The notes beneath the pieces were generated by a model that saw only the letters and a program-made list of their open reading frames with translations, did not search any database and was not told the DNA's origin. A stretch of 36,360 nucleotides of DNA, taken from the IMG/VR virus record IMGVR_UViG_3300023093_000005, positions 1 through 36,360 of that record; one strand, 5' to 3'. Within the stretch, counting starts at the first letter, position 1. Each line of letters opens with the position of its first letter. This DNA comes from a virus. Shown one piece after another: positions 1-36,360 of this stretch. The translations under genes were made by a program, and so were the position numbers.

Positions 1-246
1 AACCGAATGGTTGATGTAACCAGCAGTTTGATAGCGGTCATCGAGCCAAGCTCGTGTCCGTACCTTTATCTCGCCCTTGAGTGCTTCTCGGTGCTCTTTA
101 TCGCTGTCTAGCTCTGCTAGGTGCATCAGCGAGGCAATGAGCCAGTCGAGCTCTGTATGGCTTATGGCTACGTAGTAAGTTGATGGCGTGTCGCCATAGT
201 TGAATTTAAGTAACGGCTTGAATACTGTGTCTAATACTTCTTGCAT
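1..246 (-). CDS. Hypothetical protein, 5' part of junction-spanning gene
   Basis: This is the first part of a 106-aa gene that starts with ATG at 246, runs off the left edge and finishes at the right edge of the window, with a TAA at 36271-36273. The protein begins MQEVLDTVFKPLLKFNYGD and is mixed in composition, with no signal peptide or membrane segment and an acidic/basic helical middle (LAELDSDKEHREALKG). I do not recognise the family. It lies between the 71-aa zinc-ribbon gene and the scaffold gene, inside the portal-to-capsid block, so a virion-assembly or minor structural role is plausible by position only. Its continuity across the join is strong evidence that the genome is circular. 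Confidence 0.8.
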   Translation of the reverse strand, partial: MQEVLDTVFKPLLKFNYGDTPSTYYVAISHTELDWLIASLMHLAELDSDKEHREALKGEIKVRTRAWLDDRYQTAGYINHSV

Positions 247-379
247 GTCTTGTCCTTGTTCTTGTACTTGGCCGCAGATAGGGATATAGATTGTTAAATT
301 GCTGACTCCGTTATCGATGGGTCGTCCACTCGCCTGTTAAACAGGTTTGGGCCTTCTATTTTGGAAAGCCCAAATCCGC
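247..379. other. Short gap with two inverted repeats
   Basis: No credible gene fits this 133-nt gap. It holds the perfect short palindrome CCTGTTaAACAGG at 333-345 and directly beside it a 7-bp inverted repeat, TTTGGGC at 346-352 with GCCCAAA at 368-374. Neither arm is followed by a T-run in the minus direction, so an mRNA processing or stability element fits better than a classic terminator. The function is inferred only from position between head-block genes. Confidence 0.35.
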
Positions 380-595
380 CTACCAGATTTTCTTTACAAT
401 TGGCTTCCCATCATCGTCATTGCCTTGGTACATGTGGCCCGGTTTGAGGAAGATTGCGTGTTCACGCTGACAAGACTGGCAAATAAGCTGGAACCCCATT
501 TGAATCCACGCGTGACCTTGGATAGATGGCGCTTCAATGGTCGATATATCGAACTCAGAGTGGTGTGCTTCTTCTTGTGGTTCATCACTTTTCAT
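380..595 (-). CDS. Mini zinc-ribbon protein, 71 aa
   Basis: This is a small soluble protein with an N-terminal acidic, His-containing stretch and a single zinc-ribbon-like core (GHAWIQMGFQLICQSCQREH): an H-x-W start, a CxxC knuckle and a following His. That spacing recurs in many small genes of this genome. The ATG overlaps the last 11 nt of the preceding gene, which indicates translational coupling within the portal operon. Metal binding is inferred from the Cys/His pattern. The partner (nucleic acid or protein) is unknown. Confidence 0.7.
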   Translation of the reverse strand: MKSDEPQEEAHHSEFDISTIEAPSIQGHAWIQMGFQLICQSCQREHAIFLKPGHMYQGNDDDGKPIVKKIW

Positions 596-905
596 GCGCC
601 TTAACCGTTTCTAGAACGAACTCTAAGGTTTCACTTAAGTCTTTAGCTGCCATGAACGTAGAACGGCAGAGCGCTCCTAACTGTGCATCGGACACACTTG
701 CGTCAGTAATCAGAGGACGTAGTTTGTCTGTTATTGCCTTATCACTTGCTTTGGATTCAAGTATTTTGCGTACTTCATCCCATGCAGGAGTAACGACCAC
801 GGAGGCAAGTAGTTCTTCTTTTTGCTTATCGTTGTTAACAGTCTTTTGGATATCTGCCTGTACCGCGTCGAGTTGCTGTGGAATTAATAAATCATTGCCG
901 TCCAT
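585..905 (-). CDS. Hypothetical protein after portal, 106 aa
   Basis: This is a helical, charged protein of unknown family (MDGNDLLIPQQLDAVQADIQ...). The reading frame extends upstream to a GTG at 920, but GGAGG lies 8 nt before the ATG at 905, which I take as the start; the gene then begins just after the portal stop. Its size and position after the portal would suit a head-assembly or accessory virion protein. No catalytic or metal-binding motif is visible, apart from a lone Cys. It is co-transcribed with the portal gene. Confidence 0.65.
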   Translation of the reverse strand: MDGNDLLIPQQLDAVQADIQKTVNNDKQKEELLASVVVTPAWDEVRKILESKASDKAITDKLRPLITDASVSDAQLGALCRSTFMAAKDLSETLEFVLETVKAHEK

Positions 906-906
906 A

Positions 907-2880
907 CTAATAACCTCCACCGTTAGCTATGTGTTGAATTGCCTCATCTGGGCTCTGTGTTAGGTGCTGGACGAATGGGTGTATGTCTTCTTGCGGCATT
1001 TGCTCGCCCGGTATCTCGTCTTGAGGAAACTGTTGCATCCGCTCTTCGTAACCGGCTTGAGTATTAGGGTCCTGTATAGGTTGGCCGGTTGCAGGGTCTA
1101 TGCCCTGTGCTTGAGCTTGGGCCATTGCCTCAGCTTCTTGCTGCTGTTTAGCGGCTAGTTCTTCATCTGATAGTTTGTGGATAATTTCATCTGCATCAGA
1201 AGTACCCGAGCTGTCTACTAGGCGTTTAAGTAATGCTCCGGCGCTTAGTGCGTAACCCTCTGCTTCAGCGCGTTGGACTAATTCCGGTACGCTGTTAACA
1301 GTCGTAATGATTTCGGTCAGACGTTCATGCTCAGTGGCATCATCGGCTTCAATAGATGAACCGGGGTCTACTTTGTATTTGTATTTACCGGTCTTTAGTG
1401 GACCAGTGGCGATAGTTATCGTCGTACCGTTATCGTCAACTTTGATAAGCTTTGCTGTGTCCTCATCTTTCATTAGTTCAGCAACACGGTCTTTGTCTAG
1501 GTTGATTTGGATAGGCTTTGTAGCGCAGTGAAGCTTCACGTCTATTAGGCCACTGGCTAGCTCTGAGTAGAACTGGTCATACATGCGTACACTGAGACTG
1601 TCACGTGCGTTCTGCTTGGCGTCACGTTGCTTCATAGCTTGTGGTGTACGACCGAACTGTGGGCTATTTGCGTCAGTGCCACTTAGTTGGGTATCTGTGG
1701 TGCCGTTTTGATTCAGTAAGATAGAACGCATTGAGCTAATAGATGTTTGGAAGTACTCAGCAGCAACATTTCCTGTGGTATAAGGTTGAACTGCATTTAA
1801 ATCGTCCATACGCCACGTTGCGCCGGGCTTCATATCTAGGGTTGAACTGATAACGGCGCCAGTCTTGACCTTAGTTATTGGAAGTACGTTTAATAATGCA
1901 TTCTGGTAGCCTAAGTTAGTGAAGCTATCAATGGTCTTTTGGATTGTCTTACCTCTATCCATGGTTGAGATGCCGTAAAGCTCGTCAAATTGAGGAATTG
2001 AAGTGAGGTGCACGATTGGGATACGGCCGTTCTTGTGAGGGTTCGGCACGTTTCGTAAGATAATATCGGCATGGTCAGGTGCGTAGGTAATCCACTTACC
2101 TTTTTCTCCTGACTGGTACTCAGTACGGAGGGTTACTGGTGCGTAGTCACCCTTACCAGATACTTGCGTTTGGTCGTAGTTCTCCCGTTGCCCGAAAGTA
2201 GTTTTGGCCGTGTCATTAGTGGTGGCAAGGCTGGAGCCTTCTTTGAGCTCATTTATGAGCTTATTAATAGCTTCTTTATTCCACTTGGTATTGTCGTTAG
2301 CTAGGATAGCTTTAAGTTGACCGGCGGTCACGGTTGTCTCTACCTGAGCCCACTGCATATCAAAAGGACTAGTCTTGCCGGGTTGCGGGTAATAAAGCTG
2401 GGGTTTTACAAGCCAGAAATCTGCGTAGGCGTTCTCGTCCGTAACGTTAAGGCCGTACATAACAGGGTATGTGCCATATATGTCACTACCCATTTCTGTT
2501 TGAAATAGTTTTATCTGAAACGGATTCCCGCTATTGGCGTTTGGGATAATATCGTGCTGCCAAATAAGGTCTACTACGTTGGCACAAGCGCTAGATGTGG
2601 TGCCTATCTCATTCACTCGGCCTGTTTGGAGTTGTGCAGATACACGCGCTGCACGTTCTATGATAAGAGTTGTGAGTGAGCCATCAGTTATAAGCCCGGA
2701 GTCACTCGTAAGGTCTGCCCGTACTGAGTTAAACAGCATCTCGCTGTCAGTCCAGCCATCACGTTTTCTTTGGAAGAACGTGTTGCTTTGGGTATAGCGA
2801 GCTACGACGTCAGCATAGGTACTGGCGTCAGAGTTTTCAGGCTGTTCAGAGGCTTTCGCCTTAAGAGGTTTGCTGGCCAC
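907..2880 (-). CDS. Portal protein (podovirus type)
   Basis: This 657-aa protein has the size and overall look of the portal/head-tail connector of short-tailed phages: a mixed alpha/beta core with an N-terminal segment (YADVVARYTQSNTFFQRKRDGW), a central QKTIDSFTNLGYQNALLNVLP segment typical of podoviral connectors, and an acidic, Gln/Pro-rich C-terminal tail (QQQEAEAMAQAQAQGIDP). It would form the dodecameric ring through which DNA is packaged and ejected. The start is GTG at 2880. The only Shine-Dalgarno (AGGAGG, 2902-2907) lies 21 nt upstream with a hairpin in between. It is the first gene of the head block, driven by the conserved promoter at 2934-2944. The assignment rests on length, segment pattern and neighbours. 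Confidence 0.82.
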   Translation of the reverse strand: MASKPLKAKASEQPENSDASTYADVVARYTQSNTFFQRKRDGWTDSEMLFNSVRADLTSDSGLITDGSLTTLIIERAARVSAQLQTGRVNEIGTTSSACANVVDLIWQHDIIPNANSGNPFQIKLFQTEMGSDIYGTYPVMYGLNVTDENAYADFWLVKPQLYYPQPGKTSPFDMQWAQVETTVTAGQLKAILANDNTKWNKEAINKLINELKEGSSLATTNDTAKTTFGQRENYDQTQVSGKGDYAPVTLRTEYQSGEKGKWITYAPDHADIILRNVPNPHKNGRIPIVHLTSIPQFDELYGISTMDRGKTIQKTIDSFTNLGYQNALLNVLPITKVKTGAVISSTLDMKPGATWRMDDLNAVQPYTTGNVAAEYFQTSISSMRSILLNQNGTTDTQLSGTDANSPQFGRTPQAMKQRDAKQNARDSLSVRMYDQFYSELASGLIDVKLHCATKPIQINLDKDRVAELMKDEDTAKLIKVDDNGTTITIATGPLKTGKYKYKVDPGSSIEADDATEHERLTEIITTVNSVPELVQRAEAEGYALSAGALLKRLVDSSGTSDADEIIHKLSDEELAAKQQQEAEAMAQAQAQGIDPATGQPIQDPNTQAGYEERMQQFPQDEIPGEQMPQEDIHPFVQHLTQSPDEAIQHIANGGGY

Positions 2881-2885
2881 AAAGG

Positions 2886-2944
2886 GGTTTCCGTATAGAA
2901 ACCTCCTGTGGGTGCAGGTCAGTTATAACATGTATTATAGCATA
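2886..2944 (-). promoter_or_regulatory. Late promoter and structured leader of portal operon
   Basis: On the minus strand an extended -10, TATGCTATAAT, occupies 2944-2934, identical to those before 27542 and 33656. The roughly 45-nt leader carries CTGACCTGCA, then AGGAGG (2907-2902), then a GGTTTC/GAAACC hairpin (2903-2886) sitting between the ribosome site and the GTG start. The leader is related to the one at 33664-33725 (shared GTTA..CTGACCT.CA..AGGAGG). No good -35 box is visible, which is normal for a TGn-extended -10. Confidence 0.65.
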
Positions 2945-2959
2945 AGAAGCTTTAAAAGC

Positions 2960-3043
2960 CTAACAGCTGTGTCCGTTCCTTGGATAGAACCAGTTGCCAC
3001 ACTTGCGGCACTTCATGTTGTAGGGTAGATATCTCCAAAGCAT
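2960..3043 (-). CDS. 27-aa mini zinc-finger protein
   Basis: This tiny ORF follows the preceding gene's TAG with one base between (TAGTATG). It encodes a single zinc-knuckle-like module, MKCRKCGNWFYPRNGHSC, giving a CxxC...HxC ligand set. The stop lies just upstream of the portal promoter, so it is the last gene of the packaging unit. The size is minimal, but the four-ligand pattern and tight spacing support it. The target is unknown. Confidence 0.55.
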   Translation of the reverse strand: MLWRYLPYNMKCRKCGNWFYPRNGHSC

Positions 3044-3044
3044 A

Positions 3045-3341
3045 CTAGTAGTTAAACGACATACGGTCAGTGTCTTGCCGGGTAATCTGTTGCACTAGCC
3101 CATCGCGCGGGTGCAGTGTAATAGTTATAGCGCCACCGTTCTTCTTATCGCGTTCTATTTCATCGATAATCTTCTCTACTGCGTAACGTGCCTCTATATT
3201 TGTGTGGTACTTACCTATACTATTCAGGAAGCTAGCGTGAGCTGATACAGTCTTACTCTCGTTGTTACTGAGTGTTAGGAATATCTTGCCATATGGTACT
3301 TTGCTGACTAGGTGGCTTATATCTTGGTTAAAGGTGTTCAA
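3045..3341 (-). CDS. Hypothetical protein after terminase nuclease, 98 aa
   Basis: This protein is mixed alpha/beta and has no recognised domain (MNTFNQDISHLVSKVPYGKI...). The start is a TTG at 3341 that overlaps the TGA of the terminase nuclease gene (TTGA), with GGGAT about 7 nt upstream, so translation is probably coupled to it. Its position suggests a packaging-associated or head-completion role, but nothing in the sequence proves it. Confidence 0.6.
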   Translation of the reverse strand: MNTFNQDISHLVSKVPYGKIFLTLSNNESKTVSAHASFLNSIGKYHTNIEARYAVEKIIDEIERDKKNGGAITITLHPRDGLVQQITRQDTDRMSFNY

Positions 3342-3979
3342 AACATTATCCCTTTCGGTATTACTACTTGTACATTTTGGTTAAGGTCTATTGGGTTCTC
3401 GGTTTGGTAGAGTTGCCATGCTATTGCAAGACTCATAATTAAGTCGTCATGCGCCCCTTTTTCTGCTTGTGCTTTCCAGCTGCTTGAGGTTTGACTGACG
3501 ATGAATGAGAACATCTCGTTGATGGTGGGTTTGTCATAAATACGTAGGAGCCGGGCGTCGATAGCTTCTTTGAGCATCGAGAGCATAACTGGACGACTAG
3601 CGGATGTTGTTGAAAATCCAAGACGAGTGGACTGGTCAGTTGCATCTGTGGTGCCAACTCCAGTCTTTTCAGTGTAGATGCGATACTTACCTTGCCTGTT
3701 GAGTGTTGCAAGCCTTTCAATTTCATAAAATCCTCCGTTATTTCGTTCATATGCAACCACTGGCTGCACACCTGTCTGGTCATAAATCTTTTCTAGTTCT
3801 TGGTGGATTATTGGTGTCATTTCGGTAGCCATTGCTTTGCTGTGGTACACGGTTGGCACGTCTAGCTTCTCTTTGCATAGGAACTGAGCAGCACACCAGT
3901 CTAAGCCACCGGCTGCGGTGTCACAGGCTACAACGTAGAACTCACCTCTACCATATTTTCTGTAGCGTCTAAAGCTCAT
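3338..3979 (-). CDS. Terminase large subunit, nuclease half (split gene)
   Basis: This is the RNase H-like endonuclease half of the packaging motor, as a separate 213-aa protein. The acidic residues expected in the active site are visible: YVVACDTAAGG near residue 20, VAYERNNGG in the middle, and AHDDLIMSLAIAW near the C-terminus. The same frame stays open up to 4105, but a GGAGG sits 4 nt before the ATG at 3979, and the residues before it do not resemble terminase. With this start the protein begins in the usual linker between ATPase and nuclease domains. The gene overlaps the small zinc-ribbon gene upstream by 11 nt. The ATPase half is the separate gene at 4133-5056. Confidence 0.88.
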   Translation of the reverse strand: MSFRRYRKYGRGEFYVVACDTAAGGLDWCAAQFLCKEKLDVPTVYHSKAMATEMTPIIHQELEKIYDQTGVQPVVAYERNNGGFYEIERLATLNRQGKYRIYTEKTGVGTTDATDQSTRLGFSTTSASRPVMLSMLKEAIDARLLRIYDKPTINEMFSFIVSQTSSSWKAQAEKGAHDDLIMSLAIAWQLYQTENPIDLNQNVQVVIPKGIMF

Positions 3980-4136
3980 ATGACCTCCATGGTATGTATT
4001 CTCTGTGCCCAGCGCCACACTCGCATATATAAAACTCAAGTCGGTACTTTTCACCGTGGATATCACGCCAAGACGTTCTGGTAGCAAATAGCCAATCATG
4101 TGCATGTTGACGCTTACGAAAGATGTTTAACCTCAT
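3969..4136 (-). CDS. 55-aa zinc-ribbon gene inside split terminase
   Basis: This short gene is in a different frame between the two terminase halves. Its ATG (4136-4134) overlaps the ATPase gene's TGA (ATGA), and its TAG overlaps the nuclease start by 11 nt. The protein (MRLNIFRKRQHAHDWLFAT...) ends with an H-x-W ... CECGAGH module like the other mini zinc ribbons of this genome. Ligands would be His11/His13 and the C-x-C-x3-H cluster. The tight coupling on both sides argues that this is a real gene and not a frameshift artefact. It may be a linker or regulator of the packaging motor, or a simple insertion; the sequence cannot tell. Confidence 0.65.
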   Translation of the reverse strand: MRLNIFRKRQHAHDWLFATRTSWRDIHGEKYRLEFYICECGAGHREYIPWRSYEL

Positions 4137-5056
4137 ACTGCTACCGGCTCCTTTGCATTCTCTAAGTAATAACGTGCAGCATCTAAGTCAAAGTAACTAT
4201 CCCCAGACGTGAGGAATGCTTCTTGTGGTGTCATTGGGTATTCCTGTGGCCCTAAGCGCCCAAGGCGTTTGTAAGCTGCGTTAATGTACTCTTGGTCGTA
4301 TTCCCAGAGTGGTGAATAGAACAGTGCAGCAAGGTTGTTTTCACCAAGTATTGCTGCATCCCAAGTATTCTTGTAGGTGTTGAATCCATTAGCAGTTGTC
4401 TCATAAATCTTGTGCGCTCCACGTACGCATGCTTCACCAACACCAGCCTGTAGTGCTTGCATGTCCTTGGCTAGTGAGACTTCTGTAACGTGCAGGAATG
4501 TAATGTCATCACCACGACCGAAGCTATCAACTTTGGCGGTACCAACGCGCAGTGCATTCTGCCAGTAGTTATATCCACCTAACTCGTTTGGTTCTTTGCC
4601 CTCCCAGACCATCTCAGACTTTGAGTTGTATTTGAGTGGAACTTTTACTTCTTTACCTTGTAGCCTGCTTTGCTTTAACTCCCAGCTCTTGATATAGTGC
4701 TTTGCTCTCAGTAGCTGCTTGTCTGATGAGGATTGGTCAAAGCTCATGCTCACGCACTTTTCATTACGACCATTAAGAAACTTGGTAGTACCAACGCCTA
4801 ACGCTGTTGAGCTAAAGCCCATCTTACGAGCTTTGAGTACAAGCAGCTCTAAAAATCGGCTCATCTGATACAGGAAATCATTTTGTGCAGGCTGTTGAGC
4901 AAAAGGTACTTCGTTACTATCTTTGTCCACGATCGTGAATCGCTCACGCATAAAGTCGCTGTAACCATGCCAGTTAAAACCCGTTTCTAGAACAGGTGGA
5001 GTATTCTGCAGGCTTATTAGCCCTTTGTACGGTTCGTAGGTCATATTAGCTGTCAT
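4133..5056 (-). CDS. Terminase large subunit, ATPase half (split gene)
   Basis: This 307-aa protein holds the packaging ATPase. It has an adenine-binding-like N-terminus (PFAQQPAQNDFLYQM), an atypical Walker A (VLKARKMGFSSTALG, about residues 73-87), a Walker B-like stretch (ITFLHVTEVSLAKD) and a motif III/coupling region (YETTANGFNTYKN). It ends at FDLDAARYYLENAKEP, where fused terminases pass into the nuclease linker. Two in-frame stops (TGA, then TAA two codons on) separate it from the nuclease frame. Full-length TerL proteins are usually 450-600 aa, and the two halves together make about 520. Confidence 0.88.
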   Translation of the reverse strand: MTANMTYEPYKGLISLQNTPPVLETGFNWHGYSDFMRERFTIVDKDSNEVPFAQQPAQNDFLYQMSRFLELLVLKARKMGFSSTALGVGTTKFLNGRNEKCVSMSFDQSSSDKQLLRAKHYIKSWELKQSRLQGKEVKVPLKYNSKSEMVWEGKEPNELGGYNYWQNALRVGTAKVDSFGRGDDITFLHVTEVSLAKDMQALQAGVGEACVRGAHKIYETTANGFNTYKNTWDAAILGENNLAALFYSPLWEYDQEYINAAYKRLGRLGPQEYPMTPQEAFLTSGDSYFDLDAARYYLENAKEPVAV

Positions 5057-5303
5057 TCTCTGTTAGCTTGGCTTTTAGCACTTTCTCAATTAGGTCGCGG
5101 CGCTTCTCACTGCCGAGTCGCATATCAGCGTACAAGTCATGTCCTAAACATTTACCTACCCAAACAAGCATGGGCTTTGTTTCCCATTCTCTTAGCGGCT
5201 CCGGCAATCCACCATATTCGTTAGGTTGGAGTAGGTGCGGGCAATAGGCGTATTGTTTGTCACATTTATCGCATAGCTCATGCGGAGATTTAGGGCCACG
5301 CAT
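5046..5303 (-). CDS. Zinc-binding protein before terminase, 85 aa
   Basis: The protein starts MRGPKSPHELCDKCDKQYAYCPHL, a compact CxxC...CxH cluster at residues 11-23, followed by a helical domain (SEKRRDLIEKVLKAKLTEN). The frame opens further upstream, but the ATG at 5303 follows the previous stop by one base (TAATATG) and has GAGGGTG upstream. The end overlaps the terminase ATPase gene by 11 nt. It is possibly a terminase accessory, inferred from coupling only. Confidence 0.65.
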   Translation of the reverse strand: MRGPKSPHELCDKCDKQYAYCPHLLQPNEYGGLPEPLREWETKPMLVWVGKCLGHDLYADMRLGSEKRRDLIEKVLKAKLTENDS

Positions 5304-5304
5304 A

Positions 5305-5487
5305 TTACGCTTCACCCTCATTAGTCGAGGTGCTAAAACTCTTCTCAAGCCACGTGACATCTTCGTTGGTTAGTTTAGGCCAGTAATAGAACTCACCATG
5401 CACGTCACATTTGTAGAGTGTAGACATGATGTGTTTGATGGTGCAAAACTCGGTGCATTTTTCAGTTTGTGGTTGCTTACTTCCCAT
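5305..5487 (-). CDS. Mini zinc-ribbon protein, 60 aa
   Basis: The ligand set is CTEFC near residue 11 and CDVH near residue 27, followed by aromatic and acidic residues (GEFYYWPKLTNEDVTWLE). The frame is open to 5631, but the ATG at 5487 comes right after the previous gene's TAG (TAGTATGG), and upstream codons overlap the neighbouring gene in another frame. It is one of three consecutive small zinc-binding genes ahead of the terminase ATPase. Confidence 0.65.
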   Translation of the reverse strand: MGSKQPQTEKCTEFCTIKHIMSTLYKCDVHGEFYYWPKLTNEDVTWLEKSFSTSTNEGEA

Positions 5488-5488
5488 A

Positions 5489-5647
5489 CTAGACCTCAAC
5501 CTCTTTATGTAATCCAGCACAGCACATATCTTGATAGTATTCGTCCGAGATGTGACACGAAACACAGTGTTGACAGATATGGATACCGCTCGGTAACTCC
5601 AGCGGGTCATAGTCAAGACCACAGTATTCACAATTAATTACTGCCAT
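5489..5647 (-). CDS. Cys-rich double zinc-ribbon protein, 52 aa
   Basis: Eight cysteines lie in 52 residues: CEYCG at 6-10, CQHCVSCH in the middle and CC near the end, in the order of a treble-clef or double-knuckle zinc ribbon. The ATG overlaps the preceding stop region at 5647. There is no signal peptide, so a cytoplasmic metal-binding role in DNA or RNA handling is the simplest reading. Confidence 0.65.
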   Translation of the reverse strand: MAVINCEYCGLDYDPLELPSGIHICQHCVSCHISDEYYQDMCCAGLHKEVEV

Positions 5648-5868
5648 CACTCACCCCGCCCTTCATTAGCTTGCTGACTTAAACGTTTAAGTTCTACCAA
5701 ATCTACATTCATACCGTGTTCAGCCATTAAAATTAGTAAGTTTGGGTGTTCTTTATACATTTCCCAGAGTTGTTGCAATGGTTTTTGTTTGGGTTTAATA
5801 AGCTCCAGTGGTGCAATAGCGGCACGCGGTGGGTTCATACGACCACCTTTATAAACATGCTTATTCAT
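5647..5868 (-). CDS. Hypothetical protein, 73 aa
   Basis: This is a basic N-terminus with proline-rich linker (KPKQKPLQQLWEMYKEHPN) followed by an amphipathic helix. No family is recognised. The ATG at 5868 overlaps the end of the preceding gene by 8 nt, consistent with coupling. A second in-frame ATG (residue 11) follows a GGTGG and could be the true start. Confidence 0.55.
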   Translation of the reverse strand: MNKHVYKGGRMNPPRAAIAPLELIKPKQKPLQQLWEMYKEHPNLLILMAEHGMNVDLVELKRLSQQANEGRGE

Positions 5869-6157
5869 TAGCTTGCTGTCCGGTTAGGTGGGCTATACGG
5901 TCTGACAAATATGCCATCCATGCAAAATTCTCTGCCAAGCCTTTCTCAGCGTCCATATACTGCATACGTTTCAACTCATCCACTCGTGCCTCATTAAGCA
6001 TAGTAGTAATGGCGGCTGTGGCTTCTGCTTGAGATTGCTCCTCGATACCAATAATAGGAGTCGTGTCTTGCGAGTCTAATGAAGCCTTGCAAGCTTGAAA
6101 TCCTGCCAAGTATAGCTTTTTTGCTATGTCAACTATGCGCTGCTGTTGGTCTGTCAT
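5861..6157 (-). CDS. Hypothetical helical protein, 98 aa
   Basis: This protein is Ala/Glu-rich and helical, with a segment LNEARVDELKRMQYMDAEKG resembling the ARIDEL-type helix seen in several other small genes of this genome (8975-9478, 9697-9945, 11668-11937), which suggests paralogy. The ATG overlaps the TGA of the terminase small subunit gene (ATGA). The function is unknown. Confidence 0.6.
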   Translation of the reverse strand: MTDQQQRIVDIAKKLYLAGFQACKASLDSQDTTPIIGIEEQSQAEATAAITTMLNEARVDELKRMQYMDAEKGLAENFAWMAYLSDRIAHLTGQQANE

Positions 6158-6594
6158 AATTGGAACTCATCCTTATCCGTCTTAGCAACGTTAATGAAGT
6201 TGTAGTTTGTTGTGCCGCCCTCTTGGTTCTTGCCTATGCCTATGAACTGAGCAGCCATACCACTAGCCTTTAGACGTATGGAATGGTCAGGAGTTTCGCC
6301 TACGTTTTCCCATCTGCCCTCATCGTTCTTTTCAAACTCAGGCTTGGAAGCTTCAAGTGCATCACTGATGGGTTTAACAATCTTTTCAAGTGTTATCCCC
6401 TGTTTTTCAAACTCTGCATATAGTGCGTCCTGAATGTTAGGCTTTGTCAAGTTTTCTGCCCCTATAACTGCTGCTGTACGTTCGGTCTTTACATCGTATG
6501 CAATCATAGCAGCTTCAGTGCTAGTTTTACCTTCTGCTTTAGCCTTAACGAACTTAGCTTGTTTGACGGTTAGCTTAGGCTTTTTTGTTGGCAT
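6154..6594 (-). CDS. Terminase small subunit
   Basis: This 146-aa protein has an N-terminal helix-turn-helix of the Terminase_2 type: LTVKQAKFVKAKAEGKTSTEAAMIAYDV, then AENLTKPNIQDALYAEFEKQG. The centre is helical and oligomerising, and the C-terminus is short. In this family the small subunit binds the pac/cos DNA and recruits the large subunit. It lies about 1.1 kb before the split large-subunit genes, separated by six small genes, which is further than usual. The end is coupled by ATGA to the next gene. Confidence 0.8.
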   Translation of the reverse strand: MPTKKPKLTVKQAKFVKAKAEGKTSTEAAMIAYDVKTERTAAVIGAENLTKPNIQDALYAEFEKQGITLEKIVKPISDALEASKPEFEKNDEGRWENVGETPDHSIRLKASGMAAQFIGIGKNQEGGTTNYNFINVAKTDKDEFQL

Positions 6595-6796
6595 TCTTGT
6601 CTACCACACTAAACCTAGGTTGTGTCTTTTCTATCTGGATGAATATCGCTGCAAGCTTTAGCCATGTACGTTCAGATAAGTACCGGGGCTTTGGCTTTAT
6701 GCATACTCTAATCTGTTGGTCCATACGAATAGCGATACTCTTTGCTAAACCACTCGTAACTGCCGAAACGTCATACTTCTTATACTGAGTCATCAT
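6575..6796 (-). CDS. Hypothetical protein upstream of TerS, 73 aa
   Basis: This is a small basic protein (KYDVSAVTSGLAKSIAIRMDQQIRVCIKPKPRYLSE...) with no recognised domain. GAGG lies 6 nt before the ATG at 6796, which I take as the start; the frame itself is open to 6811. It overlaps both neighbours by about 15-20 nt, as expected in a packed operon. Confidence 0.5.
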   Translation of the reverse strand: MMTQYKKYDVSAVTSGLAKSIAIRMDQQIRVCIKPKPRYLSERTWLKLAAIFIQIEKTQPRFSVVDKNANKKA

Positions 6797-7016
6797 CTGT
6801 TTCCTCTGCAACTTGCCTATGATAATTTCCTGTCATAACTAAGCCCGCGAAATGATTAACACCACATTGCACTAGAATGTTTGCTGCTGCATCTTCGTTA
6901 GTGTCGTCTGTGATTTGTTCTATTGCTGATTGAATTAGGGTTGAGTCCTCACCTGCTTCTAATTTGCCACGTCGTACATTATCTAGGTCGGCTTTTAGTG
7001 CTGATTGCCAGGTCAT
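6780..7016 (-). CDS. Hypothetical acidic protein, 78 aa
   Basis: This is an acidic helical protein ending in DDDSV, of unknown family. Its ATG shares one base with the preceding TAA (TAATG), a sign of re-initiation coupling. It is the third gene of the unit that starts at the 7760-7788 promoter. No metal-binding, membrane or catalytic motif is seen. Confidence 0.6.
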   Translation of the reverse strand: MTWQSALKADLDNVRRGKLEAGEDSTLIQSAIEQITDDTNEDAAANILVQCGVNHFAGLVMTGNYHRQVAEETDDDSV

Positions 7017-7282
7017 TACTTCGTTTCCTCTCTGATATCTTTTTTGATAGAGTTTGCAACTTCGACCATTATCATGTTTGCTATTGCATCGGTATTAAGA
7101 CGCTCGTAGACTTTATCTTTATTCTCTTCAATCCATTTCTCAGCAATCGTAATAACAGCAGACTTTAGTGCTGCCCTAATAGCGCTGGCTTCATCTGATG
7201 CATCGAACTGCCTCTGTATTTCAATAGTTAAGATGCGATTGGTATTATTAGGGCTACCGGCAATACTCGCTGAAACTGCCAT
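7016..7282 (-). CDS. Hypothetical protein, 88 aa
   Basis: This is a helical, Ala-rich protein (AIRAALKSAVITIAEKWIEENKDKVYERL...) with no known domain. It abuts the preceding gene exactly (TAG then ATG). The repeated amphipathic helices suggest an oligomer. It precedes the terminase small subunit cluster. Confidence 0.6.
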   Translation of the reverse strand: MAVSASIAGSPNNTNRILTIEIQRQFDASDEASAIRAALKSAVITIAEKWIEENKDKVYERLNTDAIANMIMVEVANSIKKDIREETK

Positions 7283-7582
7283 CTATTTATCCCCCAATAA
7301 CTTACTAATCATGTCTTGTTCGTTCTGCTCTTCGGCTCCACCAGTGAATGCTGCGTGGATGTCCTTTTTGATTTGTTCTTTCTTGATAATCTCTGAATAG
7401 AGTAGTTGAGCTGTGTTGGTTATGAATTGTTCCACTATTACAAAGTCATAGGTCTGGGAGGTGTCTTTGATTGGCTTTACAGTTAGGCTGTACTTGCCGA
7501 CTTCAAACTTAATTTTGTCATCGACCCGGATTACTTTTAGTGGAATTTTTGGTATTTCGGGCTCTTTGGCTATATCTGGCAT
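7283..7582 (-). CDS. First gene of packaging operon, 99 aa
   Basis: The N-terminus is proline-rich (AKEPEIPKIPLKVIRVDDKIKFEVGKY) and leads into a beta-rich domain and an acidic helix. The ATG at 7582 has AAGGGAAAGG about 7 nt upstream and is preceded by a roughly 170-nt leader from the promoter at 7760-7788. No homologue is recognised. As the first gene of the unit it may be regulatory or early; this is inference. Confidence 0.65.
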   Translation of the reverse strand: MPDIAKEPEIPKIPLKVIRVDDKIKFEVGKYSLTVKPIKDTSQTYDFVIVEQFITNTAQLLYSEIIKKEQIKKDIHAAFTGGAEEQNEQDMISKLLGDK

Positions 7583-7626
7583 ATTGGTGCCTTTCCCTTA
7601 TGTTGCTAGCTTTGCGATATAAGAGA

Positions 7627-7651
7627 GGCGCACATTCGTGCGGTGTGCGCC
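7627..7651. promoter_or_regulatory. Leader hairpin, 8-bp GC-rich stem
   Basis: GGCGCACA at 7627-7634 and TGTGCGCC at 7644-7651 form a perfect 8-bp stem with a 9-nt loop, in the untranslated leader of the minus-strand operon starting at 7582. No T-run follows, so it looks like a processing or attenuation element and not a simple terminator. Confidence 0.5.
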
Positions 7652-7731
7652 AATACTGTGTAGATAAATAAGATTCACCTAAAGTACTAGGCAGTAATTA
7701 AATACGCCTCTCACATAACACAAGGAGATTT

Positions 7732-7745
7732 GGTGACTTGTCACC
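7732..7745. promoter_or_regulatory. Operator-like palindrome GGTGACttGTCACC
   Basis: This perfect 6+2+6 palindrome lies about 8-21 nt downstream of the predicted start point of the minus promoter (7760-7788) and about 70-85 nt from the divergent plus promoter. Its position and symmetry are those of a repressor operator. No repressor gene has been identified by homology; the adjacent plus-strand genes are candidates. Confidence 0.5.
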
Positions 7746-7759
7746 TATACAGTCTCTAC

Positions 7760-7788
7760 AGTATAGCACTTATGCTAGTAAATGTCCA
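7760..7788 (-). promoter_or_regulatory. Sigma70-type promoter for packaging operon
   Basis: On the minus strand TGGACA (7788-7783) and TATACT (7765-7760) are separated by exactly 17 nt, with a TG-extended -10 (TGCTATACT). This is the best-formed -35/-10 pair among the minus-strand promoters in the window. It would start transcription near 7753, ahead of a roughly 170-nt leader. Confidence 0.65.
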
Positions 7789-7811
7789 GCTAGATACCTC
7801 CGTTACGCTCG

Positions 7812-7826
7812 TGCTAGACTAGGTAT
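7812..7826 (+). promoter_or_regulatory. Extended -10 for leaderless plus-strand transcript
   Basis: TGCTAGACT at 7812-7820 is an extended -10 box lying 6 nt before the ATG at 7827. The start point would therefore be at or next to the A of the start codon, giving a leaderless mRNA. No convincing -35 is seen. It faces away from the minus promoter across about 25 nt. Confidence 0.45.
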
Positions 7827-8039
7827 ATGATTCCCAAGCTGAACATCACACTCTACGATGAACTGGATAGAGCGATTAAAGGTAGTGCCCTTGGTAACCT
7901 CACAGACATAAACAGGTACAGGCAAGATTTAGAGAACTTAATACCATTCTCCCGAGCTGTCTTAGACGGCTCTAAGGGCAGAGTTGAGGTCACTTCTGTT
8001 GAGCAGTTACGCGAAGAGCTTTGGAAGTACTATAGCTAA
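7827..8039 (+). CDS. Plus-strand small protein, possible regulator, 70 aa
   Basis: This is one of only three plus-strand genes. The protein (MIPKLNITLYDELDRAIKGSALG...) starts with a ribbon-like strand and a helix and ends acidic/aromatic (EQLREELWKYYS). The first 20 residues vaguely resemble a ribbon-helix-helix protein, but I cannot confirm it. There is no Shine-Dalgarno upstream, in line with leaderless translation from the -10 at 7812. The stop overlaps the next ATG (TAATG). The divergent arrangement around an operator-like palindrome makes a role in the lysis/lysogeny decision attractive but unproven. Confidence 0.6.
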   Translation: MIPKLNITLYDELDRAIKGSALGNLTDINRYRQDLENLIPFSRAVLDGSKGRVEVTSVEQLREELWKYYS

Positions 8040-8140
8040 TGTCAGACTACGGCCCCAGAACACAGACAAACAAGTACTGTAACTACCATGAGTGTAAGCG
8101 TCCTTGTCACCTGTGTGTTTATATGGGGCGTACTGTTTAA
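8039..8140 (+). CDS. 33-aa Cys-rich mini zinc protein, plus strand
   Basis: The ATG shares its A with the stop of the preceding gene (TAATG). The protein contains YCNYHECKRPCHLCVYMGR, a dense CxxxHxCxxxCHxxC cluster with enough ligands for one zinc. It ends by overlapping the convergent minus gene by 4 nt. The two plus genes form a mini-operon opposed to the long minus operon. Confidence 0.55.
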   Translation: MSDYGPRTQTNKYCNYHECKRPCHLCVYMGRTV

Positions 8141-8334
8141 TTATCCAAGCCTGATGCACGTTTAGCAGCTTCTAATGCTACCGTAGTGGCACTCTCGTCA
8201 CTGAGCATATTTAATACACTGGGTAACTCTTTCTCGAAGCGGTCATACCACATATCACCCGTTAAGACAGCCTTACCCTTAATAGTAACAACTTCGCCAG
8301 CTATCAGCTTATCTAACAATTCTTCTGCACTCAT
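8137..8334 (-). CDS. Hypothetical protein, 65 aa
   Basis: This is a helical acidic protein (MSAEELLDKLIAGEVVTIKGKAVLTGD...). The ATG at 8334 overlaps the HNH gene's TGA (ATGA), which I prefer over the ATG four codons upstream. It is the last gene of the long accessory operon and converges with the plus-strand pair. The function is unknown. Confidence 0.6.
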   Translation of the reverse strand: MSAEELLDKLIAGEVVTIKGKAVLTGDMWYDRFEKELPSVLNMLSDESATTVALEAAKRASGLDN

Positions 8335-8813
8335 ACATGACTCCAACTTCTACCATGTTTAATATCATAAATACGGCCATGCGCTACACCGTACTCTTTG
8401 GCTAGTGATGTGCCGGTGTCACCAGCTAGTAGACGGCGCTTAATCTCAGTGACAATAGCCTCGGTAAGTTTAGCGTTACAGTTTAATGAACCGTGTAATT
8501 TATAGTGCTTATCACGGTAATAGTGCTTCATGTTACCGCTTTGTGTTGTCCACTCTAGGTTAGATATAGCGTTGTTAGTTTTATTCTCATCTAAATGATT
8601 GACGACATTACAACCGTCGGGCTTGTCAAGATATGCTGTAGCTACAAGTCTATGGACTAAGTAACGATGTCCGCCAACTTGAATGTACGGGTAACCCTTG
8701 TTGGTAAGTTGGACACTAGCAAGTTTAAAGTTGCTCTGGTACTGCCAGTATACGTTACCCAGCTCATCGGCAAACCACTGTGTAATACCAGTTCCTATAT
8801 TAAGCGGTTTCAT
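8331..8813 (-). CDS. Free-standing HNH endonuclease
   Basis: This 160-aa protein has an HNH_3-type core: VHRLVATAYLDKPDGCNVVNHLDENKTNNAISNLEWTT-like segments give the H...N...H/N pattern (LVHRLVA, VVNHLDENKTNN, NLEWTTQSGN). The C-terminal helix-turn-helix (LTEAIVTEIKRRLLAG, then SLAKEYGVAHGRIYDIKHGRSW) would bind DNA. The arrangement is that of phage homing endonucleases. No interrupted gene flanks it, so it looks free-standing. It is embedded between two small genes through short overlaps. Confidence 0.85.
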   Translation of the reverse strand: MKPLNIGTGITQWFADELGNVYWQYQSNFKLASVQLTNKGYPYIQVGGHRYLVHRLVATAYLDKPDGCNVVNHLDENKTNNAISNLEWTTQSGNMKHYYRDKHYKLHGSLNCNAKLTEAIVTEIKRRLLAGDTGTSLAKEYGVAHGRIYDIKHGRSWSHV

Positions 8814-8973
8814 CTGGTCGCTTCCATCCGTTATTGAGGGCTTTTTGTTCCCATTCTTGGCCGGTCATCATATTGTGCTTGGCTGCGAACTCGTTGTTCC
8901 ATTCCTGATTGTCGTCAGCACCTTGCTTATACTCGTCGGCAAAGGCGGTGCAATTTTGTAATTCCTTTGCCAT
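8800..8973 (-). CDS. Hypothetical protein, 57 aa
   Basis: This is a Trp/Asn-rich small protein (ADDNQEWNNEFAAKHNMMTG) without recognised domain. The ATG at 8973 follows the preceding stop within two bases and the end overlaps the HNH gene by 14 nt. One Cys only; probably not a zinc ribbon. Confidence 0.55.
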   Translation of the reverse strand: MAKELQNCTAFADEYKQGADDNQEWNNEFAAKHNMMTGQEWEQKALNNGWKRPDETA

Positions 8974-8974
8974 A

Positions 8975-9478
8975 TCATTTCTCCTTAGTTAGTTGGTTTA
9001 ATCGTTGCTCAATATCTGAGTAATCAACATAGCTTTGAGTTGGTGAGCCGTGATGTTGTAGACTTGTTAGTTCATCCACTCGGGCTGCCTGCACACTAGC
9101 TGCTTCATGAGCGGTGATTAGTTGCATAATTGCGTTTTCTAACTCAAACTCATAGGCGTACAGGTCGTCAGGCACTTTACCGGTCATGATTGATTCGGTA
9201 GTTAGCTGAATAGATAGTTTGCGAATAGGGTCTTGCAAGGCTTCCCGTAGCTCTGATGTATTACTAACAGGGGTAACTTGTTCAGCAAGCCACTCAGAAG
9301 CATCTAATCGATTACAACTCATACACTCGCGGTACTGATTGGGGACTGATTTAGGGGCGTTCACCCACGACCAGTTGTGTTCTTCGGCGTCGTTGGGTAG
9401 CTCATAACAGATAGCTTGACCTGACTGCCCTGGGTCTGGTGCATTATCGGATGTATTACTATTGGTTGAGTGGGTCAT
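8975..9478 (-). CDS. Hypothetical protein with zinc-ribbon-like N-terminal half, 167 aa
   Basis: The N-terminal half carries the EEHNWSWVNAP ... YRECMSCNRLD module (H-x-W then CxxC), matching the mini zinc ribbons nearby. The C-terminal half is helical with AARVDELTSLQHHG, matching the ARIDEL helix of other small genes. It thus looks like a fusion of two modules that occur separately elsewhere in this genome. The ATG overlaps the previous TGA (ATGA). Confidence 0.65.
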   Translation of the reverse strand: MTHSTNSNTSDNAPDPGQSGQAICYELPNDAEEHNWSWVNAPKSVPNQYRECMSCNRLDASEWLAEQVTPVSNTSELREALQDPIRKLSIQLTTESIMTGKVPDDLYAYEFELENAIMQLITAHEAASVQAARVDELTSLQHHGSPTQSYVDYSDIEQRLNQLTKEK

Positions 9479-9564
9479 CGTGTTTCCTTAGTCTGGTGTT
9501 TCCAGCAAAAGAGGCTAACATTTTGAGTTGGCCTAAAGCACATCCACATGCTGCATTTACTCAT
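9475..9564 (-). CDS. 29-aa Cys/Trp-rich mini protein
   Basis: This tiny protein (MSKCSMWMCFRPTQNVSLFC...) has C-x4-C...CWKH ligands at residues 4, 9, 20 and 23. Both ends are joined to the neighbours by ATGA overlaps, which is the main reason to accept it. The function is unknown. Confidence 0.45.
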   Translation of the reverse strand: MSKCSMWMCFRPTQNVSLFCWKHQTKETR

Positions 9565-9710
9565 GATATCTCCTTATCCTTAGTATTAGCGGGGGCATCA
9601 AGTGGGTCCTTGGCTAGACCGTTGGCTTTAAAGGACTTCCACTTCTCGGTTTCGTAGGCGTAGCCCCATGCAAACTTAAAGCGTCTGTAGATTTTTCTAA
9701 GCTTGTTCAT
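9561..9710 (-). CDS. Hypothetical basic protein, 49 aa
   Basis: The N-terminus is basic and aromatic (MNKLRKIYRRFKFAWGYAYE), suited to nucleic-acid or membrane contact, and the tail is acidic and hydrophilic. It is coupled to the next gene by ATGA and overlaps the previous one by 14 nt. No family is recognised. Confidence 0.5.
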   Translation of the reverse strand: MNKLRKIYRRFKFAWGYAYETEKWKSFKANGLAKDPLDAPANTKDKEIS

Positions 9711-9945
9711 CACTACTCCCGTTCTGTTGGTTTTGTAGGGCGGCTATGCGGTCAGCTTGTTTCTCAATGAAGTTTGGGTGAACTGGTGTCCAGTCGATAT
9801 ACCTGTGCTCATCTATACGCCCTGCTAGTACTTCTTTGGCTAGTAGTTGCTTTATGTCGTCTCGAATCGTGCCGTGGGCTATGTGGCCGTTCTTTCTGCA
9901 TATCGCGTCTATAGCATCATCAGTGGATTGGGGGTTATTGGTCAT
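9697..9945 (-). CDS. Hypothetical protein, 82 aa
   Basis: This is a helical protein with AGRIDEHRYIDWTPVHPNF and QADRIAALQNQ segments, related in style to the other ARIDEL-type small proteins. It is ATGA-coupled to the zinc ribbon gene before it. The function is unknown. Confidence 0.55.
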   Translation of the reverse strand: MTNNPQSTDDAIDAICRKNGHIAHGTIRDDIKQLLAKEVLAGRIDEHRYIDWTPVHPNFIEKQADRIAALQNQQNGSSDEQA

Positions 9946-10022
9946 GCTACTTTCTCTCCGCAGAACTCACACGAGCCATCATTGAACGGTTTTGTTAACA
10001 TGCCGCAGTTCTTGCAAATCAT
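9942..10022 (-). CDS. 26-aa complete zinc ribbon
   Basis: The whole protein is one zinc ribbon: MICKNCGMLTKPFNDGSCEFCGE, with two CxxCG-type knuckles 15 residues apart. It is among the shortest credible genes in the window. Support comes from the four-Cys pattern and from ATGA overlap downstream and close overlap upstream. A protein this small probably acts by binding a larger partner. Confidence 0.6.
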   Translation of the reverse strand: MICKNCGMLTKPFNDGSCEFCGEKVA

Positions 10023-10558
10023 AGTGCCTCCCTATGTTTCTCAATCGTTTCTGCTACTTGGTCTATGGCTTGGTTGTAGGCGTCATGTGCTACCTCTGAT
10101 GCGTCTAGGTCACGTTCGGGGTGTAGTTCAAACTTCTTAGGCAGTTCAGCAAGCAAGCTATCTAGCTGGGCTTTTAGGAGGGCTTTGGTAGCAGCCTTGG
10201 CCTTTTGGGTTGCATCATTGTTCCAGCCGGTGTCCCATGTTTCAGAACGGTGTAAGGCTAATATCTCATCTAGTTCAGCATCTACGCCTTTACTTGGGGT
10301 GTCGCTCTGCTTCTGTGGGGCAGGAGTTGGGGCTAAACGCTTCAAAGTGAATTTCTCTATGTTCGGGTCTAAATGCGTATTGAAGCGGCCGTAGTTAAGC
10401 GGCCATGAGTGTTCTTCAATTTCCTTGCTACTGTCTAATTCCTGCCATCCCTTACGCTTTAAATCGCGTAGGTACTCGTCTCCGTCTATAACAGAGCAGT
10501 CGTACTGAAATTGCTGGTATATCCAGTTACTCTGCTGGTTTGCTGATTGGTCTGTCAT
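10019..10558 (-). CDS. Hypothetical protein, 179 aa
   Basis: The N-terminal segment is aromatic-rich (NWIYQQFQYDCSVIDGDEYL), the linker Pro/Gln-rich (APTPAPQKQSDTPSKG), and the C-terminal half helical, with AKAATKALLKAQLDSLLAELP. The start ATG at 10558 overlaps the previous TGA (ATGA). The C-terminal half resembles that of the 110-aa gene at 11054 (HRSETWDTGWNNDA versus KHMGDTGWNGNV), suggesting related domains. The function is unknown. Confidence 0.6.
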   Translation of the reverse strand: MTDQSANQQSNWIYQQFQYDCSVIDGDEYLRDLKRKGWQELDSSKEIEEHSWPLNYGRFNTHLDPNIEKFTLKRLAPTPAPQKQSDTPSKGVDAELDEILALHRSETWDTGWNNDATQKAKAATKALLKAQLDSLLAELPKKFELHPERDLDASEVAHDAYNQAIDQVAETIEKHREAL

Positions 10559-10887
10559 TCCATTACCTTTCCACAAAGACACTGTGGTGCACCTGACATA
10601 CCAGTCTGGCTGTATTCATGCTTATGAACTAGAGGGGTGGCTTTAGCCCCGTAGGTTCTATCTAGCCCATTTATGAGGTCACTCTCTCTGTCGTTCCAGC
10701 CACGCTTGTAGGCGGTCTGCTCTGCCTTGGTAATTAGTAGGGTAAGCTTGGCTTTGGCTTTCTTGGTGAGGTGTATGCACTCAACATCTGGCTCACTGCC
10801 TGTAAGTGTGTGTACCTCGAACCAGTCGTCGTATGACGAGCCTATTTCTTGGAATGGGTCTTCTATGGTTGGGGTTGGAGGGGTCAT
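10555..10887 (-). CDS. Hypothetical protein with C-terminal zinc knuckle, 110 aa
   Basis: The central helix carries AYKRGWNDRESDL, a motif recalling the GWN segments of neighbouring genes. The C-terminus ends KHEYSQTGMSGAPQCLCGKV, an H-x-[YW]...CxC module of the local zinc-ribbon kind. Both ends are in ATGA overlaps. Zinc binding is inferred, and the function is unknown. Confidence 0.6.
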   Translation of the reverse strand: MTPPTPTIEDPFQEIGSSYDDWFEVHTLTGSEPDVECIHLTKKAKAKLTLLITKAEQTAYKRGWNDRESDLINGLDRTYGAKATPLVHKHEYSQTGMSGAPQCLCGKVME

Positions 10888-11054
10888 GACTTCTCCTCTT
10901 GCTTAGCCTTTGATATTGGGAACTGTGCCAATCTAGGTAGGTTTCTGTATGCACCAGCCATACGCCATACATCGTAGGCCGCAAGCTTCTCAAAACCACT
11001 CCCGTCTGGGTTTATGTGCCAAATACTGTTGGTGTAAAGGTTGAAATAGTCCAT
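10884..11054 (-). CDS. Hypothetical protein, 56 aa
   Basis: This is a compact aromatic protein (MDYFNLYTNSIWHINPDGSG) with a helical C-terminal half. It is ATGA-coupled to the next gene and shares one base with the previous stop. No domain is recognised. Confidence 0.55.
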   Translation of the reverse strand: MDYFNLYTNSIWHINPDGSGFEKLAAYDVWRMAGAYRNLPRLAQFPISKAKQEEKS

Positions 11055-11386
11055 TATTGCTTAGCCTTTAGGGTGGCTCGGTGGTCTATTAAGTCGATTA
11101 GTGCGTCTGCTGCTGGGTAGGTTGCCGTACCGTTGATGTATGCCTTTAACTTTGTGATTGCGTAGTCGGTCGCCTTTAGTTGTGCTGCATCTTCTCGCTT
11201 AGTTATGTAGGCTTCTAGGGCTTTGTTGAAATTCTTGTAAACAGTTGCTTCTACGTTACCGTTCCAGCCCGTATCACCCATGTGTTTGAGTGCTAGTTCG
11301 TCTATATATGGTTCTTGGGAGGACACCTTGAACTTTTCGGTCGGCGGCAATTCGGGGAATGGGGGTGGTGGTGTTGGTTTACTCAT
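11054..11386 (-). CDS. Hypothetical protein, 110 aa
   Basis: The N-terminus is Pro-rich (MSKPTPPPPFPELPPTEKFK) and the rest helical, with KHMGDTGWNGNVEATVYKNF. I use the ATG at 11386, which overlaps the previous TGA, instead of the one three codons upstream. The GW-N motif links it to the 10019 and 10555 genes. The function is unknown. Confidence 0.6.
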   Translation of the reverse strand: MSKPTPPPPFPELPPTEKFKVSSQEPYIDELALKHMGDTGWNGNVEATVYKNFNKALEAYITKREDAAQLKATDYAITKLKAYINGTATYPAADALIDLIDHRATLKAKQ

Positions 11387-11550
11387 ACGATGCATTCCTT
11401 TGGTAACAGCGCCTGACGTTTTTCGTTATCACCTGCTGCTGAATTGTAAGAGACGTAGCCACACCCAGTGCAGTAGATTACAAACTGGGTATTGTTCAGA
11501 TTCTTGTAGGTAGTCTTAAACTCATTACGGACAAACGTGTGTTTACTCAT
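11383..11550 (-). CDS. Small zinc-ribbon-like protein, 55 aa
   Basis: A central knuckle (FVIYCTGCGYVSYN) supplies one CxxCG pair, with single Cys and His residues elsewhere (KHTFV, KECIV) as possible further ligands. Its start overlaps the preceding gene's end by 8 nt and its end couples by ATGA. Confidence 0.55.
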   Translation of the reverse strand: MSKHTFVRNEFKTTYKNLNNTQFVIYCTGCGYVSYNSAAGDNEKRQALLPKECIV

Positions 11551-11671
11551 CACCATCTCCATTCACCACCTCAACAGCCATACTACCAGCTTCTAATGCT
11601 AGTACGAGTGCTCTAGCTTTGTCGGCTACTGCTTGGTGTTCGGGGGTTAGTTCTATTGGGGCGAATATCAT
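11543..11671 (-). CDS. Hypothetical helical protein, 42 aa
   Basis: This protein is short, Ala/Glu-rich and helical (LTPEHQAVADKARALVLALE), with an acidic tail. The ATG overlaps the previous TGA. There are no cysteines and no recognised family. Confidence 0.5.
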   Translation of the reverse strand: MIFAPIELTPEHQAVADKARALVLALEAGSMAVEVVNGDGDE

Positions 11672-11937
11672 TTGGATTCTCCTTTACGTTGAGCTTTAAG
11701 CTGCTCTATATGCTTGTCAATGTCTCTCAAAACCTCATCAGGGTGTAACGGGTGATTGGTTTGTTGTGAAACTACAACTCGGGCAACAAAACCTGCTCGC
11801 ATTGAATTAGCGTTATCTATTCGTGCATCTAGTAATGCTTGAGTGATGGCCTGTTTAGCGATTTCTCTACCACCCAGCTTGAGAGTGGAGGCGTAGATAA
11901 CATCTATTAGGTTGTCTATATCTTTAGTAGAGGTCAT
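11668..11937 (-). CDS. Hypothetical protein, 89 aa
   Basis: This helical protein (KQAITQALLDARIDNANSMR) carries the ARID-type helix shared with several small genes here, and its C-terminus (RDIDKHIEQLKAQRKGES) suggests a coiled coil. It is linked to both neighbours by ATGA overlaps. The function is unknown. Confidence 0.6.
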   Translation of the reverse strand: MTSTKDIDNLIDVIYASTLKLGGREIAKQAITQALLDARIDNANSMRAGFVARVVVSQQTNHPLHPDEVLRDIDKHIEQLKAQRKGESK

Positions 11938-12269
11938 TTTGGGCTAGCTCCCGCATGGTTTAATGTTCGCTCGTCTGTCGGTGTTTCAGACCCAACCCAC
12001 TCAACTTGCAGTGTCTTACCGCGTAGGCCACACCATTGACACCAGTGATGCCACTCGATTGTTTTTGAACCCGGCAGGCTTTGTATTGGGCTGCTCGGCT
12101 CGGGCGGGTAGCGTTTAGGGGCGTAATGAAACCCATACCTGTGTATTAGACGCATGAACGGACGGTAAAAAGCGTACTTAATCCGCCACTTAAGTTGAGT
12201 GGTTAGTGGTTCGCTATCCCCGTCCTTGCGAACACTTCGCTTGTCGTTAGCTAGCTCATCCTTGCTCAT
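11934..12269 (-). CDS. Zinc-knuckle protein, 111 aa
   Basis: The protein has a basic helical N-terminal half (LKWRIKYAFYRPFMRLIHRYGFHYAPK) and a C-terminal module EWHHWCQWCGLRGKTLQ with His pairs and CxxC. The histidines of IHRYGFHYAP could complete the site. It starts three bases after the previous TAA. A nucleic-acid-binding role is plausible from charge and metal site. Confidence 0.6.
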   Translation of the reverse strand: MSKDELANDKRSVRKDGDSEPLTTQLKWRIKYAFYRPFMRLIHRYGFHYAPKRYPPEPSSPIQSLPGSKTIEWHHWCQWCGLRGKTLQVEWVGSETPTDERTLNHAGASPK

Positions 12270-12272
12270 GGG

Positions 12273-12431
12273 TTATTCCTGTCCAATCTTGATGTACGAT
12301 GGTTTAGTAAATACTTGTTTATCACAGCGTTCGCAGTTCTTAACGTCTGACCAATCTTTTGCTGGTAATGCTCTACCTAATTGAATAGTTTCGCCCCATC
12401 TGTGTAAGTTTAGTTTGCAAAGTAAGCTCAT
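12273..12431 (-). CDS. Mini zinc-ribbon protein, 52 aa
   Basis: The pattern is CKLNLHRWGETIQ ... VKNCERCDKQ, a C-x4-H-x-W then CxxC ribbon of about 30 residues, typical of the set in this genome. The spacing to its neighbours is tight. There is no signal or membrane segment. Confidence 0.6.
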   Translation of the reverse strand: MSLLCKLNLHRWGETIQLGRALPAKDWSDVKNCERCDKQVFTKPSYIKIGQE

Positions 12432-12443
12432 AGTATACCTTTC

Positions 12444-12695
12444 TTAGAGTGCCTTCTTCTTGCTAGTTCGCGACACGTCAGACGTTCGCTCGGAAGTGGT
12501 GTCTTCAGAACTAACGCACTTGACTTGGGACTGCAACACGTCGGCCAGTAATTTACTAAGCGCTACGGGTGTTATCTTCATGCCATCGTGCTTAATCCAG
12601 ATAGAGTACCGTGTTTCGTTCTCTCTATATGGGTGGCGCTCTAGTACATATACTGGGTCTTTATCCTGCCAAGCGAATGGCCCTAGGCTGCTCAT
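12444..12695 (-). CDS. Hypothetical protein, 83 aa
   Basis: The N-terminal half looks beta-rich (DPVYVLERHPYRENETRYSI, then WIKHDGMKITP) and the tail is Ser/Thr/Lys-rich and probably disordered. AGGAG lies about 10 nt upstream of the ATG. No family is recognised. Confidence 0.55.
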   Translation of the reverse strand: MSSLGPFAWQDKDPVYVLERHPYRENETRYSIWIKHDGMKITPVALSKLLADVLQSQVKCVSSEDTTSERTSDVSRTSKKKAL

Positions 12696-12707
12696 GGTTA
12701 TAGCTCC

Positions 12708-12884
12708 TTAAATATCCATTATGTGTTGGTATTCACAGTCGTTGCATACGGTTTCCATATGGCTAGGGTCGTTGTGAACGTCTGCGTAGTAACCACAGGC
12801 TCTTACTGAAACTGTGACGTCTTGCTTGCCGCAGTCTTCGCATGTTAGCTTTTTGTCTAGTGTAGGCTTATTGGTGGTGGACAT
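12708..12884 (-). CDS. Mini zinc-ribbon protein, 58 aa
   Basis: Two knuckles, LTCEDCGKQDV (residues 14-18 region) and ETVCNDCEYQH, are about 30 residues apart and make a canonical four-Cys zinc ribbon. The ATG is two bases after the previous TAG. It resembles small phage proteins that bind RNA polymerase or DNA, but no specific function can be assigned. Confidence 0.65.
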   Translation of the reverse strand: MSTTNKPTLDKKLTCEDCGKQDVTVSVRACGYYADVHNDPSHMETVCNDCEYQHIMDI

Positions 12885-12886
12885 TG

Positions 12887-12991
12887 CTAAACTCCTACCG
12901 GTATTCCGTGGTCAAGTTCAGGTGGTAACTCATCATCTAATTCACCGGGTAGTGGTGGAAAATGGTCTCTGGTTGGTTGCAGTTTACTCAT
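12887..12991 (-). CDS. Hypothetical acidic peptide, 34 aa
   Basis: This is a Pro/Asp/Glu-rich peptide (HFPPLPGELDDELPPELDHG) with the look of a disordered acidic mimic. GGAG lies upstream of the ATG at a somewhat long distance of 11 nt. The evidence is spacing only, so the call is tentative. Confidence 0.4.
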   Translation of the reverse strand: MSKLQPTRDHFPPLPGELDDELPPELDHGIPVGV

Positions 12992-13057
12992 ATGCTGTAT
13001 TACTCCATTTCTTTGGGTTATTTGGGCTAGTTCTCGCGGGGGTCTGTGGTTCGCACG

Positions 13058-13279
13058 TTAGCGTAACTCACCTCTAAACTCACCAACGGGGTCAGAGTGA
13101 ACACCCTTTAGATACTCTGGTATGGGTGTGGGCTGTGTTTTGCTATCCATGTCACCGTCCATTACGCCGGTCGTAGCACCGCAGTCAGTACATTTCCAGT
13201 AGGTTTCAAGCCCGTCATTAGTTTTGCCCCAACCTTTGTGTAGACAGTTGTATTGTTCTTCTCCGTATTCGAGTATCAT
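13058..13279 (-). CDS. Zinc-ribbon protein, 73 aa
   Basis: A classical small ribbon: NCLHKGWGKTNDGLETYWKC then TDCGATTG, that is C-x-H-x-x-W followed by a Y-W-C-x-x-C-G knuckle. This pattern is common in short phage proteins of unknown role. A polar tail follows. AAGG motifs lie upstream of the ATG. A 66-nt gap without a gene separates it from the next ORF. Confidence 0.65.
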   Translation of the reverse strand: MILEYGEEQYNCLHKGWGKTNDGLETYWKCTDCGATTGVMDGDMDSKTQPTPIPEYLKGVHSDPVGEFRGELR

Positions 13280-13327
13280 GTTGAGTGCCTTACCTTCCTG
13301 CGCTGTACTGGAGTACGAACGCGTTAT

Positions 13328-13573
13328 TTATAGTCCGATTCCTTTTTTACAGTCGGTACAGATAACGATAAAACCAAAGGGTACGGTATTTTCGTGCTTA
13401 CACTTAGTGGCTGCAACACGACTGTTTATGAAGTTCTGTAACGCTTCTTGGGGCGTCTTTCCGAATGCTGCATCGCTCTCTTGTAGGTTGATAAAGTCGC
13501 TGTAGTGAGCAACCCAGCTATCTCCGTCACGCTTAAGTACATAATCTAGTGTCTTGGTTGGTGCTTGTGTCAT
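13328..13573 (-). CDS. HicB-like fold or zinc protein, 81 aa
   Basis: The N-terminal half (LDYVLKRDGDSWVAHYSDFINLQESDAAFGKTPQEALQNFI-type pattern) follows the HicB/partial-RNase H order: strand, strand with D, gap, strand, then a helix TPQEALQNFI. A C-terminal ribbon, CKHENTVPFGFIVICTDCKKG, is appended. GGAGG lies 8 nt before the ATG at 13573. No HicA toxin is seen beside it, so this is not called a toxin-antitoxin pair. It lies directly downstream of the large structured RNA region. Confidence 0.55.
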   Translation of the reverse strand: MTQAPTKTLDYVLKRDGDSWVAHYSDFINLQESDAAFGKTPQEALQNFINSRVAATKCKHENTVPFGFIVICTDCKKGIGL

Positions 13574-13589
13574 GTTGATGACCTCCATA

Positions 13590-14366
13590 ATTTAATTAAA
13601 CTTCCATGCGAACGTACTGCTTGTCGTACGCTAGCCCCCTAATATTCCCCATAGAGCTGGTAGTAATGGACTCCCCCGCAAAGCTTCTACGCCTATACGT
13701 TTTAGAACTACCAGACTCATAGTGTTAATAGCTTCATCGTTAGCCATCGCTGACTGGGCTTTCTTTACACTACTAACATGCTGGCTGAACCTGCATATGC
13801 ATTTAACATAGCCTTTGAGCGCTTAACTCGCGCCCTGCTTTGCACCAGCATGTACTAAACAAGACCATAGTGAGAGCCGACCAGTAAGCGCTGTGCAACG
13901 TATGGTCGGTAGGCTAGTCGTTTACCAGCACACTTGATTCTTCACCTGCTTCTCCCACTAAAGGCTGTTTAGTATTGATTAACTAGCCATAGCCAGCGGC
14001 AAGGATGAGCAACTACCTTTTCAACTCATCTAACGGGGCAATCGTAATAGGCATGTTCCCGTTTGTCGCGCTAGCAACGTCTCACCGCCAGCTATGGTTC
14101 TAGTACCGCACTATGATTGACCCTTGAAAACCACACTATCGTCATGCAATAGGGGTGGGTTACAAGTCGGTACCAGACTAAGCTAGTTAATCTCCTAATG
14201 AATCAGGTAGCCGACAACAGTGAGCCGTTCGCATCTCACCCGGTCACAAACGCCACTAGGACGAATTACCGTAGTCAGGACTCTCACCAACGAAGTATTT
14301 CTATTGCCAGCGAACTGACTCATTAGTATTTGAATTGTGAATGTGCTTTGACGTTGCAAGGAACAT
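13590..14366 (-). ncRNA. Candidate large structured RNA 1
   Basis: About 775 nt without a credible gene are crowded with long-range inverted repeats. Stems: 13654-13664 with 13707-13718 (11 bp, one bulge); ACATGCTGG 13776-13784 with CCAGCATGT 13845-13853; CCGACCA 13877-13883 with TGGTCGG 13903-13909; ACTAGCCATAGC 13982-13993 with 14091-14104 (12 bp, 2-nt bulge), enclosing GATGAG/CTCATC (14004-14030) and AACGGG/CCCGTT (14032-14063); and GTCGG+TACC 14166-14174 with 14206-14215. CTAATGA inside that last loop (14195-14201) can pair with TCATTAG at 14320-14326, a possible pseudoknot. The minus strand is assumed because both flanking genes are on it. The size and setting recall GOLLD or ROOL RNAs of phages; membership is not shown. 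Confidence 0.6.
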
Positions 14367-14561
14367 TTATAGTGCCTCCAACTCCTTAAATTTAATTTCC
14401 ATATCTTCCGTCTTCCCGTAGTCGATTGCTACCACCTTTTTACATGCACACTGCCGAGTTATGAATGCCATATCTCCCGGTGTGCCAGGATAGTTTTTGT
14501 GTACTCGCTTTATTGGGAACAGCTTTAGTTCTTTATATACATGTTCGTGCATGTCTGTCAT
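14367..14561 (-). CDS. Small zinc-ribbon-like protein, 64 aa
   Basis: HEHVYKELKLF at the N-terminus and ITRQCACKKVVAIDYG further on give an H-x-H ... CxC ligand set with about 35 residues between, the longer version of the local module. The start is TAATG-coupled to the membrane peptide gene. It is the last gene before structured RNA 1. Confidence 0.6.
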   Translation of the reverse strand: MTDMHEHVYKELKLFPIKRVHKNYPGTPGDMAFITRQCACKKVVAIDYGKTEDMEIKFKELEAL

Positions 14562-14716
14562 TAAAGCCCCTTATATAGAAGCCCTAATTTTCCGACCAAG
14601 ATTAGTAAGAGTAGCAACCACCCAACTAGGCTGAGGCCAGAAAACAACCACTTTACTGCGTTCTTTACTCTGTTTGTACTCAACATAACTGATTCGCTTT
14701 TTTGTGTATCCACCAT
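14561..14716 (-). CDS. Small single-pass membrane protein, 51 aa
   Basis: A polar N-terminus (MVDTQKSESVMLSTNRVKNA) is followed by one strong hydrophobic segment, WLFSGLSLVGWLLLLLILVG, and a short tail. GAGG lies 6 nt before the ATG and the stop shares a base with the next start. A competing frame from 14738 (MKTIEEIYGGYTKK...) covers the same DNA and starts with an ATGA overlap; I prefer the membrane protein for its Shine-Dalgarno and coherent segment. Confidence 0.55.
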   Translation of the reverse strand: MVDTQKSESVMLSTNRVKNAVKWLFSGLSLVGWLLLLLILVGKLGLLYKGL

Positions 14717-14734
14717 ATATTTCCTCTATCGTTT

Positions 14735-14962
14735 TCATGTTTTACCACCCTTTTTACGTACTGCAGCACCGAGTGCGCCAGCTCGTTTGTGGTCTGCGAA
14801 TGTTTTAATATCACATCCACTAGCTCTGAAATGGCTAGCCCGTGAGCTTGCAGACATGTAGGCGTAGCCCGTTGTCTTACAGAACTCGTCTATAGATTTA
14901 GATTCATTCCACACTCTAATGAACTCAAGCTTTGTTAATATTGCTTTCAATTTCCCCTCCAT
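14735..14962 (-). CDS. Putative small DNA-binding protein, 75 aa
   Basis: The order of helices, SKSIDEFCKTTGYAYMSASS then RASHFRASGCDIKTF, resembles a helix-turn-helix in which the second helix is Ser/Arg-rich. The C-terminus is basic (AVRKKGGKT). These features fit a small transcription factor or excisionase-like protein. Homology is not established. It follows the NinG-like gene closely. Confidence 0.5.
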   Translation of the reverse strand: MEGKLKAILTKLEFIRVWNESKSIDEFCKTTGYAYMSASSRASHFRASGCDIKTFADHKRAGALGAAVRKKGGKT

Positions 14963-14972
14963 TCGGTATGGG

Positions 14973-15383
14973 CTATAAGTATTCTGGTTTCACTGTTGCT
15001 TTGAACTGCGGATATTTCTGTAAGAACTCGTCTATGTCTAGGGAGCCTTTGAGTGTATTGTGTTCGTTGCATACAGGTTCAAACTTCTGTGTAATTCGTA
15101 GTTCAGGGTGTCTAGCTTTGCTATACGGGTGCTCAGCAGTCAGGTATGGAACTAGGTCGCCACCGATATAACAGGTGTAATAGCCCTCGTGGTTTGGCTT
15201 AATAGTCTTCTTCCACTTTGCTACCGTTGCAGCCGTCTGCTTCCCTACTCGACCAACTTTCTTCATTGGCTTTGTAGTATTCAGTGTGGCTCTGGCCTTG
15301 CGTGGACATTTCCAAGCTGTGTGCCCGTATAAAGCACAGTACGTACAGGGCTTAACCTTGTCTCCTAACCGTTCAATAGTCAC
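14973..15383 (-). CDS. NinG/Rap-like or HNH-type recombination protein
   Basis: The 136-aa protein starts with a zinc knuckle, CTYCALYGHTAWKC, then a basic region. Its second half reads YYTCYIGGDLVPYLTAEHPYSKARHPELR and FEPVCNEHNTLKGS: Cys, His-Pro-x-Ser and C-x2-HN-x-LKG, as in NinG-family and related HNH nucleases that act on branched DNA. The GTG start overlaps the previous TGA (GTGA). Its place beside RecT and YqaJ supports a role in resolving recombination intermediates. Confidence 0.65.
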   Translation of the reverse strand: MTIERLGDKVKPCTYCALYGHTAWKCPRKARATLNTTKPMKKVGRVGKQTAATVAKWKKTIKPNHEGYYTCYIGGDLVPYLTAEHPYSKARHPELRITQKFEPVCNEHNTLKGSLDIDEFLQKYPQFKATVKPEYL

Positions 15384-15586
15384 TTGAGCCTCACGACTAC
15401 CATTTGGCCAGCTTCGTAATGACTAACCGAGCCGTAGAGGTATTTGTTTCCATCTTCGCCAAACTCTTTTAGGTCACGCATTACGCTATGAACTGCTGTC
15501 TTGTTGAAGTCTGAAAAACGTATTACTTCGTCAACCTGTAACGCTAGTAGGAGTTTACGAATCTTAGATGCTACGTAAACACCCAT
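15380..15586 (-). CDS. Hypothetical protein, winged-helix-like, 68 aa
   Basis: Helices ASKIRKLLLALQVDEVIRFSDF then TAVHSVMRDLKEFGEDGNKYLYGSV suggest a winged-helix fold with a C-terminal beta wing. It starts on a TAATG overlap with the preceding gene, which has a similar layout, so the two may be paralogues. Confidence 0.5.
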   Translation of the reverse strand: MGVYVASKIRKLLLALQVDEVIRFSDFNKTAVHSVMRDLKEFGEDGNKYLYGSVSHYEAGQMVVVRLK

Positions 15587-15858
15587 TAGTCAATTACGCT
15601 TACTAATGTGTTATCTTCATCGTCCTTTGACCCTAGGTAGACGTATCTGTAATACCCGGGCTTCTCATATATTGTGACTATGCTGTGACCATCTTTTCTA
15701 AGCTCATGTAAGCGGCTAGAAAGGCCGGGGCCATAATTTAATAGGTCTTTGGTACTGAGCTCACCTTTGAGTTTAAACGCGGCAAGCATAGTCTGTCTGC
15801 GAGACTTGCGACGATTCATTTCGGTCTTTATATCTTTATGAGTCTTTAAAAAGTTCAT
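15586..15858 (-). CDS. Winged-helix DNA-binding protein, about 90 aa
   Basis: The pattern is SRRQTMLAAFKLKGELSTKD, LLNYGPGLSSRLHELRKDGH, SIVTIYEKPGYYRYVYLG, which is helix, helix, recognition helix ending in a L-R-x-x-G, then a beta wing: a typical winged-helix layout of phage helix-turn-helix proteins. GGAGG lies 6 nt before the second of two adjacent ATGs. It may be the regulator or a replication accessory of the recombination block. Confidence 0.6.
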   Translation of the reverse strand: MNFLKTHKDIKTEMNRRKSRRQTMLAAFKLKGELSTKDLLNYGPGLSSRLHELRKDGHSIVTIYEKPGYYRYVYLGSKDDEDNTLVSVID

Positions 15859-16051
15859 CATCTTCCTCCAATTGATTTAAGTAATCTCGGTCTGATGTGA
15901 GGATATCCATAAGTTCACTTGCCACTGCGAAACAAAACTCTTCGTCTGAGTCGTAATCTTCGGTCTTAAGTTCTGAGCGGTTTTGGTCGAGAGCTGGTTG
16001 CCCTCGGCGCCGTAATTTAAAGTTAACGCGGTATGTTTGTTCTTTACCCAT
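15836..16051 (-). CDS. Hypothetical acidic protein, 71 aa
   Basis: This small protein has a basic start (YRVNFKLRRRGQPA) and an acidic C-terminal half (TSDRDYLNQLEEDDELFKDS). It overlaps both neighbours by 8-23 nt. No family is recognised; an acidic tail of this kind can mimic DNA, which is speculation. Confidence 0.55.
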   Translation of the reverse strand: MGKEQTYRVNFKLRRRGQPALDQNRSELKTEDYDSDEEFCFAVASELMDILTSDRDYLNQLEEDDELFKDS

Positions 16052-16397
16052 CTAATTTATCTTTCATCTGATTTATGAGACTGTCCATGACACGCTGATA
16101 ATGGTCTTCAGAACTACCTTTTTTGCCGCTTTGCTCCCATATACGCCATATAACTGCGCGTAGTGTCTGAGCTTTAGTCTTGCGGCCTGTCATTGTGTCC
16201 GGGCGTTCGTCCGGCACATCTACTTCAGTTAGGTCATCATCAGTGCTATGGAGCGTCCAGCTATTTTGGTCTGATAATGAAAAGAGCGCTGCTTTGTCCG
16301 CTGCGCTCATTTCTGTTGATGTACCAATTACTATTTTTAGCGTTCGGTCCGCCCTTGTTTCAATTTTCTCTATATGTGACGCGTACAGTAATTTCAC
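16044..16397 (-). CDS. Recombination-block protein, 117 aa
   Basis: The central region has acidic loops (STDDDLTEVDVPDERPD) and the C-terminal helices read KAQTLRAVIWRIWEQ and DHYQRVMDSLINQMKDKLD, a pattern I associate with small phage proteins encoded next to RecT- or Erf-type recombinases. The start is GTG in a GTGA overlap. The function is unknown; a single-strand DNA or recombinase accessory is possible. Confidence 0.6.
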   Translation of the reverse strand: MKLLYASHIEKIETRADRTLKIVIGTSTEMSAADKAALFSLSDQNSWTLHSTDDDLTEVDVPDERPDTMTGRKTKAQTLRAVIWRIWEQSGKKGSSEDHYQRVMDSLINQMKDKLDG

Positions 16398-16528
16398 AGA
16401 GATACCGTCAAACTCTCAGGTATCACTACAATCTGTTTACGACCAAGCCAATCAACCACGACAAGTTTATTGTTAGGGTCGATGTACCGTATATTGATAT
16501 GCTTTGGTTTACGATTAAATAACTTCAT
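16394..16528 (-). CDS. Hypothetical beta-rich protein, 44 aa
   Basis: This is a short basic, strand-rich protein (INIRYIDPNNKLVVVDWLGR then KQIVVIPESLTVSL). GGGGGT precedes the ATG and its TGA overlaps the next GTG. Its coupling to the next gene makes it credible. No domain is recognised. Confidence 0.5.
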   Translation of the reverse strand: MKLFNRKPKHINIRYIDPNNKLVVVDWLGRKQIVVIPESLTVSL

Positions 16529-16536
16529 AGCACCCC

Positions 16537-17160
16537 CTATTTATAGTTTTTTACAAATTCAACCTGATTATCTACTTCGGCCAAAAAGCTGATTACTTCT
16601 TCTTCAAGTTCCGCAATATACACATCGTCACGGTCAACGTGAATGATTATCTTTTGTGCGTTTTCTGGCATACGTGGGTCGTAGCTAACGAAGGAACTCC
16701 AAAGTCGGTCTGTTATCCATAGTTGGCCTTGAACCTGCGCCCAGTACTGGTATGGAATTTTGCCTTTCATCAGTGTTTCAATGTGTGTAGCAGTGTTAGG
16801 GCATTTAATCTCTAAGCAGCCATCATCACTTATCAGCCCGTCAGGACTTGCTCCTGCCATGATTTCGTCGTGCATCCAAAAGCCTGTCTCATCGACAGTG
16901 ACATTCATAGCAAGTTCGTATTCAAGTCTCGCCAGAGGTTCGTTATCTATCCCCCACTGCATAGCTGTTGTAGTGTATAGCTCGTTACGTTGGCCTGTGA
17001 GTCGTTCCGCTACTAACTCAGCGGCATAGTTCTTACGACTCGCTGAGTAGCCTGAACGGGTCTTAGCCATGATGTCACCGAATCTACTGGCTGATGCTCG
17101 GCCTAGCCGTCCGGCGAACCATTCTGGCGTCCGTTGTTCAGCTTTAAGCAGGGTTGCCAT
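16537..17160 (-). CDS. YqaJ/lambda-exonuclease-type recombinase nuclease
   Basis: This 207-aa protein shows the YqaJ family signatures: a start QRTPEWFAGRLGRASASRFG, then WGIDNEPLARLEYE, the catalytic GASPDGLISDDGCLEIKCP (D...ExK), and QVQGQLWITD. It would degrade one strand of double-stranded ends, exposing the single strand for the RecT annealing protein encoded directly upstream (16-nt overlap). Length and motif order are complete, so it should be active. Confidence 0.92.
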   Translation of the reverse strand: MATLLKAEQRTPEWFAGRLGRASASRFGDIMAKTRSGYSASRKNYAAELVAERLTGQRNELYTTTAMQWGIDNEPLARLEYELAMNVTVDETGFWMHDEIMAGASPDGLISDDGCLEIKCPNTATHIETLMKGKIPYQYWAQVQGQLWITDRLWSSFVSYDPRMPENAQKIIIHVDRDDVYIAELEEEVISFLAEVDNQVEFVKNYK

Positions 17161-17941
17161 TTTTTAGCTCCTGTATTCGCTTTGTAATTAGTGGTGTAAC
17201 TGCGCGTTTCTGTGCGGGGTCTAAACCGCTAAGTAAACCAATAAGCTCATTACGGCTTTTGGCTTCACTGATGTTGTACGCTAATTCGTCTGAGTTCATC
17301 TCGTATTGCTCACCAACGAGCCCAAAATCTTCGTTATCATTCTTATCAATATCTTCGACAATATCGTTAAAGTGGCGTTTACATGCGCGTTTAAGGACTG
17401 ATTTAAGCCAAAACTCGGATTCCCATGATGTCCATAGGTATTTTTGCTTACTGCCGTCCTTCATGGCTTCAAAGTCTGAACGGTTTAATGTTTCAACAAA
17501 TTCACCGCGCTTATTCTTAATGACAGCGTATGCGCCAACTATTGGCTTATTGCCAAATGGGTCGCTAATAGTGTGCGAGTAGACAATACTGCCAGACTCT
17601 TTTGCTAAATTAAATGTGTCCCCTTCGCGTACAATCTGCATATCAATCTCTGTTTCAGGGTAGACACGTAGAACAGTGTTCTTGTAGCCGTGGTAAGTGA
17701 CCATCGCCATGTTATTACCGGCAATCACCACATTTACACCATCTATGGTTAGACCCATTCGCCAAAATTTGAGTGCCATACTGAGCAAGGATTTGTCGGT
17801 ATTGTTTGTTACCGGCTTCTTATCTTTGTCCGATTCTTTGTGACGTTCGCCATTAACATAGTTAAGGAACTTCTCAACTTCAATCGCTGGCATCCCGCGT
17901 TCTATGAGCTGCTCTTTTAACGAAGTTTCTTCTTTTTCCAT
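17144..17941 (-). CDS. recT: RecT-family single-strand annealing protein
   Basis: This 265-aa protein has the RecT core: LLSMALKFWRMGLTIDGVNV, YHGYKNTVLRVYPE, IVGAYAVIKNKRGEF and the helix WESEFWLKSVLKRACKRHF, followed by the usual acidic linker and C-terminal helices. It anneals complementary strands during recombination-dependent replication and repair. The pairing with the YqaJ nuclease is the standard two-gene recombination system. AAGGA lies 7 nt before the ATG. Confidence 0.92.
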   Translation of the reverse strand: MEKEETSLKEQLIERGMPAIEVEKFLNYVNGERHKESDKDKKPVTNNTDKSLLSMALKFWRMGLTIDGVNVVIAGNNMAMVTYHGYKNTVLRVYPETEIDMQIVREGDTFNLAKESGSIVYSHTISDPFGNKPIVGAYAVIKNKRGEFVETLNRSDFEAMKDGSKQKYLWTSWESEFWLKSVLKRACKRHFNDIVEDIDKNDNEDFGLVGEQYEMNSDELAYNISEAKSRNELIGLLSGLDPAQKRAVTPLITKRIQELKNGNPA

Positions 17942-17990
17942 AGTGTTGTCCTTTGCTTATTAGCACGGGTTTTATTCCGCATCTTATTGG

Positions 17991-18209
17991 TTACTTGCTT
18001 TGTAGTTGGTACATCTTGTAGGCTACAGCCGCGAGTACGATTGCCGCTGCCACTTGCCATAAAGGTAAGTTGCCACTAGCCGTTGATACTTGGTCTGAGC
18101 TTAGAGCTTTGATTGCTACGGCAGCGGTCGCTACGAGCATGATGACTTCAAATACGTTCTTAATAGTTGTGCTGGTCTTTGCGCCAGCTTCTTTAATTTG
18201 CTTGACCAT
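17991..18209 (-). CDS. Small two-segment membrane protein, 72 aa
   Basis: Two hydrophobic stretches, NVFEVIMLVATAAVAIKAL and LWQVAAAIVLAAVAYKMY, flank a short polar loop; the N-terminus is basic (MVKQIKEAGAK). GGGAGG lies 5 nt upstream of the ATG at 18209. It resembles a holin or pilin-like inner-membrane protein in layout, but it is far from the lysis block and follows structured RNA 2. The function is unknown. Confidence 0.6.
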   Translation of the reverse strand: MVKQIKEAGAKTSTTIKNVFEVIMLVATAAVAIKALSSDQVSTASGNLPLWQVAAAIVLAAVAYKMYQLQSK

Positions 18210-18232
18210 GATGGCCTCCCACATTTAATTGG

Positions 18233-18676
18233 ACTAACCAATCATCTATGCCCCTAAGCTGTGCCGATATTGTGTACGCGTATCTCCGTCGGTCTGTTAA
18301 ATTCATGTGCAGCAGTATGTAGCACATGAATCGCGGCTTCCCTCAACTTAGAGACATGAATGATTGGTTAGTGGTTGATATTGTTAGTCAGTCCAAAGTA
18401 CGTTCAGACTAGATCGCCTGACGTCAATTCCATAGCCTCTAGCACTAGAACGCACATTGGGCTGATTAACTGGTGTAGAGCGCATGTTGCATGGCAACAA
18501 TAGCCGGAGTTCCCTGGATAAGTCACCGGCTCAATACTTACCCATGCTAGTGATGGTTATCAGCCATCTTTCACCTACCTACTCCGTGGGGTTCACGGAC
18601 CCGTAACCTACTTGTTACTAGCATTGATGTGGGTTTTCTCGTCCTCTCGATTGCTACCTGCAACATGCGCTCTACA
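18233..18676 (-). ncRNA. Candidate large structured RNA 2
   Basis: The region is gene-free and contains exceptionally long perfect stems. Domain A: ACTAACCAATCAT 18233-18245 pairs with 18360-18372 (13 bp), enclosing ATTCATGTGC 18301-18310 with 18322-18331 (10 bp), and 18254-18261 with 18344-18351. The last pairing is complete only on the minus strand, where a G-U replaces what would be a C-A mismatch, which favours minus-strand transcription. Domain B: 18474-18490 pairs with 18660-18676 (17 bp), enclosing AGCCGG/CCGGCT (18502-18531), ATGCTAGT/ACTAGCAT (18544-18624), GATGG/CCATC and TCCGTG/CACGGA hairpins. No intron-encoded protein is present. The function is unknown. Confidence 0.62.
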
Positions 18677-18681
18677 TTTTG

Positions 18682-19176
18682 TTACCACCATCGATTGCCC
18701 TGCCAGAAAGCAAATGCCGACCACCACCCCGAATAACGAGATTCAGCGTAGTCGTGGCACCAGCGGAGCTGTGTAACGGGATTGCTAATGTAATCTGCTC
18801 CCGCGCTCGCCATTTTACTTGCTGGTAAAGCCTGACAAAGACCGTATGCGCCTGATTCAGCATTACGTGCAGTTGAGCGCCAACTACTCTCGTGTGAAAC
18901 GATGTAGTCCGTTGCTGCCCAGTCACTCTGCGGTATGCCTGCTTGTTGCATTAGGTCTTCGTGAGGTGATAACTGTTTCGGTTCAACTACAGGTTGCGGT
19001 TCCGTTGGGGCTTTTTCTTGGGCGACTGCGAGAGTTGCCTGTGGCTTTTTTTCAGGAAGCTTTGCCTGCACCGTTTGTACATTGGTACTCTGTGTTGATT
19101 TGTTAAGCTGCGACGGAGAATCCTGGTGTAGCCAAATAAAGGCAACACTTAATAGGACTGCTAGAAGGATCTTCAT
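18682..19176 (-). CDS. Secreted transglycosylase / aggregation-promoting-factor-like protein
   Basis: This 164-aa protein has an N-terminal signal peptide (MKILLAVLLSVAFIWLH), a Gln/Pro/Lys-rich linker, and a C-terminal lysozyme-like domain: YIVSHESSWRSTARN with the likely catalytic Glu, GAYGLCQALPASKM, and NPVTQLRWCHDYAESRYSGWW. This form of the domain is typical of aggregation-promoting-factor-like proteins, including those of Saccharibacteria. It should cut or bind peptidoglycan outside the membrane. AGGAG precedes the ATG at 19176. It is separate from the lysis block, so it may aid entry, cell-surface change or superinfection control. Confidence 0.8.
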   Translation of the reverse strand: MKILLAVLLSVAFIWLHQDSPSQLNKSTQSTNVQTVQAKLPEKKPQATLAVAQEKAPTEPQPVVEPKQLSPHEDLMQQAGIPQSDWAATDYIVSHESSWRSTARNAESGAYGLCQALPASKMASAGADYISNPVTQLRWCHDYAESRYSGWWSAFAFWQGNRWW

Positions 19177-19364
19177 AGCGTCTTTCTCCTTGTCGGTACT
19201 CCACAGCACCTTATATGTCTCACAAATTTTGGCTAACCTTGGGTTGCTCCGAGCACATCGTGTCGTTTATGTGAGCTGTTCAAGTGTCGCTTAGGGTTTG
19301 TTACCCCTATGGAGTCACGTATATCCTTGCAGATATAGGTCATGGCTCCAATCGGCTAATAAAA

Positions 19365-19389
19365 AATCCTAAACATTATGTCTAGGATT
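19365..19389 (-). terminator. Rho-independent terminator after integrase
   Basis: AATCCTA (19365-19371) and TAGGATT (19383-19389) form a 7-bp stem which, read on the minus strand, is followed by a run of six T residues (19366-19361). It would end transcription from the integrase promoter after it has crossed attP. Confidence 0.75.
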
Positions 19390-19413
19390 GCTGATTTACT
19401 GATTGGATAACTG

Positions 19414-19463
19414 TGGAGCCGCCTGTGGGATTTGAACCCACGACCTCATCCTTACCATGGATG
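19414..19463 (-). other. attP core: 3' half of tRNA-Thr(GGT)
   Basis: Read on the minus strand, 19463-19414 gives an anticodon stem (CATCC/GGATG) with loop ATGGTAA (anticodon GGT, Thr), a variable loop, a perfect T arm (GTGGG/CCCAC around TTCAAAT), the 3' acceptor strand and an encoded CCA. Upstream, the D arm and the 5' acceptor strand are absent, so it is a fragment and not a gene. Phages that integrate into tRNA genes carry such a 3' piece so that the host gene is restored. The integrase gene lies 132 nt away. Confidence 0.85.
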
Positions 19464-19594
19464 TGATTGGCCCCTAGAGTTTTCTAAGGAGTAAATCTAA
19501 TTCTAGACTATATGTCTTTTGCGAATTAGGTTGTGAATGAACTATTTAGATAATAGCAAACTGCTGGCGTTTTGTCAATAGGCTTATGCAAAGA

Positions 19595-20467
19595 TTATAT
19601 ACTATGGTGACGCATATAAGCAGCTTTTAAGTCCTCATCTATAACGTGTGTATACATCTGGGTAGTTTCTAAGCTGGCGTGGCCCAGCATGACCTGTACG
19701 TAGCGTATATTAGCGTTATTACGAAGTAGGTTTGTGGCAAAAGAGTGCCTTAACGTGTGCGGGTGGATAGGCGCGGTGAAGCCTGCTTTCTTACGTGCAA
19801 GACGGAATACACCCTGTACTGTACCCGGTGTTATTCTACGAGTGTTCTGTGCTGATATAAAAAGTGCGGTATTGTTGTCCGAACGCTCGACTAAGTATTC
19901 ATTTACAAGCCATGCAGCACGTTCGTCCATAAAGCATAGCCTTGCCCTACCTCCCTTACCAACTACTGTGAATGTGCCGTCCTCTTTTACGTCTGCTCTG
20001 TTCAAGCCACACAGCTCACTTACGCGAATGCCGGATGCATAGAGTAGCGCAATCATGGCAGCGTTCTTTAGTCGATTCAGCCGCGAATAGCCGGGTGCAG
20101 GAACACTCACCGCTCTAATCAATTTTGCGACGTCCTCTTTAGTGATAAATTCGGGTACTGTATCGTTTCTCTTTGGAACAGGAACTTGCTCTGCACGGAG
20201 ACATATGACGCCGCGACTATTACAAAAGTCTAGAACAACTCTCAGTCTTATGATGTAGTTGCGTACCGTGCTGTCACTGCGCGTCTTAGCTAACGCTGTT
20301 TTCCAATCCCTAACCATGCTGAATGCTAATGATTCAATTGGTACATCTCCAAAGAATACAAAAAGCGCCTTTAAGCATACGAGATGATTTTCCTCGGTCT
20401 TAGGGCTTTGATTCTTGAATAGTATGACGTCCGTGCGGTATAGCTCGAACGCCTCTGATAAAAGCAT
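19595..20467 (-). CDS. int: Tyrosine recombinase / integrase (XerC/D type)
   Basis: This 290-aa protein has an N-terminal SAM-like core-binding domain (residues 1-100) and a catalytic domain with all six expected residues: Arg148 (SGIRVSEL), Lys171 (VVGKGGRAR), His237 and Arg240 (HPHTLRHSFAT), His263 (LGHASLETTQ) and Tyr272 (MYTHV). It catalyses site-specific integration and excision between attP and the bacterial tRNA-Thr gene. It lacks a long arm-binding domain, like Xer proteins. GAGG lies 9 nt before the ATG. It has its own structured leader and a terminator downstream. Confidence 0.93.
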   Translation of the reverse strand: MLLSEAFELYRTDVILFKNQSPKTEENHLVCLKALFVFFGDVPIESLAFSMVRDWKTALAKTRSDSTVRNYIIRLRVVLDFCNSRGVICLRAEQVPVPKRNDTVPEFITKEDVAKLIRAVSVPAPGYSRLNRLKNAAMIALLYASGIRVSELCGLNRADVKEDGTFTVVGKGGRARLCFMDERAAWLVNEYLVERSDNNTALFISAQNTRRITPGTVQGVFRLARKKAGFTAPIHPHTLRHSFATNLLRNNANIRYVQVMLGHASLETTQMYTHVIDEDLKAAYMRHHSI

Positions 20468-20532
20468 AGGGGTTTGCCTCGATAATAGTTTGTACTACGG
20501 GTACAGACATCACTGCCGGACTTCCCCCCTTT

Positions 20533-20572
20533 GGAGAGTCTCAGGATTGCTCCTGCTTGCTCTCCCATTATA
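20533..20572 (-). promoter_or_regulatory. Integrase promoter and GNRA-capped leader hairpin
   Basis: On the minus strand a TATAAT box (20572-20567) is followed directly by GGGAGAG CAAG CAGGA GCAA TCCTG AGA CTCTCC: an outer 6-bp and inner 5-bp stem with an asymmetric internal loop and a GCAA (GNRA) tetraloop. The GNRA loop exists only on the minus strand, so this is an RNA element of the integrase mRNA. About 65 nt of further leader (GGGGGGAAGTCCGGCAG region) precede the ATG. It could be an attenuator or riboswitch-like control; no known class was recognised. The -35 is weak. Confidence 0.55.
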
Positions 20573-20579
20573 ATCCTAA

Positions 20580-21077
20580 GTAACTAGTCTCATGCAAGTA
20601 CATTCTCGTTTATTTAATGAAAAGTTAATGAAATCTTCTGTATACACGCTTAAAAAGCCTTTAGTTTTGAATAGCTACCGCTACAAGGCTACCTAACAAA
20701 TGCGCTGGCTCTGTGATGTATTAGTTTTTCTCGATTTATTAAATATATCAGTTACGACGTATTAAGAGAGTTAACATATCACTCATTAGTGCTAGTGTGG
20801 GGTTGCCTTTATAGAATATGTACATCTCAAATACATCTATAGTGGTGGCAACACCGCAATTTGTTAAGTAACCAGAGGTACCTGTTTTACTTGTTTACCC
20901 TCTCTTATAACAAGTAACGTCATCACGTCACCAGTCCGTATTACAGGCCATACGGCTAGCCATGCTACTTTGTGCTCACTTATGTGAATGCCGGGAAAGT
21001 CCGACCGGGTTCTTTTAAGCGCCCCTTTCAGTAGTAGTCACTGTGCCTACGCTATCCGAGAATGATAATCTGCTTGA
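20580..21077. other. Gene-free region with hairpins, possible origin or regulatory RNA
   Basis: No credible gene lies between the lysis-block terminator and the integrase promoter. An AT-rich part (about 20590-20790) holds the direct repeat TTAATGAAA twice near 20615-20635. Next comes a long hairpin: GTTGCC 20802-20807 with GGCAAC 20847-20852, extended by TATAGA/TCTATA and ATGTA/TACAT. Then TTACTTGTT 20887-20895 pairs with AACAAGTAA 20909-20917, and CCGTAT 20936-20941 with ATACGG 20950-20955. It could be a replication origin, an integrase control region or a third RNA; the sequence alone does not decide. Confidence 0.45.
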
Positions 21078-21119
21078 CATGTAAAAAGCTTACCTCGTTA
21101 AAAGTAAGCTTTTGCCATG
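21078..21119. terminator. Strong terminator of the lysis operon
   Basis: AAAAGCTTAC (21084-21093) and GTAAGCTTTT (21104-21113) form a perfect 10-bp stem with a 10-nt loop, flanked by CATG on both sides. In the minus direction the stem ends in a T-rich tract (CTTTTTAC). The A and T tracts on both sides would let it work in both directions. Confidence 0.75.
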
Positions 21120-21184
21120 ACACATAGCTCCAGCCTCTCGGTGGAACCATGATCTATATCTGCAAGACTCTCATTGTAACACAT

Positions 21185-21283
21185 TTACTCGTCAGATTCA
21201 AGAACAGCTTCAACTGCAATAGTTGCAAGCTCACGAGAAAGGGCACCATTTATGAATCTCTCCTGTTCGTCCATGCACTCCAT
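21185..21283 (-). CDS. Hypothetical helical peptide, 32 aa
   Basis: The ATG follows the preceding TAA by one base. The peptide (MECMDEQERFINGALSRELA...) is acidic and helical and the last ORF before the lysis terminator. The evidence is spacing only. Confidence 0.35.
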   Translation of the reverse strand: MECMDEQERFINGALSRELATIAVEAVLESDE

Positions 21284-21284
21284 A

Positions 21285-21419
21285 TTAGTCCTCAGGGTAA
21301 ACATCTGTAACCTTATCCAGCTTCTTACCGAGCCATTCAACGCAGTCCTCTACTATGAACGCGGCAGCGTCTTTAAAGATATCCCTGACCTCTACAGCAC
21401 TACGCAGGTATTCGTTCAT
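21285..21419 (-). CDS. Hypothetical acidic protein, 44 aa
   Basis: This protein is helical and amphipathic (MNEYLRSAVEVRDIFKDAAA). It starts inside the end of the preceding gene (20-nt overlap). No membrane segment or domain is recognised, but it continues the coupled chain of the lysis block. Confidence 0.45.
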   Translation of the reverse strand: MNEYLRSAVEVRDIFKDAAAFIVEDCVEWLGKKLDKVTDVYPED

Positions 21420-21615
21420 TTTCAGGCCCCATTAGTACTACTTCATTACGTGCCTGTAGTTCAAAAAAGATATAACCCATTTGGCGGGTAATTCCGTCTT
21501 TGCGCTCTTGGGTAAGATAACTTTGTGCGCGGTGCTCTGAAAGCTCGACAGCTTCAGCTATTAACTGTTCGTTTGTAGCTTCGACATGAATAAGGTGACG
21601 CATGGCATTAAACAC
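21400..21615 (-). CDS. Hypothetical protein of lysis block, 71 aa
   Basis: This soluble helical protein (NEQLIAEAVELSEHRAQSYL) is of unknown family. The frame opens with GTG at 21615, overlapping the previous stop; the ATG at 21603 is an alternative start with GGGGAG 13 nt upstream. It is possibly a lysis accessory by position only. Confidence 0.5.
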   Translation of the reverse strand: MFNAMRHLIHVEATNEQLIAEAVELSEHRAQSYLTQERKDGITRQMGYIFFELQARNEVVLMGPENERIPA

Positions 21616-21742
21616 GCTCCCCTTTTAGAAGCCCAACTACTACCAGAGTTACTGCAGTGAGTCCAGCTGCTAGACCTACTGGTACATGGAAGAACTGTAC
21701 TAATACTGCAAATAGCGCAAATGCTAAACCTACGAGTATCAT
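21608..21742 (-). CDS. Small hydrophobic membrane protein, 44 aa
   Basis: The protein (MILVGLAFALFAVLVQFFHV...) has two hydrophobic helices separated by a HVPVG turn and a charged end (LLKGERV). The ATG overlaps the holin-like gene's TGA (ATGA). A longer frame extends upstream, but the coupled start is preferred. It may be a second holin, an antiholin or a co-holin. Confidence 0.55.
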   Translation of the reverse strand: MILVGLAFALFAVLVQFFHVPVGLAAGLTAVTLVVVGLLKGERV

Positions 21743-21924
21743 TTTTTTGCCCCATTTGATAATTGGTACACACCTAGTGCTGTAGCAACAACAAATGATA
21801 GCTGAACCCATTCTCCCGCGGTCACAGGAGCTGAGTTTGATGTCACAACTGAGCTGGCCCAGCCAATTACACCGATTACTACGGCTGCAACTGTTTTCTT
21901 GTATGGTGATAGATTTTTAAACAT
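21739..21924 (-). CDS. Holin-like membrane protein, 61 aa
   Basis: Two transmembrane helices, TVAAVVIGVIGWASSVVTS and WVQLSFVVATALGVYQL, are separated by a short loop, with a basic N-terminus (MFKNLSPYKK) and tail. This is the layout of small actinophage-type holins. It is immediately downstream of the CHAP endolysin, as expected for a lysis cassette. Confidence 0.65.
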   Translation of the reverse strand: MFKNLSPYKKTVAAVVIGVIGWASSVVTSNSAPVTAGEWVQLSFVVATALGVYQLSNGAKK

Positions 21925-21934
21925 ATGATTCTCC

Positions 21935-22549
21935 TTATTTAATATATCGACCGGGAACTGCCTTACCTTTATCTGTGCCGGTTTGCCAAATCATGTAAAC
22001 CCAGCAATCGCCACCGGCGGAAGCTGAGTTAACACGAACTCGGTAGCCTTGATTTTCCAAGATGTTCCAGTTGTAGCTAGAGTCTTTTATGTGCATTTTG
22101 AATGTGCCGCCCTTAACTGGATAGAATGTGGCCGTTTGTCCGATTGGGTCGAAATATAAACGCTTGCCTAGACTTGGAGCAGGTTTAGAGTCAGCAACAT
22201 ATTCGATCACTCGAACGTTATTAAGGGTTTCGCCCCACCCAAGATACTTAACAGATGTATGGCTAGTGAGGTAAGATTCTAGGTTCTTGTAGATGGTGCC
22301 GTCGCTCCATAAGGTGCCGTTTGTGAGTAGTACGTTTACGTGGCCGTCTTTACCAAACGTATAGAACAAAGGGACGTCTATACCTATAGGAAAGCCCCGG
22401 TCGGTGTGTTGCTGAGTATTCTGCCACGCTGCGATTGCGGTGGGGTACTTAGAAGCAATCCCATAGCCCTTACGAACATTTTGTAGACAATAACCTTTTA
22501 CTTTTCCTGCAGTGCTTTGGTTGAATCCTTTAACTTGTTTATACGTCAT
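21935..22549 (-). CDS. CHAP-domain endolysin
   Basis: The N-terminal 130 residues form a CHAP amidase/endopeptidase: Cys21 in GYCLQNVRKGYGI, an AIAAWQNTQQH helix, IDVPLFYTFGKDGH with catalytic His70, then VNVLLTNGTLWS. The C-terminal 70 residues (RLYFDPIGQTATFYPVKG...) look like an SH3-like or other beta wall-binding module. It cleaves peptidoglycan peptide bonds at lysis. There is no signal peptide, so export depends on the holin. Single-chain size of 204 aa is typical. Confidence 0.82.
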   Translation of the reverse strand: MTYKQVKGFNQSTAGKVKGYCLQNVRKGYGIASKYPTAIAAWQNTQQHTDRGFPIGIDVPLFYTFGKDGHVNVLLTNGTLWSDGTIYKNLESYLTSHTSVKYLGWGETLNNVRVIEYVADSKPAPSLGKRLYFDPIGQTATFYPVKGGTFKMHIKDSSYNWNILENQGYRVRVNSASAGGDCWVYMIWQTGTDKGKAVPGRYIK

Positions 22550-22557
22550 ATAGTCTC

Positions 22558-23220
22558 CTAGTTACAAAGTAAATTAAGACCGAGAACGGACACTGCGCAT
22601 GTCCGCTCAGGCTCGGTCTGTGTTGGTGTTTCAGTTTTTGTTTGTGTGTTTGTGGTGGTGTTTGTTGTCGATGTAGATTGGGAAGTTGTAGTGTCAACTG
22701 GAGTAATGATTCTTGGTAGTCTCTGTATGACAGTTACTGGCGTCTGTGTAGCAACAGGAGCATCTACTGGCTTTGCAATAAGTATGAACTCATTGCTTGT
22801 AGTGAACTCAGGTTGTGTACGTAGCGCATTAACCTTGTAATTTACTAAGATGGATATATGACATGTCGTTGGTACGAGAATGTCACTCGGTATCTTTATG
22901 AATATGCCTGTAGACCTAGATACTCCTGCTGAGTTATTGGCCGGCGAGTTGTTGATAGGGTAACGAGTATATGTGCCTCTGTCATTCTTACAATCTATAT
23001 ATCGGTAAGCTGTACCGGTAACATTACGAAGTTTTTGGTAATGACTGTCCACTGTTATCGTTTCGCCCGGATAGTGAGGGCCTGCAGGGATAGTTAAACG
23101 CCAATTACTAAGTACATCTACGGGTGCCAGTAATTTGTATATGAGCACGCAGCCTATTACAATTATCGAAATTGAAGCAGCATATAGTAATGCCGCCACT
23201 GGTTTAATTCGCAGTATCAT
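22558..23220 (-). CDS. Membrane-anchored surface protein, 220 aa
   Basis: An N-terminal transmembrane segment (LLYAASISIIVIGCVLIYKLL) is followed by a beta-rich extracellular domain (WRLTIPAGPHYPGETITV...) and a long Ser/Thr/Gln-rich low-complexity stretch (TTTSQSTSTTNTTTNTQT), ending in a Cys pair. Its location within the lysis block could mean a spanin-like or wall-related role. As a lysogen-expressed surface protein it could also matter for superinfection. ATGA-coupled to the preceding gene. Confidence 0.6.
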   Translation of the reverse strand: MILRIKPVAALLYAASISIIVIGCVLIYKLLAPVDVLSNWRLTIPAGPHYPGETITVDSHYQKLRNVTGTAYRYIDCKNDRGTYTRYPINNSPANNSAGVSRSTGIFIKIPSDILVPTTCHISILVNYKVNALRTQPEFTTSNEFILIAKPVDAPVATQTPVTVIQRLPRIITPVDTTTSQSTSTTNTTTNTQTKTETPTQTEPERTCAVSVLGLNLLCN

Positions 23221-23495
23221 TTGAGTACAACCTTTAAAAAAGCAGTTACCAGTCCACCCACGACACCTAAAGCTATGACACTCAAAGCAACCGCATAGGG
23301 TTTAAAGTCGGCTTTTGTTACGTATTTGGCATCTGCTTCTTGGCGTGATATTAGGTCTTTGTTAGTGATACCTAAAACATTTTCTTCTACACGCTTTAAT
23401 GAGGGTAATAGAACATCAGTAATGGTCACGTCCATACGTGTTATGGTGTCGCGTTGGTCCTGTTCTGCTCTACTCGGTGATTGTCTGGCCGTCAT
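23217..23495 (-). CDS. XhlA/holin-associated-like membrane protein, 92 aa
   Basis: A polar N-terminal helix (DTITRMDVTITDVLLPSLKR) is followed by a C-terminal membrane helix, YAVALSVIALGVVGGLVTAF. Proteins with this order are often found next to endolysins (XhlA-type). It follows the fibre gene by 13 nt and is the first gene of the lysis part of the operon. Confidence 0.55.
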   Translation of the reverse strand: MTARQSPSRAEQDQRDTITRMDVTITDVLLPSLKRVEENVLGITNKDLISRQEADAKYVTKADFKPYAVALSVIALGVVGGLVTAFLKVVLK

Positions 23496-23508
23496 TTTTG
23501 AGATGTCC

Positions 23509-24774
23509 CTAATTGTGGCCTAAAACGATAATTTCGGAGCCAGTATTGAACAGACCAGCGCCAGTTAGTTTAACTAAATCAATTCGAGTGATAGGGTCAA
23601 CCGTGTTAGACCATTTGTAATACACTTGTAGAACTCCGGGTGATGTGCCAGAACCAGTACCACCAATATCCTGCTTTGTACCCCAGCCCATTTTTTCCTC
23701 AGTAGTATTATTTAGAAATTCAAGGTCTACAAATGTTGGTTGCAGTGTTGTAGCACCTGAAAGAATTGAGAAAATCTGGTTGATATCTGTTGCAGCTGCG
23801 CTGCCAGGGTTGGCATATCTAGTTGCATAATTTGAGCCAGAGTCGTTATTGTAACGAAGCCCAGCATCGTTAGTGCCACCAGTAGTTGTGTATTTAATTA
23901 GTACCTTTAAGTATTTACGGACGGGCAGAGATGATAGCGAAACGCTGGCTGCAGAGCTGCTCAAAGTCGTACGTCCTAGCTCTTCCCACCAGATTGCATC
24001 TTGTCTAGGCAGGACAGAACTACTTTGAGCTATGCGATTGTTGAGACTATCGTAGCCGTTCTGGCGGATACTAGTTATTGCGCTACCATTTGTTATTACA
24101 ATAGCTAACCGTAAATAGCCTGCTGATAGGACAGGCGCAGTAGCACCATTAGCAACTTCAGTATAAGTTGGCACGCCGGAAGAGTTTATATCAACATAGG
24201 TGTCTTTTGAAACTGTGTACGTTTTGTTAGCAATTGAGCTAGCTGTGTAACGATAGCCTGATATGTAATACACAATGTTCGAAAATGTACCAATAAGACC
24301 TGATGAGATAGCTATGATTCCACCACTTGCAACAAAATTACTAATTACCTCAGAACGAACTGCCGAAAGAGTTGTACCATTATCAGAGATAGATGTAGCT
24401 GTAATCGCTCCATGCGAACCATCTTGATTATGCTGTGTTAATAAACCTGTAATAAGGTCCTGCGACCACTTACCTGTAGGTATCATCTCAATCACTGCAC
24501 CAGTTGAGTGACTTTGGGCGCTAGTGTTGTCCTGACCTCGTAATAAAGAAACTAAGTTGCCACCTGATACCACGCCAATCATGCGCTCGAGCTTAGAGGG
24601 TGTTAGAGTACCAGAGCTGTCAACGCGGTCAACAGTAATGTCCACGGCAGTTATTGTAGGAATGTTAGAAACACTAGCAGGTGTAAATGCAAGGTCAGAG
24701 TTAGATATTGAAGATTGTAGCGTTGTCGAGATACCGCTTGCGCCGTGTCTGAACTTATCAGTGTTAGCTGCCAT
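23509..24774 (-). CDS. Tail fibre / receptor-binding protein
   Basis: This 421-aa protein is beta-rich and Ser/Thr/Asn-rich. The N-terminal half contains the HNQDGSHG motif (about residues 115-122) common in phage tail fibres just before the shaft. The C-terminal half (LPVRKYLKVLIKYTTTGGTN, SGATTLQPTFVDLEFLNNT) looks like a jelly-roll head domain for receptor binding. It lies after the tail-tube genes and before lysis, the normal place. It has its own attenuator-like leader. Confidence 0.7.
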   Translation of the reverse strand: MAANTDKFRHGASGISTTLQSSISNSDLAFTPASVSNIPTITAVDITVDRVDSSGTLTPSKLERMIGVVSGGNLVSLLRGQDNTSAQSHSTGAVIEMIPTGKWSQDLITGLLTQHNQDGSHGAITATSISDNGTTLSAVRSEVISNFVASGGIIAISSGLIGTFSNIVYYISGYRYTASSIANKTYTVSKDTYVDINSSGVPTYTEVANGATAPVLSAGYLRLAIVITNGSAITSIRQNGYDSLNNRIAQSSSVLPRQDAIWWEELGRTTLSSSAASVSLSSLPVRKYLKVLIKYTTTGGTNDAGLRYNNDSGSNYATRYANPGSAAATDINQIFSILSGATTLQPTFVDLEFLNNTTEEKMGWGTKQDIGGTGSGTSPGVLQVYYKWSNTVDPITRIDLVKLTGAGLFNTGSEIIVLGHN

Positions 24775-24777
24775 ATA

Positions 24778-24843
24778 AAAAGAGACCTGTTTATAGTTTC
24801 AGGTCTCTTTTGAGAGTTTGTCTGTTGCGTACATTATACCATA
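24778..24843 (-). promoter_or_regulatory. Late promoter with terminator-like leader, fibre operon
   Basis: On the minus strand TATGGTATAAT (24843-24833) is followed 20 nt later by a perfect 12-bp hairpin, AAAAGAGACCTG/CAGGTCTCTTTT (arms 24800-24811 and 24778-24789), ending in T residues 3 nt before the ATG. The spacer contains GACAAACTCTC, identical to the copy at 27546-27612. A terminator placed between promoter and gene implies attenuation or antitermination. Confidence 0.7.
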
Positions 24844-24862
24844 AAAATGCTTATAGTTATAG

Positions 24863-26854
24863 TTAGTTACGCCAACTACTAGGGGTTTGGACATTTACTG
24901 GATATCCCTCAATAGTCACACGTGACAAAGCCCATGATTGGTTAGGACTAGTTGAGCCCACCTCATAAGATATATTGTTCAAAATCTTGTTCTTCAGCGG
25001 TACTTCTTTTTTTCGAGTGGATTGTGTATATGTGACTGGTGTACCACGAGTTGCACCCCATAAAACAGTGCCCCAAGGGTCGAAGCCCCAGCCGGTCATA
25101 GCGGTGTCGTCTGTTATTGTTGCTGTAGCCGTCTGTAGGAGTGGTTTATTAAACTCTGTACCAGAAATAGATATATCTATTGCGCCTCTAGGATTTAAGA
25201 ACTCGAATGTAATCTTATCAGCGATAATGAAAGCATTATGGGATTCGTCGAAGTGGATTAGGCCGGATGCTATACGTGACTCAAAACCTACACCCTTGTC
25301 GCTCGTGAAGTTTTCGCTAATCTCTACTAATTGTCCGCCAGATGTTGGAGCGCCGATTAAGTGAACCTTACCTGCGCTGTCCGTATGCTTAAAGAAGAAC
25401 TTAAACCCAATTTCCCATGCTACTGACCAACCACCAAGCTCTAAGTTGAGTACCCACGTTTGGTTGTTCACAGTTGACCCATTGACTGGGAAACTCATAA
25501 ACGCGTTACCGTACGAGTAGATACCACAGATGAGTTGCGAATAAGCATTGTTGATAGTTTTTACGTTTGGCCGAATGTTGCTAGATATTGAATCGGTAGC
25601 AAGCAAGTTAAGTAATTGGGGTTTAGAGCCAATAGCAAATATGTCTTGCGTACTTGGGTATATAACTGAGTTCTTTGCTTCAAACACGGCATCAGGGCTG
25701 TTAGTTCCACTTGAACCAGTAACCTTTACAGCATTAGGAATGATAATCGGTAAATCACCTACGGTATCATTCTGTAATAAGACATGCCATGTTGAACCGT
25801 CAGCGGCGGCATCAGATGTGAATACTGTAGCTGCACTACTACCCTGTCCAGTACGGAAGTGAATTAGTGAGCGTGGGATTTCAGGGCCGCCAATATCTAG
25901 GTCAATATATCCACCGCCGTAAAAGGGGCTGAAATATCCTGCATATGAGCCTGTACCTGTCCAGTAGATACGATACGGCCGGGCGAAATCACCTAATGCA
26001 AATAGCTTACCCTCTGAGGTAGTTGCGTATGTGAACTTAGGTGCAGCCGTTGTGTTATCGAGTGGAAGCACAACGTATACGTTAGGAGTGCCTTGTCCAG
26101 AGTCACGGTAAGTTAATCCTGTGACAGAATCTAAGAATACTTCCTGACCTGACGCGTCAGAATAGTAAATGTTATAACGAGTCGCACCCGTCACAGGCGA
26201 CCATGCCAAATCTATGTAGTCAGTGCCAGCAACCCACTGGTCTCGTATTTTATTTGTAGTTACAGCTTGCTCTGTGGAGCCTGTTGTCTCACCTACCGAG
26301 TTAGTTGCTGTAATGATAAAGAAATTGTTATACGAACCAGCAGCCAAGGAAATGGAACGAGTACCAGAAACACCTGTTGGCGCCAAAATACCTACATAGG
26401 TTGTAACGGCGAATGTTACAAGGTTCATAACTTTCATGTTGTCTATGCCGTTGTAGATGTAAACTGAGGCGTTGTACTCACAAACACGGGTACGTATTCC
26501 ACTTGTATATATTGACCCCGTATCTATCCACGTCGCCATATCATTGGTCGAGTAGTAGATTTTGCCATTAGCTGCTACTACTGTGACGATAGTTTTAGTG
26601 CCATCTGTGTTGTAACGGGTGAAAGTGCCACCTCCATCGGGATTAGCTGCTAGAGCAGTACCATAAGAGGCTGTACCGGGGCGTGGGCCAGCTATACCAT
26701 CTTGATAAAGCTGAGAGTTTTTCATACGTCCGAACGATTCGTTAGGACGGCGAGTATCGCTAAAGTTGGTAATTGTACCGGCTTTCCAGTTGGTGAGCTC
26801 AATACTTATTTTTTTTGGGTCTTTGTTGGGTATCGTACCTTTAGTAAGCGCCAT
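24863..26854 (-). CDS. Tail nozzle-like protein (gp12/TTPB type)
   Basis: This 663-aa protein looks like a beta-propeller: repeated blades such as TKTIVTVVAANGKIYYSTND, EGKLFALGDFARPYRIYW and KVHLIGAPTSGGQLVEI, with an FN3-like insertion around residues 157-258 (APTGVSGTRSISL ... WSPVTGATRYNIYYSDASG). Podoviral nozzle (gp12-like) proteins share this size and position after the adaptor. It would form the distal short tail tube. The assignment rests on neighbours and fold pattern more than sequence identity. Confidence 0.65.
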   Translation of the reverse strand: MALTKGTIPNKDPKKISIELTNWKAGTITNFSDTRRPNESFGRMKNSQLYQDGIAGPRPGTASYGTALAANPDGGGTFTRYNTDGTKTIVTVVAANGKIYYSTNDMATWIDTGSIYTSGIRTRVCEYNASVYIYNGIDNMKVMNLVTFAVTTYVGILAPTGVSGTRSISLAAGSYNNFFIITATNSVGETTGSTEQAVTTNKIRDQWVAGTDYIDLAWSPVTGATRYNIYYSDASGQEVFLDSVTGLTYRDSGQGTPNVYVVLPLDNTTAAPKFTYATTSEGKLFALGDFARPYRIYWTGTGSYAGYFSPFYGGGYIDLDIGGPEIPRSLIHFRTGQGSSAATVFTSDAAADGSTWHVLLQNDTVGDLPIIIPNAVKVTGSSGTNSPDAVFEAKNSVIYPSTQDIFAIGSKPQLLNLLATDSISSNIRPNVKTINNAYSQLICGIYSYGNAFMSFPVNGSTVNNQTWVLNLELGGWSVAWEIGFKFFFKHTDSAGKVHLIGAPTSGGQLVEISENFTSDKGVGFESRIASGLIHFDESHNAFIIADKITFEFLNPRGAIDISISGTEFNKPLLQTATATITDDTAMTGWGFDPWGTVLWGATRGTPVTYTQSTRKKEVPLKNKILNNISYEVGSTSPNQSWALSRVTIEGYPVNVQTPSSWRN

Positions 26855-26855
26855 G

Positions 26856-27542
26856 CTACGCCCCTATCGTGAAGCTGACACCATTAGGCGAGTTGTTATA
26901 GATTCCGGTAAGCTGGTTCGCTTCCATCATCTGGTTCATTAGGTCAACAGATAGGTTGTTATGTATGTTGTAGTTAGTAGGGCTTTGCGTCTGAAACAAC
27001 TTCGCGGTAACAAAATGCACAATAAACCAAGGGTTGCTCATTTCTGGTACGTCACTTGGTGCAGAGAGGGCTAGAGGGTACTTGTAATAGTCGTATTCTA
27101 AGGTTGAACCTGTATAAACATCTAAAGCAGTAGGAACCCAGAGTGTTCTTAATATATAACTACCGGGCTTACCAGTAATGTATACCTTGTTTATGTTCTG
27201 ATTAACGTATCTTTGGGCTTCTTCGGCTTGAATTATCGGTATAGTACTCTTAGTTCCATTAGGCTGAACCAACCGGATAAAGCCACCCATGTAATTGAAA
27301 TCCGCGGGAAGTGCATAACTCGTCACACCTGCGGCTATGACAGTAGGAATTGTACCGCCGGTAAGCCAGAGCTCATTCCACTCAACGGCTTTTTGAGCTG
27401 ACCAATAGGATATGGCGTTATTGATGTGACTCAACCGTACAAGCCAGTCTGTAGAACCGACAGTAGGCGTGTCGTTAGCGTTCGTGTACTGAACGTGTAT
27501 CGCGTCCTGAATTTGTTGGTGAGTAAGCTGTGTCGTAGCCAT
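26856..27542 (-). CDS. Tail adaptor protein (gp11/TTPA-like)
   Basis: This 228-aa protein starts with a helical segment (THQQIQDAIHVQYTNANDTP) and contains ITSYALPADF-like strand patterns and ALSAPSDVPEM NPWFIVHFVTAKLF near the C-terminus. This matches the gp11-like tubular adaptors that dock on the portal of short-tailed phages. It sits directly before the nozzle-like gene and has its own late promoter leader. Confidence 0.68.
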   Translation of the reverse strand: MATTQLTHQQIQDAIHVQYTNANDTPTVGSTDWLVRLSHINNAISYWSAQKAVEWNELWLTGGTIPTVIAAGVTSYALPADFNYMGGFIRLVQPNGTKSTIPIIQAEEAQRYVNQNINKVYITGKPGSYILRTLWVPTALDVYTGSTLEYDYYKYPLALSAPSDVPEMSNPWFIVHFVTAKLFQTQSPTNYNIHNNLSVDLMNQMMEANQLTGIYNNSPNGVSFTIGA

Positions 27543-27545
27543 TAA

Positions 27546-27612
27546 AAAAGAGACCTGTTGACGTTAATCAGGTCTCTTTTGAGAGTTTGTCCGTTACTCG
27601 CATTATAGCATA
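27546..27612 (-). promoter_or_regulatory. Late promoter with terminator-like leader, tail operon
   Basis: The minus strand has TATGCTATAAT (27612-27602), the spacer GACAAACTCTC, then the 12-bp hairpin with arms 27569-27580 and 27546-27557 ending in TTTTTT, followed within 3 nt by the ATG at 27542. It is a near-copy of the fibre leader: the stem and about 35 nt of flanking sequence are conserved and only the loop (11 nt) differs. Confidence 0.72.
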
Positions 27613-27627
27613 ATCACGATGAAAATA

Positions 27628-30600
27628 CTACTTTACGCGTACCTTTGGATTGGTTGATATTGTTTTAATTTTTGTTCCACCTTTTCGCTTTCTAGTAGAC
27701 ACCTTATAGCTGCCAAAGTGACGTCCTGCATCAATCGCAACGTTCTTTAGCCTAGGCATTGAAGCTTCCGCGGTGAGTATTTTGGCTTGTAGCGATTTGC
27801 CACCACCGCCACCACCAGAACCTCCACTGCTACCGTCAAGTTTTGAATACTTGTATATACCGGCGTCTACATTTGCTGCATCTAAGGCTTGAAGTTCAGC
27901 ATATTGCTCATCAGTGATTTTGCTATTACTTAAGAAGTCATCGATTTTCTTTTCGCTCATACCCATGATATCGACAGCATCTTTACTGAACTTAGATTGT
28001 ACTTCGGCTTTGTATAGCTTGTCTTGTAACTGATAGTCGTCAATTTGGCTAATCTTACCATTAGCTTTATCGAGTTGATATTGTTGGTCCATGGTTTGAA
28101 ATATACCGTATGGGCTCTCTTTGAACATCTTGTAATCTTGGGAGGTAGTAGCACCGGCCTGTTTAGCTAATAGGTAAGGAAGAAGATTACGCTTAGCTGT
28201 ATATAGTTCATCTGCTGTGGCATTGCCTGATTTTTGCTTATCCTCTAACTGGGCTGTCTTTAACTTAAATGTACTGTCAAAGTCGGCGTCAAACTTATTC
28301 TTACCTGCTGGGGTTAGACGATCGTATCGGTTTAGTGTTCTAGCTGATTCTTGGCTTAATCCAGGGCTGTGTAGACTAGGGGCTTTGAACGCTGTTTTAA
28401 TAGTTTCTTGTTGGTCGTAGAGCGCACGAGCGGCAGGGTCACTTGCTGCTAAAGCTTTTTGGTCACTTGCGCTTAGGGCTAGGAACTTCTTTGCCTCTGG
28501 ACTAGTCATAGTCACTTTAACTGCATCTGATGCAGTTTGTCTTGGACTTGTAGTAACACCACTTAGTGTTTGTGGTGCCGTGTTACCTGCCTCAGCATCC
28601 GCTTGTTTCTTGAAAGGTAATACCCTGTTTTTAATTGGTGTACCAACTATAGGTATTTGCTGGAGTGCAAAACGTGCTGCAGGAGTAGCATCTGTATATT
28701 GTTCACCGGAATTGTTAAGTGCTAATTTGCCGGTTAAGTCGTCAGGAGTGTTCTTTCTTTGACTAAGTTCCGACGCTGCTCCTATTCCCTGTATAACCGT
28801 ACCTGCTGTAGGCCCGAAGACTGTACCTGCCGACATGCTTACACGCCTGTCCGTCGGTATATACTTGCTGCCTACAGGATTAAGACCTTGATACATATCA
28901 AATATCAGTCCAAAACCACCTATTTTACTTGCTGCAGCTAGTGCTTCCTTAGTGTTTATAGCTGCACCGTTATCTTCTCCGGGGCGTCCGTCAATAGCAC
29001 GACGAGTTTCATAGAGCGCATAGCCTACCGGTAGTGCTGCCATGAAGCGTGCCAAAGGCTTAAAGTCACCATTCTTAAACGCGGGCTTCAGGATTTCATT
29101 ACTTACGAATTTGCTTTGCGCGTAAGAGAACGTTCTGAACTGACTGACTAGTTTACCTCCGGGGCTATCCGCCCATCCGGGTAAATCTTGCGGGTCTACT
29201 TTGAACTGTGTCTTTTCTACGACCTTACGGGCAGCTTGTACTTGCTGAGCATCAGAAAGTGTTCTCCCCTTTATTTCTCCTGTTACACCTAGTTTACGTA
29301 ACGTTGCTTCATCACCATTTTGGGCTAATCGTAGAGCATAATCCCTACCGGCCGTGGCAGACAGTGAGCGGTTAAACTTTTCGACTTGGCTAAAGCCCGG
29401 TGCAGTAATCTTATTAAGAGCATTACCAAGCACCTTAGAGCTAAATGATTTGTATCCTTGTTGTGAGCGCATATCACTTAAGAGTGCATCGGAAATGACA
29501 CCTGTATCCGCTACGAAGTCTTTTGTCTTTTGATCGAACTGCTTAGCTGCTGCAGCTAATGTGCGTAGGTGCCCGGTCACAATACCTGTGTTTACGCTTT
29601 GGGATACGTTGGTTAGCGCTCCTAGACCCAATCGCGTAGTGGTCGTGTATTTTCGAACATTTCCAAGAGCATTATCAAACTTTGGGTTATATTTTTTAGC
29701 GCCAACTGCGACGTCAAATGCTTCTTTTGCAGCTTCATGGTCCCCGCCCTCATGCCCTATTTGCGTTAGGAGTTTCAAAGCTTTTTCGTCTTTCGCCCCA
29801 AAGGTTTCTGTGTGAGCGATACGTTTAGCCGAACCGTTTAAATACCCGATAAGACTATTAGGAGACTTATCATAAAAAGGTAGGTCAATTGTACGCGATG
29901 CTTCTAGGTTGCCGAACTCACGGTTGCGCGATACGCTCTTAGCATAATCCAGTAGTTTTCTCGCCTCTTGTTCGTTAGGAGCTTGTCCTGTCTCTATTAA
30001 ATGATTGATTGATTTGTTGTACATGTTTTGGTCTTTAAAGATTTGGTCGTAATCGTTAAAGTGTGGATAGTACTGAGGCCCTAAATCACCTACTTCAAGA
30101 CCCGCATTTACTGCACGATTACGTACTTCAGGGTGGAATGCTTGCCATTCCTTAATTGCTTGTTCAACCTTAGCATTGTTTGGCTTAGCCAAGCCTTGAG
30201 TCGCTTCTACGAAGTTTTCAAAGTCTCCACCACTTCGCAGTCTGTTCTTGTCGCTACGTGCTAGTTTAGAAACGGTTGGCAGTTTCTTCTGCCAATCACC
30301 AAGTGTTATCTCTTTATTGTCACGCGCACCTTGGAGCATTGTAGCTAATTGCTTGCCGCTTTCACCTTGGCGTTCAATTATTGAACGTGTGGAGCGAAGA
30401 GCCTTGTCTATATTGCTTACTTGGGTTGTGTTATAAATAGGTAATGGATTTGATATTTTTTGACTTTCCGTGGTCACGACTTTTTGAGCTGGTTGGCGCC
30501 CTTGTGATTTTAGGAGTACCGCTGTATTTTGTGTTTGATTGGTGGTCGAACCGGCAGGAAGCGAAGCATCAGAAGATGCGCGACGATACAGTTCGTCGTA

Positions 30601-31746
30601 TTCACGAACCACGGGATTCATAGGGTTAGCTTCAAAGACTCTTTGAGCTTGTATGTCCTCAATAGGGGTTGGACGAGTAACTATACTTTGAGACTTTGCT
30701 GGTAATTCGTTACTGGTTGCATTATTCGAAACGCGAATAAATCCGCCCTGTGCAATTCCCTTGTTCTGTTGGCTCAGGTTATCTAATAACTTATTAACAT
30801 TCTCTAGCTGAGTAGCACGTGGCCCTTGAGTAATATTTATGCCATTTCGCTGAGCTATCTCACGTGCTTTTGTAATGTTTTGCGAAAGGCCTGTACCAAC
30901 TCCAAGTGTCTTATCTCCAGCTAGATAGTTTGAGTGGTCAACGAGCGTTCTTACATCGTTCTGTGCGATGCGCGGGGTGAATGCTACTCTGTCAGCTTCT
31001 CTAACTGTTCTTGCAACCGTAGGCGCAACTCTTATAGCACCTTTTGATGCGCCTTTAACTAGCGTACCTACAATAGGTGCGTCATTAGCTACCTGACTTA
31101 ATCCGTAGGCTCCTGCAAGACCAGCGCGTAGAAACGTAGGTAAGTTCGAGTGATTATCATATGTACTGCCGATACCCTTTTGAATGTTCTCAATCGGTCT
31201 GTTACCTACAAGAGCTCTTGTGACTGGGTTATTAGCAGTGACAGTTCTTTGTTTATTAGTAAGTGATGTGGCAACTTGAACGACTGGCCTTGTAACGAAG
31301 TCATGGGCTAGACCTTGTGCCTCACTCGCAGCCGCTCGTGCAGGTGCAAGCTTAATACCTAAATCATTCTTTACTTGGCTTGCAAGACTAGGGTGTAGTA
31401 ACTGTTTAATTTGCTGCTCACGGTCATACCCTAGTGCGCGTCTGTTTAAAGTAGGTGCTATTGTGCGAGTACCTACATTTAGATTACGGGGCGCTGCCAC
31501 ACTCATACGATTCATGTCTAGGGCCGGGGTTTGAACAGGTTTAATGTTCAAGGGCTGGTTTGTTGGTGTAACTAATCTCTGCGGCTGCTGAACGGCTATA
31601 GGCTGAATAGGTCGTGGCGCTTGGATACTCGGCGTCTGAATTTTCGGAGCATTAACCGTAGATGCATATGTAGCACCGCCGTCACGCACGTTAACTTGAG
31701 CAGCTAAACCCTGTGCTTTTTTCTTTAACTCATCGAAAAAGGACAT
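27628..31746 (-). CDS. Large internal virion / ejection protein, 1372 aa
   Basis: This is the largest gene of the genome. The N-terminus is Pro/Gln-rich and disordered (PIAVQQPQRLVTPTNQPLNI), the middle largely helical, with LVSQFRTFSYAQSKFVSNEI and ARFMAALPVGYALYETRRAI, and the C-terminus has a poly-Gly run near residue 1310 followed by a basic tail (STRKRKGGTKIKTIS). Size, helical content and place between the coiled-coil core protein and the tail genes fit the ejected internal proteins of podoviruses. No transglycosylase motif was found. Confidence 0.65.
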   Translation of the reverse strand: MSFFDELKKKAQGLAAQVNVRDGGATYASTVNAPKIQTPSIQAPRPIQPIAVQQPQRLVTPTNQPLNIKPVQTPALDMNRMSVAAPRNLNVGTRTIAPTLNRRALGYDREQQIKQLLHPSLASQVKNDLGIKLAPARAAASEAQGLAHDFVTRPVVQVATSLTNKQRTVTANNPVTRALVGNRPIENIQKGIGSTYDNHSNLPTFLRAGLAGAYGLSQVANDAPIVGTLVKGASKGAIRVAPTVARTVREADRVAFTPRIAQNDVRTLVDHSNYLAGDKTLGVGTGLSQNITKAREIAQRNGINITQGPRATQLENVNKLLDNLSQQNKGIAQGGFIRVSNNATSNELPAKSQSIVTRPTPIEDIQAQRVFEANPMNPVVREYDELYRRASSDASLPAGSTTNQTQNTAVLLKSQGRQPAQKVVTTESQKISNPLPIYNTTQVSNIDKALRSTRSIIERQGESGKQLATMLQGARDNKEITLGDWQKKLPTVSKLARSDKNRLRSGGDFENFVEATQGLAKPNNAKVEQAIKEWQAFHPEVRNRAVNAGLEVGDLGPQYYPHFNDYDQIFKDQNMYNKSINHLIETGQAPNEQEARKLLDYAKSVSRNREFGNLEASRTIDLPFYDKSPNSLIGYLNGSAKRIAHTETFGAKDEKALKLLTQIGHEGGDHEAAKEAFDVAVGAKKYNPKFDNALGNVRKYTTTTRLGLGALTNVSQSVNTGIVTGHLRTLAAAAKQFDQKTKDFVADTGVISDALLSDMRSQQGYKSFSSKVLGNALNKITAPGFSQVEKFNRSLSATAGRDYALRLAQNGDEATLRKLGVTGEIKGRTLSDAQQVQAARKVVEKTQFKVDPQDLPGWADSPGGKLVSQFRTFSYAQSKFVSNEILKPAFKNGDFKPLARFMAALPVGYALYETRRAIDGRPGEDNGAAINTKEALAAASKIGGFGLIFDMYQGLNPVGSKYIPTDRRVSMSAGTVFGPTAGTVIQGIGAASELSQRKNTPDDLTGKLALNNSGEQYTDATPAARFALQQIPIVGTPIKNRVLPFKKQADAEAGNTAPQTLSGVTTSPRQTASDAVKVTMTSPEAKKFLALSASDQKALAASDPAARALYDQQETIKTAFKAPSLHSPGLSQESARTLNRYDRLTPAGKNKFDADFDSTFKLKTAQLEDKQKSGNATADELYTAKRNLLPYLLAKQAGATTSQDYKMFKESPYGIFQTMDQQYQLDKANGKISQIDDYQLQDKLYKAEVQSKFSKDAVDIMGMSEKKIDDFLSNSKITDEQYAELQALDAANVDAGIYKYSKLDGSSGGSGGGGGGKSLQAKILTAEASMPRLKNVAIDAGRHFGSYKVSTRKRKGGTKIKTISTNPKVRVK

Positions 31747-31757
31747 TTAGTACCTTT

Positions 31758-32846
31758 CTAGTAAAGTAACTGGTTCTGGTCTTTTTTAGGGTCAACATAT
31801 GCTGCAGATACTGCTTCTTGTGTAGCACTCGGGTCAACGCCAATGTTAGAGTAACCAGCAGTGTTAAGGTTCTGTACGTTGTTATCTACATTGCCTAAGT
31901 CGGTGTTAGCAGTTGGGTGGTAGTTCTGGTAGTAGTTGTTGATGTCGTTCAACTTAGCTTGGTAGCTTTGTTCAATCTGTGCTGCTTGGTTGTTTGCATC
32001 AGATACAGCAGCACGATACGCACCACCTAGAGCAGAAGCTTTAGCTGCATTTGCAGTGCTCATTTGGTCTTGAATTTGGCGTGAAAGGTCACTGAATTGT
32101 TGACCTATTTGCAGTAGGTTACTCATTTTTTCTTGTTCAAGTTGGTTCAGTGTATCGCCGTAATCCTGCTCTAGGCGGTTACGGGAAACGTCAATAGCTT
32201 GGTTTTGCTCTTGTACCTGTTGATTGATGTCACCACCTAAGCGGTTCTGTTGTTGAGCAATAGCATATGGAGCTAGAACTTGAGATGCGCTAGAACTACC
32301 TGCACCCATAGTGCCGAATTGGTTGTTTAGAGCCTGCATGAGGTTTCGGCCACGGTTGGATAAATCGTTCAATGAGCGTACTTTGTTCTGCTGGACTTGG
32401 TCTTGCTGCGTCTGCAAGTCTGCAAGGTTACGGTTACGCGATGTGTCGAGTGCTGCACGTGACTGGGTATACTGACCGTTGACGATGTTTTCTTGTGCTG
32501 ATTGTGTACCGCTAAGACTACCTAAGTAGTTGTTTAAGCGTCCTAATTGGCTGTCGTAGACTCCTGCGAGGGCCTTATTTACAGTTGAACTGAGCCCGCT
32601 GTTCGAGCGGTTACCTAATACATTCGTGCCAGTATAACTACCTTGTTGTAATGCACTGTTTGCAGCCCCGCCACCCTGTCCACTGTTGGCTATAGGCGTG
32701 TTAGCTGAGTTTGCCCCTTTTAAGACGTTAGATGCATTCCTAGAAGTCGCTCGTACTTGTCCGCTACCATTTGCGCTGAAAACCGGAACGACATTTTTTA
32801 CTGCGCGTGCTATTCCTAGGTCAAAGCCAGGTGTAAAATCTACCAT
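31758..32846 (-). CDS. Gln/Asn-rich coiled-coil virion-core protein, 362 aa
   Basis: From residue about 110 the protein is a long heptad-like helix rich in Gln, Asn and Leu (NLADLQTQQDQVQQNKVRSL; RLEQDYGDTLNQLEQEKMSN). Such sequences are typical of internal core/ejection proteins. The frame stays open to a TTG at 32879, but GGAG lies 6 nt before the ATG at 32846 and the upstream part overlaps the inverted repeat. It is followed after 11 nt by the 1372-aa gene. Confidence 0.65.
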   Translation of the reverse strand: MVDFTPGFDLGIARAVKNVVPVFSANGSGQVRATSRNASNVLKGANSANTPIANSGQGGGAANSALQQGSYTGTNVLGNRSNSGLSSTVNKALAGVYDSQLGRLNNYLGSLSGTQSAQENIVNGQYTQSRAALDTSRNRNLADLQTQQDQVQQNKVRSLNDLSNRGRNLMQALNNQFGTMGAGSSSASQVLAPYAIAQQQNRLGGDINQQVQEQNQAIDVSRNRLEQDYGDTLNQLEQEKMSNLLQIGQQFSDLSRQIQDQMSTANAAKASALGGAYRAAVSDANNQAAQIEQSYQAKLNDINNYYQNYHPTANTDLGNVDNNVQNLNTAGYSNIGVDPSATQEAVSAAYVDPKKDQNQLLY

Positions 32847-32859
32847 TTTATTCTCCGTC

Positions 32860-32874
32860 TCAGAGAATGATATT
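32860..32874 (+). repeat. Left 15-bp inverted repeat of moron cassette
   Basis: TCAGAGAATGATATT here is the exact reverse complement of 33517-33531. The pair brackets the plus-strand metallopeptidase gene. This arm overlaps the first base or two of the -35 box and lies just upstream of the neighbouring minus-strand start. Confidence 0.75.
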
Positions 32875-32901
32875 GACAAACTATAGCGTACGTGGTATAT
32901 A
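32873..32901 (+). promoter_or_regulatory. Consensus promoter of metallopeptidase gene
   Basis: TTGACA (32873-32878) and TATATA (32896-32901) are separated by 17 nt, with TGG before the -10. The predicted start point is at about 32907-32908, the ATG itself, so the mRNA should be leaderless. It is the strongest plus-strand promoter seen and would be active in a lysogen using host RNA polymerase. Confidence 0.72.
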
Positions 32902-32907
32902 TAGTAT

Positions 32908-33510
32908 ATGAAGCGAATACTTACAGCGATGCTAGTATGTGCCTTAGCACTCGTTATACCTTTATATGTATGTGCTGTTGTGTTTTATAATTTAGGACTA
33001 TCTAAGTCTGAAAACAAAAGCAACGCACTTGTCACGAGCCAAAAGATGAAGCTTAGCCAGGACGAAACTTTAAAATCACGCATGGAATCCTTGGGCCTTA
33101 ACGTCGCTAATCTTAATATTTACTATTCGGAAACCCCTAGTATGGAAACCAAGGAACTGTCTGGTGAGTTTACTGGCACTAATACGCTAAAGGTTCGTCG
33201 GTCTGTACCTGAAGAAAAGCTAAATCAGGTTATCTCCCACGAATACATGCACTACGTATGGGCGACTTTATCACCTGTGGAATCCCAATCTTTTACTGAT
33301 TATCTCACTTCTTTCCTGTACGGTGACGAGTATATGCAAAACAGACTAGAGAAATACTTTTCTGCTGGTTATTGCGGTAAGGACTCGCAGTGCCAAATAC
33401 TTAATGAAGTGAGCGCGTATGCTTGCACCGAAGTCCCGGATTACGCTCTAGATAAAACATTTCTAGCCTACTGCAACAAGTGGCTTCCACACAGAGCAGA
33501 ACTATTGTAA
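32908..33510 (+). CDS. Membrane-anchored HExxH metallopeptidase (moron)
   Basis: This 200-aa protein has an N-terminal membrane anchor or signal (residues 4-28, ILTAMLVCALALVIPLYVC) and an extracytoplasmic domain. It contains HEYMH at 111-115 and the candidate third ligand Glu167 in LNEVSAYACTE, a gluzincin-like order. Four cysteines in the exported part (156, 162, 173, 189) could make two disulfides. It is the only plus-strand gene in the virion region, with its own promoter and flanking inverted repeats. This is the profile of a lysogenic conversion gene. The substrate is unknown. Confidence 0.8.
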   Translation: MKRILTAMLVCALALVIPLYVCAVVFYNLGLSKSENKSNALVTSQKMKLSQDETLKSRMESLGLNVANLNIYYSETPSMETKELSGEFTGTNTLKVRRSVPEEKLNQVISHEYMHYVWATLSPVESQSFTDYLTSFLYGDEYMQNRLEKYFSAGYCGKDSQCQILNEVSAYACTEVPDYALDKTFLAYCNKWLPHRAELL

Positions 33511-33516
33511 TTTGCT

Positions 33517-33531
33517 AATATCATTCTCTGA
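33517..33531 (-). repeat. Right 15-bp inverted repeat of moron cassette
   Basis: AATATCATTCTCTGA, the exact reverse complement of 32860-32874, begins 7 nt after the metallopeptidase stop. Outside it lies CTCCGT-like sequence (as ACGGAG at 33540-33545) that also occurs near the left arm, so the original repeat may have been longer. Confidence 0.75.
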
Positions 33532-33587
33532 TTGTTAAAACGGAGTGAGTCTGCCTGTTCCGAAGATGGCTCAACTATCACGGTGAC

Positions 33588-33656
33588 TTATAACGAATGG
33601 CTAACCGTAGTTGCCTGTTCCGCTAGGTCGTCGCTATTTGTTAATAACCCTGACAT
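33588..33656 (-). CDS. Short leader ORF, 22 aa, doubtful
   Basis: An ATG follows the leader hairpin in the same place where complete genes start in the other two modules, and reads MSGLLTNSDDLAEQATTVSHSL before a TAA. It may be a leader peptide or the remnant of a gene start cut off by the moron insertion. The DNA around it contains TGCCTGTTCCG twice, exactly 60 bp apart (33552 and 33612). Confidence 0.3.
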   Translation of the reverse strand: MSGLLTNSDDLAEQATTVSHSL

Positions 33657-33663
33657 ATAAAAA

Positions 33664-33725
33664 GAGGACGCGCATATTGCTCGTCCTCCTATGTTGTAGG
33701 TCAGATTAACTTTTATTATAGCATA
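33664..33725 (-). promoter_or_regulatory. Late promoter with terminator-like leader, virion-core unit
   Basis: The minus strand has TATGCTATAAT (33725-33715), CTGACCTACA, AGGAGG (33690-33685) and a 7-bp hairpin GAGGACG/CGTCCTC (33688-33664) that ends in CTCTTTTTATATG. The Shine-Dalgarno is in the stem and an ATG in the loop. The tail CTCTTTTTATATG is the same as in the fibre leader. The next long minus-strand gene begins about 810 nt further on, beyond the moron. Confidence 0.65.
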
Positions 33726-33751
33726 CTTCTAGTGTTTATCATAATAGCAAA

Positions 33752-33774
33752 GGGGCCGCCCTAATGACGGCCCC
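33752..33774 (-). terminator. Terminator of head operon
   Basis: GGGGCCG (33752-33758) and CGGCCCC (33768-33774) make a perfect 7-bp, all-GC stem with a 9-nt loop, followed on the minus strand by a modest T-containing tract (CTTTGCTATT). It closes the portal-capsid transcription unit just before the next late promoter. Confidence 0.65.
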
Positions 33775-33806
33775 AGTCCTAGTACCTATGCGGTAGACTA
33801 CAGAGA

Positions 33807-34028
33807 CTAGCCCCGAAGCGTTCCACCATTTAATGCGTCAATATCTTCACCGTTGTTTTTAAGCAAACGGCGTTCGTCCGCGTCGAATTCGTATTGGCGA
33901 CGTTCTAAATCAGCCGCAACGCTCATTGGTACACGGTGTTTGCCCGGTGCGAGGTCTTCGCCATTAGTGTTGAACGGCACACGGGTTACAATTTCAGTTG
34001 TTTTTTCACTGTCTACATTTTGTGACAT
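33807..34028 (-). CDS. Minor head protein, hypothetical, 73 aa
   Basis: This acidic/basic mixed protein (NTNGEDLAPGKHRVPMSVAA, then DLERRQYEFDADERRLL) has no known domain. It is the last gene of the head block, after the capsid gene and one small gene. Its position suggests a head-completion or decoration role. There is no Cys. Confidence 0.6.
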   Translation of the reverse strand: MSQNVDSEKTTEIVTRVPFNTNGEDLAPGKHRVPMSVAADLERRQYEFDADERRLLKNNGEDIDALNGGTLRG

Positions 34029-34041
34029 AGGTACTCCTTAC

Positions 34042-34431
34042 TTATTTCTTACTCTTGGACTCTGCAACAGGCTGTTCGCTCGCACTGACTACTTCAGCGT
34101 CTTTAGCGAGCTCAGTAGCAGCTTCGTGACCTTCGTTAGGGTCAGCTACAACGACTGCTTCACTTTCGTTCGTGACAGGTTTAAAAGTCTGTTCTACACG
34201 AAGGTGTGGGCCACCCAGTGGACGGCTTGGAGTCTGTGCGGTAGCTTCCTGTGGGTCGTTGTGCATTGGTACAGCACCGTGGTGAGTAGCAGCCCATTCA
34301 ACGCTCGTTTGGTTATCACCAACAATATCTTTGATAGCCTGAACGTGCTTTGAGTCTACTTCCACGTCCTTACCCTTTGGGTAGTGGACGCCGTTGATGT
34401 TTACATCACGGTCTAAATCGATTTTTGACAT
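34042..34431 (-). CDS. Hypothetical head-block protein, 129 aa
   Basis: The N-terminal half (DLDRDVNINGVHYPKGKDVEV) resembles a small beta barrel of head-decoration type and the C-terminal half is Ala/Glu-rich and disordered (SEQPVAESKSKK). GAGG precedes the ATG at 34431, which I prefer to the one five codons upstream. It follows the capsid gene, where decoration or head-tail joining proteins are expected. Confidence 0.6.
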   Translation of the reverse strand: MSKIDLDRDVNINGVHYPKGKDVEVDSKHVQAIKDIVGDNQTSVEWAATHHGAVPMHNDPQEATAQTPSRPLGGPHLRVEQTFKPVTNESEAVVVADPNEGHEAATELAKDAEVVSASEQPVAESKSKK

Positions 34432-34491
34432 GTTATTTCCTCTCATTTAATAGGTGTGGGTGATTACAGCTCACCCACTAAGCTGGCTTAA

Positions 34492-35394
34492 CTAGTAAGC
34501 TGAACCACTTTCAATACGAACCATGAAGTTTTCGTTAAGACGTGCAGCCTTAAATCCAACTTTCCAGCCGATTGTGCGGCGCTGGTGCAATGGGTCTGAT
34601 ACGCCACCGGGTGACTCAACGTAAGTCTCTAGGTTTTGTAGGGTAGTCATTGCGTAAGCGTTACGTCCAACTAAGTAACTTGTGTGGACAGTAACAGTCG
34701 ATGCAATCGTTGGGATTACGTTGCTTCGGCGTACTTCTACACCCATCCAGCGGCCGATAACTTGACCGGCATATAGGTCCTTACGAGCTTGGTCGTACTG
34801 GACTGCAGCTTTAAAGTCTGCATCACCCATTAAGTCCATTTCAGCACTAGGGTCTACAAAGAGAACGAAGTTTCCGTCAATAGGACGGGCACCGTTTACT
34901 CGCAGGGTTTTTAGAGCTTTTTTGATTTCATTTGTGGTAAGAACGTTCGAGTTTGTTAATGCGGCACGGTTAGCGGCTGCACCTGCGTACTGTACGGTCG
35001 TACCAGCAACTAGGACTGAGTTAATTTGCGTTTCAATTGTTTCGTTAGCTTGTTCACCGAGGAGCATTTCAAGCTCACCGATTACTGGGTGCTTAACAGT
35101 TAGTTCTGCAAGGTCAGTAAGGGTAACGAATGCACCCCACTGGTCTACGACTGCAGTTAAAGCAGTGTTAGATACCGCAGTATCAGTTGGGGTAGTACCT
35201 TCTGTTAGTACTGCACCGGGAACAGCTAGACGGCTGTACTGAGTAAAGCTGATAGTCTTAGAGCTGTTTGATGGGATGTTTTCTTTGTAAGCAGCGGTCT
35301 GCAAAGCTTGGTCTTTAGAGTTAATGTCGAGTAGACGCTTACTAAAGTAAGTTTGCAAATCACCGGTCAAAGTTGTGGTAGTTGTTGCTGCCAT
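34492..35394 (-). CDS. Major capsid protein (N4-gp56 family)
   Basis: This 300-aa protein carries the HK97-fold pattern of the N4-gp56 family: LTEGTTPTDTAVSNTALTAV, VDQWGAFVTLTDLAELTVKH, GELEMLLGEQANETIETQIN and the C-terminal TIGWKVGFKAARLNENFMVR. The length is typical. It assembles the icosahedral head around the scaffold encoded just upstream. Confidence 0.9.
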   Translation of the reverse strand: MAATTTTTLTGDLQTYFSKRLLDINSKDQALQTAAYKENIPSNSSKTISFTQYSRLAVPGAVLTEGTTPTDTAVSNTALTAVVDQWGAFVTLTDLAELTVKHPVIGELEMLLGEQANETIETQINSVLVAGTTVQYAGAAANRAALTNSNVLTTNEIKKALKTLRVNGARPIDGNFVLFVDPSAEMDLMGDADFKAAVQYDQARKDLYAGQVIGRWMGVEVRRSNVIPTIASTVTVHTSYLVGRNAYAMTTLQNLETYVESPGGVSDPLHQRRTIGWKVGFKAARLNENFMVRIESGSAY

Positions 35395-35419
35395 TGGATT
35401 TTGATTTCCTTGCCGTTAA

Positions 35420-36217
35420 TTAGAATTTGAAGTTGGCAAGCTTCTCTTTTAGAGCATCTGCGCTGTCGTCAGGTGCGCTTGGCAAAGTTCCTGATGGAGG
35501 TAATGCGGCGCTATCTGCAGCAGCCTGTAGGCTCTGAGTGGACTCTACTTGCCCTTTAGTCCGGTAGCTTCCCACCTCTTCCAAGTAATCGAGGGCAAAA
35601 TCCTTAAGTCTGTAATTAGGGTCAAAATCGGGATTAAATTGGCCATTCTTTTCGATTGGGTTAGCCCTTTCATATAGAATGCCTATCTTTTCCTCAAGTT
35701 TTTCCGCATTTGGGTTGAGTGAGGGGTCTAAGAGCTCGTGCTTTCGCAGTTCTGCTGTATCCTCAGTCACTGAATTTACATAGTTTTGGACTGTGTCTCG
35801 TACTTGTAGCTGATTGACTAGCTGGGCATTACTTGCCAAACTAATCGCTTGAGCTTTAGCTGATAAGATTTGGTCTAAGTCCTCAGCGCTGTACTCTCTT
35901 CCCGGTTCAATGCTAGGCATGTCTCTGGGCAGATAATTTGCAGCTTGAGGTTGAACCCGCTGGTTGGCCTCCGCTAATTTCTTAGAGAATTGGTCAAAGC
36001 GTCTTTCAACTCGTGGTAATCGCTTTACTTCACTCGCTTGTTCGACTTCCGTAGGGCTCTCTGATGGCTCACTTTCAGTTTCTACAGGTGTAGATTCATC
36101 GGCTGCCTGTTCAGGCTGTTCTACTTCGGCTTCCGAAGTTTGCTCGGTAAGTGTTGTTTCGTCAGTGGGGGCTGGCTGGTTGTTGTCTTCTACAACCGGA
36201 TTCGTGTTTTCGTCCAC
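35420..36217 (-). CDS. Scaffolding protein
   Basis: This 265-aa, strongly acidic protein has a Glu/Thr/Pro-rich disordered start (DETTLTEQTSEAEVEQPEQA) and helical middle and end (EYSAEDLDQILSAKAQAISL, AEKLEEKIGILYERAN), closing with DALKEKLANFKF. This profile and its place immediately before the capsid gene identify a scaffold. The start is GTG at 36217 with GGGAG 6 nt upstream. Confidence 0.75.
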   Translation of the reverse strand: MDENTNPVVEDNNQPAPTDETTLTEQTSEAEVEQPEQAADESTPVETESEPSESPTEVEQASEVKRLPRVERRFDQFSKKLAEANQRVQPQAANYLPRDMPSIEPGREYSAEDLDQILSAKAQAISLASNAQLVNQLQVRDTVQNYVNSVTEDTAELRKHELLDPSLNPNAEKLEEKIGILYERANPIEKNGQFNPDFDPNYRLKDFALDYLEEVGSYRTKGQVESTQSLQAAADSAALPPSGTLPSAPDDSADALKEKLANFKF

Positions 36218-36270
36218 GTTTGTCTCCCTTGTTCTTAATCCATATCCCTAACCACGGCCAAGATGGTTAA

Positions 36271-36360
36271 TTAGTTTGTAGGTTCTGCAGGCTTAAACTT
36301 GGGTTCGTGTAGGTCGCCCAAGTCAATAACGTTTGCGCGCGGTACAACCGAATGGTTGAT
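36271..36360 (-). CDS. Hypothetical protein, 3' part of junction-spanning gene
   Basis: This is the end of the 106-aa gene that starts at 246. The frame continues from base 1 to 36345 (bases 36346-36360 repeat 1-15) and stops with TAA at 36271-36273. The C-terminus reads NVIDLGDLHEPKFKPAEPTN. It lies 53 nt upstream of the scaffold start. Confidence 0.8.
   Translation of the reverse strand: MNHSVVPRANVIDLGDLHEPKFKPAEPTN
36346..36360. repeat. 15-base terminal overlap with window start
   Basis: AACCGAATGGTTGAT here is identical to bases 1-15. As an open reading frame runs through the join, this is a circular-assembly overlap and not a real duplication; the unique circle is about 36,345 bp. Confidence 0.9.

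What the first reader, a model, noticed from the sequence alone, without database searches (positions are those of the whole stretch)
13590..14366. A 775-nt gene-free block that looks like an ornate phage RNA
At least seven long-range stems of 7-12 bp and one possible pseudoknot fill the region, and no ORF fits. Small phage genomes rarely keep this much non-coding DNA. Size and complexity resemble GOLLD and ROOL, two classes of large phage-borne RNA whose function is poorly understood. It may be a divergent member or a new class.
Basis: partly seen in the sequence, partly recalled or inferred. Interest (0 to 1): 0.85.

Follow-up and report, generated by a model that had tools for sequence, protein, structure and literature searches.

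The report
Large orphan structured RNA in phage
A small temperate phage genome carries a 777-base stretch that codes for no protein and whose transcript would fold far more tightly and elaborately than chance allows, and it belongs to none of the catalogued RNA families tested, so it may be a new large phage RNA, but no relative was found with which to prove it.

Summary
13590-14366 is a gene-free gap (longest ORF 54 aa, TTG start) between two small - strand genes. On that strand it folds at -273 kcal/mol against -232 for dinucleotide shuffles (z -6 to -7), with 11 confident helices of 7 bp or more (shuffles 3.0, sd 1.5) and 8 of 9 bp or more (shuffles 0.85). The + strand is much weaker (z -2.2). 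No other in-phase 777-nt block of the genome has a larger folding excess. The helices form three- and four-way junctions with almost no linkers. The pseudoknot is within chance.

It is not a detectable ROOL or GOLLD: Rfam gives nothing convincing at E<=5, and the ROOL model that finds the known ROOL on pMP118 (E 1e-29) finds nothing here. Relatives of the phage were found (capsids up to 85% identical), but the longer ones lack the block, and pattern, BLAST and covariance-model searches found no homologue. Covariation is therefore untested. A second block, 18225-18681, folds even more strongly (z -10).

Best reading: a real, orphan, large structured RNA made from the leftward operon, probably acting as an RNA scaffold. 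Its function is inferred only. 'Divergent GOLLD/ROOL' is not supported; 'new class' is not excluded.

The parts
13590..14366 (-). RNA A: 777-nt gene-free, highly structured block
   Evidence: z -7.1 on - strand, -2.2 on + strand; 11 confident long helices vs 3.0 in shuffles; largest folding excess of all in-phase 777-nt blocks
14195..14326 (-). RNA A domain I: 12-bp helix 14326-14315/14206-14195 stacked on 11-bp helix 14311-14301/14220-14210, with a loosely folded interior
   Evidence: pair probabilities 0.98-0.99; 4 G-U and 0 A-C opposites in the helix
13977..14192 (-). RNA A domain II: 11-bp closing helix 14192-14182/13987-13977, three-way junction with a 10-bp arm (14177-14168/14108-14099) and a 16-bp helix (14096-14081/14003-13988) that ends in a four-way junction
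   Evidence: pair probabilities 0.97-1.00
13853..13974 (-). RNA A domain III: 9-bp helices 13974-13966/13861-13853 and 13960-13952/13876-13868 leading to a multi-way junction
   Evidence: pair probabilities 0.91-0.99
13777..13852 (-). RNA A domain IV: 9-bp helix 13852-13844/13785-13777 closing a three-way junction
   Evidence: pair probability 0.96
13611..13760 (-). RNA A domain V and 3' hairpin: 8-bp helix 13714-13707/13664-13657; hairpin 13632-13626/13617-13611
   Evidence: pair probabilities 0.85-0.97; outer helices weaker
18225..18681 (-). RNA B: second gene-free block, 457 nt, three successive long hairpin domains (18+9 bp, 20 bp in pieces, 14+14 bp)
   Evidence: MFE -180.5 vs -124.4 +/- 5.4, z -10.3, 0 of 100 shuffles; 17 perfect 9-mer inverted repeat matches vs 0.39 in shuffles; no sequence shared with RNA A beyond chance
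14367..14561 (-). 64-aa orphan ORF immediately upstream of RNA A
   Evidence: no PHROG, Pfam or PADLOC match
13328..13588 (-). 86-aa orphan ORF immediately downstream of RNA A, with its own Shine-Dalgarno
   Evidence: only a weak PHROG of unknown function; no relative in viral contigs
16537..17941 (-). RecE-like exonuclease (16537-17160) and RecT-like annealing protein (17144-17941), in the same leftward run as RNA A and RNA B
   Evidence: PHROG 149 E 4e-45; PHROG 148 E 9e-17
19365..19578 (-). best sigma-70-like promoter (19578-19550, 11/12, extended -10), then attP-like 3' half of a tRNA-Thr(GGT) gene (about 19464-19416) and a terminator-like hairpin (19389-19365)
   Evidence: similarity to annotated tRNA-Thr genes

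Best explanation
The block encodes an orphan large structured noncoding RNA. It is transcribed leftward within the recombination/early operon, either left inside the operon transcript or cut out of it, and folds into five domains joined by tight three- and four-way junctions. It most likely works in trans as an RNA scaffold or platform for a protein, host factor or copies of itself during the lytic cycle, in the general manner of the large phage RNAs. Shown: gene-free, and a predicted fold far beyond chance on the transcribed strand. Inferred: that it is transcribed, that selection acts on the RNA, and everything about its function.
For: MFE z -6 to -7 on the strand on which the flanking genes lie and only -2.2 on the other; 11 helices >=7 bp and 8 of >=9 bp with p>=0.9 vs 3.0 and 0.85 in shuffles, and at most 5 and 2 in 18 other blocks of the same genome; inner junctions with 0-3 nt linkers. 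In three strong helices found with a scoring that treats G-U and A-C alike (RNA positions 41-66/147-172, 268-286/364-382, 407-415/491-499) G-U opposites number 9 and A-C opposites 1, which favours the - strand RNA over a DNA-level palindrome; over all 12 helices found it is 10 to 4, p 0.09. No ORF over 54 aa, no iteron-like or tandem repeats beyond chance, base composition like the rest of the genome.
Against: No homologue and so no covariation. The longer sampled relatives, including one with capsid, transglycosylase and exonuclease genes, lack it. No promoter or terminator of its own. No transcript data. A real ROOL has z of only -1.5, so thermodynamic excess is not a measure of function.
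Confidence: 0.6

Rival explanations
1. Cis-acting structured spacer in the operon messenger: the folds act on their own transcript (processing, stabilising or insulating messages, or antitermination past the tRNA-type terminator at 19389-19365), not as a separate RNA.
For: Lies exactly between a stop codon and the next Shine-Dalgarno, with no promoter or terminator of its own. A terminator-like hairpin does follow the strongest predicted promoter of the operon. RNA B, in the same operon, is similarly placed.
Against: 777 nt with multiway junctions is far larger than known cis elements such as put antiterminators (from general knowledge). RNA A lies about 5 kb beyond the terminator.
Confidence: 0.17
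2. A DNA-level element (replication origin, packaging or recombination site) whose inverted repeats fold as RNA by accident.
For: RNA B has long near-perfect inverted repeats with no G-U over A-C preference (5 vs 4) and also scores on the + strand (z -5.3). Freshwater phages with a related exonuclease carry a repeat-rich gene-free block.
Against: RNA A is much better as - strand RNA than + strand, has no iterons, no AT-rich zone, and has multiway junctions, not simple palindromes. The repeat blocks of the other phages share no sequence with it.
Confidence: 0.1
3. A divergent GOLLD, ROOL or other catalogued large RNA beyond the reach of its Rfam model.
For: Size and ornate multi-domain fold; phage location.
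Against: No meaningful cmscan match at E<=5 with permissive filters; ROOL and GOLLD models give nothing at E<=10 while ROOL is found in pMP118 at 1e-29; no tRNA genes nearby; the folding statistics are unlike the ROOL tested.
Confidence: 0.06
4. No function: a decayed gene, decayed intron or foreign insert that folds well by luck.
For: Absent from the relatives read, flanked by orphan genes.
Against: Decay does not create 8 confident helices of >=9 bp when shuffles give 0.85; no group I or II intron match.
Confidence: 0.07

Closest known systems
ROOL RNA (Rfam RF03087)
   Same: Large gene-free multi-domain RNA of phages and prophages, 500-800 nt scale
   Different: No match to the model, which does find a known ROOL; no tRNA island; far higher folding excess than the ROOL tested (z -7 vs -1.5)
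GOLLD RNA (Rfam RF02032)
   Same: Phage-borne, about 800 nt, ornate (PMC12286853)
   Different: No match to the model; no tRNA genes nearby. GOLLD members share a conserved 3' region (PMC12286853) that the model should find
Long noncoding RNAs of Staphylococcus phage K
   Same: Two long RNAs in one phage, compared by their authors with GOLLD/ROOL on location and abundance (PMC9241854)
   Different: Those are transcribed abundantly and sit near tRNA genes; here transcription is unknown and tRNA genes are absent. Sequences not compared here
put antiterminator RNAs of phage HK022
   Same: Structured RNA in an early phage operon (general knowledge)
   Different: About 70 nt and next to the promoter; RNA A is ten times larger and about 5 kb downstream

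Membership tests
ROOL (RF03087) | Match to the Rfam covariance model | tested here: not met
   No match at E<=10; positive control on pMP118 130 bits, E 1e-29
ROOL (RF03087) | Often near tRNA islands | tested here: not met
   No complete tRNA gene in the window, only an attP tRNA half 5 kb away
ROOL (RF03087) | Homo-octameric nanocage | not testable with these tools
   Needs biochemistry or cryo-EM
GOLLD (RF02032) | Match to the Rfam model, including the conserved 3' region | tested here: not met
   No match at E<=10; two candidates of the loose first look scored and not kept
GOLLD (RF02032) | Location near tRNA genes or arrays | tested here: not met
GOLLD (RF02032) | Transcript rises during lysis | not testable with these tools
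   No transcript data
OLE, HEARO, group I/II introns, any other Rfam 15 family | Match to a covariance model | tested here: not met
   No gathering-level match in the window; only a chance-level snoRNA hit, 16 bits of 45 needed, E 2.7
Conserved structured RNA of any new class | Covariation among homologues | not testable with these tools
   No homologue found
Conserved structured RNA of any new class | Fold beyond composition-matched chance on the transcribed strand | tested here: met

The most novel reading that the evidence does not exclude
The phage makes two new, unrelated classes of large structured RNA (777 and 457 nt) from one operon, RNA A being an unusually rigid junction-rich scaffold unlike any described family.
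Probability: 0.4. Interest if true: 0.8.

Novelty: new variant of a known kind. Interest (0 to 1): 0.55.

Why it matters
Very few classes of large phage RNA are known, and the function of ROOL and GOLLD is open even though their cages are solved. A class outside them, in a 36-kb genome that holds two such blocks, would show that small phages invest in big RNAs more widely. Its predicted stability makes it a good subject for structure determination.

Tried and rejected
Rfam at gathering and E<=5 thresholds; ROOL and GOLLD models directly; RF01998 was a wrong accession for GOLLD and says nothing. BLASTn of RNA A against phages and plasmids, and of RNA B against phages: none. Neighbour proteins as bait in viral contigs: the exonuclease gave 80 loci of other phages, with no RNA A match above chance; the 136-aa and 86-aa neighbours and the integrase gave nothing. 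Capsid bait gave ten clear relatives, with no RNA A as far as their contigs reach. Two sequence patterns from RNA A in viral contigs: 46 hits, nearly all inside ORFs; two (L108, L115) were read and rejected. A single-sequence covariance model of the four-way-junction domain finds only its own locus. A large gene-free block in other freshwater phages first looked like a parallel RNA but is a repeat-rich, operator- or origin-like region unrelated to RNA A. Retron, type III toxin-antitoxin and intron readings were dropped: no reverse transcriptase was seen in the proteins annotated, no tandem repeats in RNA A, no Rfam intron match.

Full report
Setting. The window is a 36,360-base linear virus record from IMG/VR. 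It carries a temperate phage: portal-like protein, terminase, major head protein (PHROG 1357), RecE-like exonuclease, RecT-like annealing protein, tyrosine integrase and transglycosylase, nearly all on the - strand. The integrase gene is followed by the 3' half of a tRNA-Thr(GGT) gene, an attP-like site. The host is not known.

The observation. 13590-14366 has no ORF above 54 aa in any frame. On the - strand it folds at -273.4 kcal/mol, z -7.1; on the + strand z is -2.2. A second set of shuffles gives z -6.1 and shows that what is unusual is the number of long confident helices: 11 of >=7 bp and 8 of >=9 bp, against 3.0 +/- 1.5 and 0.85 +/- 0.79; 18 other blocks of the genome reach at most 5 and 2.

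Anatomy. The confident helices make five domains in a row: a 12 + 11 bp rod with a loose interior; a three-way junction of an 11-bp, a 10-bp and a 16-bp helix, the last ending in a four-way junction; a 9 + 9 bp helix with a multi-way junction; a 9-bp helix closing a three-way junction; and a weaker 3' domain with a hairpin. Linkers at the inner junctions of domain II are 0-4 nt. The closing pairing of the two ends is weak (p about 0.7).

Strand evidence. In a scoring that treats G-U and A-C opposites alike, three of RNA A's strong helices hold 9 G-U to 1 A-C; over all helices found the ratio is 10 to 4, p 0.09. This leans towards selection on the - strand RNA but is not proof; the three helices were picked because the thermodynamic fold also has them. 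For RNA B the ratio is 5 to 4, which does not tell RNA from DNA.

Search for relatives. Nothing in Rfam, INPHARED phages or plasmids. Ten contigs with related capsid genes were found (47-85% identity over full-length matches). The longer ones (25.2, 25.7 and 31.6 kb, all partial) were read for gene content and contain no comparable block and no sequence match to RNA A or RNA B above chance. Two pattern scans of 2.9 million viral contigs and a covariance model of the domain-II junction over 620 kb of loci found only chance hits. Such exact-pattern scans miss diverged relatives, and metagenomes could not be scanned, so absence is not shown.

Membership. The ROOL and GOLLD models do not match. 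The ROOL model works in this set-up: it finds the known ROOL of plasmid pMP118 at 1e-29. That ROOL has a folding z of only -1.5, so RNA A's stability is unlike it, and a high z is not a mark of membership. GOLLD and ROOL often lie near tRNA islands (PMC12286853); there is none here.

Mechanism. Both blocks lie in one leftward run of genes with the recombination proteins. The best promoter match of the region (19578-19550) points into this run, but a tRNA half and a terminator-like hairpin lie between; integration at the tRNA would cut the promoter off from the operon (inference). I think it most likely that the RNA acts in trans as a scaffold in the lytic phase; nothing here shows it. The main rival is a cis-acting element of the operon message.

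Verdict. Real feature, correctly spotted, probably an RNA, not a known family, without the comparative evidence that would make it a class.

Noticed in passing
window 18225-18681 (- strand): A second gene-free block, 457 nt, folds at -180.5 kcal/mol (z -10.3) into three long hairpin domains; no Rfam or phage match and no relation to the 777-nt block.
   Followed up: partly
window 19365-19578: Strong promoter-like site, then the 3' half of a tRNA-Thr(GGT) (attP) and a terminator-like hairpin, in front of the recombination operon; integration would separate promoter from operon.
   Followed up: partly
window 21201-21090 (- strand): Promoter-like site followed about 80 nt later by a hairpin and T-run (AAAGCTTACTTTTAACGAGGTAAGCTTTTT): possible small RNA. 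The 20851-21250 stretch folds with z -4.6 on the - strand.
   Followed up: no
L073 1865-2617, L062 774-1378, L040 1514-2397, L031 2153-2677 and others: Freshwater phages with a related exonuclease share a homologous gene-free block of about 500-880 nt with repeats (AGTAAGCACTAACTAACA; AATGAGAATCATTC): operator- or origin-like.
   Followed up: partly
window 33511-33806: Intergenic stretch with strong terminator-like hairpins (a 200-nt window has z -7.4 on the - strand) between genes that face each other.
   Followed up: no
G006 28381-28611 and 29448-30572: A phage with a 71% identical capsid has a structured short gap (z -6.9) and a 1,125-nt gene-free stretch (z -2.5) after its terminase-side genes.
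   Followed up: no
window 8331-8813: HNH endonuclease ORF (Pfam HNH_3, E 2.5e-8) next to a 748-nt gap (7583-8330) that has no unusual fold (z -1.5).
   Followed up: no
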